Positions 1 to 64,000 of a stretch of 64,000 bases of DNA are shown here, in pieces. Below the pieces are notes generated by a model that saw nothing but the letters and a program-made list of their open reading frames with translations, was not told the DNA's origin and made no database searches. The stretch comes from Trichodelitschia bisporula (Eukaryota > Ascomycota > Dothideomycetes > Phaeotrichales > Phaeotrichaceae), in the NCBI GenBank assembly GCA_010356995.1, contig ML996693.1, forward strand, positions 930,001-994,000, given 5' to 3'. How positions within the stretch are numbered: the first letter of the stretch is position 1; every line of letters begins with the position of its first letter. A program made the translations under genes and the position numbers.

Positions 1-1367
1 GGGAACAAACGCTCCAGCACTTCTTCTTTCGGATAGTCGCTGCCCAGCATAATGGCAATGTACGCCTGCGTTTTAAGTTCCAGAAACAGTGCGCCTTCGG
101 ATTTCAGCAACCGCGATCCGGTTGGCATGAAGATGTCCAGAAACGCTTCATTGAGCTCCAAGAATGGCACATCCTGCCCGCGGAACACACATGCAACGAA
201 CGAAGCTAGATTGGCGCGCCGCAGCGTGCGCGTAGCCCCGGGAGGTGCCGCTGCACCGCCCAGATTCAGTGCGCTCGGCGAGAGAAACAGCATATCGCGG
301 CCAAAATGGCGCTTCGTCTGCTCGAAGAGCGCTTCGATAGCAGCATACGCCTGACCCTTGCCGCCATCGCCAACAGCACCTGACCCTCCAGCCACCGTGG
401 CCGTGAATCCCGCCACTCCGCCCGTGAGCAGCGTGTCGAGCAGCTGACGCGCCAGATTATCGAGCACAGGCAAGCTCTGTAGCTGCAACACCGGGTCGAC
501 AGTGGGGTAAGGCCATGAGTAGTTGTCAACAGGCGAGGGGTAAACAGAGGTTTGGTCGGGCGGCATGCAGTAGGCCGGCTGCAACTGGCGCGTCAGCACC
601 CCATCGCTGGCGTACGAGCTGATTCCGTTGAGGGAATTGCCGTTCATTTCCATGCCGATTGGGCTTTCAGGTGTCACCGCATCGACGCCGTAATATGGCT
701 CTGGCGGAGCGTGTTGCGCCGCCGCCGCTGCCGCCGCGTACGGGCTGATGTACCCGCCGTTTGCGGACAGCGGCGTACCCGAGTGCACCTCGCCTTGGAT
801 CATGGACCAGTATTGGTGGTGGTAAGGCCCATAGGAGTCTCGATTGTCTTCGAAGGGGCCCTCGGGAGATGCCGTGCGGGGTGTGTGCTGCTGTTGTGCG
901 GTGGAATGGCGGAGCTCCTTGTCAAACGCAAAAAGCTGGTGGTGCGTGAGAGGATTCTCCTTGTCATTCAGCGGCGAGTGGTATGGAGACTTGTAGTCAT
1001 CAAGCGCGGGTGCATGGTGTAGGTGATCGTCGGCGAGGCTGGGGTCTAGATCACTCGTACGGCGTCGCTTTCGAGCGCGTGGATTGAGGTCTAGATCCTG
1101 TTGCTGTTGGTGCTGTTGGTGCTGCTGGTGTTGCTGGTGCTGCTGGTGCTGCTGGTGCTGCTGGTGCTGTTGGTGCTGTTGGTGCTGTTGGGTGGGCGGC
1201 GAGGGCGGCGGGGAATTACGCGCATTCTTCCTGGGGAGCAGGGCTGCGAGGTTAGCGGAGTGGTGGCTGAGACTGTGTTGATGGTTGTGGTTATGATGAG
1301 AATACGGTGATTGGGAGCGAGCTAACGGCATCGACGAATGGACGGAGGGCAGGAGCAATTGAGCCAT
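1..1367 (-). CDS. Gln/His-rich protein, partial (runs off left edge)
   Basis: An open frame starts at an ATG at 1367 and stays open to base 1, giving 455 residues with the C terminus missing. The N-terminal third is low-complexity: it is His/Ser/Pro-rich and carries an imperfect Gln-Gln-His array encoded at about 1095-1192. A basic RKRRR stretch that could be a nuclear localisation signal follows directly. From about residue 270 the sequence becomes ordered and ends in a helical-looking region containing FVACVFRGQDVPFLELNEAF and LKTQAYIAIMLG. The composition fits a fungal transcriptional or developmental regulator. From memory only, the ordered part recalls the conserved region of Medusa-like fungal proteins; I cannot confirm this. 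No intron is needed within the visible part. The 2.4 kb gene-free upstream region suits a developmentally regulated gene with a long leader, which is inference. Coding is convincing; identity is unresolved. Confidence 0.7.
   Translation of the reverse strand, partial: MAQLLLPSVHSSMPLARSQSPYSHHNHNHQHSLSHHSANLAALLPRKNARNSPPPSPPTQQHQQHQQHQQHQQHQQHQQHQQHQQHQQQQDLDLNPRARKRRRTSDLDPSLADDHLHHAPALDDYKSPYHSPLNDKENPLTHHQLFAFDKELRHSTAQQQHTPRTASPEGPFEDNRDSYGPYHHQYWSMIQGEVHSGTPLSANGGYISPYAAAAAAAQHAPPEPYYGVDAVTPESPIGMEMNGNSLNGISSYASDGVLTRQLQPAYCMPPDQTSVYPSPVDNYSWPYPTVDPVLQLQSLPVLDNLARQLLDTLLTGGVAGFTATVAGGSGAVGDGGKGQAYAAIEALFEQTKRHFGRDMLFLSPSALNLGGAAAPPGATRTLRRANLASFVACVFRGQDVPFLELNEAFLDIFMPTGSRLLKSEGALFLELKTQAYIAIMLGSDYPKEEVLERLF
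1095..1192 (-). repeat. In-frame CAG/CAC (Gln-Gln-His) repeat
   Basis: A roughly 100 bp array of 9-mers reads Gln-Gln-His about ten times on the minus strand, with CAG/CAA interruptions. It lies in the partial gene at the left edge and is a likely site of length variation between strains. Confidence 0.9.
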
Positions 1368-3829
1368 GATTGAGCATACCGTGAATGTCCATCCGGTGGG
1401 GGGGGGAGAGAAGAAAGTAAGAGAAGATGTAAGAGGGGAAAGAAGAGAGAAAAGAAGAGAGAAGGAGGGATGAGGGAATAGAAAAGAGAAGAGAAGGAAG
1501 CAACGGCCCTCTAGGCGCGCGCCAGGTTCCCACGAGAATGCAGAGATGGTAAAGAGTAGAGTGGGTTCGGGATTCTGGTAGATGGGAGAGGTCCAGACGG
1601 CCGGTTAAGAAAAGTGATGCAACAAGTTCTCTCAAGCTCTCCCTCCTCTCGGATAGATCTGGCCGATGCCCTAACTAAATCTCTTCGGTGCGGCTTGGCC
1701 TTTAGCGGTAGTGGAGAGGAGCATGGGTAGGTGGTGAGTGCATGTGGATGGGGGAGGGGGAGGGGGAGAGGGAGGGGTAGGAGTAAATAGAGAGAGAGCT
1801 AGGACATGGTGGGGAGACGGAGATACATTGGAGGGAGGGGTGTGAGCAGAGAGAATAGATGGCCTCACGGATCACAACACACGCGATAGATAGACAGAGT
1901 ACGAAGAGAGATGGAATAGATGGATTACTTTAGCACTTGCAGCCAACAGGTCTCACAATCAAGCCACAGGTCAAATTGTCGTCCATCCTAACAAGGCAAT
2001 CAAGTAAGGCAGTGGAGAGTGTCGCAATCAATTCCCTTCTCTTTTCCCCTCCCTGGCTCCCCCATTCTCCTCTTATGCCTTTACTCTCTTATTGCTTCGC
2101 CAGATAAATCATGCACTCTATCCCCCGCGTCCTCCGCTTCAAGCTTTTTTCGCCAATCCACCAGCCCGCCCATCCCCAGCAAGCCAATGGAGCCAAATTC
2201 AGCCAATTCAGCCAATCCCGCTCGCCCCAGCCAGATGTGCAGCCCCGCCGTTTGCTAGTGCGTGCTCTGACTTGTCCTGCTCCGATAGACGTGGAGTAAC
2301 CAGTCCTTGAACTAGTGTACTTCGTGGCGTGCATCTTCCATCTCACGTACATCTAGATGGGAGCATGGGAATACATAGCATGGCATAGCATAGCATGACA
2401 TAGCATTGCCAACCAGTCTATGTGCAGAGACTGTGTGTATAGTGGCCAGTGCAGGCCGTTGTGAGCAAGTGGGCCAACAGTCCTCGACATATACCCGCTG
2501 TACCTCGACCATGCGACAACAAGCAATGACAACAATGCAATTGATCCATCAATACGGACGGAGAAATGCCATGATCTTTCTTCTCGTTGTCAGCGCCTCT
2601 TTCTCTTACGGACAGGAACGTCGTAATCCCACTTCCAACCCGACACATCCCCGCCCGCACCATCTCGCCTCCTCACACACCCACCTCATGGCCCTCATCA
2701 CCACCTTACCCCACCCCACCCACTCACACCGCCGTCTTTATATTGCCCATATCCCCATCCATCCCGCCTTTCCCCAATACCCACTCCTATTATCCCCTCC
2801 GTCCATGCGGCTAGCTCCCGCACGTATATCCTCACCCACATACCTCCATTCCCCGCCCTCCATATCCGGCCCAACACGCCGTGACAACTTCACCCCGCTC
2901 CTACCCGTCCGCGGCCGAGGAATCCAGCAGCAATATACCGCATACAACCTCCAGAACCGTGCGCCCCCCTCCTCGCCGACAATCCTCGCCCATCCATCCC
3001 GTTGCGTCCTCTGCCGCTTCTCCCATCCTTCTCCTCCCATCTGCCCATCTCACCCCTCCCCCGCAGAAACCCACCCACCACGCACACCCCCTCCAAACCC
3101 GGGGAACTTCCCCGTCCCCCACGTCCCTTCCCCCCATCACCAGCGCAGAGACATCGTTCGCAGCTGGAATCCGGCGCAAATGCCCTATCTCCGCCCATCT
3201 GCCCTCACCCATTTTGCTGCCCTCAGATCTCCAGGTACCAGCCGTATCTCGACCTCTAGCCCGCAATGAACGACAGCAGGGCAGCGTGTTCGCGCGCACG
3301 GCAAAGCCGTTCACAGGGCAAAATAGGTCTCAAGACACGAGACATAGGCACGAGACACGCCCTCAACCACCCGCATAAAGAGCCACCGCCTCCACCCGTC
3401 GCACCGCGGCATCCCTCAATCCCTCCCGCAGCTGACGCCCGGAGGCAGTACTACCGCCAATCCCCCGTCCTCCACACACGCAAAATCCCGCTACGCACTG
3501 AAAAAAAAACTTGTTTAGACACCTACGGCTTGCTCCACCCCCTCCCCCATTTACCAGTACACCTCGCTTCCAGCCCGCCCGAGGCTTGCCGGCATCGCGC
3601 CTCGCCCCGTGTCTCTCCGCAAAAAAAGCACGCTGCCCACGTGCCAATCTCACCCATCCCAGTGCAGTTCCCGACTGGCGCACGAGCCGCCTACCCCAGC
3701 CGGCATCGCACCACGTTTAATATCGCCTCCATATCTCCGTAACAAGCTGGGCACTCCCCCTTCATCTATCCCCACAGTCATTCCCACACTGATCCCTGCG
3801 CCCGATGCCCCTGGCCCCCTGTCGGCTAA
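1368..3829. other. Gene-free spacer, promoter of left-edge gene and 3' flank of Arp3
   Basis: No ORF here looks like a real protein. The stretch holds purine tracts on the plus strand at about 1395-1500 and 1740-1800, which are CT-rich on the minus strand as is typical of fungal promoters and leaders. It also holds a short imperfect ATAGC/ATGGC repeat at about 2365-2410 and a long C/T-rich tract at about 2640-3160. That tract produces long proline-rich open frames with no protein character. Confidence 0.6.
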
Positions 3830-5393
3830 TCACGTGCTCCCGGGTCCGCCGAGCAGCGCAAACCGCCGCACGATGCTCGGGCCGATTTCGTCGTACTCGG
3901 CTTTAGTGTGGCAGTAGCTGCGGAACTCGGGCGTCTGGCCAAGCAAGCTGCCGCCAAACCACGGACCATGCCGCTGCCGCCGGTGAGTAATCACCTGCAC
4001 TTCTAGGCCACCACTCTTGGCACCGCCGCTCTTGACCTCGCTAGCGCGGATACGCGCGTCCACCAGGTGCCGAATGTCGCGCTGCAACCGCCGGCCAAAG
4101 TCCTTGTACAGCGTTGAACCACCGGAGAGCACAATGTTCTTGTAGAGGCCGCGGCGCACGTCAATGGGGGACGTCTGGATAACAGTGTCGACGATGGTAG
4201 GCAGCGGGGTCAAGAAGTCGGACGAATAGATTTCGGGGTTGAAGAAAATCTCCGGCGCCAGGAAGCGCTCGTAGCCCACATCCACCTGCACCGAGCGCCC
4301 GTTGGGGTACGTCACCGTGTGCTTGGCGAAGCGGTCAGGCTCGCGGTCGAAACGCGAGAACTCCTTCACAATATCCGGTGATACGTAGCAGAACTCCTCC
4401 TTGATGCGCTCGGCGGTCTTCAGGCTGCTGTCGGGCTCGCCACGGTCGCGCAGCAGTGACTGCACGAAATACGTGATGTCGCGACCGGCAATGGGCACTG
4501 ACTTGATCGACGAACCGATCACATAGCCTTCGGCCACCGGAATGACGTGCGTGACACCCTCGCCGGAGTCGATGACTGTCCCTGTGAGCGAGCGATCCTG
4601 GACCTTGGACGAAGTCCATGACGCTGCAAGAGCGAGGACGGCTTGTACAGCAATGTACAACCCGGCGCAGTTGAAGGACTCGAAGAAGATTTCGGCAGTG
4701 TTCTCGCGGTTCTCAGGTGGGTTAAGGGGCTGGCGGAGCGGTTAGAATGGGGGCATGGCTGAGGGGCGGCTGACGGGAACAGCGAGGGCGGCTCACCGGC
4801 TCAGTGAGAAGGAAGTAGTGGTCTTCAGGTTCAACGCGGAGGTACTTGAAGATAGAGTTGGACCAGAAACGTTCCATCAAGTCCTGACGCTGTTAGCAAA
4901 GTCAGACCAGTATAAGATCACGTACCCAGTTCTCTATTTGGCCGTGCCGGATGGGATAGTGTAATCCGTAGCCTGCTTGTTAGCCCAGCCTCGTGCATTG
5001 CATCGCTGACAAGATTACCTGGGCCTGCTGACGCCGCCAGAGCCTCGTCACCAATGAAGAAGTCGAGGTCCTCCGTTCCCCTCTTCATCGACAGATGACT
5101 ACCCGGTCCCGCGCCACCCGTCAAAAACGATGGCTTGTTCGCGACGGCCGGCCTTCCAGAGCCTGAACCTCCAGTCCCACCTCCCTGGCTTTTGGTCGCA
5201 ATTGCGGTGGGAAAGACGAACGACGGAGAATCATTCCCGGCGAAGCCTAGAGACGTGAGCGCAGCGCAATCAACTGGCAGTCGAATTACCTAGTTTGGAG
5301 TAGCCGGTACCGCTGCGAGCAATTAGTTTGATCCTCTGGCTTTAACTGTGCAGCTTACTTGTCCATGACAACGGCGGGAGTTTGGGGAGCCAT
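3830..5393 (-). CDS. arp3: Actin-related protein 3 (Arp2/3 complex)
   Basis: Arp3 is one of the two actin-like subunits of the Arp2/3 complex, which nucleates branched actin at endocytic patches. The six-exon model is 5393-5359, 5312-5290, 5246-5019, 4972-4926, 4883-4797 and 4729-3830. All introns are GT-AG and 42-67 nt, and the protein is 439 aa, close to the usual length. Diagnostic stretches are the N-terminal [20 protein letters not shown] (phosphate loop 1), [55 protein letters not shown] (phosphate loop 2), [20 protein letters not shown] and the C-terminal [12 protein letters not shown]. The start is the first ATG in frame with this conserved beginning. The neighbouring taspase gene is divergent. 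Confidence 0.96.
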
Positions 5394-6311
5394 ATTGGCT
5401 AGTACCCGCAGCGCTTTCTACCAGAGGAAGCAAGAAGGAGCTGCAGAGTTGCAATAAGGGTTAGCCAGGCGAAATGGCCAGATAGAAGTGAGGCAGAGCT
5501 CGAGAAGTTGTGCAGTCAGCTATCACGAACCCCTCGAACCGGTGACGCCTGTGGTGGAGGTGCTTGCTCGCTGGCAGGTTATTCCGGTCCGCACCCCGCA
5601 GATCCCCGGAGCCAGCCGAACTCTGGTGGGACCAAACTCAAAGAGGAGAAAGTGTGAATGCCCTCATCGTGAGTTCTTGTCACTCCCCAGTAGAAAGACT
5701 GTATCACGGTAGATGGGGGCGGAAGACGGACAGCAATCCAATTGCTTGCTCTGGGTGGTGTTTGGTCTCCGCTTTTTGCTCGCTTTCACCCTGTCCACGA
5801 TGACCGTCCAGTCGTTCCTCCCTATTTCTGGCGACTCTTGCCTCCAGTCTGAACTGTAGACCCGTCTCTCCTACAAAAACCATGACATCTCCAGTCTCAA
5901 CGCCTCCTCCCCTCGCATACCTACATTTTTGCCTTCAGCGCGTGGCCTCTACAGTATCTCTTCGCCTGTTTAGGACGTCGCCTTCCCTTGCTTCAACATT
6001 TTTGCAACGGCCGTGGTCAATCTTCACTCCTTTCCCACTGAGCCGCAGCCTCAGCTTGTCCCTATTCACTCCGTATGCAAACTTTCCATGAGTGCCAAGG
6101 CGATATCACTGTAAAGCAACATCTTACCTAGACAATACCGCAGGATCCGGCCCAGTCACGATTTCGCCTTTGCATCCTCAACACGGCGACGACGCAGAAC
6201 CACAACCCCGCAACCCTACCACCCGCGTTACTCAACATCCCCGTGCAAGACCGCTATCCATTGCGCCCACGTCCCGGTAGAAGCAGCACATTCCGTACCG
6301 TAGCTTCCGCC
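5394..6311. promoter_or_regulatory. Divergent promoter region, Arp3 / taspase
   Basis: This 0.9 kb lies between two divergent genes and is C/T-rich towards the taspase start. A 69-codon plus-strand ORF at 5882-6091 could be an upstream ORF in the taspase leader but has no recognisable content. No specific site can be named with confidence. Confidence 0.4.
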
Positions 6312-8047
6312 ATGGCTGACACTGCGGCCGGTCTGGGCCTCAAACACCGTCACGGGAAAAGTGAACTATGCGCAATCTTCGTCCACGCGGGCGCTGGCTT
6401 TCACAGCACGGCAAATGAACACGTTCATCTCGAGGCTTGCCACAGGTAATTTCATTCAGTCTGCTATCCCGTAATCAGTTCTAACGGAATCAGTGCTTCT
6501 CAGCTCGCGATGGCGGTGTTGAAGAGCGGCGGAAGTGCGGTAGATGCCGTTGAGATTGCTGTCAAGGTCCTCGAAGATCGCGAGATCACCAACGCCGGCT
6601 ATGGCAGCAACCTTTCTATGGACGGAGTAGTCGAATGCGATGCTCTAGTTGTCGACCACATGGGGCGCAGCGGCGGAGTTGGTGCCATTGTTCGTAGGTG
6701 TTTTCCCCGACTTATCACGGCATTGCTGACCCGTGTAGAAGTCAAGAATCCCGTCATGGCAGCTCGACAAGTCTTAGAGCGCAGCACACATCCTCTCTCT
6801 CTTCGCCGTGTGCCGCCAAACCTTTTGGTCGGCCAGGGTGCAACCGACTTTGCGTTCGAGGTTGGGATCCCTCTAGCTCCGCATGATGCCTTGGTCTCTC
6901 CAGCAGCCCGCGACCGCTGGATTCGCTGGCGCGCCGACCTTCAGGAGGCCGAGCAGAGGCTTCGTCAAAAGGGCCTTGACTCTCCTTCCATCGCCAGTGC
7001 CTGCACGAATCCGCTTCAGCGCGATATCGAAATCAATCGCGCCCGCGAGTCGCACACGAGGAGTCTGAAGCGCTCGGCATCAACAAGCAGACAGAGCTCC
7101 ATGAGTAGCCAGGCTGCGGCAGATTCTCGCGCTCTGGCGCAAGCCAGGGCCATTCACGAAGCCTCAATGAACCCGCTGATCAACAGTTCCCAAGTCCTTC
7201 CGACGCAGCAGAGCCTTGCAGAAGCTAGTGAGAGTTCGCTCACCGACTCATCATTTCCACCATTGCCTTCATTGACGCCTTCTCCGGTCAACAAGGCTGA
7301 TCGGACGCCGTCGTCGCCGGTTAGTCGGCTCAATCTCGACGCTGCACCCATTGGCCCTGCGCCCCAACAAGACAATATCACTGACACTGTGGGTGCCATT
7401 GCGGTTGATTCGTACGGCAACATCGCGTGTGCAGCATCCTCGGGTGGCATCGGCATGAAGCATCGCGGCCGTGTCGGCCCAGCTGCTCTCGTTGGCGTCG
7501 GCGCTGCTGTCATTCCTATTAACCCGAACGATAGCGGTAAGAACTGCATCGCTGCTGTCACCAGTGGGACTGGGGAGCACATGGCTACCACTCTGGCGTC
7601 AGCTCTCTGCGCGGATCGCCTGTACACACAACAGAAGCGGACGGATCGTGGCACCTTTGAGCATGCTGGCGATGATGACATCATGCGCGCATTCATTGAG
7701 CGAGACTTTATGGGTGCGTCAAGTTCATGTACGGTTGGATACTGCTAACTGCTTCAGCGCATCCGAGTGTCAAAAACAGCACTTCCACTGGGGCTATTGG
7801 CATATTGACCGTTCGGAAGAACAAGAGTGGTATCTGGCTCTACTATGCCCATAATACCGACTCCTTCGTACGTCTTATTCTGCTGAAAAGAGTTTCGCTA
7901 ACTTCTTAGGCGATGGCTTCCATGGGCAGTGAAGACCTCGAACCCCATCTTACCATGTCCCGCCGTGGGGCGCCTTCGGTAATTGCCAACGGCGGGCGTT
8001 TTATCCGTCGTCGCCGCGAGAAGAAGGTAAAAACGTCGCAAAGCTAG
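6312..8047 (+). CDS. Threonine aspartase (taspase 1-like Ntn hydrolase)
   Basis: This belongs to the N-terminal-nucleophile hydrolases of the asparaginase-2/taspase family, which self-cleave before a catalytic Thr; animal taspase 1 then cuts substrates after Asp. The five exons are 6312-6445, 6494-6693, 6739-7713, 7758-7867 and 7910-8047, giving 518 aa. The alpha part has SGGSAVDAVEIAVKVLEDRE and TNAGYGSNLSMDGVVECDAL. The autocleavage site reads TDTVGAIAVDSYGN with the predicted nucleophile at about Thr328. It is followed by SSGGIGMKHRGRVGPAALVG, which marks taspases rather than plain asparaginases, and TSGTGEHM. A Ser-rich, probably disordered insert of about 100 residues precedes the cleavage site, as is common in fungal copies. 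The substrate in fungi is not known to me. The start is the ATG at 6312 just before the conserved N terminus. Confidence 0.93.
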
Positions 8048-8311
8048 GCCAGACACTCGACACTTTTCTCTTTGCTTGGACATACCCTAATGGTCCCGCG
8101 CCCCCTACGTTTTTGACACTTTTGGTTCTCTTAACGCCGCTCTCTGGGTCTTGGGTACCGGTATGGCACAGCTTGCTGAATTTGGGTCGTACGTTGGTGT
8201 TCATCAGCTGAATTTGTGTAGGACGAGGAGTGTGAGGAAGACTGTGATGAGTGTGCTAAGAGCAATGATGAAGGTGGGCGCTCCAGCAGCCATCTCTCGT
8301 GTAACGTGTCC

Positions 8312-8836
8312 ATGGATCATTCCTCGAATGACGGGACCATGGATGGTGCTGACTCCTCCGATGAGAGCAGCGAGAAACTCTCCTTCACCCTCTACTTTGA
8401 CGAGGATGGCCGATTCCTCGGCTCTTCCGACAAATCTAACGACAGCGAGAAACCCCCCTTCACCCTCTACTTTGACGAAGATGGCAAATTACTCGGCACT
8501 TCCGACAAATCTGACGACTTTTACCTAGAGCCGCCCGACGACCTTAACGCCAGCACGCCCGACGAACCTCCCAACACAATCCCTGACAGCGACGTCAAGC
8601 TCCTCAAGTATCTTACCGCCAAGGGTCACATACGTATTATCTCCAGCAAGCCCGACGAACCTGACGACGACAGCCCTGAACGCGGTGTGGCAGAGGACTC
8701 TAAAGTCGATGATCTCCGGCACCTCGTCGACTACCTTAACAGCAAAGGCTTTGTACCCCCTGACTGCGACTGGGAGACGGAAAAGCAACTTCTGGCAAAC
8801 TACCTTGAGCGCCATAAGTTCTCGCTTACCAAATAA
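8312..8836 (+). CDS. Small acidic protein with internal repeats
   Basis: I do not recognise this 174-codon frame. It is strongly acidic and has two near-identical copies of an FTLYFDEDG-x-x-LG-S/T-SDKS motif, about 23 residues apart. Two weaker paired blocks follow (KLLKYLTAKGHIRI and LRHLVDYLNSKGFVPP). The repeat is kept at protein level despite base changes, which argues for coding. The frame stays open upstream of the ATG to 8222, continues as Asp/Glu/Cys-rich sequence and sits directly after a good splice acceptor (TGTAG at 8217-8221), so an unlocated 5' exon is likely. The start given is the first in-frame ATG and is provisional. It begins only 265 bp after the taspase stop on the same strand. 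Confidence 0.45.
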   Translation: MDHSSNDGTMDGADSSDESSEKLSFTLYFDEDGRFLGSSDKSNDSEKPPFTLYFDEDGKLLGTSDKSDDFYLEPPDDLNASTPDEPPNTIPDSDVKLLKYLTAKGHIRIISSKPDEPDDDSPERGVAEDSKVDDLRHLVDYLNSKGFVPPDCDWETEKQLLANYLERHKFSLTK

Positions 8837-9774
8837 GATCTCGAGAAGGCTCACTCAGGATTTGGATGGGCTCAGTAACTATCCACGTCTCTGCAGATGG
8901 TCAAGTTGAACATTCCGGCAGGCAAATCTTTGGCGTGCTGGATACTGGGGTCGCGCAGGTTGGCTCTTGCGATGGATGCATGGCGCTTTATGGCGAGAAA
9001 CTAGTGGTCAAATGCTTTCTACCCTAGATCATACTCCCTCCTTTGCTGTATCGCTACAGCACTGAATTTGAAGAACCAACTTCGGTTGATGATGATGCGT
9101 AAATAGTGCATGTGCTGGGATGCAACCCCTGGGCTGCAAGGCTGTACTTGCTGCGCGTTGACTGGCTCTTGCTCGGCCGCCAAGATAATTTGTTAACATC
9201 GCTTCCTTGATGCTCAACTGCAGGGAAACTTAACATTAACTCAGAGTACTTGAAACCTGAAGTCCGATAAATTCTGTGTGAAGTATGTGCAGCAATGGAA
9301 ACGGTCATAGGCTTCGTCCAAGTGGTCAGTCAAGGCAACGACCGTCTTAGCACCCTAAGGTTGAGAACCCCCAGTCTCCGCGATGTCACCGGCGGGGGCG
9401 GCGCCTGCTGCTTGATTCCATTTGAGAATCTGAGCTATTAGCCTTCTGTCGTTTTGAGCCTGCCGTTGAAGGAGTGTACGTAGTAACCTAAGCGTCTGCT
9501 GAAGAAAGAGGTGAGAATGAAGTGCTTGTGTGCAAGGGGAGGCATGTCCATACCCGTAGCTTTATAGGAGAAGAAGGCAATCATGGTTGCTCTTTAGCCC
9601 CATCATGGACATCGAGTCCTGTTTTTGTCTGTTGACTTCCTATTGAAAGTGTTTATGCGTATTCCAACACGGAAGGGACCATATGAATGCGCAGTCATGT
9701 GTAGTCATTCATCCAAGAACCGTTACCACCACTCGGGTCCTTAGGCCCCCTCTCATCCCATCTTCTTTCCCCCA
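8837..9774. other. Gene-free stretch
   Basis: I see no coding frame, RNA gene or repeat that I can support here. Confidence 0.5.
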
Positions 9775-9841
9775 GTCCCCCGACCTCAGAGCACTCCTCA
9801 GACAATGCCCCGACCTCTGGGCACTCCTCAGGCAGCACCCC
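9775..9841. repeat. 31-bp tandem repeat abutting assembly gap
   Basis: Two adjacent, slightly diverged 31-bp units begin CCCGACCTC and contain GCACTCCTCAG. They lie directly before the N run at 9842-9896. The gap probably hides more copies of the unit; this is inference. Confidence 0.75.
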
Positions 9842-9896
9842 NNNNNNNNNNNNNNNNNNNNNNNNNNNNNNNNNNNNNNNNNNNNNNNNNNNNNNN
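9842..9896. other. Assembly gap (55 N)
   Basis: Run of undetermined bases in the draft assembly. Confidence 1.
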
Positions 9897-9904
9897 AGAA
9901 CTCA

Positions 9905-10010
9905 ATTGCAGAGGCAGTAGTGGTTAAGTGGTACCCACTTTGCTGTTGCACCGCTGGGGCTCGCTCACAAGCAACGCATCCTGCGTTCGAAACCCAGGGG
10001 TAACAAATTC
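9905..10010 (+). repeat. tRNA-like / SINE-head-like sequence
   Basis: It has a plausible RNA polymerase III A box (TGGTTAAGTGG near 9920) and a degenerate B box (GCGTTCGAAACCC near 9984), spaced as in a tRNA. The T stem has one mismatch. The bases that should form the acceptor stem do not pair, so it is not a functional tRNA. It is better read as a tRNA pseudogene or the head of a tRNA-derived SINE, which could extend to about 10230. No second copy exists in this window to define its ends. Confidence 0.35.
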
Positions 10011-10350
10011 ATTTTCAGGTCACAGAAATGGTGCCCCCCACCCTCGTAACCCCCTGACCATGATACCACACATAGCAGGTAGTCAGTCTCTGCTGTTAAA
10101 ACCCCATTGATGTTCTGAATGGGCAAGAGCCCCTAAGCACTGACGCTGATGCGGAGTTTTCGTAGTTCTACCTTGCCTGTCCCAGCAGGTCGGAACGAGC
10201 TTTTTGGTGTTTTGAGGGTTGGAGGGTTAGTACTTCTTCTTCACGCGCTACGATCGAATGCCTTTTTGTGCAGCACCAATCACCCTTTGCTCACACTGGC
10301 GCCGCATATGTGAACTGCCTCCGACTCTTCTTGCCTCTGACATCTCCGAC

Positions 10351-10612
10351 AACACAGACAGCTATCTCGGTGTTCAGCCATACCCACAAACATCTTCCTC
10401 CGCCTTATCTCTCCCAACCCCACCACCACGACATGAAACCGCCTTCTGCTATCTCTCCGCTCCATACGCAGACACATTTCCTACCTCCATCACCGTCGAC
10501 AGCTAACACAGCTATATTGACCCTCAGCCAACCCCACAAATCATTCCCTCCACCTCATCCCCTCAAACACCATCTCTAAAGTAAAAGTCCCCTCTGCTAT
10601 CTCTCAGCGCCA
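10351..10612. repeat. Diverged direct duplication (~110 bp units)
   Basis: The segment at about 10351-10463 recurs at about 10505-10612. Both begin AACACAG, continue with a CAGCCA-(A/T)CCCCACAAA-like block and end in CTGCTATCTCTC. The units are C-rich, differ by indels and show no convincing coding frame. Confidence 0.6.
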
Positions 10613-10679
10613 AACGAATCCACATCACATCTAGGACACGAAGAACCAACAACCACAACCATCACCAGTCCCCTAAAAA

Positions 10680-11002
10680 GCGCCCTCTTCTTCAGCAGCC
10701 CACACTAGGCGAGCCCATCGATGAAAAGAGAAGCCGAAGGCTGACCATCAAATATTGTGCCAGTGAACCCCTATATGAGGTGCATACCGAACGGACTTCT
10801 CCCATATTGTGCAATGCGGGGAGACCGGCGGCAAGCTTTCCGCCTTCGTGGGCGCGGAGAGCTCTGACAAAAAAGTGTATGAGGAGGAGAGAAAGAGGAG
10901 AAGAGGGGAGGAGGGCGGTACTTATACCCTCCTCGCGGGGACGGCCGGCTGATGAGAGAAGCAACGAGGGATTCGCCGGCGATACTGGGAGGGAAGGGGG
11001 GG
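10680..11002 (-). repeat. Three-copy unit, copy 1 (snRNA-like)
   Basis: First of three related units, oriented by its TATA-like box (TATAAGTA, minus strand, 10926). In minus orientation it has the TATA box, a pyrimidine-rich spacer, a GTCAGAGC block starting at 10868, a GGCGG...CCGCC hairpin, an ATTGCAC segment flanked by TCTCCC/GGGAGA and, 112 nt from GTCAGAGC, an AATATTTGA site. It is the most diverged copy: the inner part of the ATTGCAC stem is lost, and the next hairpin is replaced by a different one. Its upstream region resembles that of copy 3. Confidence 0.85.
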
Positions 11003-11360
11003 CCTTTGGGGGGGAGGTGCTTAAGAGTCTTGAAGAGAGCAACTTCCGGCTCACGAAGGCAATCTGCTATTAACAGATCTGAATGGCCTCGTGTTGATGT
11101 AGACTTGAGGGAGCATTACTGGACAGGAAAGAGCAGAGTATGCATGATGTGATGTGCACTAATGGGAGGAAGGAGCATCGGACATCGTGCATCCATTTTT
11201 GAGCGTTTCTCAACTCTCTTCTCTTCTTTATCTCTCATCAAACTCTTCACTTGAAATGGTAGCCATGGCACTCGTCAAGTCTATGCTTCCATTATAAGCA
11301 GCCACGCATGATTTCAGAAACAAAACACCAACACTCCCACCCAGCCGCCCTCCCTATCAA

Positions 11361-11632
11361 GCGCCCTCTTCGTCAACAGCCCGCACAAGGCGAACTCATT
11401 GATGAAAAGAGAAGCCGAAGCAGTAGACCATCAAAAATTGCGCCAGTAGAACCCCGGGATGGGGGCCTATACTCGGACCTCTCCCACGCTGTGCAATGCA
11501 GGGAGACCCGAGGCAAGCTTTCCGCCTTCATGAGCGCGGATAGGCTCTGACAGTCAGAATGGAGAGAAGAGGAAGAGGAGAAGGGTCGCAGAGGGTGGTA
11601 CTTATAGCTCCTCGCAGAGACGGTCGGATGGT
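11361..11632 (-). repeat. Three-copy unit, copy 2 (snRNA-like)
   Basis: Second unit, with the TATA box at 11606-11601 (minus). GTCAGAGC starts at 11551 and a consensus Sm-like AATTTTTGA starts at 11439, again 112 nt on. The stem around ATTGCACA is kept, with one C-G pair changed to T-G. It is close in sequence to copy 3. A plus-strand frame of about 56 codons is open in copies 2 and 3 but is shifted in copy 1. Confidence 0.87.
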
Positions 11633-12099
11633 TTGGGGGATTAACGGAGTGTTTCTCCGGCTCGAAGGGGAGGGTAGGCGTTGGACGCTGGTACAGAAGG
11701 TGTTGAGGCCGGGGGAGAAGTCGTTGACGCTACGGGGGAAGGTATTGGCCCTTGGGGAGAAGGTGTCGACGCCGGGGGAGAAGGTGTGGATGTTAGAAGG
11801 GGAATTAATGGAAGCAAATATTCACACATGCGAAGGGTACGGTGTGAAGTGAAGATTGAGAAAAAGACAGCAAAAGGAAGAGAGTCGTGAGGTTCTCAAG
11901 AACAGATCAAGATGCTTCCCGATGCTCCTTTCTTCAACCACGAGCACGTCGTCGTTGTCTGTCTCAGGCGTACGCATATCAAGACATGTGCGCCTTCCCC
12001 AAGAGAGGTATGTCCCTCCCAAAGCAAATGACGTTATGCTGCCTTAAAATCATACCTATACAAATGCCTCGATCCCTCGTCCACCAACATCAACTCTTC

Positions 12100-12411
12100 C
12101 TCAGCGTCCCGCACAAGGCGAACCCATTGATGAAAAGAGAAGCCGAAGCAGCAGACCATCAAAAATTGCGCCAGTAGAGCCCCGGGATGGAGGCCTATAC
12201 CCGGACCTCTCCCACGCTGTGCAATGCGGGGAGACCGGCGGCAAGCTTTCCGCCTTCTTGAGCACGGATAAGCTCTGACAAATAGAATGAGGAGGAGAAG
12301 AAGAGGAGATGTGGGGAGAGGGGCGATACTTATAGCTCCTCGTAGAGAGGGTCAGCTGATGAGGTAAGGTCGGCGAGGGTTGAGGCGGCGATACTGGAGG
12401 GAAGGGGGGGG
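12100..12411 (-). repeat. Three-copy unit, copy 3 (snRNA-like)
   Basis: Third unit, with the TATA box at 12334-12329 (minus), GTCAGAGC starting at 12279 and AATTTTTGA starting at 12167, again 112 nt apart. Predicted hairpins in order are GAGC/GCTC, GGCGG/CCGCC, TCTCCCCGC/GCGTGGGAGA closing an ATTGCACA loop, and CCGGG/CCCGG extended by AGAG/CTCT, followed by the Sm-like site. The upstream region shares a CCTTCCCTCC-AGTATCGCCG block with copy 1. Confidence 0.87.
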
Positions 12412-12765
12412 CTGGGGCGTTTGGGCGTTTGGGCGTGGATGTTGAGGGGAAGATGTTGACGGTTGGAGGAGGGTGAGTGAGAGTCCTGAAGAGAGCTGCT
12501 TCCCACTCGCTCAAAGCATTGTGCTCATAGAGGCATGAACAGCGTGATGCCGACAAGGCAGGAAAGACAAGACAGCCCCTGTCACCCCACGCATGGACAA
12601 CGATCACCAGAATCACAGCAACGAAACCAGATCGATTTCGACCAGCACATGAACGCCTCATTGATGCAGATCTACCGCTGCCCAAACCGCAGATGCCTAT
12701 CCGACATATGCCCCTAACTCCATCCACAAACGCCGGCCATGCTCCAGCCCACATGCACACCTGCC

Positions 12766-14560
12766 TCACCAACCCCCACCAATGCTACTCGCCACCGCCG
12801 CTGCGCGATCAATGTCGCTCACCTTCCCAACATCACTCTCCACACGGCGATACCCCGTCCTCACCAAATCGCCCACCGGAACGCCCACGACCGCAGCCCA
12901 GTGCTCGAGTACATCCATCACATACTTGCGCGAGATCCCATCGACAACGTCTAAGTCCCCAGGCTCCTTCTGCGCGAGTTCTTCATCCTCCTCAGCAGAC
13001 CAATACGCCTCATCCACCCTTCCCAACCACGCCTTCTGTTCCGCCACCCCAGCCTTGCCTACATCCCCACCTCCTTCCCCGCTTCTCAACCCTTCCACTT
13101 CCCCAGCCCGTACCTGCCCCCCGCCGTTTGTACACCCCCCCGGACAAGCCATGACTTCCACATACTGATACTCAACACCAGCAGTCTCAGCCTTGCCCGC
13201 TGGCCTCCGAACACCGCCCCTTCCCGCCGCAGCCAGCAGCCGCGACGTACGTGCAGGCTTCAACCTCCGCACCAAGTTCTGGATATTCCGGAAGCCGTAG
13301 TACCGTGCTGCACGGAACAGCGTTTCTTCCCCACACATAACCGCGTACTCGACGACGTCGGCGTTGCGTCCCCTGCTTGTGCGGACCTCGCTCCCCGCGT
13401 GCAGGGCAGCCTGTCGCTGGACCACGTGCCACAAGAACCCGCCCGACGTGCCTGCGGAGCGGAGATCAGGGTTCCGGGGATGCGGACGCTTCTGCGGGAA
13501 GAGGAATGAACTGAGGGTGGGGTCGGGGAAGGGGGTTTGCTTAGGGAGCGTGCGGGGCAAGGAGGCGAAGTCTATACCGCGGGCGGCGGCGAGGGAGATG
13601 AGTTCGCGGGGCGTGATAACGCAGTCCACGTCACGGGTTTTGTCTTCAGGCGCGTCCGGGGCCCAAGCCGTGGAGGTGAGTTCGTCGCGCGCCGCTTCGA
13701 GTTTCTTGTCGAAGCATGGCATTAGCGCGAGGTGCCATATCCGGCTCGGAGGGATGTTGAGCTTCCGGCTTAGGACGGATTTGAGCAGCGTGCCGGTCAG
13801 GGCTTGGGGGGATTTGAGCCGCGACAGGTAGGGGAGGATGTGCGGGTGTGTTTTCTCGGCGTAGCAGATCCAGCCCGGGCAGGCGGAGGAGAGGATCGGC
13901 CTTTTAGGTGCAGTTGCCGGGCTGGTGTCTTCGGAGGAGGTGACGGAGAACGGAGCGAGGTCGGCCGAGACTTCGTCCGCGGCGAGGACGAGCCCGGCGG
14001 AGCGCAGGATGTTCGTGTCCACGACCCATGTGAAGGCGCTCCCGTGCACGCCGCCCGCGGCGAGTCCCTGTGGTCCGCTGAGGAATTGCGATATTAGCGC
14101 GTCGGCTTCGGCGGCGGTGCAGTTGTATGTCGCGGCGAGGCTGGCGCGTGCCTGCGGGCTGATGCTCGCGACGAAGATCTTGCCCCCCGGGCGGGAAACC
14201 CGTGTCGAACTACCCGTCACGAGCTGCGCTGGGTCAAGCGAGGGGTGTGCGTCGAGCGTGCTCAGGACTTCGTTGTGCGATTGCAGGGAGACGAGCACGG
14301 CTTCGGCGGAGGTCACGCAGCCGGAGCAGGCGAGGCAGTCGGTTAGGGAAATTTGGGCGGGTGTGGGGTTGGAGGCGGCGAGGTTGTCTTCGGTTGTTAC
14401 TTCGTAGGGGTTCTGATGGGGGTTAGGTGAGGTTGGATTGGGGGAGTGGGTGGCGTACTTCGGGATCTTTGCGCTGAGGGAGGGTTTCGATGGGTTTTAT
14501 GCAGGCTACGCCGGGGGAGATGAAGTCGTTCAAGTCATCGGCTGAGAGGATGGCGCTCAT
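12766..14560 (-). CDS. NAR1: Nar1, cytosolic Fe-S assembly factor
   Basis: Nar1 is an iron-only-hydrogenase-like protein of the cytosolic iron-sulfur assembly (CIA) machinery. It links the Cfd1-Nbp35 scaffold to the targeting complex. Exon 1 is 14560-14459, the intron is 14458-14413, and exon 2 is 14412-12766, giving 582 aa. The N terminus [20 protein letters not shown] is typical. The first cluster ligands are visible as Cys20 and the DCLACSGC motif. The hydrogenase-like cysteines are seen in [24 protein letters not shown] and [14 protein letters not shown]. The C terminus has an extended Gly/Glu-rich linker. Like other Nar1 proteins it should not have hydrogenase activity. The gene shares a 0.4 kb promoter region with RPB12. 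Confidence 0.95.
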
Positions 14561-14965
14561 GTTTGCGCTGCGGAGAGGAGAAATGAGGGGAGGGCGGTAC
14601 GGGGAAGTATGAGGGAGAGTAGTAGAGGGGTATCTCGGGTTTTGAGGTCTTATGAATGTGTGATGACAAAAGCGCGGGTAGTCATTGCCCGACCTCACTT
14701 TTGCATGTCCCCGCTAAGGACCTCCGCCTCGCCTCGCCTCTCCGATGCCGCCGCCATACCGCCAAGCCGCTAAAAGGCGGAGAGTTCTGCCAAGTCTGAC
14801 CGCCTGTTGTCAAAGAAGTCCTTCTAGAAGTATCGCAACACCGCAAACATCCCCGACTCCAACATCCACCCACCGCCTATCACCACTCACACCCCGCACA
14901 ACGTCACGCACAAAAACAACACACATACCGATACACGCTCAAAGCTACGCTACCTCGCAGCAAAC
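14561..14965. promoter_or_regulatory. Divergent promoter region, NAR1 / RPB12
   Basis: This 405 bp spacer separates the two start codons and must contain both promoters. It has no clear TATA box in either direction, as is usual for housekeeping genes. Confidence 0.5.
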
Positions 14966-15213
14966 ATGTCCGGCCAAGGCTACGCCCCCCCCACGCGCGA
15001 CCTCAGCACCCTCAACTACGAGAAGCCTGTCACGTACAGCTGCGGCGACTGCGCGTCGAAGGTGCAGCTTAAGCGTGGGGATCCGATCCGCTGTCTGCAG
15101 TGTGGACATCGTGTGCTGTATAAGGAGCGCACGACCAGGTACGTGTAGATGTCTGGCTCTGAGGTGGACTTTGCTAATACTGTGGTAGAATGGTCCAGTT
15201 TGAGGCGCGCTAG
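14966..15213 (+). CDS. RPB12: RNA polymerase I/II/III subunit Rpb12 (ABC10-alpha)
   Basis: This zinc-ribbon subunit is shared by all three nuclear RNA polymerases. The exons are 14966-15138 and 15189-15213, with a 50 nt intron, giving 65 aa. The zinc ligands lie in YSCGDCASKVQLKRGDPIRC and CLQCGHRVLYKERTTRMVQF, that is CX2C followed by CX2C. The second exon supplies only the conserved MVQFEAR tail. Length and sequence match the family over the whole protein. It is divergent from NAR1 and convergent with COT1. Confidence 0.97.
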
Positions 15214-15697
15214 GGAAACCAGAAGATCTGATGGCGATGACGGCCTGATGACGATGACGGCGTTGGGTTCTGGGCACATGGGCATTCGGTTGGCGTACGG
15301 TGGCTGAGATATAGGGGAGGCATTGGGGAGGCATTTGTGAGACTGGCTGCAGACTGCTGTTCTCTATGGCTAGTTGAACACATGCACTAGAACTAGAGGG
15401 CTCATTGTTCTTCCAACTTGTTGGGACATCAATCACAGCACGCTAGCGTCAATGAACAGTATCAAAAGCTTTCCGCTAAGCTATCCCCGACCCTCTATCT
15501 ATCTGAGCACATGATCGATGTTTTGACATGCCATCCGTATGCAACCCCAAAAGAAGGCCCTAGTATAGCATGCTCATGTCCAAGAGTCATTCGGACAGCG
15601 CCCACCAAGGACAGACAAATCCCACCGCCTAGCCCAACCGTCACGGCTCGCGTCTCCAGCACAAGCCCGACCCAACCGGACCCACCTCTCAAGGCGT
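15214..15697. other. Convergent 3' spacer, RPB12 / COT1
   Basis: This spacer lies between two convergent genes. I see no feature beyond the expected 3' ends. Confidence 0.5.
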
Positions 15698-17553
15698 TCA
15701 TGTGCCCCGGAAAGCATCGAACCGCTTATACGTATACCCAATAAACGGCAAGCTCATCTCCGTGCTCAAATCATCGCCTTGAGCAGCCGTCTGCGCACGC
15801 AGCACAGAACTCATATCCGTCTGCGGAATCTCGTCGATGGGGAAGTACTGCGTATCCACATTCGATTGCAGCTTCGGCTCGAAGGGCGCGCCGATGCGGC
15901 GCAGACCGTCCCACTGCACACCGCGGAAGAAGGGGTGCTGCTTGATCTCGTGCGCGCCGCCGATGCGGCCCAGGCGGTTCTCGGAGTCGCAGATGAGACT
16001 AAACGATTAGCTTTAGAATGTCCCAGGAAACCATAGCTACATACCTCCGGATAAAGTCTTCGGCCTCGGGCTTGAGCGGCTGGTCCGGCGGGAAGTGCAG
16101 GTGGCGCGGCCAGTCGACGATCTTGCGGTACGTGTCGTGGGCCTCCTCGGCGCAGAAGGGGGGCCATCCGATCAGGCACTCAAACATGATGGTTCCCAAG
16201 CTCCACCAGTCGCAGCTATAGTCGTATCCCTTGCCGGAGAAGATCTCGGGTGCGATATAATCGGGCGTGCCGACGGTTGAGTAAGCGAGTTGACGCCGCG
16301 ACTTGCGCCAGGTGTTGATTTGCTGGCGGTTGCTTACGGTCAACTGGATCTGGTCGAAGTTGATGGATTGGCGGTTGTCTCGATTGGAGCGGTGCTTGCC
16401 CCCTGCGAGTAGCTGCTGGTAGTAAGATGCCTCGTGTTCTTTGTGGAAACCGGTTGACAGGCCGAAGTCGGTGAGCTTTATGTGCCCGCGGCGATCGAGG
16501 AGGATGTTGTCGGGTTTGATGTCACTAGTCCGTCAGTCGTGCTCAGCACTAGATCAGCTGACTTACCGGTGTATAAAACCAAGTTTGTGGACGGCCTCGA
16601 TCGCGAGTGTGATCTCGGCCATATAGAACCGGGTGATATCTACGGAGAAGATTTCATATTTGATGAGCATGGTCATGAGATCGCCGCCGGGTAGGAACTC
16701 CATGAGCATATACAAAAATGTGCTGTCTTGGAAGGTCGTATGAAGCTTGACAACCCAAGGGCTGTCAGACTCTGCCAAGATGTCACGCTCTGACCGGACG
16801 TGCGCAAGCTGGTCCTTTTTAAACTGAAGAGGATGAGCCGGGCCCTTCGCCATGGAACATTGGACTCACCATTTCGGATTTCAGCAGCGACTTCAGCGCA
16901 TAAACCTTGCCGTCGTTCTTCCGCTGCACAAGCTTCACCTCTCCAAAGGCGCCCTTGCCGATGATCTTGATGGTCGTGAAGTTTTCGGCTTGCTCCTTTG
17001 TACGGAGGAAGCGGAGATACTGCGCCTCCGCCCGGCGCATCTGGTTGCGCTTCTGCTCCTTGCGGGCGTCGCTGAGTGTGGGATCCTTCATGATCTGGTT
17101 CAGTTCCAGCGCACTACATGCCATGAGTATCTCCCATTTGCTTGTCTGCGCCGCGTTACTTACCGGCCATTCCGGTCCCTGGCGCGCTGCACATTGTCCT
17201 TGAAGAAAGTCGACACCAGTCCGGTGCTGACCTTCGACTTACGATGCACATTGTCGCCGTACTTATCCGGGTTTTTCGCAGGAGGCTCCTCGTCGGTCAA
17301 GCTAGGGGCGCTCGGGGGCGCCGGGATCTGCGGGCTCAAGAAGTTCCCGTACTGCTGCTGGCCCTGACCGTGACCACCGCCGGCAGCACCGGCCGTGCGG
17401 GGGCGCTGTCCCGACGGGGACGGCTGGCGGCCGTAGGGGCTCGCCGACCGCTGGTTACCGCCCAGGTTCTGGTGGGAGAACTGGTGGACCAAGCCGTTCG
17501 TAGCATCATTGTAGGCAGCGGTTCCAGGTTGAGGGGCACGATAGCCACCGCCC

Positions 17554-17607
<54 letters not shown>

Positions 17608-17843
17608 CCGTACTGCGGCTGGTAGGGATTATTCATAAAATATCCAGCATTGCCGTAGCCGCTGTTTGTCGGTTGGTTGCCCCAGACCTCCTGTTGACCA
17701 TTCTGGGCGGGAAAGGGCTGCGGGAAGGTTGACGGCGTGGTGGGGTACTGGCGGCCATACTCGGCGCCTCCATTTCCCCCGTTGGCATTGCGGTCGAAGC
17801 CGAAGTTCAGTTGCAACCGGTTCGGCTGCTGATTGTTGCTCAT
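15698..17843 (-). CDS. cot-1: NDR-family Ser/Thr kinase COT1
   Basis: COT1 (Neurospora cot-1, Aspergillus cotA, fission yeast Orb6) controls polar tip growth and branching with a MOB2-type partner. The exons are 17843-17164, 17113-16870, 16823-16567, 16524-16045 and 15998-15698, giving 653 aa. The disordered Gln/Gly/Pro-rich N terminus has a pure 17-codon CAG tract (17606-17556). The kinase domain follows: [13 protein letters not shown] (P loop), [24 protein letters not shown] (catalytic loop), DFGLS, the long NDR-type insert before the activation segment, and [15 protein letters not shown]. The hydrophobic regulatory motif near the C terminus reads [11 protein letters not shown]. The N-terminal MOB-binding helices ([20 protein letters not shown]) are present. 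The ATG at 17843 is the only start that includes this N terminus. Confidence 0.97.
17556..17606 (-). repeat. Uninterrupted CAG tract in COT1
   Basis: Seventeen consecutive CTG triplets on the plus strand encode polyglutamine in the N-terminal tail of COT1. Pure trinucleotide tracts are prone to length change. Confidence 0.95.
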
Positions 17844-18860
17844 GGCGGTGGGTTGGAGCTACCAGACGCGGGAATCCGAGTTGCAGTGAAGATAGGGTTG
17901 TTGTGAGGCAGAGTTGCTTCGGCAAGGAGTGAGGAATGCCCCTGCAATTGCGTACACTGCCTCGCTGGAATGAAGAGGGGTCGTCGCAGAAGATCCGTGA
18001 TCGCTATTGCGGAGAGGGGTGGGATCTGGAGGCGAAACTCGAGGTGTAGAGTCCCCTGGGACGGCGGGTGGTGGGTCGGGGGGTGTCGTGGGGCGACGAA
18101 CAAAAGAAACGGTGAAGCACGGTTCGTCAGGATGGAAGCGCAAACGCTCGACAAGGTTACTGGGTGTTTTGAGAAAGCGATATGAGAATTGGGAGGCACG
18201 AGGAAGAGACGATTGTATTGAAGAGGAAAGAAAGTTGGGAGAGCCAAATGCAGGCAGCACGCAGTTGATTCGAGTGCCTCCAAGGTTCGAGTGCCCAGAC
18301 TTGCCGACGACTCCCTTGCACACCCCGAGTTTGTGGTGGAGTCTTCGCGGAGAACAGGGGAGACTGGGGGAAGTCGAGGAGAGCGGGCACAAGCCCATAC
18401 GCCAACGGGCAACCAACGGCTTCAACGGGGGAGGGGGTGGGCGGCCCGCCAAGTCCCTGGCTGCTTCTTCTTCTTCTTCACTTCTTCCGAGAAGCGGGGC
18501 GCGATGGTGATGTTTCGTTATGCTATGCTTCCCACCTAGTTCCGATCGTAGTGTTGTAGTGACTATCCTGGAGCATGCTCTACTATCCCATGCCACGGTA
18601 CTTGCAACAGAAGTCGATACCTCCATATCCGTAGGCCCCAGAGATACTCGTATGGCCACGCTTCCGCCCGATGGTGCTCCCCCGGACAAAACAACTTTTT
18701 TTGCACTTGGGCTTGCAGCATCCCACTCCACCCGCCACTGCATCTCAATGCCCGCCACGCAGATGATCACGCGTGGCCGGCTGCAGCATCTGGTCCGTGA
18801 CTAGCACTCTGACTGGCTGCGCCAAATGCGAGTCTGCAGATCCATGATATCTCACTACTC
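17844..18860. other. Upstream region / probable leader of COT1
   Basis: A 303-codon minus-strand frame at 18770-17859 ends just before the COT1 start. Its sequence is low-complexity and lacks protein character, so I read this as promoter and 5' leader. Confidence 0.5.
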
Positions 18861-18939
18861 TGGTACACCGCACAGTACCTCCGTACTCACCCTTCGGGTC
18901 AAGGAAGAGCACCTTCGTCTGTTTCTCGGCAAGCGCATC

Positions 18940-19990
18940 TAGAAATGGCTGAAGCGATGACAGTAACGCATTTTGAGTTGAAATTGCGGTCTTGCCATTC
19001 TACGCCGAGATACTCGAGTACTCGAATATCATTATCGTCCGCGTGCCATCTGCAACCTGAAACCCTCGACTTTCAGAACTCTCCGAGGAACGCTCTTCAA
19101 GCAATTTCTCCGGGCGGACGGGGAGTCCTCCCGACCTGTCGTCGGCATGGCCCATGAGAACGGCATTGCAGCCATTGGCAAAGACGACGCCCGTGTGGAA
19201 CGAGGAAAGACGTCGTAACCTGTTGGCGTGTTGGACAGCATGTGTTACAACCATCTGGAACCGCAACCGTTTCCTGATCAGCAAAGGACGATGAACCACC
19301 GCGGCGAAAGACTCGGCAGAGGTTCCCATATAATCCTGGCTGGGCCTGTACAATGAAAAGTGCTTCGGGCTGCGGTCAGCGTACATCTACTTCCACTATT
19401 CCTTCCTCTGGTTGCACAGATGCATGCCACCTTCGGTTCAACTGATCAGTAATGAGTAATCGACTTGGACTCATAACAGTGTCCGTTTGGCTCAATGGTA
19501 TGCGGGAGAAACGGCAGGCCATCGAGGCTCGGATGCAATGATACGGATATCATGGAGTATGCTGTCGATGTCGCCTTGCTTCCGGAATGAATGGACTCGT
19601 CGTTGCAATCGGTTCTGGTGGACGATATGGTTAACATGTGCCATGAATAAGAAAGAGGAGTCCATGCCGGAATGGAGGAGGGGCGTTTTGCAAAGACGGT
19701 AGTTCATCTCCTCAGGAAAGAGTTGAAAGGGCAGTTCCGACATCATGAGGGAAAAGAAAGGCTACTGAAAGGTTCATCATCGTCGTGAGTAAAGATAGAA
19801 GGGAGGTCGGAATGAAAGAACATGAAGAGAGTAGAGGTTGAGAGTCCGGTGGAGGTGGCCCTGGTCCTGAGTCGCAGCTTCCTCAAGCCAGGCAAAGGCG
19901 GAAACAAGCTAAAGGGACTGACATCTGGAAAGTAGGAACCCACGGCAGAATCAAAGCGAGGTCGGAAATTCTGGATCTTTATGGAACACA
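18940..19990 (-). pseudogene. Possible decayed transcription-factor gene
   Basis: Several minus-strand frames look protein-like but are broken by stops and frame changes: 19991-19743, 19746-19492 and 19386-19000. The last has LLIRKRLRFQ, then a HAVQHANRLRRLSSFHTGVV stretch. This resembles the helical middle-homology part of fungal Zn2Cys6 transcription factors, where a 'HRPFL'-like motif precedes an 'EAANRI'-like helix. No zinc cluster is visible. The identity is a guess from pattern; the decayed state is clearer. Confidence 0.25.
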
Positions 19991-20499
19991 TATCTGGTGA
20001 TGCTCCGCGGATTCAGGGCCATCCGAAACGGAATACCGCTCATCCATTCGCTATCAACAAGACAGTCACCCAAGGCAAGTGCTGGATAAAGCTGATCGAT
20101 TGCCAGTTCTCGCTTTTATGGGCTCGGTTCTGGATCAACCTGGCACTCCGCTTCAATATATCCGTATTGTCGTCAACTCGAGCTTTTAAGACACGGCAGA
20201 CGTGAAGCTCGAAACCCTATCGATTGAGCATTTACAACGTGCGCATTGATTCATCCTCCGCCTCTGTAGCTTTGCACCATTCTCAGCTTCAATTTTAAGA
20301 GTCATCTCTGTGTCCCATCATTTAACCTGGGGGCTAACGCTGGCGCAGTGATGGTTTGGGCGATCGAACAGAATCCCAGATGTCTCCGGCTACGAGCAAG
20401 TGACCTCTCATAGGGCTCCTCCCGCTTTCGTGTTTCTAGAATTGCCAGCGAATAGTCCACAGAGGCTCGTGGTTAACACCTTCACAGAAAGTATCCACG
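19991..20499. other. Gene-free stretch between relics
   Basis: No supported frame, RNA or repeat is visible. Confidence 0.5.
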
Positions 20500-21050
20500 T
20501 CACGAGAGCATCGCCTTCCATTCAGCCGGATTACGGTCCGTTGCGTAGTAGGGCCCTCCAATAAATACCGCCCGCAATATAGGGTACAGAAGAACGGGAT
20601 AGAGCGTCTCTATATGTTTGAGGCCACCGCGGGGGACCTTCTCAGCCAGGTTTAGCGCATCGGAGAATGATTCTTGGGATTCGACAACTTGAAACTCCAA
20701 TCGCCTACAGAATTTCTCTCGTCATTTGCAGTGGCCGTCGCTTGCTGGCTGAAATCAATTGGTGAGCTTTGGCCCAACGATAATCACATGGAAACCGTCG
20801 TCCTTAATTTGGTCGCTCAACATCGGCATGTGAACGGGTTCGTCCCGCCAGCCCTAAGCCAGACGTCCGGGGATCGGGCTTCCGACTGACCTTGGATATC
20901 TGCATGGACTCAGGTTCAACAACTGTGATCGAGCTCCATATTGCTGTATCGCACCAATCACTCATGTGTGTACCTGTTAGCAGTCACAGCTCCGACCCCG
21001 GACTCGAACAAATCTATTCCACTGGACATTTTCCGGCCGTAACGCCCGAT
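20500..21050 (-). pseudogene. Possible decayed FAD-dependent monooxygenase remnant
   Basis: On the minus strand a fragment reads SDQIKDDGFHVIIVG near 20835-20790. This is the hydrophobic beta strand that starts a Rossmann FAD-binding fold, but the next residues (PKLTN) have lost the GxGxxG glycines and a stop follows. About 90 nt on, a 66-codon frame (20700-20500) begins EFQVVESQESFSDALNLAEK, which resembles the second strand ending in the ribose-binding Glu. The rest of a monooxygenase is absent. It looks like a degenerate N-terminal piece. Family assignment is tentative. Confidence 0.3.
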
Positions 21051-21500
21051 CCAGCATACGTCCCGGCATCTGCGAACGGATCTCCAGGCATCACAGACCC
21101 CAGCTCCGGTTAGCACTAGATGCCATCGGCTTCGAACTTATCATTAGGCTTACCCCAGATCTCTCCTAACCGAGCGGGATCGTGATCCACTGGAGCATCC
21201 TCCGAGACGGTGGGCATGCGCTGGTGCACTAATGTCATATGAGCAGTTCCGCATCTCGCCAAAGGAGATATACGAGTAACCCCAGGTCTTGGGTTTTTAG
21301 GTCTTGAGCGCTTCAGCCTCGCGAAGCCCCGTTCGTCCGGCACATGTGAGGGACAGGTGCACGACGGTGCCCAGGGATAGGACCGATACGAAAAGAGAGG
21401 TAGTATAAAGTGAGATCTTTTATGGTCTAAAGATATCAAGATTCCCTCGCTTCCCCGACAGTCACTCCTTATTGTTCAGTCTGTCGCTATCTCCGCATCA
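21051..21500. promoter_or_regulatory. Cutinase upstream region with TATA box
   Basis: A TATAAAG box lies at about 21403-21409, roughly 95 bp upstream of the cutinase ATG. No other site can be assigned. Confidence 0.5.
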
Positions 21501-22578
21501 ATGCTTCTCCTTTTTCTCATTCTGGCTGCGGGCTCAGCCCTTGCTGCTCCAGTCGACGTACCCGTCGCTTCAGTCGATGTACCCGCCACTTCAGCCGAGA
21601 TTCCAGTCCATATATCAGCCGATATCACCCCCTCCACGACCGGATCGTTTGCATACATTCAACTGGGCGATGCAGTCAGCGGTCCAACACGAACCATCCC
21701 CTCCATCCGCATCCCTGGCGGTGTAGTGTACGTCAACGGCGACATAGCCAAATGCAGCGGTCAATCCTGCGACCTCGCCAACCTCTCCGGGAGCACAGGG
21801 ATCGAACCAACCCTCAACCCTCGCGGCGGCGACGCTAACGCCTACAAGTGCGCCGCGAAGTACAACCCGGACGGCGTCAAACTAGCCCAATCCAAGCCGC
21901 AAACACCTCCCCAGCCGACCGGCATTTCAGGCGGATTAACGACGGGAATGGCCAGTCTGTCGGGCTACCTAACGTTTTCGATTCCGGACAAGGGGACGTT
22001 CAAGGGCAAGTGTGCGCCCAATATGCTCTTCTTTGCGAAGGGCACGACGGAGCCGGGTGAGCTGGGTATCACGGTGGGGCCGGTGCTGAATTCGGCGTTG
22101 ACGGGGAAGGACTGGAGGGTCATCGGCGTGCCGTATCAGGCGGATTTGTTTAGCGACTTGTGTCTGGGTCTGCCTGGGGGCATGATGGCGCGCGATATGC
22201 TCGATCAGGCGGCGGAGAAGTGTCCGAATTCAAAGCTCTATATGAGTGGGTACTCGCAGGGCGCTCTGGTCTCGCATAATGCGGTCGGGTACGCGAAGCA
22301 GGAGACGAAAAAGCGTGTTGCAGTGAGTGTTCTGAGTTCGACTTACGACGCCTCTGCTGACCTTTCAGGCTGTTATTGTGTTTGGAGATCCGATGCAGGG
22401 CGCTCCGATTAAGGGATACAATGGTCCGATAATCACTTACTGTCTTGAGGGAGATTATGTTTGCACTGGCAACTTCGTCATTGGCGCTGCCCACTTGTCG
22501 TACACAGGGGCGCCCTCGACTAAGGCCATTGCGGAGATTAAGAAGATTGCTGTTGGAAAGAAATATACACTCAAGTAG
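21501..22578 (+). CDS. Secreted cutinase
   Basis: Cutinases are secreted serine esterases that cleave the plant polyester cutin or related esters. The exons are 21501-22322 and 22369-22578, with a 46 nt intron, giving 343 aa. A signal peptide is clear (MLLLFLILAAGSALAA). An N-terminal extension of about 140 residues with short Val-Asp-Val-Pro repeats follows, longer than in classical 200-230 aa cutinases. The catalytic domain has FFAKGTTEPGELG (oxyanion region), the nucleophile elbow YMSGYSQGALVSHNAV, FGDP, the disulfide/Asp region CLEGDYVCTG and the catalytic His in AAHLSYTG. All three triad residues are present. Induction by cutin monomers is known for some family members; no such site is evident here. 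Confidence 0.94.
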
Positions 22579-23029
22579 AGAGACCACCTAATGTAAGACG
22601 GTTTTGAACAGCCCGCCTCAGTGTGACATTTGAACGTTCCCATTCTGAGCAAGGTCACGACTGCCACCGCACCAATTGTCCTGACTCCTGCTTGTTCATC
22701 AGCGCTTTCCACCTATTCACCAGAATCCCACACCCGTTAGGAAAGGTGTGAAGGCCCTTTCCCTTCGCCCTTCCATATGCTCACCATCCAGACGGACATT
22801 CTGTCGAGAGACAGGCTGCATGTCCATGTTGATACAGCGCTTGCACTGTCCAAGACGCTCGTAGCCTTCAAAGCCATAGCAGCAAAAGTTTCCGCCACCG
22901 TCTAGGAAGTCGGTTCAAAAGCACCTTGTACGGAGTGGGAGAAGCCCGGCGGGCAGAGCTCGCTGAAGTGGACAGATGCGCGCACAAATGGAGTTATTTT
23001 TATTGTTATGCGGTTCTATACCATCAAGC
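22579..23029. other. Spacer between cutinase and tRNA
   Basis: No supported feature is visible. Confidence 0.5.
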
Positions 23030-23101
23030 AGCTGAATGGCGCAGCGGAAGCGCGCCGGGCTCATAACCCGGAGGACGGTGGATCGAAACCACTTTCAGCT
23101 A
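23030..23101 (+). tRNA. Initiator tRNA-Met (CAU)
   Basis: The 72 nt sequence folds into a full cloverleaf: acceptor AGCTGAA/TTCAGCT, D stem GCGC/GCGC, anticodon stem CCGGG/CCCGG around loop CTCATAA, and T arm with loop ATCGAAA. The A1-U72 pair and an A instead of T at position 54 (ATCG in place of TTCG) mark the eukaryotic initiator. A run of six T at 23105-23110 is the RNA polymerase III terminator. There is no intron. Confidence 0.97.
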
Positions 23102-23104
23102 ATA

Positions 23105-23110
23105 TTTTTT
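23105..23110 (+). terminator. RNA polymerase III T-run terminator
   Basis: Six T residues begin four bases after the initiator tRNA. Confidence 0.85.
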
Positions 23111-23464
23111 GTCTTTTCAGTGGAGCATTTCTTTTGGCGGTGGATTAAGGTTAGGGAAGGGCGTCATCGTTCGGGCAGGCGGAACAGGCAACTTTGGCCC
23201 TCTCATCATCCATGCGGATTGCAGCTGCAGCCTGGGTCTGTTTCAAAAGCCGAATACAAGTTGCCTTCTCCTCTGAACCGTCAAATTCTTTTACGAATCC
23301 CATGTCATGATCCATCCCATCAGACATCGTGCAATCCCACAACCCGCGCCGCAAGCCAGCCTTGCACCGCCACCCGCCAAGAATATTCCGGCGCCCGCTG
23401 CTCCGCAAATTCGTGGAAAGTGCATCTCACATGACTGCGCACAGACCACCCCACCGCCTGAGGG
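23111..23464. other. Spacer upstream of U4 gene
   Basis: It contains the U4 promoter at its right end; nothing else can be supported. Confidence 0.45.
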
Positions 23465-23511
23465 TATAAAAACGCGGCCTCTCCCCCGCCAACCCTCTTC
23501 TCTTCTTCTTC
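23465..23511 (+). promoter_or_regulatory. TATA box and pyrimidine spacer of U4 snRNA gene
   Basis: TATAAAAA starts at 23465. It is followed by a C/T-rich stretch ending CTTCTTCTTC just before the predicted 5' end, 47 nt downstream. The same architecture recurs in the three-copy units at 10.7-12.3 kb. Confidence 0.75.
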
Positions 23512-23641
23512 ATCCAAGTGCTCGGGCTTTACGCGTGGCAGTGAAGATTCGTCTGAGCCCGTGTTATTGCTAGTTGAAAACTACATTCCTGACCACTCCA
23601 GTTGGTCTTCGGATCGGCTGGGAATTTTTGAACCTCAATCT
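23512..23641 (+). ncRNA. U4 spliceosomal snRNA
   Basis: The predicted RNA begins ATCCAAGTGCTCGGG, aligning with the yeast U4 5' end. The kink-turn 5' stem-loop that binds Snu13/15.5K reads GTGAAGATTCGTCTGAG. The U6-pairing region TTATTGCTAGTTGAAAACT is near-identical to the human and yeast U4 consensus. A strong hairpin with a TTCG loop follows (CCAGTTGGTC/GATCGGCTGG), then a consensus Sm site AATTTTTGA at 23623-23631. The exact 3' end is not visible; about 130 nt fits the family. U4 pairs with U6 and joins U5 in the tri-snRNP. The gene lies between the initiator tRNA and SmF. Confidence 0.92.
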
Positions 23642-24346
23642 GTTTATCTTTGTTTTCCTCGTCGGTGCTTTCGCCTGGTTGCGGGAGGTTGAAGAGGATT
23701 TTGCTTCGTGTGTGTGGAGAGGGGTGATGGCTCTTGCGGGCCATGACAGGAACAAATTTGTCACGCCCGGACGATGATGCCATCTCGTTTCCGTGGCCCT
23801 CTTCACGTTCCGAGAGTAATGCTGCGTTTAATTGACTTGTCCGACTGTGCTCGGTGTCGAGGCGGGTCTCATGACGCAGTTACATCTCCATGTACCTTAT
23901 TTACTATGAGGGTCGCTTGAAGGAAGGCACGTCGTTGATGAGGTGCAAGAGTGCTGCTAGCGAGCAAGTCGTGAATGCTTGATTGATAACGGACTGATGG
24001 GGCATTGCGTTCGGACTGTTGGAGGAAGCAGTGCCTTGCAGCCCTTTGCATGTGTTCACAGTTCTCCAGCAAGTATCATGTATCACTCCATGCGTCAAGT
24101 GAACCTGAATCACAATCTGAATGCTTTTGCTGTTGCGCCTAAACCCCCGTGAAAGCCGCCCAGCTCTGGTATCCCGTACAAACGCCTGCCTAGCCAGACG
24201 ATCGATGCCTCCCAGTATACACGCTGTGCCATCAGCTTCGCTCGCGCTTCTGCACATACCGACGCGACATACAAAAGTAGCCACTCTCGCAGTAGCCCAT
24301 GCATTCATTCCATTCTGCCTAGTTCTTTCGTATCGCGGCCGGTGTC
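23642..24346. other. Convergent spacer, U4 / SmF
   Basis: No supported feature is visible. Confidence 0.5.
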
Positions 24347-24807
24347 TCACCCTGTCATCTCTGTATCCTTCTTGTCCGCGCCGCTTATCCAAAGTACGTT
24401 GTTACACCTGTGCTGATTAGCCTCTGTCCTTCATGATGTACGTGTGGGTCTGGCGTACCGGATCAGAACCTCGCCGAGCGTGCCCTTGCTCTGGCCGTCG
24501 ATGAATTCCTCCGTGCCGCGCAGTTGGATGTTCATGTACGAGTCGATGCTCACGAGGCGGCCGTGGTACTCGGTTTGCGCCCACTTTAACCGCACGATGA
24601 CGTTCTCGTTAACGCTGCCACTTGTTAGCCAATGCAAAGACTACCATCTCCATCTCTGTATCGAGTATGCAGAGCGGAGGGATCGAGGGAGGGCGCGACG
24701 TACAGGGCCTGCAGCATAGGCCGCGGGTTCAGTGGGATAAACTGCAGTGCATTAGCTTGACGTGTTCGGAAACGAGGTGTAGGGAAGGCACATACAGCGG
24801 CACTCAT
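24347..24807 (-). CDS. smf1: Small nuclear ribonucleoprotein SmF
   Basis: SmF is one of seven Sm proteins that form a ring on the Sm site of U1, U2, U4 and U5 snRNAs. The exons are 24807-24796 (only 12 nt), 24741-24704, 24614-24459 and 24407-24347, giving 88 aa. The product reads [20 protein letters not shown], then [20 protein letters not shown] (Sm1 with the GxLVSxDxYMN signature), [13 protein letters not shown] and [15 protein letters not shown] (Sm2). All introns are GT-AG. Reading through the last donor would lose the conserved RCNNVLWI strand, which is why the fourth exon is included. It is convergent with the U4 gene. Confidence 0.94.
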
Positions 24808-25271
24808 TTTGATTGGGGAGATGTGTATGGAGGTTGATGGGGAGGCTGTGACGACGGATATCGACTTCGTTGCTCTCTGGAGGGCGGTGGTTTGGGCAAG
24901 CTCCGCATATGCTTGGCGGGTATGGTCGGGGTGGAAAATAGAGGTCCCGGGGGAGGCTGGATTTGGAGCACACACCATTTCATGAGTTCTGGCAATTGGA
25001 AGGCGATCGAAAGATATACTGTTTTGCAATGCATTATTTATCATCATCACTCTTGAGTTGCACAACTCGGGACTAATAGGCTCGTACGCTGTGGAGAACG
25101 CGATGCTTATGCCATCTCCCGGCCCAACGTGATGGGCTGTCACTCGGGATACATTCAAGGCCAGAATCAACAAATCGATCCAGCAGCACATTCATACAAG
25201 TTCCAATTTCCTGTAAAATACATATCAAGCTAAAGTAGGATCACGCCACTTCATTTTACCCCCTAACTAAC
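24808..25271. other. SmF promoter / aldehyde dehydrogenase 3' flank
   Basis: This is a spacer between two minus-strand genes; no distinct site can be supported. Confidence 0.5.
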
Positions 25272-26890
25272 TTAACCGAACAGCGCATCGCCCAGCCGTA
25301 TGCTCACAGTCTTGGTCTGCGTGTAGTTATCCAGGGCCGCCTCGCCGAGCTCACGGCCAATACCCGACTCCTTGAAGCCGCCGAAGGGCAGCTGGTGGTG
25401 CAGGGTGTTGTACGTGTTGACCCAGACGGTGCCAGCCTTCAGCGCGTTGGACACCTCGATCGCCGTGTTGAGGTTTGTCGTGTGCACCGCGGCCGCCAAC
25501 CCGTACGTCGTGCTGTTGCCGAGGTGGACGGCATCCTCAATGGTCTTGAACTTGGCAATCGAGCACACAGGCCCGAAGATCTCCTCTTGCACGATCTTCA
25601 TGTCCTCCTTGACGTTGCTGAAGATGGTCGGCTCGATGAAGTAGCCCTTGTCTCCATGGCGGTTACCGCCAACCTCGACTGTGGCCCCATCTGCCTTGCC
25701 ATGCTCGATATACCTGGCTTGTTAGGCTTGCTTCAAGACGGGAGACACGACTTACTCCATGATCCGATCAAACTGCAGTTTCGACACCTGGGGCCCCTGG
25801 AAGGTCTTCTTATCGAAGGGATCGCCCACGACGTTCTTGGCCGCACGCTCCTTGAAGCGCGCCAGGAACTTGTCGTAGATGCTCTCTTGGACGTAAATGC
25901 GCGAGCCGGCGCAGCAGCACTGGCCGTGGTTGAAGAAAATACCGAAGTTAACCCATGAGATAGCGTTATCGATGTCCGCATCCTCGAAGATGATATTCGG
26001 GCTCTTTCCACCCAGCTCGAGCGTCACCTTCTTCAGGTTGGACATGGCAGCCGCCTTCATGATCTGGCGACCTACAACGGTCGACCCAGTGAAGGCAACC
26101 TTGTCGACGTCCATGTGCGAGGAGATGGCCGCGCCGGCGACCCGACCGATGCCGGAGATAATATTGATAACACCAGGGGGGAAACCAGCCTCCTTGACGA
26201 GGGTAGCAGCCACGAGGGCTGAGAGAGGGGTCTGCTCAGCGGTCTTGAGAACCACGGTGTTACCGGCCGCGACGGCAGGGCCAATCTTCCACGCCCACAT
26301 GAGCAGAGGGAAGTTCCAGGGGATGATTTGGCCGCAGACGCCAATCTAGCCTCGTTAGAAGAGTTTTGACAGCTCTCGATGAACCTACCGGCTCACGCTT
26401 GACGTAGTTGAAGGTGTCGTGCGAGGTGTCCACGACCTTGCCCTCAATCTTGTCGGCCCACCCGGCGTAGTACCTCAAGCAGCCTGCGCACGCACCAACG
26501 TCGCCCAGGGCCATGGTGATAGCCTTGCCATTGTCCAGCGATTCCACCGCCGCCAGCAGCTCGAGGTTCTTCTCGAACAGGTCGGCGAGCTTATACAGGA
26601 ACTTGCCGCGCTGCTCAGGTGTAACCTTCCGCCAGTCGCCCTCAAAGGCCTTGCGCGCCGCCGCAACGGCAAGATCAACATCCTTCTCCGTCGCCTCGTA
26701 CACAGATGTGATGACGGACTCGTCGCTGGGGTTGATGACTTCGAATGTCTTACCCTCGACACTCTTGACGAACTCGTTGTTGATGAACCTGACCTGTCAG
26801 CGTGGGTGAGGGTTGGGTAGGAGACACCTACAGGCCAATTGGCTGCTCGTACTCGCCGGTCAACGGCGTAGAGAGCTTAGTGAACACCAT
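25272..26890 (-). CDS. aldA: NAD(P)-dependent aldehyde dehydrogenase (AldA-type)
   Basis: It oxidises aldehydes such as acetaldehyde to acids and acts in ethanol and threonine use in Aspergillus. The exons are 26890-26832, 26788-26389, 26345-25756 and 25713-25272, with 42-43 nt introns, giving 496 aa, the family length. Visible motifs are the [16 protein letters not shown] cofactor-binding stretch, [12 protein letters not shown], the catalytic Glu in [12 protein letters not shown], the catalytic Cys in [16 protein letters not shown], and [10 protein letters not shown] with [14 protein letters not shown] near the C terminus. There is no mitochondrial presequence, so it is probably cytosolic. 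A TATA-like ATATAA lies about 90 bp upstream on the minus strand, and CreA-type GCGGGG sites are nearby; carbon regulation is inference. Confidence 0.95.
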
Positions 26891-27981
26891 CTTGGACTGT
26901 ATCACGAAGTCAAGTTGTGTTCGGGGGAAGGGAGTGAAGAAAGAGAACTCAGGAGCGGGGAAGCACGAGGCCTGGTTATATAGCCCGCCTTTGCATGTCG
27001 CTGACCGTTTCCCGTTGCCCCGCGATCCTTGTGTCCAGGGCCATATGCCCTTGCCGCAACAGGAATCTACTGCGTTGAGCGTGTGGGGAACAACATGTGG
27101 TGGAGGCTTGGCCTATTCCTCGGTCGACCCACCCCTCACGCACCCCTCCATGGCCGTTACCCCGCCTTGGGCTTCCCGCACCACCGGCAAGGTAAGGCGA
27201 GGCGGGGTGAGCATTTGAGGCTTTGCGCCGCTTTGTCATATACGGTATGTCCAACCTGGCCGGAATTGATGTGTCCGGTTCGATGGATGTAATCGCCACA
27301 GAGCACGTCAACCCGTCCTTGAGTACAAACATGTACATCATCTATGCTGACGGGTGTACTAGTTCTAGTGTTTGCAGAGGCGAGCTTCTCAGTTCACTTG
27401 CCACCGAAAAACCAGCGTTCAGAGCGCGTTGTCTACGTAGTACCATGGATTGGTAATCGCCGCAGTGGACACCGATTCGCATTAGAGGGACTACGGATTG
27501 GACCTTCTCCGCACGCCCGGTCATTATTGATGCGAACTGGCTGGCCGAAGTTGGATAATTTTACCCTAAATCAACCCCGCTTCGGAAAGAAGCTAACCGT
27601 CCCTGCTCGTGATGCGTCACGAACCGAACACATCCAACAACCCTGGCGAATATCACTTAGCGTTTCCGCGTAGTGGTTAGACCGATCTGGACCAATGTTG
27701 TGGTCAAGTCTACAATGAGGCTATGCGAGACTGATAAGCCTCAAACCATGACTTGACGCAGTGAGATACGAGACAAAGAATGGAAGGCTTAACAGTGATT
27801 GTCTAACCCTCCCGCCAGATGCGCACTCCTAGCCCCCGGACCATAAAGAAACTGCTAAAGAGTACATTCATTCGCAAAGACACCAGAGAAGTCGAGACCC
27901 CAACGCCGTGCGAACCCATCAAAGGTGACCGGATGCCACTCGAAGAAATCACAATGTACTGCAGGATAGCATTGACCGTTT
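26891..27981. promoter_or_regulatory. Aldehyde dehydrogenase promoter region
   Basis: The minus-strand TATA (CTATATAACC, about 26985-26976) is the clearest element. CCGCA motifs, which resemble AlcR half-sites, occur near 27053 and 27175, and GCGGGG CreA-like sites also occur. The rest, to the Aly/REF 3' end, shows no gene. Confidence 0.4.
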
Positions 27982-28021
27982 TCACTAAGCATGTTAGCAT
28001 TGTCGCATTCACTGCGATCAG

Positions 28022-29521
28022 TTAACTTACGATCTCATCCTCCATGCCAGTGTCGTTGACGATCGGCTGGGCAGCGCCGTTGGTGGTCATCGTGGCATCA
28101 CCACCGTTCGGCCCGGTGCCCGCCTCCCAGTAGTCAGCCATCTCGGCATCCAGCTCTTCGGTAGTCTTGGGCTTAGCACGGCCGGCATTGCCAGCACGAG
28201 CGCGAGGACCCTTCCCCTTGGCCTTCCCCTTCGCAGCAGCGGCGGCGCGTCCCGAAGTAGCAGGCTTCGGCTGGGACTTGTTGGTCTTGGGCTGTGCAAC
28301 GCGGTCGGCGAGAGACTTCGCCGGAGCTGGGAGAGGAGCTTCTTGAGCGTTGACGATGACCTCGATCTTCACCAATTAGCCAGCGTCAACACGACAAACG
28401 CTTGATCATACCTTCATGGGGCGGTTGTCCACTTTGATACCGTCAAGCTCCTTGGCAGCCTTTGCAGCGCTCTCGTGCTTGAAGAAGATGATGGTCGCAA
28501 CACCACGGCTCTTTCCGTCCTTGCCATACACGAGGAGAACTTTCTTGACCTTCCCAACCGACTTGGAAAAGTACTCCTATAGGCATATTAGGATCGAGTA
28601 TCTCCATGGAATGTAAAAGCAGGCGTCCAATCGCTGCTGCATGCGAGAATCACGACACTCGAATGCGACACCGTCAGTGAGGCGTCAGTTCAGCGAGCAG
28701 GCAACGACTTCGGGAATCAGTCCCGTCGTCAAACCTCGCGGTGGATGGCCAACCCGATGATTTCCTTTGACCAGCAGCATAGTCCGGTTCTCTCCGCCGC
28801 ATCGTCTGACTCCCCGACCTATGCTGTCTGTCCAGGTACGAAATCATTGTCAAGGTCAAAGGGCGTACTTGTTCCTGAGGTTGTCCAGTTCCACAGAGGG
28901 CCGCCAGAGCGGTTGCTAGCCGGCTCGCCACCATAGCCGTACTCGCTGCCCGCTCGCTGAACAAGACGCCAACAGCGGAAGCACCTGGTCAGGGTGCGTG
29001 GCCGATTCATCGGCCACCGCTCATCAGCTAGCTGCTTCCATCACGAGCCTTCGATGGGAGGGCAGCGTGTAGAAATCGCAACAGAGCAGAGGCAGAGCGA
29101 GGTCCGAAAGAGTCACCAGTTCGCGAGCCGATTCTGCCGAGGCCGTTTGCACCAGGCACGTGTTCGTTTCGCCGCAACAGCGAAGGGAAGGCATAATCGC
29201 ATTCACGGCGGGCAACATACCTTGATCTGTGCCTCAGTCACATCGATCGGCTGGTGTCGAGTTAGAAGCGCGGAATCAGGTGAGCCGGGAAACGGGAGAA
29301 CGGACCAGGTTGCTAACGATGATCTTGCCCTCTCCAGAGACGGTGGGTCCAGCCGTTGCCTTCACCTTGGGATCCTTCTTGGCGCCTTTCACGGCCTTCT
29401 TGATGCCGCCGACCGGCGCAGGAGTAGGCTTGCCGGCGTTCCGGGTGCGACGGGGGCGACGCGTCTCGCTCATGATCTGGTCAAGGCTCTTGTTGAGTTT
29501 GTCGTTCTGCATGGCTGCCAT
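28022..29521 (-). CDS. mlo3: Aly/REF mRNA export factor (Yra1/Mlo3)
   Basis: Aly/REF proteins are adaptors of the TREX complex that hand spliced mRNA to the Mex67 export receptor. The exons are 29521-29306, 29250-29221, 28576-28412 and 28366-28022. The N-terminal UAP56-binding motif reads LNKSLDQIMSETRR. The RRM runs from GKIIVSNL through PIDVTEAQIKEYFSKSVGKV and SRGVATIIFFKHESAAKAAK to IEVIVNA. An Ala/Lys/Gly-rich RNA-binding tail and a second helical motif (TTEELDAEMADYW) follow. Intron 2 is 644 nt (29220-28577), over ten times the local norm. Intron 1 uses a weak GTCCGT donor. At the 3' end an alternative is likely: a GTAAGT donor at 28030 and an acceptor at 27985 would put a TGA directly after DEI and end the CDS at 27982. 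The coordinates given are for the unspliced read-through stop. Confidence 0.92.
28577..29220 (-). other. Long intron of Aly/REF gene
   Basis: This 644 nt intron has a GTATGT donor and a CCTATAG acceptor preceded by TCCTAAT. It has no credible internal exon. It splits the RRM just after PIDVTEAQIK. Confidence 0.85.
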
Positions 29522-30128
29522 TTCGAAAGGGACAGGTCGAGTGAAGGGGATATGCTAGCGACTGTGTCTGGTTGTGTAAGCGTGGCTTTGCGGGATGGTT
29601 TGATAGATGAGACGCGTGAGATGATGAAGGTTGGAAGTGTTGACTCCGCGAGGATGCGCTGGACCGGGACAAACGTCGCGCGTCGCTTGAGGCAGTTGCG
29701 GCTTCTAAATCAAGGTGGGAGACTAGGAAAGAGGGATGCGACGTACAGTATGAGTGATTCAGCGAAAACGTAAAGGGCGTTGACGCGGGTGATGGATGCG
29801 AAGAGAAAGAGATTGGGGGAGGCAAAGATGAAGGAGGGCGAAGATGAAGGAAGGCGCTGTCAAGCGGTTGGCGCAGGGGGGGTCGTGTTTTTCTTGGCGA
29901 TGTCGCGCAGGTTTTCAGTTAGGGTAGCGATTGATCACCTGACGTGAATGGACGTGCTGTCACATGACACTCCCTGGACCTCAAGCTCAGCGCGGCCTCC
30001 ATCGCGACATACGTTGGTACCGTACATATGCAGAACCCTGCTGATTACTGGGATGATTATTCTGGCACAGGAAGACCGTGACTGAGATGTTAATCTAGAG
30101 CGAAAGGGCGGAGTTTGTGGCATCAACC
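29522..30128. promoter_or_regulatory. Divergent promoter region, Aly/REF / VPS11
   Basis: This 0.6 kb lies between the two start codons and holds both promoters. No individual element can be assigned. Confidence 0.45.
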
Positions 30129-33100
30129 ATGGCTTTAACATCCGTATGCCCTGCCTTGCACTGCTTGAATGAGCTAATAGGAGCAGTGGAAAGCATTCAA
30201 GTTCTTTGATGTCAGCCAGGTCAAGCTTGCAGACGAGGAAAATGCGACTATTTTCGATGTATGATGGTCCGATTTTGCTGGCACGGCTAACGCCAGTAGA
30301 AAAATAACATCACCTGCGTTGCGAGCGGGTCCGAGAATGTCTTCTTCGGCAGCGCAGATGGAGTTGTCCATATCGTATCTCAGGCATTTAAGATTGTACG
30401 GTCCTTCAAAGCCTACGATGCCAGCTCCATCACCCACATGAAGCAAGTGCAGGGCACATCGTTGCTTGTCACCATAGGAGAGGACATGTCAAACGAGCCG
30501 GTGCTGAAAGTGTGGGCGCTTGACAAACTCGAGAAGAAGACCGGCATTCCCCGGTGCCAGAGCACTCTTTCGATTCAGAACGGACGGAAACAGTTTCCGG
30601 TATTATGATCGATTTCCTTCCTGATGCTTGCTGAATGTAGCAGATATCCGCGTTTGCTGCACTTGAGGACCTTTCGCAGCTTGCTATTGGGTTCGGAAAC
30701 GGCGCTGTCACCGTGGTTCGAGGCGATCTCATCCACGATCGGGGTGCCAGGCAGCGGACGGTGTTCGAGACGGAAGAACCCATCACCGGGATCGAGTTCC
30801 GTGAGGGCAACATCACGACGCTGTATATCGCAACTACAGGGAGAATATCGACTCTGGTGATATCCGGCCGCGGTCAAGGCCAGCCCGCAAGGTCACTGGA
30901 TGAGACTGGATGCGGAGTTGGATGTATGACCGTCGATGAATCAACCCGTGACGTTGTCGTCGCTCGTGAAGATGGAATCTACTACTACGGCCTCCACGGT
31001 CGAGGACCGGTCTACGCCTACGAGGGTCCCAAGAAGTCTATCAACGTGTTTGAGGACTACATTGCGCTCATATCGCCACCACAAAACAACACCTCCATCG
31101 CACGAACAGCCCCATTGCGCGCATTCGGAACAACGCAGGCCGATGATCTGTTCAGCACATCGAATTTCACCATACTCAACACCGACTTGAAATTCATTGC
31201 TCATCAAGAAGCGCTGGCATCTCCAGTGAAGTTCATCTTCATGGAGTGGGGGGATCTATTTTTGCTGACATTGGACGGCAAGGTAAATGCACCGTACGGC
31301 CTCTAAATGAGTGATGGACGCTAATAAGCATAGATCTACCGTTACCATGAGAAGTCAATTCAGCAGAAACTAGAGCTTCTCTACCAGCGAAATCTCTATG
31401 TCCTTGCGATCAATCTTGCACAGAAGCTCGGCGTGGATGCGGCTCAGCAGAATGTCATCTACCGAAAGTATGGCGACTACCTGTATCAGAAGCAGGATTA
31501 CGATACTGCTATGCAGCAGTATCTGAAAGCTATCGACAACACAGAGCCTTCGCAAGTGATCCGAAAATTCCTCGACACCCAGCGCATCCACAATCTCATT
31601 GACTACCTGGAAGAACTGCATGAGCACCAAAAAGCCACCCCTGACCACACCACCCTCCTACTGAACTGCTATGCCAAACTGAAAGATGTGAAGAAGTTGG
31701 AAGAGTTCATCAAGTCGCCAGGAGATCTCAAATTTGACTTGGATACGGCGATCATGATGTGCAGGCAAGGTGGCTACCATGACCAGGCGGCGTTTCTCGC
31801 ACGCAAGCACGACGAGCATGAACTTGTTGTGGATATCTTGGTGGAAGACAGCAAAAAATATGCCGAAGCGCTGGCGTATATCTGGCGGCTGGAGCCGAAG
31901 CTTGTAAGCATTGTGGAATACCCCTTGGGTCAGGCTAACCGTCCTAGGCATATCAAAGCTTGATGAAGTATGCGACGGTGCTGCTGGAGCATTGCTCCGA
32001 AGATGCTACTCAACTCTTCATCGACTACTACACTGGTAAGTTCCGTCCAAAGAAAGACGCCCTGGTGGTAGTCCAGGTTCAGCCCTCGCAAGGCGGCGTC
32101 GCGAGTGTTGCATCAGCTGTGCAAAACCTGGCCGCTATGCTGCCCCTCCCATACATGCCAACCGGCCTGTTGTCTTCACCCAGCTCCGGACAAGAAAATG
32201 CGACCAGTGTCACACAAGTTGTAGAAACTAATGTCGACGAGCCGCCGCCGGTGTACGATGTGCCCAAGCCAAGGACAGCCTTCTCGGCATTTGTCGACCA
32301 CCCACAGGAGTTCATCGTCTTCTTGCAAGCGTGTATTGAAGCCGATGATTTGAAAGAGGGTGATAAGGTCGATTTGTACACGACGTTGTTTGAGATGTAT
32401 CTGCATACCGCAAGCGGCAAGAAGGACGACAGCAAGGCGGAGTGGGAGAACAAGGCTAAAGCTTTGATAGAAAGCAAAAAGGTGGGGAAACCGTCCTGGT
32501 CCGGTCTGGAATTGCGCTTACTGTCATAGGTGCCCATCGACACGCATAATGTCTTGTTGCTCTCGCATCTTGAGAATTTCCGCGACGGATCGATCCTGGT
32601 CCGCGAGAAGCAGGGCTTACGCTTCGACATCTTCCGCTCCTACACTAACGCAAAGGACACCGCAGGTGCCATCAAGGCGCTGCACAAATACGGTCCCGAA
32701 GAACCACAGCTGTATCCCGCAGCCCTGGCCTACTTCACCTCCAGCCCCCAGATCCTCGAGGAAGCGGGTGATGAACTCGATGCCGTGCTGCGCAAGATCG
32801 ACGAAGATGGTCTCATGGCGCCGCTGCAAGTCATCCAGACGCTGAGCACGAACGGGGTTGCCACGATGGGGATGATCAAAAAATATCTTAGCACGACCAT
32901 CGACAAAGAGCGGCAGGAAATCTCCTCGGTAAGTCTTAGCCCACCTCAAATCATGTTTCTTTCTAACTGCCGCAGAACCGACGCCTCATCCAGACCTACC
33001 GCAGCGACACAGAGAAGAAGCGTGACGAGATTGCCCGTCTATCTACAAAGCCCGAGACCTTCAATGCCACGCGCTGTGCCGCCTGCTCTGCGCCGCTCGA

Positions 33101-33380
33101 CCTGCCCGCCGTGCACTTCCTATGCAAGCACAGCTTCCACCAGCGCTGCCTGAACATCCCAACGGATGTGTACGGCGAGGCGGAGGACGAGGGCAACGTC
33201 GAGTGTCCGCTGTGCGCACCGAACAACGCAACGGTCAAGGCGATCAAGAAGGCGCAAGAGGAGAGCGCGGAGCGACACGACATGTTCCTAGATGCGTTGG
33301 CGCGGAGTCGGGATAAGTTTGGTACGATCAGCGAGTGGTTTGGGCGCGGCGTCATGTCGGCTGGGACGGAGCATTCGTAG
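30129..33380 (+). CDS. vps11: Vps11 (Pep5), HOPS/CORVET tethering subunit
   Basis: Vps11 is a core subunit of the HOPS and CORVET complexes, which tether endosomes and vacuoles. The eight exons are 30129-30143, 30187-30258, 30300-30599, 30644-31282, 31334-31903, 31948-32481, 32530-32928 and 32976-33380, giving 977 aa. The N terminus MALTSWKAFKFFDVSQVKL is typical and needs the 15 nt first exon. A beta-propeller follows (SGSENVFFGSADGVVHIVS onward), then an alpha-solenoid with a clathrin-type repeat (YRKYGDYLYQKQDYDTAMQQ). The C-terminal RING-H2 reads CAACSAPLDLPAVHFLCKHS, FHQRC and CPLCAP. A linker with Pro/Ser-rich sequence lies between exons 6 and 7. The stop is only 60 bp from the convergent uL10m stop. 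Confidence 0.96.
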
Positions 33381-33440
33381 CAAGCCAGGCGTTAACTTCG
33401 AGATCTAAATTGTACAATGCACGAGTCTTGCGTAAGACAT

Positions 33441-34364
33441 CTACTCCTTAGCCTCTTCCTTGGCCTCCTCTTTCCCCTCCGGCTTGCTCTCGTCCTCAAG
33501 CACCTGCCTCCGCCCCTCCAAAGTGAAGTACAAGCTCTTACTCGCCGTCTCCAGCGTCCCTGCCAACCCCCCCGCAAAGCTCTGCAGTATCCCCACAACC
33601 TGCGCCCGCAGCCCATCGATCCCGCCCTCAATGCCCCCGATCCACCTCGCGCCCTCGGTGTCGAATACCCGGCCCTCCGCCCGCGCTCCCAGGAGCATCA
33701 ATTTTTGCACCGCCGACAGCACCGCCGGCTCGTGATACCCGGGGTTGACCCTACGCCGGGGCGCCGGAAACGCAGGTGAGGGCGCCAGGATGCTCAGCGC
33801 GACAGCAAGATGTTCGGGGCTCATAGCGGGGAGGGTGAGGACGACGAGCGGCCCGGCGAGGAGCGGCTCAAGCTCCGTCTTGATCTGCGCGTTCTTCGCC
33901 GCTTTGTAAGCCGCCTCGGAGAGGCCGTGGGTGAGTCGGCTAGGCCCCGTAGTCTCGGGGTGCCAAAACTCGACGACGCGCAGCGCCATGGCGAACATAC
34001 TGCCGCGGATGACTTGGAGCTTTATCGAGTCCGCGAGGTGGGTTGCATTGCTGGCGTCGGCGGCGCGCATGGCGTTGGCGAGTTCACGCCGGAGGCTGGT
34101 CCATTCGTTAGATTTGAGGTTGTTGTGTTGGAAGAGGAGGAGGAGGGGGGTGGAGCGCAGGAGGGAGGTGTAGGTTCTGTGGAGTTGGGATTTGCGGAAT
34201 TGGGGCGGTTTGTAGGAGGGGGGTTGGGTTGTTGGGTAGCGCTGGGGAGGAGGGGGTGTCGAGGTGGGTGTGGTTGCTGCTGCTGTTGAGGCATAGCGGC
34301 ATTGGAGAGGGAATGTGGGCCGAGCGAGGAGCTGGCTGGCGCGGAGTCGTATGCGGGGAGGCAT
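33441..34364 (-). CDS. Mitochondrial ribosomal protein uL10m (MrpL11)
   Basis: It is a component of the large mitoribosomal subunit stalk base. The single exon encodes 307 aa. The Arg/Ser/Ala-rich, acid-free N terminus (MPPRIRLRASQLLARPTFPL) is a mitochondrial presequence. It is followed by a Pro/Thr linker and the uL10 core: KSQLHRTYTSLLRSTPLLLL, FQHNNLKSNEWTSLRRELAN and LEPLLAGPLVVLTLP. The tail is Glu/Lys-rich with a short repeated KEEAKEEAKE. The first in-frame ATG gives the presequence directly. Divergent from TRP4 across 317 bp. Confidence 0.88.
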   Translation of the reverse strand: MPPRIRLRASQLLARPTFPLQCRYASTAAATTPTSTPPPPQRYPTTQPPSYKPPQFRKSQLHRTYTSLLRSTPLLLLFQHNNLKSNEWTSLRRELANAMRAADASNATHLADSIKLQVIRGSMFAMALRVVEFWHPETTGPSRLTHGLSEAAYKAAKNAQIKTELEPLLAGPLVVLTLPAMSPEHLAVALSILAPSPAFPAPRRRVNPGYHEPAVLSAVQKLMLLGARAEGRVFDTEGARWIGGIEGGIDGLRAQVVGILQSFAGGLAGTLETASKSLYFTLEGRRQVLEDESKPEGKEEAKEEAKE

Positions 34365-34681
34365 TGTGATGGGGAGGCTGGTAGAGAGTCAGTAGATGTA
34401 TCGGAGCAGAATGTACATAAGTGTGTGGGCGTCAGAGATGCGTACCTGGGCAGCGATATGTGCGGCCGTCACCAGAAATTCTGGAGGTGAAGCCGCAAGC
34501 TTCTTTCTTGCCCATCCACATTTTCCCAAAGTAGCTTAGCGCCGGGTAGGCCCGTTTAACCTCCAGACTCATTATTCTGAGCGACTTCGCCCTTGCGGAG
34601 GGGCACGACGTCTAGGTAAAGTACATCCTTCAATTGACTCTCACTCAACTCATTCATTCCCTGGATAGTTTTGCTAACACC
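34365..34681. promoter_or_regulatory. Divergent promoter region, uL10m / TRP4
   Basis: A short spacer that must hold both promoters. No GCN4/CpcA-type TGACTCA is evident at full consensus; a TTGACTCTCA-like sequence occurs near 34635. Confidence 0.4.
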
Positions 34682-36019
34682 ATGCCCCTCCCCCAGCAAG
34701 CCGAACCCACCGTCCTCATCACCCCCCTCCTCAAACGCCTCTGGCCCTCCCCCACCGCCGAAAATGTCACCGCTGCCGAAATCGCAGCCGCCATCTCGCA
34801 CATCTTCACCAACAGCCTGACGCCCGTCCAGACGGGCGCGTTGCTTACCGCATTGCACTTCACCGGCCTCGACCGCCAGCCGGAGGTTTTGTCGAAATGT
34901 GCGGAGGCAATGCGCAACGCCGCTGCGCCTATCGACCGCGCGGCTCTGCGGTCTGCAGTCCAGGCGCGTGGCCGCAAGGAGGGGGCTTACAATGGCGGAC
35001 TGGTAGGTCTGCCGCTCTAGCACAAGCCCCGCTTATGAAGACAGTGTGACATTGTCGGCACGGGCGGCGACTCGCACAACACCTTCAACATCAGCACCAC
35101 GGCCTCCATCCTCGCCTCCTCCCTCCTCATGATCGCCAAACACGGCAACCGCGCCTCGACCTCAAAATCCGGCTCCGCAGACCTGCTCCTCTCCACCCCT
35201 CGCCCCCCCTCCCTTAACGCCATCTCCCCCTCCAACCTGCCCTCCCTCTACAGACACACAAACTACGCCTTCCTCTTCGCCCCCACCTTCCACCCCGGCA
35301 TGCGCTTCGTAGCCCCGATAAGGAAGGAACTCGGCTGGCGCACGATATTCAACCTCCTCGGCCCGTTGTCCAATCCCGTGGACGACAAGCGCCCCGTCCT
35401 CGAGGCACGCGTTATTGGCGTTGCGAGGAGGGATTTGGGCCCCGCGTTTGCGCGGGCGTTTGTCCTGTCGGGCGTGCGGAAGGCGATGGTTGTGTGCGGT
35501 GATGAGGAGCTGGATGAATTGAGTTGCGCGGGGCCCACGCACTGCTGGCGCATCGTCGAGCGCGCCAACCCGGCATACACAAGCACAGGGGACGCCGACC
35601 ACGACTCCGACACCTCGGACGACGACGCCGAGCCCCCCACACTCGCGCACGTAGAGTACTTCACCCTCTCGCCCTCCGACTTCGGCTTCCCCCCGCACCC
35701 CCTCGCGTCCGTAGGCCCCGGCAAAGAACCCAAAGAGAACGCAGCCATATTCACGCGGATCCTTGCCGGCGAAATGGATTTCAACGACCCGATTATGCAT
35801 TTCGTGCTTATTAATACGGCGGCGCTGTTTGTGGTGAGTGGGATTTGTGAGGGGGATAGCAGTTGTATGGGGGAGGGGGACGATGGGCAGGTCATCACGG
35901 AACGCGGGCCGGGGGGTGGGCGGTGGAAGGAGGGTGTGCGCCGGGCCAAATGGGCGATTAGCAGTGGGGCGGCGGGGCGGGAGTGGGAGAGATTTGTGGA
36001 GGGGACGAAGGGGTTGTAG
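34682..36019 (+). CDS. TRP4: Anthranilate phosphoribosyltransferase
   Basis: It is the second step of tryptophan synthesis, transferring phosphoribosyl from PRPP to anthranilate. The exons are 34682-35002 and 35045-36019, giving 431 aa. Family motifs are TPVQTGALLTALHFTG, the PRPP loop DIVGTGGDSHNTFNISTTAS, KHGNRASTSKSGSADLL, FAPTFHPGMRFVAPIRKELG and RTIFNLLGPLSNPV. A roughly 60-residue insert with Asp-rich sequence (DADHDSDTSDDDAEPP) lies after ELDELSCAGPTHCWRI, making the protein longer than bacterial TrpD (about 340 aa); the flanking frame is intact. A further Gly/Glu-rich stretch lies near the C terminus. The start is the ATG at 34682. Confidence 0.95.
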
Positions 36020-36816
36020 ATGACTGCGGGAGTGGTAGAGGCTCTGTGGTAGACGCACGATGAGCCCGCCTGCGGTACTTACCCGGCATCTACATCCTAA
36101 ATAGGAAATCAAAAGTCATCTTCCTACCCACGAAACTCGTCTCCAATCAGGGAAGAGGTGCACCTGCATCCCGCCCAAAGCGCTAGAAACATGGAAACGT
36201 TTCTTTCGGCAAGCTTGGGCCTCAGCCTCGGCCCCGGGCCCGTCGCCGATTGACCACATCCCCGCTCCCGGGGGCTCCAATTGCTGGAAAAATAGCCCTT
36301 CCCTTTCCATCTTCCGTTCCCTTGTCTGGATGGAGTGCAAAACCCGGCATGCGGCGGTTTGCCGGCACATCGTTCCCACTTTCCACCCCGTTCGCCCGCG
36401 TGCTTCGCGCCGAGAACCGGTCATGCATACTGCTCACCCTGGGCCGGACGGATTGTGCGGCAAGGCCGTTGGCCATGTAGGTCATGCTCGGGGGTGCAGT
36501 GGAAGGGTCATGGGGAGAGAGTGCTGGAGGAGGGTGCTGGGTGGTCGTCCAGCTCCCCGGGGTAATATCGCAGCTGTATGACCTCGTCTATCCCGAACCC
36601 TTGGGCAGTTGGCGGGTGCGGGGGCATGGGTCGGGGAGCGAACTGCGGGGTGGGATTGGGGTTTTGGGCCATTGGGTCTGCTGATTAAGATGGTGAGTAT
36701 GTATTCTTGGTGTGAGGTTTTTCGAGTCTGCGTTCTTTGGTGATCGTGTCTTGAGCTTCCCTTCGTTGGTCTTTAGGACGGTGTGCGGACGTTGATCCAC
36801 ACGACCTACCGTAGCC
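36020..36816. promoter_or_regulatory. Sugar transporter upstream region
   Basis: This is about 0.8 kb without a gene, between two plus-strand genes. No distinct element can be supported. Confidence 0.4.
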
Positions 36817-38641
36817 ATGGCTCGCATTGGGAGGAAGAGGGCGTACAATTGGTGAGTGTGTGGTAGCCGTCTCTCGCGATGTCTGTCTGGTGTAAGCTGG
36901 CGAAGCATACTAACACCAACAGGTACTGCTCCCTCATCGCCGCCTCCTGCATGGTCCTCTACGGCTACGACAACAGCACCTTCAACGCCATCAGTGGGTC
37001 CGCAAACTGGGACCGGTGGTTCGACAACATCGTGGGCCCCCCCCTTCCCCTTCCCCATCCACCCTCCCCCAACACCCTAACACGCCCAGAAAACCAAAAA
37101 ATCCAACGAAAACCTCTACGCCGCCATCAACACCGCCTACTACGTCGGCGCCATCACCGCCGGCTGGTTCATGGGCGGCCCCATAGCCGACATCCTGGGC
37201 CGGCGGGCGGGCATGGCGAGCGGCGCGGCGTGCGTGATTGCGGCGACGTTTATGCAGGCGTTTGCGCCGAGGGGGATGATTGGGGTTTTTATTGGGGGGC
37301 GGGTGTTGATTGGGATAGGGCAGGGGCTTGCGCTGAGTAGGTTGAGCTTTACGTTGGGGTGGTGAGAGGGAGTACGAGGCGAGGCTGACGAAACAGCGGC
37401 CGGACCGGCGTACATCAATGAGCTTGCGCCGCCGGAGATACGCGGTGAGATCATGAGTTACTGGCAGATGTTTTACAGCGTCGGGAGCTTCATTGCCTAC
37501 TGGGTGGGTTCCGGCATCGGGGATCATAGTTTCGAGAGCCCCGGCTAATGATCCAGGTCGGATACGGGTGCTCGACGCACAAGGCCAAGCTGGGCGAGTG
37601 GGACTGGCGCATGATCGTCATCTTCCAGCTCCTCGTCCCCATCCTCATCCTCAGCCTCGTGTTCACGCTCCCGGAGACGCCGCGGTGGTACATCCAGCAC
37701 GGGGACCGGATCGACGACGCGCGGGCCTCGCTGCTGCGCGTACGGGACGACCCAGAGGCCGTGGAGACGGAGCTCACGAGCATCCGCGAGGCGATTGAGT
37801 TTGAAAAGTCGGCGATTAGCGGGAGTTACAGCGCGCTGTGGAAGGACCCGTCCGTACGGAAACGCTTACTCATTGCCTTTGCGCTGAACGCCGGGCAGCA
37901 GATTACGGGCCAGGGCACGCTGAACACGTACAGCACGATAGTGTACCAGCGCGTGTTCAAGGACGCGAACACCATTTTCCTAATCAATGCGCTGAACGCG
38001 ACGTGCGCGATCCTGTTCACACTCAATGCGACGTGGACGGTGGATCGGTACGGGCGGAAGTTTTTGTTCCTCGTGGGTGCGGTGGGGATGGGGTTTTGCA
38101 TGATTATCGTCGCGACGATTTATACCCAGACGCCGATTGTGCCGGGGAGCAGGTCGGCGAAGGTCCCGGATGGGATCAAGACGCGGCCCGTGGGGATAGC
38201 GATTGTGTTCGTGTTTTTCCTGTTCAGCTTCTTCTGNNNNNNNNNNNNNNNNNNNNNNNNNNNNNNNTAACAGGACCAGACAAACCCTCCTGGGGCGCAA
38301 CAACCTGGATCTGGACCTCCGAAATCTTCAGCATGAACGTGCGGGCGCAAGCCGTGGGCATGGCATCGCAGACGCAAAACATCGCCAACGTGGTAGTCCA
38401 GCAATTCTTCCCCACGTTCCTGAACCGCAAGGGCTTTTACGCCTTCTACATGTTCGCGGGGATTAACTTCCTCCTTGCGGTTTTTGTGTGGTTCGTTGTG
38501 CCGGAGACGCGGAATGTCCCGCTGGAGGAGATTGATGTCCTGTTTGGGGGGGTTAACCATGTTGAGCGCGGAGAGCATATTATTGCGAAGGGGGAGGAGA
38601 GTATTGCGCCAAAGGGGGAGAGTGTGCAGAGGAGCGGGTAG
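36817..38641 (+). CDS. MFS sugar transporter (with assembly gap)
   Basis: This is a 12-TM major facilitator of the sugar porter family in the plasma membrane. The exons are 36817-36851, 36923-37031, 37090-37336, 37397-37503, 37557 to about 38236, and 38274-38641. The last intron contains the N run at 38237-38267, so its donor is hidden; the acceptor TAACAG is visible. Family signatures are GGPIADILGRRAG, GRVLIGIGQGLAL, PAYINELAPPEIRGEI, LPETPRWYI, DRYGRKFLFLVGA, TTWIWTSEIFSMNVRAQAVG and VPETRNVPLEEID. Substrate cannot be told from sequence; the pattern is of the hexose/disaccharide type common in fungi. About 540 aa are visible. Confidence 0.9.
38237..38267. other. Assembly gap (31 N)
   Basis: Undetermined bases inside the last intron region of the sugar transporter. 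Confidence 1.
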
Positions 38642-39541
38642 GTGGTGATAGGACCCCAACCAGGGGCAGACGGGAATGCTGCGTTCGCTATATTACTGTC
38701 AGGAGGGCGTTGGAGGGTAATGGAAGCATGGGCTTCATCGTGAAAATGGCCACGGTGTAAAGTGAAGAGTATTGATGAAAGACGAAGAGAAGAAGAGAAG
38801 AAGAGGAGAGGAGAGAGAGGGTCGAGACTAGGTGCACTGATGATAAGTATCTTACATTGAGCGACCCAATTCTTTTCCATCTGCCTGCCATCAATACCTC
38901 CACCCGTCTCTTCCCGAAGGAAGATGCTCACTCACAAGCCAGATCCATTCCTCCCTTCCCATGCCTAACATCAAAAGTACAGACAAGGCTGACATCTCCA
39001 GGCACCGACGAGGCATCCCCTCAACACCACCTCCACATCACAGCACTGAGATCAGCACTCACATTCCACGCCCTGCATTGCTATGTACCCTTTGGGCGCA
39101 TTACCACAACCCAGCTTCCAACCTACACACAGCGCCTCGCGGCGCACCCGGCTCACAAGCCCCCCTAACCTCCCCACACCATTTTCCCCCACCAAGAAAG
39201 GAAAAGCGTCCAACAAAAAAAGAACACCACGCACCCCGCGCGCTGAGCCAGCCCATGAACAAAAATACAGCGTAAAGTAAAGGAAACGCCTCGCGCTCAT
39301 TCCCGCGCGCGCAATGCTGCGATGATAATGGGGTCAAAGAAGAGGTGGGGGAGATCCGGCGGCAGAAGCAAGGCACGGGTAATCCCCCGCAAGCCCGTCC
39401 AACAGCCCATCTCTAATGAAAAGGAAAAAATACGGGAGAGAGAGAGAGAGAGAGAAGAGGGAGCGTCGCGTCTCAACCTCCACAAACGCCATCATCAGCC
39501 CAGGAGCAAACATTACCCATCAGCAAGATCCGACCCTCCCA
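38642..39541. other. Convergent spacer, transporter / kelch-like gene
   Basis: This 0.9 kb of 3' flanks includes GA-rich stretches near 38775-38820 and 39430-39460. No gene is visible. Confidence 0.5.
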
Positions 39542-41962
39542 TCACCCCCTCTGCCCCGCATTAATATTCAACCAACTCATGTCCTCATTCCCGGTCGTCT
39601 TGCGAATCACCGGCCCGCTCCTTACACTGCTGCTCCGCCGCTTCGTCTCCACCACCTTCGGCTTACCCCCAAATCCGGGCGACGTCGGCGAGGGCACTCC
39701 GCGGGGGAACAGCGTAACATCACTCCTCCCACTGTCACGCACCTGCTGCTGGCCGCCCCACGGCGGCCGCGGCGGCTGGAACTCCATCGCAGGTGGTGCC
39801 CGCCGTGCCGCCAACTTGGGCGACTGCTCGATACCGGACGGAAACACGGTGACGTTGCTAGCCCCGCTATCGCGGACGGGAGCACCTGCGAACGGCGCCC
39901 TAGGCGGCGGCGGTGGGTACAGCGCCTCATGGCTACGCAAGCGATCCGTCGGCGCGCCGAAATACGGATTCCCGCCGCCCGAGCGTCGGTCCGCAATAAC
40001 GCCGCCGTCGAGCGGAGTCCAAGATCGGGTCTCAGTGCGGCCCATTTCTCCATTGCTGCCGCGCGAGGACACGCTCTCGGCCCGCCGGATCTCGGCTCGC
40101 AGACCCTCGCGTACGTCGTCAGTGCTGTTGCCCATAGTCGGGCTGCCGGTGGCGACGCGGTTGATGCGCTGTCCCTCGAACTTAGGGCCCAGATTGAGCT
40201 CTAGCGGCGGTGGACCGACGAGCCCGGTCACACTGACGCCTGGTCCCTCGCCGTAGTCCGAGCGTGACATATCCGAGGCGAATGTTTCGCGGGTGGCGCC
40301 GGGCGCGGGAATGCTGGCTAGGTTTGTCACCTCGTTGTTGGCGAAGTAGCGACTCCAACCGTTCGAGCGGGTGCGTGTGGCTGCTTCCAGGGACTTGGAA
40401 GGGCTGGACTCCGGGCTGGAGTCGGCGCTGCGTGGGCCGGTTTCCTTGTTCCGCGGTGGTGACGTCGTGGTTATGACGGGAGCCGCAAACCGCGGCTTCT
40501 CGTCACGCAGATGGCCCATTTCGACCGGTTCATTGTAACCCAACGGGCTCTTGTGCTTGACCAGACCGGCCATGGAGGCATCGCTCGGCATGCCGCGCCG
40601 GTGGGATTTGGCGCCAGGCTGGAACATGGCGAGCGATGTCATGCTTGAGTTTTTGCTTGGAGCAGCACCAAACCCGCGACCCATCGATCCGCCGGCTTCG
40701 TGCATGAACTCAGCACCCTGGTCGGCGAAAGAGAGACGATCTTCCTTTTCGCTGACGGCGCGCTGTTGCTTCTTCTTCTTCTCGCGCATGCAGCGCAGAA
40801 GCAGCAAGATAATGATTAGTATCGCAGCTATTCCAAAGATGGCACCTAAGGTGGCGCCAAGGACAGTAAGCGTCCGTGCTTTGGAAGGACCGGGTCCGTC
40901 ATTTGGCGTAGCGACAGCCGTGCTGGAGGGTGATGCGGTTGCGGATGATAGTGATGATGACGAAGACTTTGTGAGAGGCACCTGTGCCTTTCCGACGAAC
41001 AGACTGGTGGCGTTGATCCATCTGTTCTCCGTCTGGTCGAAGATGACAATCGGATCGTCGTCATTCCCACCACCCGTCATAACAACCAGACCATCCGGCG
41101 ACTGGGCGAGAGAATATCTTGACCGCGCTGCCGTAGGGGCCAACGATGCGTTATATGCCGGCCAATCGCTGACCGTAAGGTCGCGCTTCGACTTGTCTGC
41201 AGCACCGACAACCTTGCCCACCGGTGCAGGCTGGCCATTTTCCCACAACGCGTAGCGGGTAACGACGTTTGGGGACACGCCGAGGTCGAAGAGCTCCAGC
41301 ACTTTACTGCCGTCGTCGCCTGTCACCATGGCACATTTTACCGAGTCGGGTGATACGACAGGTGCCGGCAATGTTGTCCCGAGATTCGTCCACGCACCGT
41401 TGCCGTAGACCCACAGCTCGCGGTTACCCTGCGCACCGCCAACCATGAGAGCATGTGTCGAATTCCAAGGCATAAGCATCGGTTCAAAAAGCGGTGGCGC
41501 GGCGGACGGCGACGCATTGACGACGTATGGTGAGACTGTCGAAATCAAAAAGGTCTGCGACGACGGCAGCACGTCCCCTGCCTGCGACCCAGCGTACACC
41601 AGAATCTGGGACGTGCCTTCCAAAAACACGGCGCCGTGATGTTGGCGGTTACTCGTCACCTGCGAGGCGGGCTGAAGGGTTTCCCAGGCTTGGGTGGCGA
41701 AGACAAAACGTTGAAGACCGCTGTACAGCGCGTTATCCGCGTTAGGTGTGCCGCCGACGACATACAACGCTGCAGTGGCCGGGTTAGTATCTTCGACGCA
41801 AACAGCGCCCTTGACGGAGACGCCGCCGTCGAGCTCCGACCAGTCCGCATCCTCTTTGAGCGGCAGTGCCTGCAGGCCTTCGGGAGTGTAGACGTAGAGG
41901 GTGTTGTCGTGGACGGCAGAGCAGTGGTCGGATAGAGGAAGAGGGGGCGAAGGAATGGACAT
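39542..41962 (-). CDS. Kelch-like single-pass membrane protein
   Basis: The single exon encodes 806 aa. The first ~330 residues show kelch/beta-propeller-like features: repeated LYVVGGTPN, ILVYAGSQ, ALMVGGAQGNRELWVYGNG and LVVMTGGGNDDDPIVIFD blocks about 50-80 residues apart. A Ser-rich linker leads to one transmembrane helix (about residues 367-390, LGATLGAIFGIAAILIIILL) with a basic cytosolic stop (RCMREKKKKQQR). The 400-residue cytosolic tail is disordered, Ser/Pro/Arg-rich and contains repeated VRDSG-S-NVTVFPSGI-like motifs. No cleavable signal peptide is obvious, so the N-terminal topology is uncertain. Proteins of this layout are widespread in fungi with unknown function. Confidence 0.85.
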   Translation of the reverse strand: MSIPSPPLPLSDHCSAVHDNTLYVYTPEGLQALPLKEDADWSELDGGVSVKGAVCVEDTNPATAALYVVGGTPNADNALYSGLQRFVFATQAWETLQPASQVTSNRQHHGAVFLEGTSQILVYAGSQAGDVLPSSQTFLISTVSPYVVNASPSAAPPLFEPMLMPWNSTHALMVGGAQGNRELWVYGNGAWTNLGTTLPAPVVSPDSVKCAMVTGDDGSKVLELFDLGVSPNVVTRYALWENGQPAPVGKVVGAADKSKRDLTVSDWPAYNASLAPTAARSRYSLAQSPDGLVVMTGGGNDDDPIVIFDQTENRWINATSLFVGKAQVPLTKSSSSSLSSATASPSSTAVATPNDGPGPSKARTLTVLGATLGAIFGIAAILIIILLLLRCMREKKKKQQRAVSEKEDRLSFADQGAEFMHEAGGSMGRGFGAAPSKNSSMTSLAMFQPGAKSHRRGMPSDASMAGLVKHKSPLGYNEPVEMGHLRDEKPRFAAPVITTTSPPRNKETGPRSADSSPESSPSKSLEAATRTRSNGWSRYFANNEVTNLASIPAPGATRETFASDMSRSDYGEGPGVSVTGLVGPPPLELNLGPKFEGQRINRVATGSPTMGNSTDDVREGLRAEIRRAESVSSRGSNGEMGRTETRSWTPLDGGVIADRRSGGGNPYFGAPTDRLRSHEALYPPPPPRAPFAGAPVRDSGASNVTVFPSGIEQSPKLAARRAPPAMEFQPPRPPWGGQQQVRDSGRSDVTLFPRGVPSPTSPGFGGKPKVVETKRRSSSVRSGPVIRKTTGNEDMSWLNINAGQRG

Positions 41963-43505
41963 TTTGGGGTGGGGCCCCGGTGTAGTTCTCTTCGCTGCAA
42001 GAGGTTTATGATCGCGTATACATGGTTTGTGTGGTGGTGATACGGCGGCGACGGAAAGAAGAGGCGTGGTGACGGAGGTGCACTGAGGACCAGCCGTTAT
42101 TTTTCGTGGGGGAAGCCCAACAAAGAAAGTGTGTCTTCTCCTCCTCTTGCTTCAAAGCCCTTGTTGTCTGGGCGGCGAATGGAACGTCTTGAGTCGACGA
42201 GACGGAAGCGGCGCTCTGTCAAAGAGCCGATCTTGATATGGGGGTCGAAGCAGCGACCAGCAGGCTTGATGGTGCAAAGAGGGAATGAACGAGAAGTGTA
42301 TATTCGTACAAGGGAAGCGGAGCGCGCAGCGATTGTCAGGAGCTAGCCAGAGTTGCGAGAAGAACGAAGGGTTTCGCGATTGGGAGGCGTATTCGTCTCT
42401 CGCGGAAGAAAAGGGATGGTGGTATCCGGATTCGAAGTCGAATTCGAGATTTCAAGGAGGCCTAGCTCGGGTGGGTTTGGTATGGACGATATATCGTGAG
42501 TAGCGATATGGCAAGGACGAAAGGGCTGTCGAGAAATGGAAGTGAACAGCTTTCCGCGAACACAAGCAGGATCGGGATGTGAGGCTTGAAGGAGGTGAGG
42601 TGGAGAGATGAGAGAGCGGAGAGAGCGGAGAGCGCGGAGAGAGAGAGAGGGAAGGAGCAACACACTGGACTGGAGGATCACAGCCAACTACCGCTCTAGG
42701 ACTAGCCAGGAGACCCTTTGTATCGAATAGGGGTGTCCCTTAACGGGTGGCTAAGGCTTATTATGGCTTAGTTCCGGGCGTACCTGCCGTGAACTAGCCG
42801 CAATAGTGGGGGGCTCCGACTCGCGATAGGCTGAGTCTCTCCTCCTCACCACCGGCACGGATTTTCCACTGCGGCTTCGCTCGAGAAGTTTATATCGCTG
42901 CATCAACTCATGAATAGCCAGGATGGAGTACGGATTATAAGTACCAATTGTATACGGACTCGTCATCAGCTCAACCCTCTTGCTCCTTCTGAATGTCATC
43001 CATTCCCCTTGTTCCCTTCTAGCACCGAACAGCAGTCCGCGATGGGACCCAGGACTCACGCCATCGACCAGTGAGGTGCCGTACGCTGGTAATGACGGGG
43101 GGAGGGAAGGCTGGTGGCGCGGCCTTCTCGGCCACGGATTGGACGAGGCTGGGGGCGGAGAGAGGGGGTCGAGTTGACCGGGGCCTTGACTTGCACCACA
43201 GGAGCACCGATATCGAGCAGCGAAGGGAATTCAGGTCGCGATGCTGCAAAGCTAATTCATGATTCGCCTTTGCCTTCTAATTCTTCCCTACTGCAAGTCC
43301 TGACTATCAACCATCATGTGTGTGCGCGAAAGAAAAGCGCACTCATCTCCCTCATCTCACAGCCACCCCCTCTCCAGCGTACCCCCTAAAACACCGGCGC
43401 CGCCCGCTGTCCCGCCCAAAAAATCCCCGAGCCACAAACACAAAACAGCCTCTGGCCAGCTTCCACCGCGGGCTCCAAAAGGGGGGCAGGGGGGAATGGG
43501 CCCAC

Positions 43506-43584
43506 GGGCTGGTCGAAAAAGTTATGTCGGCCTCCCTCAGCAAAATACCGTGGATTGGGGGGGCATGACTTTTTCGACTAGCCC
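43506..43584. repeat. 21-bp inverted repeat hairpin
   Basis: GGGCTGGTCGAAAAAGTTAT(G) at 43506-43526 is matched by its reverse complement at 43564-43584 with two mismatches, and 37 bp separate the arms. It may be a stable hairpin, a small inverted-repeat element or a dyad-symmetric binding site. Confidence 0.8.
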
Positions 43585-45852
43585 AAGGCCTAAGGCCCGA
43601 TTCTCCCTTACTGCGTACCGTACGCGCGACTCCGCCGCCGCCGCTCCGCTGCGCAAGGGAAGTAGCCAGGTTCTCGAAACGCACCGCCGCCGCCATGGCA
43701 CACCCGCAGCCCGGCCGCTGCGAGCGCCGTAGTGGGGGGCCGACGGTGGGTGCGGCAAAAGGCTGTGTGGTACCTGCGGGCTGGCCGTGTGGTCGGCGGG
43801 ACGGGGGGTGGTTAGGGGGGCAACCGGGAAAAAGGCATGGGCGGTTGCGACGGGAACCTGAGGCGATCGTGAGTCGCTGGCCGATATCAAGAAACGCGGC
43901 CGCCGCGCGATATTGACCGTGTCTTCTGTTTGACTTCTTTCTCGGTTTCTCTCTCTTGCGCAATTGCAGCCTTTGTTTGTGGCCTTGAGATATCGAATCG
44001 TTGCGTGATGGGAAGGCTGCTCATTTCCGCAAGCGCCTGTTGCGTACTCGCACTCGACGTATCACACAGCGACTGCATCACTGCCCACAAGCACAACGGG
44101 CATCCAATCGTCGGGCACATATAAGAATCGCGCTGCAATATCACACCCAACTCGTCATAGATCCCGTGCACCCACCAATTCCCATCCCCAGAAAGCAAGC
44201 CTTACACACACACTCATTGCGATCATCGTCCATCGCCGTCGCGCATCAAACCCACCGCCACGCAAAAAGCCAAGCCGTCGCACCTTCCCTGCCATCAGCA
44301 CCTCAAGTCAGGCACCCACCACCGCCATCCCCAGTCCTCCACTTCAAAAGTCTAAAAACACCATGGCCCTGCTGCAGTAGACACTCCATTTTAATCCTTC
44401 AATCCCGTCCATATCCCTCCCGCCCCGACTCACATCCCAGCTTCAGCCCTGCCACTCCCTCACGGTTCCGGTCCCCAGTTCTCAAGCGGCCAGGGAACCA
44501 CGGATCGAGCCCGCCCGCCTGCGGACCCACCGCGTCCGTTGCGGTTCCCAGCGGTTGAGACGTTGGTGCACCCGCGTAGGGAGGCCGTGGAACGAGCGGG
44601 ACCAAACACCGACGTCGTGCTGCCGTCGTGGGATCCGCAATGGGAAGCTTCCGCTGCAAAGTTGATACTTAATATCCCCACTTCCCTCCCATCCAGCCCA
44701 CTCCCGCAGTGAGTACGATTCCGCGCCCGTCCGCAAAGCAACGGATTGGCGATGCTCGCGGGCGGGCTGATTGCTTGACGTCGCGCGAACCTCATTCTTT
44801 CTCCATATTCCTTCCCGCACTGTTACGAGCAGCCAAGAAGCCCGAGCCCCACCTTCCCCACTGCACTTTCCGCCGTCGCATGTGGTCTGAAGTGGCTGCC
44901 GTTGCGTGCGCTGGTTTCACGGTACGGTACGGCGGTCTCACGGGCCACACCGGCGCGAGAGCGGAGAACCGTTGCGTAAGGCTCCCGGACGCAGCTCCGC
45001 TTTACATCAGTGCGTGGCAATATCGTGATGAGGGGGGGATGATCGGCATGCTCGTTGTCGTTCTAGTAACTCCACGACCAAGAATATGCGTAAGTTCACG
45101 GCCAAGAGTGCTCGTTGTTTTCCCCTCAAAGCTTGTTGTTGCGTTTGCGTGATGGGAACCGCCTGGGCGGTTGGCGTGGGACTGTAATCTCCGCTGTTTT
45201 GGGCCCTGGGCTTCGGGATGAGGTAAGGAAGGAGGATGGAACGGTGAGTGCGTTTGTGGAGGATGAAGAGAGAAGCGTTTCTGTCTGGCGGCTGCTTGAC
45301 GTTTGATGATTGAGAGTTTGATTGTTTGACAGAGGGCATGTCTGTGTCGTCGCGGTGACGGCTCCGGAATAGGCTCGGCTGTCTCGCTCCTGTTGCTCCC
45401 GCATAGGTTGGCGGATGGCCAGTTCTTTCACATGTTCAAACATGCTGTTTTGCTTGCATGAACGTCGATGATATCATGTCCCAGACACCGTTTTAGCCTT
45501 CAAGGTCTGACGTCGTTCTGACGTCTCTCTGCCATAACTATATCCACGGCCTGAAGAATGGCCTGCGCCAATTCTAGACGGCATAAAGGCCGGGGATAGA
45601 CAGCACGGTGTAGGTCGAGATCCATCTCTGTTCGACATGTAGGAAGCAAGTCCGAGTGGTAATCTGTTAAGCCTTTAAGGTCAGCCTCTACCCCTCCCTT
45701 CACGACGATAGGGCTCTAGCTTGTGGGAATTCAGTATCGTGAGTTTGTCGAAGCCTAGGGTGACTTGTCTCAGTACTGAATATCAATATCTCGGCCCGCT
45801 TCATCACCACGCTCCATCGTGATACTCCTCTCAGTCACCGATCTCCCGATAC

Positions 45853-45880
45853 CACGTGCATTAACCCTAACCCTAATCCC
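45853..45880 (+). promoter_or_regulatory. CACGTG box and telobox
   Basis: CACGTG (45853-45858) is followed seven bases later by CCCTAACCCTAA (45865-45876), two telomere-type repeats in TTAACCCTAACCCTAATC context. In fungi and plants such teloboxes sit in promoters of ribosome-biogenesis genes. A GTAAGT donor at about 45935 and an AG acceptor near 46000 follow. No protein-coding target is visible downstream. Confidence 0.5.
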
Positions 45881-47523
45881 CCTTTCGAGCTCCCCCACGG
45901 TTCCTTCCAGTCTTGCCATCGGTCATTTCCCTAGGTAAGTACGTTCCTTCCAGAAACACCAATGATCCTTCCTCAGTTCACATCAACTGTTCAACTCCAG
46001 GCTTTATAACGTGCATCGTCCCTACAAAATCACAACTCAAGTAAGCTACACCATATGTCGGCACGAGTTCTATACAACTAAAAGAGGTACATAGCATCAT
46101 AAACCAGAGCGCGTGCAAGAACACCACAAGGCTCGAAGCAAGCCTTGCCGGGGCCGATCATCGCTTAGGCAGAAGCTCAGACCGAGAGCCACCCTCACAT
46201 GTCACAGCCGTCCCACCCACAAATCCGCCTCAGCGAGACGGCCACGACTTTCCCACGCAGCCGTTAGCCCCCCGGCCCGACCCCGCGCGCATTTCGCCAC
46301 TCGAATATTTAATCCCCCCCCCCCTCCCCCACACTTCGCATCACCAGTTCTCCGCGCCCGCGCTTGCTTTTGTCTTCCGTACGTCTTCCTTCGCACATCC
46401 GGCACCGCTGCGCTCTCTCTCTAACCGCTGTAGTTTTCGGGCCCGTACGGAGTGCGGCTTTGAGGAGATGGCGGTGGTGAAGTGCGCGAGGATGGGTTGA
46501 GGTGTGTTGCCTGGCCCGGCTGCGGTGTGGACGGGAACTCACAGTTCGGTGAAGCAGGCCGCTCGCTGCGCTTCGCTGTGTTTCGGGCGATGGCCTCGAC
46601 GGATGTGGATGCCGATGCAGCCAGCGGTACACGACTGATGGCCGACCCCGCATCTGCGGCCAGGGTTCGCGGCGGCAAAAGCAAGCAGCCGACGGGCTGG
46701 ACCGCTTGACTGCGCGTTCCAGAACGTCGACATTGAACACCGCCCGCTTGATGTCCGGTCGGCGTCGCGAATACGTCCATGTTCAGTGCGCAGGGCAAGT
46801 CGGCGGGATGGGTTGAGGTCCCTCTGCGAAAGCGGCCGGGAGGGCCAAGGGCCATCCAAAAAAAGTGTAACCGTCCTTTCCGGGCCTATGCTGTGTGGTA
46901 CGCACATGCTATGGGCAGGGGACGGCCATGGATTTTTGGGTGGCTCTTGGGGGGCTTGTGGATGGAGCGGGGACATAAAGCGGGCTTCTTGTGGGCCGCG
47001 AAGGAAGATAAAAGTATGCGCGTGTGCGGAGAGCTGATTACCGGAACGGAGTGGAGGAGATAGCAAGAAATGGACGTGAAATACATGGTGATGAGGCTGA
47101 CCTTCGAGGTTCGCTAGACGAGTGACTGCTTGACATGTCTTCGTCTGAGACAGCGAGTGGATCGTTGGAGTGGTGAGGCTGGGCCTGGGGGGTCCAATAG
47201 TGGTTTTTGATAGAGGGAGTTTGTTGGGACTCTTCGATGATCGGTGAAGCGATGGGAGGGCGTGCTCTCATATCTTATTCAACACATCCTCACTGCTCAA
47301 GTTGCTACTATTGGTGACAGTCATGGCCATCCTACATTAAGATTACTGCCTTGCATGATGTACATGTGCCCACATCGTCGATGTGACCCGTTACCCGCGC
47401 CAGCCCCCCTATCACCGCGGCTCCCCAAACACAATCTGCACCACCTCATCCAACAACGAGAATACCAGATGCGAACTATCCTCATTAGCATCTTACCCAC
47501 ATGAAACCCAAAGGAGGGAAAAC

Positions 47524-50500
47524 TCACTTCAACCGCCGGTTATTAACCAACGCAACCACCCTCCTCGCCGCAGCTTGCCCATTCCCCCTCCCCACCACAC
47601 TCCCCACAAGCTCCGGCACCAGCGCGACAAGTACCACCGCAGCCTCCTGCTTCGTACGTGCCTTCTCCGCCGCTGTCCGCGGCGTCTTCTCCACCTTCAC
47701 TCCGTCTTTCTTCTCGCCCGCCACCAAGCCGGCAATCATGTCCAAGAGCTTTGCAATCCCCTCCTCACACAGCACACTCCGTGCCCCTTCACGCACTTTG
47801 CGCTCCACCGTCCCGCCTAACAGTTTCTGCAACACCATGACGACGGCCCGCCCCCGCAGCCAATTGTTTGAGCGATTCAGCTCAAACGCTTCAAGGAAAA
47901 GATCACATATCGGCTTCACAAACGGCTCCAGCTCGCGTGCCGCATCCAGAGCCCTAAGCTCAGCTTCCGCCTCCGCCTCCGCCGTCAGAACCTTAGTATC
48001 CAACGGCGCCCCCGCCGCCCCGCTCCCTTGGGGGCCAGCAGCAAGCTGCGTCGTCGCAACAGAGATCAGATTCTGCCCCGCCAGACTCAACTGATCCAGC
48101 ACAGGAATATTCCCCAAAAAGTCTTCCATCCCATCCGTCACACTATTATATATCCTGGTGACAAAATCGCGCTCCTCGACGCGGGCACCCACGCCCGCCC
48201 CCGCGGCGCTGGGCACGGCTTGTTGGCTGAGGAAGGCCCGGACGTCGCGGCTCCGGCATAATGCGGGTTCTTTGAGTAATTCGCGGAGGTAGCCTTCGAG
48301 GGCTGTGCGGCGCTTGGCCATGACGTCTTTTTGGAGACCGAGCCCGATTTGCCTTCGCGGGAAATCGAGATTCCGGACGAGGGGGAAGAGGGTTCGCAGG
48401 CGCTTGTGCAGGGCGTGGAATTCGGAGTAGCGCCGCGCGACGGCCCAGGTTGCGGCGGGGATGTGGGAGCTGGCGGTGCGGTGGACTTCGATTACGTCTG
48501 CGGGGTGTTAGGGGGAAGNNNNNNNNNNNNNNNNNNNNNNNNNNNNNNGGACGTACATAGTGCGAATTCCTTGCCGTCTTCCTCTTTACCGACTGTGATG
48601 GCGGGGATGGAGATGGTGGCCCGGCCGTATAGGCTGTTATCGCTCTCCTGCACAATGTACTGCTGGCGCTGCAACTCCTTGCGATTAATCTCGCGCTGCA
48701 AGCTCGCCTTGCTCTTCCTCAATATGCGTAGCTCAGCCGCATTATTCGTCAACTCCGCTTTTCGCGTCAAGGAATCCACAATCCTTTCCTGCGTCACCAG
48801 TTTCTCGATATCGAGGGTGAGCGCATCGATCGCCTCCGCGAGACCCAGGTCCCCAGGCGCCGCCTCGTGGATGTCATCCTCGGAGGCGCCGCCCGGCTCG
48901 GCGTCTGAATCCTCCCTCTCGTCTTCGAGAAATTTTTCTTCTTCGCCGAATAGGTCGTCTTTGAACACCACGCTTCGCCCTGGTGCGCCGACTAGGCCTA
49001 GGGATGCGATGCTGGGTTTCTCACGTGAGCGCGAGGACCCCGTCGCCCCTTGGGCTGGGGATCCGATTCGGGGGGGCAGCTCGAGGGAAGACCGCATGGA
49101 ATCGGGCTCGATGGGACTGAACAAAGCGTCGCGGTCTGGGGCTTGGTGCATTATGTCTGTGAGTGCGGCTTGCATTGCGTCGACGACGTGCGGGTCGTTA
49201 CCCTGCGGAGCAGGCACAGGAACACCACCATCACCATCCGAGTCCAGACTCGCGGTACTCCGCGCAAGCGGCTCATCCACATCATCGTCAAACAGCGGCG
49301 CGCGGCCATTATCCAGACTGCGCCGCGGGGGCTCGTCGCTCTTCACGAAGGCTTTGAGGTCCGACGAGGAGAGCGCGGAGCGCCTCAGGTCCGTCGGTTT
49401 CTTGAGCAGGTCCGTGGCGGCGCGGGGGGGTAGGGCGGGCTTATGCATGCGCGGCGGCGGTTCTGGGTCTGAGGCGGGAAGATCAGGGGAGGGGGCTGAT
49501 TCCTCGGATGCCAGGAGCTTGAACCATTGGGTTGTGTGCTTGAAGGTTTCGAAGTGCGGGTCGCGCATTTCTTCGTATGCGGCGGTTTGGGCGCGGAGGA
49601 CGGATTTGCGCGCCGCTTGGTACTGCGCGTTCGTGGCGCGGCTGCCGGCGCGCAGGAAGGTGCGCACTGCTTCACGGGCTAGGGGGGAGATTTTGATTTC
49701 CGGTTGCGAGAGGTAGGCTTCGTTGATCTGGGCTATGTCGGCGCGGTCTTGTTCCGTCCACATCGGGGTGGTGGGGAAGTCGGCGGATTCGGATTCGTCG
49801 GCGTCGTCTTCGAGGGGGTTGCGGAAGCCGTCGACTACGATCCAGAATTGCACGAGCCGCATTAGGTGCTGTCGGTCCATATAGTCCATGAAGCAGGAGA
49901 GCCCGGAGGCTGTGTAGAGGACTTCTCTGAGGGTTGCGTTTTCGAGCTTCGAGGCGCGGCGGGGGCCGGAGGGGGGGGCTCGCTTTGCTGGAGCTCCGCC
50001 TGCGCCGAGTTGGGATATGCGCTGGTCGAGGATGCGTTTTGCGGCCTCTAGCCTTCGTAGGAAGAGCGGGTCTTGTCCCTCGACGGCGGACTCCTTGCGC
50101 AGCTGGGCGGCGACTTCGGAGCGGAAGCGCCGCGCGTCGGAGAGGTTGTTGCAGGCGCGGATCGAGCGGATGAAGCGTTCGAACTTGCGCTCATTGTCCT
50201 GCGGCGTGAGCTTCGGAAAGGGGGCCGGGCGGATAGACCGCGGCGACGAGGGCGCATGCTCATCGAGCGCAGCGCGCAGCTTCCGGACCGTCTTGCGTTC
50301 CTGCAAGAGACTCTTGCCATAGGTAACAATGAGCTGATTCCAAGTATCCGGATCCGACAGCGTCTGTATAAGCGGGAACAGCACCGCACAACTCACAATC
50401 TCCTTAACCAGCACCGAAACCGCCGGACTCGTGCTCATCTCCCCCGGCATCAACCGCTGCAGCAATCTCACCACAATCCCCCGAATATACTGCTGCTCCA

Positions 50501-51170
50501 CGCTCCTCGTATCCGCAAACGCCAGTGGCACAGCAGCATGCAGTTTCCCCGCCCGAAACCTCCCCGCAACAACCAAATCCAGCTCCTCCCCCTCTGTGAA
50601 ATTCCTGCTCAAACTCCTCCCCTTAACCGCCCTCTCCGCCTCGTAGAAATTTCCCAAGTGCGCCGTGAGCATCGGCACCACCCGCGCAACCGCCACGCCC
50701 ACGATGTCCAGCCCCGACACCCGGCCGATGACGTCCGCGGCCACGACGCGGATCGCGCGGTCCACCTCGTTCACAAACACCGGCCGCGAGCTAATCGCCC
50801 CAAACCAGCTCCCCACAAACTCCCCCTCTATCCCCTTCAACAGCCTATCCAGCGCGGCCCCCACGGCCGGCGCATCCGCACACAGCGGCGCAGGCACGTA
50901 CGCAGCGCGGGCGGCGAGCGCCTCCGTCTCCGCCTTCCAGAGCGCAGGGCGCACGAACGCCGCACCGCGGGGCCCATAATCCTTGACCGGCTCGGGGGGT
51001 GCGCGGGCGGTCGTGAGAAGCGTGTAGAGGAAGCCGAGGACGACGGCGAGACAGCCGGCGATGAAGGCGTAAGGGAGGAAGCGCAGGGAGGGGAGATAGT
51101 GCGTGGCGTAGCCCCAGGCGATGAAGGCGGTTAGGGCGGCGAGGAGGACATCGCGGCGGGTTAGTTCCAT
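47524..51170 (-). CDS. mdm1: Mdm1-type sorting nexin (PXA-RGS-PX-Nexin_C)
   Basis: Mdm1 / SNX13-14 proteins tether the ER to the vacuole or lipid droplets. Exon 1 is 51170-48557, the intron is 48556-48498 (containing the N run 48519-48548), and exon 2 is 48497-47524, giving 1195 aa. Two N-terminal transmembrane helices (LLAALTAFIAWGYATHYLPS; FIAGCLAVVLGFLYTLLTT) anchor it in the ER. The PXA domain follows (AALDRLLKGIEGEFVGSWFG). An RGS-like domain (LREVLYTASGLSCFMDYMDR, QFWIVVDGFRN) comes next. After a long acidic linker, a coiled coil precedes the PX domain (YGRATISIPAITV; WAVARRYSEFHALHKRLRTL; FPRRQIG). The C-terminal nexin domain ends the protein. The splice joins EFAL-Y-VIEVHRT in frame, so donor and acceptor are certain despite the gap. 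The frame extends upstream of MELTRRDV to 51482, but that part looks like leader. Confidence 0.95.
48519..48548. other. Assembly gap (30 N)
   Basis: Undetermined bases inside the only intron of the Mdm1 gene. Confidence 1.
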
Positions 51171-51485
51171 AGTACGCGGACCGGAGGATGCAGGGCGCGG
51201 GGGAGGGGCATGGTGGTGTTCGGGGCGGGATGGGGGTGAGGTGTGGGCGTCGGGGGTTGTGGTTGTGATGGGGTGTGGCGGTTGCGTCGGCGGGCATTTG
51301 GCTAGCCTTGGTACCCGTAGCGCGGGCTGGGGTGCGAGGGCGGCATGTGCTGCTGAAAGTTGCTTTGATATTGGAGATTTGGGCCAGAAAGAAGGCATAC
51401 AAGCCTGTCTAACCGAGTCCGAGCAGATGCAAATATTTTTGACAGTTGTATGTACACGGTGGCACACCCCAATGGCATGCAACTT
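51171..51485. promoter_or_regulatory. Mdm1 upstream region
   Basis: A short spacer between two minus-strand genes; it must contain the Mdm1 promoter and leader. Confidence 0.45.
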
Positions 51486-52610
51486 CTACCACCTTTTCTC
51501 CCCTTCATCAAAATCCTTTCCCTGCCGCTCCCTCTCAATCCGCTTGTTAAACTCCCTCTGCGCCTCCGCCTTTGCCAATTGCCTCTCCTCCTCCGTCTTC
51601 TCAAAGCTAAAACTATCCCACGGCTGCTTCTCCCCTGTCGCCTCCGGCTTCTGCCACCTTGCCTGGCTCCCGCTCTGTCCACCCCCTCCAGCCTGCCTCC
51701 GGATTCTCTCCCACGCCGACCCCGACGGGCCATCATCCCGCTGCGGACTCGTCTCTCCCTCGCTGCTATACGTCTCCGAAAACCCCTTCGGCTGCTGCGC
51801 CACCTTGTCAATACTAAACGTGCTCCGCGCTGTCGCATCGTCGTCCTGCCTTGCCCGCTGCCGCCCCTCATACCCCCTCGCCTGCGCATCATCCATCAGC
51901 CCCGAATCCGCCTCCACTCGCGCCTGCGGGGACATATCATCATCACTATCATCCGCCCGGCGGGGCGCATTCCATGCCTTCGCCTCTCTAGGCTGTTCCC
52001 GGGCCGGCTGTTGCGCCTCGGGCACCGTCTGCCCGCGCTGCGCCCCACGCTCCTTCGCATATTGCTCTATCGATTTTCTGAAATCCGCAAGCCGCTCATC
52101 GGTAGCCACGTTAACGGCCAGTCGGGCGCTGGCGCTAATATCCGTGAGGAAGAAGCCGAGGAACAGGCCCGCGGCGCCGTAGGACGTGTACCGCAGGGCG
52201 TGGACGAGGTTATGCGATGCCTGGCCGCGCAGACCGAACACGTTGTCCGGATTGAATTGTTCGGGCTTGGGCTGCCAGTACGGAAAGCGGTACGTCGCGC
52301 GCGTGGTGTAGGCTCTGTAAACGCCGCCCGCGAGCCCGATGAAGCTCCCTACGGAAGTAGTCCGGTTCGCAGACGCGACGTGGGTTGCGAAGGCTTGCGC
52401 TTCGGTGGGGGTCATGGAGCGGCGCATGAGGCGCTCGGCGTTGGCCTTGTTGTGCTCGATGACTTGCTTGAGACGGGCATTTGTGCGGCCGGTGAGGAGG
52501 CCGATGAGGGGGAGGGGTTTGGGGAGGGCGGAGAAGTCGATGGCTGAGGAGGGGGATGTTGTTGAGAAGTCGTCTGTTGACGGGGGGGGTGAGATGTCTT
52601 CGAGGACCAT
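51486..52610 (-). CDS. Unknown two-TM protein with charged C-terminal tail
   Basis: I do not recognise this single-exon, 374 aa protein. It has an N-terminal PLPLIGLLTGRTNARLKQVI segment, then two hydrophobic segments: SVGSFIGLAGGVYRAYTT near residue 75 and RYTSYGAAGLFLGFFLTDIS near residue 125. The GxxxG-like glycines in both suggest tight helix packing, as seen in small mitochondrial inner-membrane proteins. The C-terminal half is disordered, Gln/Arg/Asp-rich, and ends in a charged helix (EKTEEERQLAKAEAQREFNK). The frame opens further upstream to 52736, but MVLEDISPP at 52610 is the more natural start. It lies upstream of Mdm1 on the same strand. Location in mitochondria is inference only. 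Confidence 0.8.
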   Translation of the reverse strand: MVLEDISPPPSTDDFSTTSPSSAIDFSALPKPLPLIGLLTGRTNARLKQVIEHNKANAERLMRRSMTPTEAQAFATHVASANRTTSVGSFIGLAGGVYRAYTTRATYRFPYWQPKPEQFNPDNVFGLRGQASHNLVHALRYTSYGAAGLFLGFFLTDISASARLAVNVATDERLADFRKSIEQYAKERGAQRGQTVPEAQQPAREQPREAKAWNAPRRADDSDDDMSPQARVEADSGLMDDAQARGYEGRQRARQDDDATARSTFSIDKVAQQPKGFSETYSSEGETSPQRDDGPSGSAWERIRRQAGGGGQSGSQARWQKPEATGEKQPWDSFSFEKTEEERQLAKAEAQREFNKRIERERQGKDFDEGEKRW

Positions 52611-54280
52611 GGCTGCGGGGTGGTTGTGATGGTGGAGGATTTGAACGGGCAGAGCTTTGAAGCTGTGGACGTCATACGAAGACAGTGGCGTGCCGCCTCG
52701 ACTTGGCGCCCGGCCCGGCCGAGTTTTCTTGGGCAACGCCCGTTCCGAACTTCGAGTGACAACATCTCAACCTCAAAGTTTTCCAGCCTCAAAAGCGCTG
52801 ATTTTGGTCCTGCAACTTGATTCACCTCATTCCAGCTTATGCTATCTGCTAACAGACTCGCTTTGGATGGTGTCATGTCAGGTATTGGAGTCAGCTCCGC
52901 GGACGAGCACATCGCAGGTAAGAGCAGTGTTTTCAGGAGTCTATCAGACTGATTGAGGTACTTCAGTCAGGCGTGGAGTCTAACGGCGACTTCTCCAACC
53001 TCTCCGATACTAAGTGTGCAAACCTTCCATGGAACCTAGCTCTTGGACGTCTAGACAATCCGAGCAGACCACCGTATCGCTTGCCGACTGATCCTCTTAC
53101 ACTTATAGAAAGCTTATCAAGTGACCATATGCTGAGATTTAAGTGTTGCAGCTATCGGTGAAGCACTGGAGAGTAATATTGGTGCCAACTCCGAAGCCTT
53201 TGATGAGCCGTGTGACTCCAGCGCCTCATATAAGGCTTCGGATATGGCACCAGTACTACTCTCCAATGCTTCAGTGGCAGCTCCAACACTTGTGATTCTA
53301 CACCATATCCGAAGACAACATGATGGCCTAGACGCTCAACCACTCCGAGGCTTAAGTTTTAAACAGTGCAACGCCTTTCTGAGAGTTCAACAGCCCTATG
53401 GACCCGGACAGCACGTTCGAATTTTGCGGGAGTTGACTAGCAGGCATTAAGGTGCTCTCCGATGCCAACGTCGGAGGGCGTGTGTGGTGGATGTCGACAC
53501 ACTCATCGTTCAACTGTTGGCCGCCTTGACGAGCAAAGCCACACCATGCTGGTGGACGCAAATACGGGGTCAGGTTCCAGAGATGGAGTTACCGAGCGCT
53601 AAGTACACTTGACTGGAGGCACTCAAAAGGGGCTGCAGTTTGAAAGGGCCCGAAATGCCTTCACGACACAGGGTGACCTCTGGGCCCCATCGGCTCATGT
53701 TGTAGATTTGGAGGAGGTCAACATGCCCAGCAATGGGCCTATCGTCGGAGGCTCGAAGACATCTTCGAAACCGCCCGTTGCGCCCGTGTGCCGTGTGTTT
53801 CTTGACACAGCCTTCTAGGGGAGTTGGCCGAACGGGCTGTTTGAGACTGGAAGCGACAGGATGTGTATTGGTAGTTGGAAGTCTCAAGCAGCAAGTCGAT
53901 ACCGGCTTGTTGATCGCTATAAAGCTACGCCTAGAACTAGAAAGAGCCGTGCTTATATTGGCCTAAATGCACCATTGCTTCCCGCCGCTCCACTAGTCAT
54001 CCAAGACTCCCAAGAGTCTCTCTATCAAAGCCACCCCGCTCGTCCAGCCTTGCCCCTCCCACCCCCCCCCCTCCCTCCCTGCCTCGGGCCAAGCCCCGCA
54101 AGCCTCGCGCCGAAGCACGTCATGCCCCCAGCAGCGCGCCTCAGGGTCCAGCAAAAAGCGCAACACCTAAAATCGAGAAAGAAAGATCGGCTAGCTCGCC
54201 TCAACCCTCTTTTTTCCCCTATATCACCTCAAAACTCCCCCTCACTCCTTCACCTACATCCACCGCAGTACATCGCAACA
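52611..54280. other. Gene-poor spacer with inverted repeat
   Basis: It contains the 49-bp inverted repeat at 53159-53273 and a protein-like but isolated 105-codon minus-strand frame at 53887-53570. The rest has no supported content. The right end is the CT-rich APS kinase promoter. Confidence 0.5.
53159..53273. repeat. ~49-bp imperfect inverted repeat
   Basis: The arms 53159-53207 and 53225-53273 are reverse complements with about eight mismatches, separated by 17 bp. Both contain GAAGCA-TGGAGAGTA, TGGTGCCA and TCCGAAGCCTT. Weaker pairing continues a few bases outward. It would form a long hairpin RNA if transcribed, or be a decayed MITE-like element. Confidence 0.85.
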
Positions 54281-54991
54281 ATGGCCACCAAAGCAACGTA
54301 CGCCCTCATCCCCTCATCCCCCCGCACTCGCGCTCGCTACGCTCGCTAACCCCACCACAGCAACATAACCTGGCACCCAACCCTCTCCCGCGCCGAGCGC
54401 GCCGCCCTGCGCAAACAACGCGGGTACACAATCTGGTTCACCGGGCTCTCGGCAAGCGGGAAATCCACCATCGCCACCGCGCTCGAACAAACCCTCCTGC
54501 AGCGCGGGTTGGCCGCCTACCTCCTCGACGGAGACAACGTGCGCTTCGGCCTGAACAAGAACCTAGGTTTCAGCCCCGAAGATCGCAGTGAAAACATCCG
54601 GCGCGTGGCCGAGGTGGCCAAATTGTTTGCTGATTCTGCGACGATAACTCTGGCGAGTTTTATCAGCCCGTATAAGGCGGACAGGGCGCTGGCGCGGGAG
54701 TTGCATGCGGCGAAGGGACCGCATGCGGATGATAAGGAGGGGTTGCCGTTTGTGGAGGTTTTTGTGGATGTACCCGTTGAGGTCGCCGAGAAGAGAGATC
54801 CGAAGGGGTTGTATAAGAAGGCGAGGGAGGGGGTGATAAAGGAGTTTACGGGGGTTAGTGCGCCGTATGAGGCGCCTGAGAGTCCAGAGGTGCATATTAA
54901 GGGCGCGGAGGTTAGTGTTGAGGAGGCGGTGGCGAGTATTGTGAATTACCTTGAGGGGAGGGGGTTGTTGCAGGCGCCAACGGAGAGTTGA
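54281..54991 (+). CDS. MET14: Adenylylsulfate (APS) kinase
   Basis: It phosphorylates adenosine 5'-phosphosulfate to PAPS in sulfate assimilation, in the cytosol. The exons are 54281-54297 (17 nt) and 54361-54991, with a 63 nt intron, giving 215 aa, the usual length. Motifs are the family start [20 protein letters not shown], the P loop [60 protein letters not shown] and [20 protein letters not shown]. The short first exon is required to reach the conserved N terminus. Convergent with VMA5. Confidence 0.96.
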
Positions 54992-55160
54992 GTCGGTTGA
55001 GCTTGGTTGGGGATCTGGGCATGGCATTGGGAGGAATTGCATCACTGAGAAGTGCACACCTCAGAGCCATGGAGGCAGTCCTTCATGGCAATAGAGATTA
55101 CGGCTAGCCCTGACGGAGCACGCATTAGGTATGACATTACATCTGAAAATGCCGCTACCG

Positions 55161-56513
55161 CTACGCAATCTCAAACTCGTAGTACACGTATGCCGTATAC
55201 TCATCACCGCCATGCGTCGCGGCCTGGATCTCAGCCGTGAGCGCTTGGTCGTCGGCCACGACTTTGCCCCGCTTGTCCCGTGTGAAGGCGTTGCCGCCGA
55301 GGCTGGAGTAGTTGTTGTCGAGATTGGACTTGACCTTCTTTGCTGCTTTGGGTGTTGTCTGCATGTGTCAGTTTTGGGCGTGGATGGAAGGGCCTGCGAA
55401 CATACCTCCACCAGCCCACAGATGAAATCCAGCGGCAGCCCGTATCGTAACACAGTCTCGACGAATACCCGCAGCGCCAGCACATGTACCAACACCTGAG
55501 CGCTCTCACTATACCCCGTACGTCCGAGCCGCAGCGCCTCACCCCAGACCTTCTGCGCCTCGCGCTCCAGACTCGCTACCTCGCGCGCCTCCTCCTCGCC
55601 CCCTCCCTCCACATACGTATAGTCGCGTGGCGTCCAGCGCTTCTCGCGGCACTTGTGCACGAACTCGGCGGCCGTTTTCTTGAACGTAGTAACAGCGTAG
55701 AGCTTGAATTCGTCGTCGGCGGTGATTTCGGTGGCGGAGCGGGGGACGACCATGGGTGCGAGGGATTCATATGTCTTAAGGAATTCTTTGGTGAGTGCGT
55801 TGGGGACGGCGATCAGGTGCGTTTCTAGGTACTCCGAGTCGCGGATTACGGCGTCGGGCGGCACGATGGAGGCCAGGGAGCGGGTGGCTAGGTTGCCGCT
55901 GAGGGGTTAGCTGGGGAACGGAGGGGGGCGTTGGGGACGCACGTCTGGCGCCGCTGGGAGGCGGCGAGGTTGGTCTTGATGGAGTTGTACTGGTTGAACT
56001 TGGCTTTTACATCATTGTCAAGGCCGTTGATTTCCTATCCCGTCAGCTTCGCCCTTGTCTAGAGCGAGAAGCGCACTCTTTGAAGCCCGTCAATCAGCTC
56101 AGCAATCGTCTTGTCGGCGCGGTATTTAGCCTTGTTCCACTGGAACGAGCGCAGGTATGCGTCAACAGGTTCTGCGGCTGTCAGCTTCTGCCATCAGAGA
56201 AGCGGAGCTCCGTACTGTCGTTTATCGTCTTGTGTTCAGACGCCTTTTGCTCGTCGCCATCGAAGATGCTGCGAAGCGACTCGCCGACCTTGGCGACCAC
56301 GGCTTCGCACACATTGTTCAGCTTCGCGAGCTCGTCGGCCTGCTGCACGAGGGCATCAAGGGTGCCGATCTTGAAGCCGGGAACCGCAAAGGGTGCCGTA
56401 GCGCCTTCTCTGCCGACGGTAGCCTGGAGTGCTTCGAGAGCTTCATCGCGGTGGCCGGAAGGGGTGATGGACGCGGGCAGCGATACTAGCAGATACTTGG
56501 CGGGTTTGGACAT
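55161..56513 (-). CDS. VMA5: V-type proton ATPase subunit C (Vma5)
   Basis: Subunit C links the V1 ATPase sector to the peripheral stalks and is released during reversible V1-Vo disassembly. The exons are 56513-56216, 56171-56077, 56034-55943, 55898-55406 and 55358-55161, with 42-47 nt introns, giving 391 aa, matching the family. Conserved stretches are the N-terminal SKPAKYLLVSLPAS, FKIGTLDALVQQADELAKL, YLRTFQWNKAKYRADKTIAE, SLAPMVVPRSATEITADDEF, LHxxV-region AQVLVHVLALRVFVETVLRY, GLPLDFI and the C-terminal YAYVYYEFEI-like end (TAYVYYEFEIA). It is divergent from the GCVT gene across 299 bp. Confidence 0.96.
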
Positions 56514-56812
56514 GATGTCGATGAGGGCCCGCAGAGCTCAGGCGGGACTGCGTTGTTGCTTGACAAAGGAATCGCAGAGGATCGCGGATGTTGAAGCTAT
56601 CAATCCACCCTTGGCCCTTTTGCATGCGCCATGCTTCAGTCCAATACCCCTCCCCACCACACCCCGGTGGCCCAAGCTTCTGCGGGCTGTCGGCCTTCGG
56701 GATGTGCCCCGGTCGACCAACCTTGCAGCAAGCCGATTTGCGATTCGCATATATATCGCGCCGCATCACCCCACCAACTCTTACCTCTCTCCTCTTCACA
56801 TCTCTGCCCGTC
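56514..56812. promoter_or_regulatory. Divergent promoter region, VMA5 / GCVT
   Basis: This 299 bp between the start codons holds both promoters. A TATATA-like sequence near 56750 could serve the GCVT side, about 60 bp before its ATG. Confidence 0.45.
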
Positions 56813-58299
56813 ATGTCCGCACAACGAGGAATTGGCTTTGCGAGGTCCTCGCCGCGGGTTGCACGGCTGCTGGGCTCGTCCTCGGGCTGCTCGGGCGGTG
56901 CGCGGGGTGCGTCGTTCTCGATAGCGCATTCGCGGGTTCCCGAAGCTCGGCTGCGCTGTTCGGCTGTTACCACCTGTGTACAGCGACCGCAGCGGCTCTT
57001 CTCGACCACCAGGACGACGCGGTCAGAGGAAGAGCTGCTCAAGACACCGCTGTACGACCTCCATATCGTAAAGGGCGGCAAGATCGTGCCGTTCGGCGGG
57101 TTCTCTATGCCCGTATACTACGAAGACTTGAACATCACCGAGTCACACAACTGGACGCGGGAGAAGGCCAGTCTCTTCGACGTGAGCCACATGTATGCAT
57201 TCCGTCCCGTTCCATGCCTCCCATTCACGTAGTCAGGCTGCAGCACAACTTCGCCGGTCCCGGCGCCGCCAACTTCCTAGCCAGCATCACGCCATCGTCC
57301 CCCAAGGCCCTCGCGCCCTTCACCTCGACGCTTTCCGCTTTTCTGCACCCTGACGGCGGCATTGTTGATGACACTATTATCACGAACATTTCCTCCGGTT
57401 GGCGGGACCAGTTCTATGTCGTCACTAACGGCGCATGTCGGGCGAAAGATAAGGCCTTCATCTCCGACGCTCTGGCCGCGTGGCGCCGCGACTCGCAGCA
57501 CGGCGAGGTCTCGTGGCACACGCTCGAGAACAACGGCTTGATTGCGCTGCAAGGCCCGCTGGCCGCGGAAATTCTGCAGTCGTTGGAACCGAAGAAGGAT
57601 GGCCACGAGCTCGACCTGAGCACTCTCCACTTCGGCCAGAGCGCATGGTTGACCTTCGGTGACGTCCTGTCCGGCGAGGATAAGTCTGCGTGCCTGGTAA
57701 GCCGCGGAGGGTACACAGGCGAAGACGGATTCGAGATTTCGATTACCGGCAGCGACCACTCGAATCCGACGCAAACGCTCACGGAAGCACTGCTGCGCTA
57801 CGCTGGGCCGGAGAAGCTCCGTCTTGCCGGCCTTGGTCCGCGCGATAGCCTGCGCCTCGAGGCGGGGATGTGTCTGTACGGGCACGACATCGACGACACG
57901 ACGACGCCAGTCGAGGCAGGGCTATCGTGGATCGTAGCCAAGGACCGGCGCGCCCAGGGCGGGTTCAACGGCTCCGACACCATTCTGCAGCAGCTGAAGG
58001 CGAAGAAAGATGGAGGCGGTGTGACGCGCCGTCGGGTCGGGATTGTAGTTGAGGACCGGGCGCCGGCGCGGGAGGGCGCAAAGATTGTGAATGAGGAGGG
58101 TGAGGAGGTAGGCGTCGTTACGTCTGGTGGGCCGAGTCCGACGCTTGGGAAGAATATCGCCATGGGGTATATCCGTGATGGACTGCACAAGACGGGGACG
58201 AAGGTGGGTGTTGTGGTGAGGAATAAGACGAGGCCGGCTGTGGTTACGAAGATGCCGTTTGTGCCGACGAAGTACTGGAAGGGGAAGGGGGCGGCTTAG
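56813..58299 (+). CDS. GCV1: Aminomethyltransferase, glycine cleavage T protein
   Basis: The mitochondrial T protein moves the aminomethyl carbon of glycine to tetrahydrofolate. The exons are 56813-57192 and 57237-58299, with a 44 nt intron, giving 480 aa. The N-terminal ~70 residues are Arg/Ser-rich and form a mitochondrial presequence, ending near LFSTTRTTRSEEELLKTPLY. Conserved blocks are IVPFGGFSMPVYYED, REKASLFDVSHM, a QHNFAGPGAANFLASI stretch, DDTIITN, YVVTNGACRAKD, LIALQGPLAAEILQ, VSRGGYTGEDGFEIS, LGPRDSLRLEAGMCLYGHDI and the C-terminal MPFVPTKYWKG. The splice site was chosen so that HM is followed by LQHNF; using the nearer AG five bases upstream breaks the frame. Confidence 0.95.
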
Positions 58300-58963
58300 A
58301 TGGGGATTTGATTGTGGAGCGGGTTTCAACACGGATTTGGGGTGGGCGAATAGACTGTGTAAAGGGTCTTGTGCTAGATATACATGGCTCGGCGGTTGGT
58401 TTGGGTACCTAATAGCATGTATCATGAATATAAAGATGATGGCCACACAGCTGTCGCTGTTCCATGGAAAGCTTTATAACTGCGGTTGTTGACTCGGGTC
58501 ATGGCAATTATGAGAAGTCTCTATTGACAACTACGGATCCCTTAATCATGCTAAATTCCGAGCAGCGGATGCGCTTGTGTCTCCCGAATGTGGCACCCGA
58601 TGCCGAGTACTTGGTCCCGAAGCCTTGCCGGATCATTAATCATCCGCATCGACGTCGAGTCTTCGTCTTGTCGCTTAAAAGGACCGATTAGTCCTTGCAA
58701 CTGCAGCTCCCAGATCCCAATTGGCTTCGGTTACGTACAAAGCAGCAGCCCGAAGCAGATCGCCAGCCAGCTGAGGTTCAGCTCCTCCAAAATGTGACGT
58801 GAGATGGCTGGGCCTAATGCCAAGCTAATGCACAGCCACGGTTAGCCACGAAACAACCCCTCCACCCCTCCATTCACTCCCAGCTGAGCTGACAAACAGC
58901 TGCTGTTTCATCCTCTTCCTACGCTTCCTGACATCACAACTGCTGACCATCGTTTTTTACAAG
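58300..58963. promoter_or_regulatory. HET-C upstream region
   Basis: Spacer of 0.66 kb between two plus-strand genes; no distinct element can be supported. Confidence 0.45.
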
Positions 58964-61370
58964 ATGGCGTCCTGGAGATTCTCGTTTCTCTTGCTGCTCG
59001 TCGTCCTCGTCGTGCTGCCCTCGCATGTCTCAGCCTTTGGCGCGGGGAACATTGCCTCCATCTCCAAGATCGAGGGCAAAAACTGGCGTCATGGCGATAT
59101 TGAGGACCTACTGGCGACGGTCGCTTTTCTGCGCGGTCACAAATGGACCTCTAAGCTGATCAAGCGTGTGTATTTTGGCAACTGGCTCCGCGACTACTCG
59201 CAGGCTGTTGACGTCGGCACGCTCAAGGGTGTGCAAGCCGACACTATCCGCGTGCTGGTCTGGGTGCTGTCGTTCATGGCATTTGGGTATGCCACGGAGG
59301 AGTACGAGGTCACGTCGGAGCGCTTGGGTGTTTATCGTCCCGAGGAGCACATCGATAACCCGAGGGACTATGCCGACAACGAGGATGCGCGCCAATATGA
59401 CCCGCGTCTGCGGCCGCCGGTTGCGCAGGAGGAGCTCAATATTGATCCGAATACAGGTAGACATCCTTAAGCTCAAAGCGGCAAGGCGCAGTACTGACGA
59501 GAAAGGCATGAAAAACTACATCGCCAACGAGAACGGCTTCTGGGCCACCAGCTCCGGCTACATCAAGCACAGCCTGAACCGCTCCATCCACTTCGGCCGC
59601 GAGTACACCAGCGGTCAAAACCGCGGCCAGGAGTCAGATCTGAATGAAGCATTGCGCTGCCTTGGCCAGGCGCTCCATACGCTTGAGGACTTTGGCGCGC
59701 ATACGAACTATGTTGAATTAACGCTGCGCGAGATGGGCTTCCACAACGTCTTCGCCCACTGCGGCACGGCGAGCGAGGTCAACATTCACGGCAAGCGCAT
59801 CTACCCGCTGGTCACCGGTACTTTCGGCGGTGTGGACTTTCTGCACTCTGTTCTCGGCGAAGTGACGGACCATGTTACTCAGTCGGAGCTGGACGAGATG
59901 AATGATGCCCTTGGTGCGGCGGCGACTTCGAACAAGAAGTCCGTTGGCGGCGGGCCGAATTCTGGGCCCGCGAGCCTAGATGGCTTGACTGATCTTCTCT
60001 CCAAGATCCCCGGGACTGGTGGGCTTATCCAGGAGGCAGCCAGCTTGCAAGCCGCCTCGGATGCCCAAGCTGCGTCCAATTCCCGCGGTTTCGACGATTA
60101 CAGCGGTACCCGCGCGTCCGGTCAACCGCCCTCGTTCCAGGCTCCTCCCGGCTCCGTCGGCGGTCCCCCAGGCCCCGGCATCCCCGGCACAAACCCGAAC
60201 CTCGACCCACAGGCCGTGATCGCAAGGATCTACCCCATCCTCATCTTCAGAGACAACGTCGCACGCGCCATCAGCGCCGTAGTCTCCAAAATCCCCGGTC
60301 TGGAGAAATTGATCGAGACCATCAGCGAGCGCGTCACCCTCTTCGTCTTCTCCCTGCTCGCGCCCTACATTCAACCGCTCCTGAAAGCAGCCTCACAGTC
60401 CCTGAAAACAGGCTCGTCGGCTGTGGTCGACGCCTCGGGCAAGCACCAGTTCGAGCCCTGGACGGACCCGCACTGCACGGATCCCACGCACTCGCTGCTC
60501 AGCAAGGATCACTTCTCCAATATACTTAACGAGCCAGCGGGCCAAGTCGCGGCCTCCATCCTGCAGTACGTCGCACCCCGCGTCATCTACGCCTGGGAAC
60601 ACCCCGACGTGCCCGTCCAACAGGTCCTCGACGACGTAACACGCGTGTTCCACCACCCCGCGCTCCGCGACCCGCATCTCGAGATCCATCAGAAGATGTT
60701 CGCGGCGGTGGAGAAATGGGTCCAGGGCCGCGCGGACCGGGGTAATGCGCTTAATAACCAGCTGAGCTCGGAGAGTGTCAAGGAGGGACATAATCACACG
60801 GGCGAGGGGCACGGGCCGGGCGGGCCGGGACATAGCCATGGCACGCCCGCGCACGCCCCCGCGCAGCACGGCGGCGGTTTCTCGATGCCGAACATCCCGG
60901 GCGTGGGACAATTGCCTCAATTGCCGAACTTCGGGGCTATCACTGGGCTCGGCAGCCATAGCAAGGTCTCCGGCTCGCCCTTCGATATGTTCACTAAGAA
61001 GCGCGAGTTGGGCGAGTTTGACGACGGGCCCGGGGGAGGAGCGCCGTCGCAGGCCTGGACGCCTGGCCCGACGCCGGATGCGGGGTATGGGTATCAGCAG
61101 GGCGGGGTGGGGTATGAGCAGCAGAACTTCGACCCTATGGCGGGGCAGGCGCCGCCGCCAGATGTGTATGGGTATCAGGTGGGGACGAGTTATCAGCAGG
61201 GGTACAGTGATGGGGGGCCGCCGCCGCAGGGGCCCGGGGGGTATGGGGGGTATGAGCACCAGCAGCCGCAGCATCAGCCGCAGCATCAGCCGCAGCAGCA
61301 GCATCAGCAGCCGTATGATCCGAATCGGCCGCCGCCTGGGGCGTATGGGCAGTATGGGGGTGGGTACTAG
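58964..61370 (+). CDS. het-c: HET-C family protein
   Basis: HET-C proteins are secretory-pathway proteins found across filamentous ascomycetes. In Neurospora, het-c alleles control vegetative (heterokaryon) incompatibility together with pin-c. The exons are 58964-59456 and 59506-61370, with a 49 nt intron, giving 785 aa. The N terminus is a signal peptide (MASWRFSFLLLLVVLVVLPS). The HET-C domain follows: FGAGNIASISKIEGKNWRHG, KRVYFGNWLRDYSQAVDVGT, GYATEEYEVTSERLGVYRPE, then LGQALHTLEDFGAHTNYVEL. The C-terminal third is His/Gly/Pro/Gln-rich, with Tyr-Gly-Tyr-Gln repeats and a His-Gln-Pro-Gln run at the end. Length and domain order match the family. Whether this copy is polymorphic or acts in self-recognition here cannot be told. 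Confidence 0.95.
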
Positions 61371-61686
61371 GTGGGATAGGTGGGTTGTTGTGATTGCTGA
61401 AAGGACGGGATAATGAAGCGTGGTGGCGGGAAGAATAATGAACGCACGTTACACGAAACTCTCAATGACGGACCGAGGCTCGAAACGGGCAACTAGCGGG
61501 TGAAAGAAGAGCAGAGATGTGATTCCTTTATCTACAGCAGGCCCCCCGACTCAGACTCCGTGATTCGCCTTTTACATGCAAGTGGTTGGTCATTAGGATT
61601 GGCCGTTTCTATGCAACGCCCATATTCCCGTCGTGATATCGGTGTTGGAAGGTGTTACATGATTGTCGTGCACTAGTTCTAGAAGT
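61371..61686. other. Convergent spacer, HET-C / HSP10
   Basis: This is 0.3 kb of 3' flanks; nothing further is visible. Confidence 0.5.
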
Positions 61687-62132
61687 TTACTCGTTGATCT
61701 TGGCCAGAAGCTCGTGGTCGCGGAACAACGAGTACTCCTCGTCGTTGACTTTGATCGGCGAGCCGCCGTACTGCGGGGCTTCGTTAGCCCAGTTCCCAAC
61801 CAGCACAAAGGAGGCAATGCGAGTAGGTTCGCTTGCGCTCGCTCAACTCACCTGCGGAATCAAAACCTTATCCCCCGGCTGCACACTCACGGCAATGCGC
61901 TTCCCGTCCTTGTCATACCCGCCGGGTCCGACGGCCAACACTCGCGCTTCGTTCAGTTCTTTGACGGACGCTTCAGGGAGGAAGATCCCGCCGGCGGTTT
62001 TGGCTTCGGCTTTTACGCGCTGGACGAGGACGCGGTCGAGGAGGGGGGCGAGGGATTTGATGCTTTTGACGGCGAGGGACTGGGTTGTTAGTTTGGGTTG
62101 GATTGGGGAGAAGGGGGGGGGGGGCTTGCCAT
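61687..62132 (-). CDS. HSP10: Mitochondrial chaperonin Hsp10 (GroES)
   Basis: Hsp10 caps the Hsp60 folding chamber in the mitochondrial matrix. The model is exon 1 62132-62130 (ATG only), exon 2 62079-61852 and exon 3 61770-61687, giving 104 aa, the family length. The product begins MSLAVKSIKSLAPLLDRVLV, then GGIFLPEASVKELNEARVLA (mobile-loop region), GGYDKDGKRIAVSVQPGDKV, LIPQYGG and EYSLFRDHELLAKINE. The first intron would use a GC donor (ATG followed by GCAAGC) with a normal CTAACAACCCAG end. The alternative, reading on from this ATG, hits a stop after 14 codons. Intron 2 is an ordinary 81 nt GT-AG intron. Heat-shock elements lie upstream. Confidence 0.92.
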
Positions 62133-62460
62133 TGTGACGGTTGGGGTGGAAGGAGAGGTTGGTGAGGTGGTTTGGGTGGTATGCGATTGAGGTCGGGCGG
62201 TGTAAGGACGTTTTGTGGTGGGAGAGGAGCGTTCGTGAGGGCGGTAAAAATATTGAGCGATGAAGCTGCGCAACCAGAACGTTCCATTCGCGGAGCATGG
62301 GCCTTCGGCGAAACTTCCGCGCCGAAGCGAGCTCCGTGCAGCGGCGCGGGCCGAGAGTCGCGTCTTTATCTGAGCGAGACCGACAAAGAAATATATCGAG
62401 AGAGAGAAGTTCGTGTCAAGATCATCACCACTGCCAATTGAAGTCTAATTGTATAGCCGC
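62133..62460. promoter_or_regulatory. Divergent promoter region, HSP10 / TilS-like
   Basis: This 328 bp separates the two start codons and contains the heat-shock elements listed separately. Confidence 0.5.
62277..62317 (-). promoter_or_regulatory. Heat-shock elements upstream of HSP10
   Basis: Two inverted GAA/TTC pairs with the correct 2-bp spacing lie at 62277-62284 (GAAcgTTC) and 62310-62317 (GAAacTTC), each with a further TTC unit close by. They lie 145-185 bp upstream of the HSP10 ATG, where a heat-shock factor trimer would bind. They also face the TilS-like gene. Confidence 0.6.
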
Positions 62461-64000
62461 ATGATCCGCACACCCCGCCTCGCCCGCGCAGCGGACGTCA
62501 TACTCCGCCATGAATTCCTGGCCGCCTGGCCGACGGCGGGGTACGAGATCTCGGGGCCGCAGGCACTAGGTTCGTCGCGCAGCCCATTACCATCCCCAGT
62601 AGCAAGATCCCCAGTAGCAAGATCCCCGGTAGCAGAACTACAGCTAACCCCCCCTTCCCAGCCATAAGCGGCGGCGTCGACTCCATAGCCCTCGCCGCCA
62701 TGTGCGCACACTACCACCCCCCCTCCTACCGTTCCCACATCCACGCCTTCATCGTCGATCACAACCTGCGTCCCACCAGCACGCGTGAAGCGACCGAAGT
62801 GCACTCCTTCCTCGTCGAAGAGCTGGGTGCGTGAGCCCCGCGCCGCTTCTGCGTTCGCTCACACCGCTAGACATGCCCACGCGCATAATCCCGGTCAGCG
62901 TCCCGCTGGGCGAAGGGGGGAAGAATCTCGAAGCCCTGGCCCGGACAGCGCGGTTTCGTGCTCTGGGCATAGCGTGTCGAGATGTCGGTGCCGGGGCGCT
63001 GTTCCTCGCGCACCACGCGGACGACCAAGTCGAGACGATCGTCGACCGGCTGAGCAAATCGCACGTCCTCGGTCTCAGCGGTATCGATCCCATCGGTGGC
63101 ATCCCGGAGTGTTTCGGCCTGCACGGCGTAGCCGGGAGCGGGGATTTACTTCCCCTGCACCGCGGGGCGTGCAATGTGCGATATGGGAATGCGGTCAGGG
63201 GGATGGAGACGGGGGGTGTGCGGGTTGTGCGCCCGTTGCTGGGGTTTGAGAAGGCACGGCTGCGGGCTACGTGTGAATTTTTTGGGGTGCGGTGGTGGGA
63301 GGATGCAACCAACAAAGACCAGACCCTCACAGTGCGGAACGCGGTGCGGCATATCTACGCCACCTCCGCGATGCCGAAGGCATTAAGCAAGACCTCTATC
63401 CTCGGTCTCGGCGCGGTGAAGGCGTTTCAGAATGCGCAAAGGGAGCGGGAGGTTGAGAGGCTCTTCTCGATGTGCGATATTAGGCTCGATGTGCGCAGCG
63501 GGGTGGCTACGGTTAGGATACCGCATTTGCAGAAAGTGGTGGAGGGGGGGGGGGAAGGGGTGAAGGCCGTGGGCATGGGCTTGCTGAGACGGCTGGCCGA
63601 GCTGGTGTCCCCGCTGGAACAGGCCCCGCTTAAGGGCTTTGACGTGCCGTTCGAGTACGTGTTCGGGTCGCGGGATGCGGAGAAGAAGGCGTTCACGAAT
63701 GCCGGCGTGGCGTTTTACCGAGAGGATAAGTGGCACGCCGCAAACTCACGACCTCCGAGCACGCCTGTTTCTGATCCTGAGACTGATGCCTGGCACTCGG
63801 CCTGGATCCTCACCCGCGAACCCGCCCCCATAACCGATGTAATCGAAATCTCACCCTCCACCACCCCCTCTCCATTCACCCTCTGGGACCGCCGCTTCTG
63901 GATCTCAGTTCTCAACCCAACCTCCTCTCCTCTCCGCATCCGCGTCCTGGACGAGGCCACCCTGCGCGCAATCCGCGCTGCCATCGATGCCGACGCTCTA
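62461..64000 (+). CDS. tRNA(Ile)-lysidine synthase-like PP-loop ATPase, partial
   Basis: Bacterial TilS adds lysidine to C34 of the CAU-anticodon isoleucine tRNA so that it reads AUA. The exons are 62461-62569, 62662-62826 and 62871 to the right edge; 468 codons are visible without a stop. The PP loop reads AISGGVDSIALAAMCAHY, followed by FIVDHNLRPTSTREATEVHS, LARTARFRALGIACRDVGAG, the family signature LFLAHHADDQVETIVDRLSK and VVRPLLGFEKARLRATCEFF with WWEDATNKDQTLTVRNAVRH. This order is specific to TilS rather than other PP-loop enzymes. A fungal nuclear copy presumably serves mitochondrial tRNA, which is inference; the N terminus is only moderately presequence-like. The C-terminal substrate-binding part is beyond the window. 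Confidence 0.88.

Follow-up and report, generated by a model that had tools for sequence, protein, structure and literature searches.

Three U1-like units in tandem

The window, a stretch of 64,000 nt of DNA from Trichodelitschia bisporula, carries three units in tandem on its minus strand, here called A, B, and C. Each consists of TATAAGTA, a pyrimidine spacer, GTCAGAGC, and an Sm-type site, an arrangement put forward in the original prediction and borne out by a script check. The start-to-start distance from GTCAGAGC to the Sm-type site is 112 nt in all three units, also as predicted. The spacer between the end of TATAAGTA and the start of GTCAGAGC had been given slightly too long, at 50-53 nt; it measures 47, 47, and 50 nt in units A, B, and C, respectively. 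These lengths differ because the 5' arms differ (9, 9, and 12 nt), and the distance from the first TATA base to the predicted +1 (AT[AT]C) is 46 nt in every unit. The whole window has TATAAGTA at three minus-strand sites and one plus-strand site, and GTCAGAGC at five minus-strand sites (the three units and two other places) and no plus-strand site. Pairwise alignments of the units reach 79-88% identity over 261-328 nt (E 1.6e-60 to 2.2e-90), and the shared layout is therefore not due to chance. Unit B is flanked by two inverted copies of a dispersed element (11167-11294 and 11806-11933) that are 69% alike. The features of the units are as follows, where R1 denotes a model built from 15 U1 copies with the 5' arm left out.

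Unit A, all on the minus strand:
12327..12334, TATA box (TATAAGTA), 46 nt before the predicted +1 (script)
12280..12288, putative 5' arm AUUCUAUUU (canonical AUACUUACCUU), with +1 placed by canonical U1 alignment and the constant TATA distance
12272..12279, GTCAGAGC (script)
12156..12279, U1 body with helix H, stem-loops I-III, and Sm site (R1, 100.6 bits)
12138-12285, RF00003 match (49.4 bits, E 8.7e-11)
12219..12225, ATTGCAC, the U1A-type loop of stem-loop II (sequence and alignment)
12159..12167, Sm-type site AATTTTTGA (script)
12094..12140, snRNA-type 3' element (alignment; related elements by eye at U2, U4, and U6)

Unit B, all on the minus strand:
11599..11606, TATA box (TATAAGTA) (script)
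11552..11560, putative 5' arm AUUCUGACU (alignment)
11544..11551, GTCAGAGC (script)
11428..11551, U1 body (R1, 98.9 bits)
11410-11560, RF00003 match (46.0 bits, E 8.4e-10)
11491..11497, ATTGCAC loop (sequence)
11431..11439, Sm-type site AATTTTTGA (script)
11366..11410, 3' element (sequence and alignment)

Unit C, all on the minus strand:
10919..10926, TATA box (TATAAGTA) (script)
10869..10880, putative 5' arm AUACACUUUUUU (alignment)
10861..10868, GTCAGAGC (script)
10745..10868, U1 body, the most diverged of the three (R1, 83.3 bits)
10729-10878, RF00003 match (33.7 bits, E 3e-6)
10809..10815, ATTGCAC loop, its closing C-G pair lost (sequence and alignment)
10748..10756, Sm-type site AATATTTGA (script)
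10685..10730, 3' element (sequence and alignment)

Units A-C are almost certainly tandem, diverged paralogues of the U1 snRNA gene, as judged from alignment and motifs. In a relaxed search, all three match the U1 model RF00003 full-length (model positions 1-166), with scores under its gathering cut-off of 69.5 bits. The R1 scores listed above came from a search of the whole window with filters off, in which the next-best match, on the strand opposite unit C, reached 14.7 bits. The bodies are 69-75% identical to that of the canonical U1 copy L011. In U1, the U1-70K-type motif of the stem-loop I (SLI) loop is UCAnGAAGG, and the U1A site is the stem-loop II (SLII) loop AUUGCAC closed by C-G. The SLI motif is intact in units A and B and reads CCACGAAGG in unit C. 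The AUUGCAC loop, already noted in the original prediction, is found in all three units, with its closing C-G pair present in A and B and gone in C. An Sm-type site lies 3' of the junction in each unit; unit C carries one change in the SLI loop and one in the Sm site.

The 5' end of U1, ACUUACCU, is complementary to the 5' splice site. Such an end is absent from units A, B, and C, consistent with the original description of snRNA-type genes that have hairpins and an Sm-type site and lack the canonical U1 5' end. Because this defining end was tested for and is absent, the units are U1-derived variant snRNA genes, set apart from U1 snRNA proper.

Two other origins had been raised. A search of the window at gathering thresholds yields U4 and one tRNA only, as would be expected if the units formed a novel Sm-class family with no relation to known snRNAs, the original proposal. 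However, the relaxed U1 matches and the alignment of the units with nine canonical U1 copies refute this idea by homology and leave it next to no probability. The U1 body was probably overlooked earlier, its 5' end being gone and its stems altered. Fragments of a dispersed transposon, the other possibility, might have been suspected from the first DNA search, in which 43 of 57 matches fall into the spacer DNA that separates the units (query 424-704 and 1202-1409), with several places hit on both strands; they are of the same kind as the dispersed element flanking unit B. Yet these 43 lie outside the units, and the other 14 are the window itself and U1 loci; a transposon origin is thereby refuted for the units and is vanishingly improbable. 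A spliced-leader RNA was also set aside by reasoning, given the whole-length U1 alignment and a short arm that differs between copies.

U1 copies and snRNA gene layout in the genome

At least 16 U1-like loci are present in the 25.65 Mb genome, nine with the canonical 5' end AUACUUACCUU and seven with an altered one. A whole-genome RF00003 search at E up to 10 gave 15 matches (weakest E 3e-5); ATACTTACCTTG, the canonical 5' end, is present in nine of them and absent from six. Just one of the 15 passes the RF00003 cut-off (73.9 bits), and eight of the nine canonical copies fail it as well. The Rfam cut-off thus conceals most U1 genes here, with 14/15 matches below it. At the same loose E, 9 of 14 control genomes also give matches, none over the cut-off, and very weak U1 matches alone therefore mean nothing. 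The 16th copy, on contig C5 (L021:2259-2383, 86 bits), was found by R1, and its U1A-type loop is changed to AUUCUAC. The count of 16 is a lower bound, with R1 run on the fetched loci and the window. On 40 other loci (224 kb), R1 matched 10 times, each time at a known U1 locus, and an exact-motif pattern found 14 loci, likewise all known, missing two copies with changed motifs. Units A, B, and C form one clade with a support of 100/100 and are therefore not independent of one another.

On C5, two altered U1 copies (L021:2211-2440 and L021:1486-1668) stand head to head, with starts about 600 nt apart; one of them has the changed U1A loop. Another copy, L018 (C19:443066), carries AUACUUACUAU, in which the intron-pairing part is intact and two exon-pairing bases are changed; it could favour donors with A at -1. 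Among U1 proteins, the U1-70K N-terminal family has one matching locus. A U1-C-type zinc finger (MPRFYCDFCDIYLSH) lies on C3, split across two adjacent matches, and a further zf-U1 match lies on C7; the zf-U1 search also passed the cut-off in one control, E. coli.

Common to all 15 aligned U1 copies are a TATA box and a pyrimidine-rich spacer, a start of the form CAT[AT]C, and a 3' element whose end lies near GAGGAAGAG. The resemblance to the promoter of the U4 gene noted originally is correct and extends to U1, U2, and part of the U6 genes. By eye, the TATA box and pyrimidine-rich spacer are seen at the eight U2 loci read (of 11 matches; L029-L036), at four U4 loci (L039-L042), and at three of five U6 genes (L024-L026). 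The U6 copies L027 and L028 are without this layout. A related 3' element was recognised by eye at most of the U2, U4, and U6 loci read and is hardly recognisable in the U4 copy L042. This element would be the signal for snRNA 3'-end formation. U6 is normally a Pol III gene, and an snRNA-like 3' element after the T-run of U6 is unusual. A U2 copy on C15 (L056; C15:268200-268900, minus strand) scores 45.7 bits, just below the cut-off of 46. A stretch with an inverted repeat of about 20 nt at its borders breaks up the 5' branch-site region of this copy; the TATA box and 3' element are retained. The single U5 match shares its orientation with a U4 gene about 400 nt away (C10:542823-543456). In the window, a tRNA-Met (23030-23101) lies about 400 nt upstream of the U4 gene (23512-23646), both on the plus strand.

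Conservation and folding of the units

Likeness among the three units follows the gene layout. The bodies are 93, 82, and 80% alike, the 59 nt before +1 are 79, 76, and 73% alike, and the 3' element regions are 86, 79, and 81% alike. In contrast, the outer flanks are 51-57% alike against 51-55% in shuffled sequence. The upstream flank was taken from 242 to 102 nt before +1 in unit A, with the matching stretches of B and C, and the downstream flank as about 200 nt from 66 nt past the body. In BLAST, units A and C can be aligned to 125 nt upstream of +1 (12413).

The 5' arms of the three units are 67, 58, and 42% alike against 49% in shuffled sequence, which is not above chance at this length. 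In the six copies of the first set that lack the canonical end, likeness is 28% at arm positions 5-11, 82% in the SLI loop, 90% in the SLII loop, and 97% in the Sm site. Arm positions 1 and 2 are unchanged in all seven altered copies, position 5 in three, and position 6 in two. Of the RNA regions compared, the one that normally base-pairs with the 5' splice site is thus conserved least, in genes that otherwise resemble each other. In U1 at large, few known RNA sequences are as conserved as this 5' end. Arms so unalike would suit either a loss of constraint or a new specificity.

With a hand-supplied U1 structure and 12 distinct rows aligned, 93.0% of 455 pair cells are standard. In these rows, two-sided cells number 20 against 6.5 in shuffles (0/500 as high), and pairs with a two-sided change number nine against 4.7 (4/500); further pair types show no excess over shuffles (24 vs 27.4). 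When the partner is slid by 1-3 columns, 41-48% of cells still pair. A model-fitted alignment of 16 copies, which is biased towards the structure, gives 94.7% standard among 493 cells and 24 two-sided cells against 6.7. Changes in the stems are partly compensatory.

Pair keeping was evaluated from the canonical copy L011, with the stem substitutions of each copy placed at random. Of 38 pairs, units A, B, and C keep 33, 35, and 32 against 29.6, 29.0, and 28.3 in simulations (P 0.022, 0/5000, and 0.007, respectively). Double changes number 5, 7, and 5 against an expected 2.0, 1.8, and 1.3. Changed pairs still pair in 11/16, 13/16, and 9/15 cases and no longer pair in 5/16, 3/16, and 6/15. Among other copies, P is 0.003 for both L018 and L023 and 0.15 for L021. 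The damaged 16th copy also passes, with 35/38 pairs kept against 32.4 (P 0.031), and the test therefore separates live from decaying copies poorly. The compensatory changes may also predate the change in the arms and go back to a functional ancestor that the three units share.

When single sequences are folded together with the 3' part, unit C takes a U1 fold, and units A and B, L018, and the canonical copies L014 and L016 do not. When the body alone is folded freely, U1 pairs in the model register number 8/33 in unit A, 20/35 in B, and 25/32 in C; the canonical copies form 33/38 in eight of nine cases and 19/37 in L016. The minimum-energy free folds of the bodies of B and C have the U1 layout in a slightly different register. 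Forcing helix H and stem-loop I changes the energy from -50.4 to -46.8 kcal/mol in unit A, from -46.3 to -46.0 in B, and from -41.1 to -36.3 in C. The cost is thus 3.6, 0.3, and 4.8 kcal/mol, against 0-0.1 for the nine canonical copies, and the 16th copy loses 9.7 kcal/mol. In helix H, the variants have GUCAG against CUGGC, and the canonical copies have GUUGG.

Given the likeness of promoter, body, and 3' element, the random level of the flanks, and the partly compensatory stems, the genes appear to be under selection as snRNAs. By the same comparisons, the 5' arm, which normally does not vary, looks free or retargeted. Duplication limited to the gene unit, or gene conversion, could mimic such selection.

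The 5' arms and possible roles of the units

The window arms pair poorly with consensus donors. At three donor sites, the best pairing energies of the arms AUUCUAUUU, AUUCUGACU, and AUACACUUUUUU are -1.7, -3.5, and -4.1 kcal/mol, respectively, against -7.8 to -12.3 kcal/mol for the canonical arm on the same sites. A broader intron sample was drawn with a simple gene finder from 204 kb (the window and C2:1-140000), yielding 131 introns in 56 gene models. The finder is crude: for the window's Arp3 gene it called two introns, one apparently wrong, against five short introns seen by eye (donors GTAAGC, GTAATT, GTAATC, GTACGT, and GTGAGC). Predicted introns in the 204 kb have donors that are mostly GTRNGY and CTRAC branch sites; a simple count of intron motifs showed no excess over reversed sequence. 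Short introns with CTRAC branch sites, along with a Het-C protein, point to a fungal genome. The 103 introns of 38-75 nt were used for pairing, with 3000 random GT sites as controls. The canonical arm and those of A, B, C, L018, L021, and L023 were compared, each including the first G of helix H, and the 16th copy was left out.

Over the 103 introns, the mean duplex energy of the canonical arm is -5.40 kcal/mol against -2.98 in controls. The arm of L018, which keeps AUACUUAC, gives -4.22 vs -2.32 kcal/mol, and that copy could still be able to read normal donors. L021 (-3.40 vs -2.65) perhaps reads a subset of them, and L023 gives -2.16 vs -2.37. Among the window arms, unit C (-2.76 vs -2.27) would pair with normal donors weakly at most, unit A gives -1.08 vs -0.78, and unit B gives -2.92 vs -3.28. 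At the 25 donors that are weak for canonical U1, the energies are -0.01 vs -0.05 for A, -2.48 vs -3.00 for B, and -1.60 vs -1.55 for C, so that no window arm is clearly better than the controls there. Among the 103 predicted short introns, no donor class clearly matches the window arms, nor does this sample offer a cognate class for units A and B.

From these features, the units would seem, on balance, to be expressed as variant U1 snRNPs that pass over ordinary 5' splice sites. Each unit would be transcribed from an snRNA gene layout with a TATA box, a fixed start, and a 3' element. The RNA could form the U1 four-way junction with its U1-70K-type and U1A-type loops and Sm site, and would be assembled with Sm, U1-70K, and U1A proteins into a variant U1 snRNP. 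Such particles would not select ordinary 5' splice sites. Their new arms might pair with a few other targets, or they might act independently of the arm, for example in the control of transcription or of 3'-end formation. Expression and selection of the units as snRNPs is somewhat likelier to be true than false; specific targets for the new arms are rather unlikely.

Disabled copies are a serious rival to functional snRNPs. The units would then be U1 duplicates that lost their arm and are drifting, with a likeness that reflects recent origin or gene conversion. The seemingly unconstrained 5' arm agrees with this account, as does unit A, which does not fold cleanly as U1 either with its 3' part or in the model register. 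Decaying snRNA copies do seem to exist in this genome, judging by the 16th U1 copy, with its changed loop II and its loss of 9.7 kcal/mol on forcing, and by the C15 U2 copy, which kept its TATA box and 3' element around an interrupted branch-site region. However, drift does not readily account for promoter, body, and 3' element staying alike next to flanks at the random level, nor for the AUUGCAC loop retained in all three units. Stem pairs are also kept beyond random placement in all three, although the 16th copy passes that test as well, and gene conversion would presumably have made the arms uniform as well. Pseudogenes are a real possibility but not the favoured account.

A special case of variant snRNPs is a retargeted U1 in which each arm reads its own non-standard 5' splice sites or other RNA sites, as engineered or human variant U1s do. 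Seven different altered arms within one genome would suit it, and L018, L021, and, slightly, unit C pair better with donors than with GT controls. A non-canonical arm also gives the lowest energy at 60 of the 103 donors, a raw count without control (L018 25, unit B 14, L021 9, L023 5, unit C 4, and unit A 3). Against it stand units A and B, whose arms differ little from controls or fall behind them, and the weak canonical-U1 donors, at which no window arm does clearly better; the intron sample behind these comparisons is 204 kb read by a rough gene finder. Retargeting is doubtful. The wider notion of a natural family of reprogrammed U1 snRNPs, whose differing arms would direct a U1-70K/U1A/Sm particle beyond normal 5' splice sites, is a speculative one of the same low probability.

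Canonical U1 (RF00003), with nine copies here, can be aligned with the units from end to end and resembles them in SLI and SLII loop motifs, Sm site, promoter, and 3' element; it differs in the 5' arm, which is replaced in the units. Human variant U1s are also U1 paralogues, some of them altered at the end that recognises the 5' splice site and where proteins bind (PMC5159530 and PMC13172311). As described there, vU1.3/.4 have a C-to-T change in that end, and the 5' end of vU1.8 is almost intact. In the units, the arm is largely replaced and changed in length. Drosophila likewise has several U1 genes, some differing in sequence (PMC10645366). There, the copies have single-base differences in or near the Sm site and not in the 5' arm, and deletions of single U1 copies are reported to affect transcription and 3'-end formation rather than splicing. 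Among the literature matches listed, from a collection with few subscription papers, no title or opening of an abstract concerned fungal U1 copies with replaced 5' ends. Genes that keep the promoter, body, and protein-site motifs of U1 with the end replaced would separate its splice-site role from its other roles, and arm-replaced U1 genes would form a natural parallel to engineered U1 tools.
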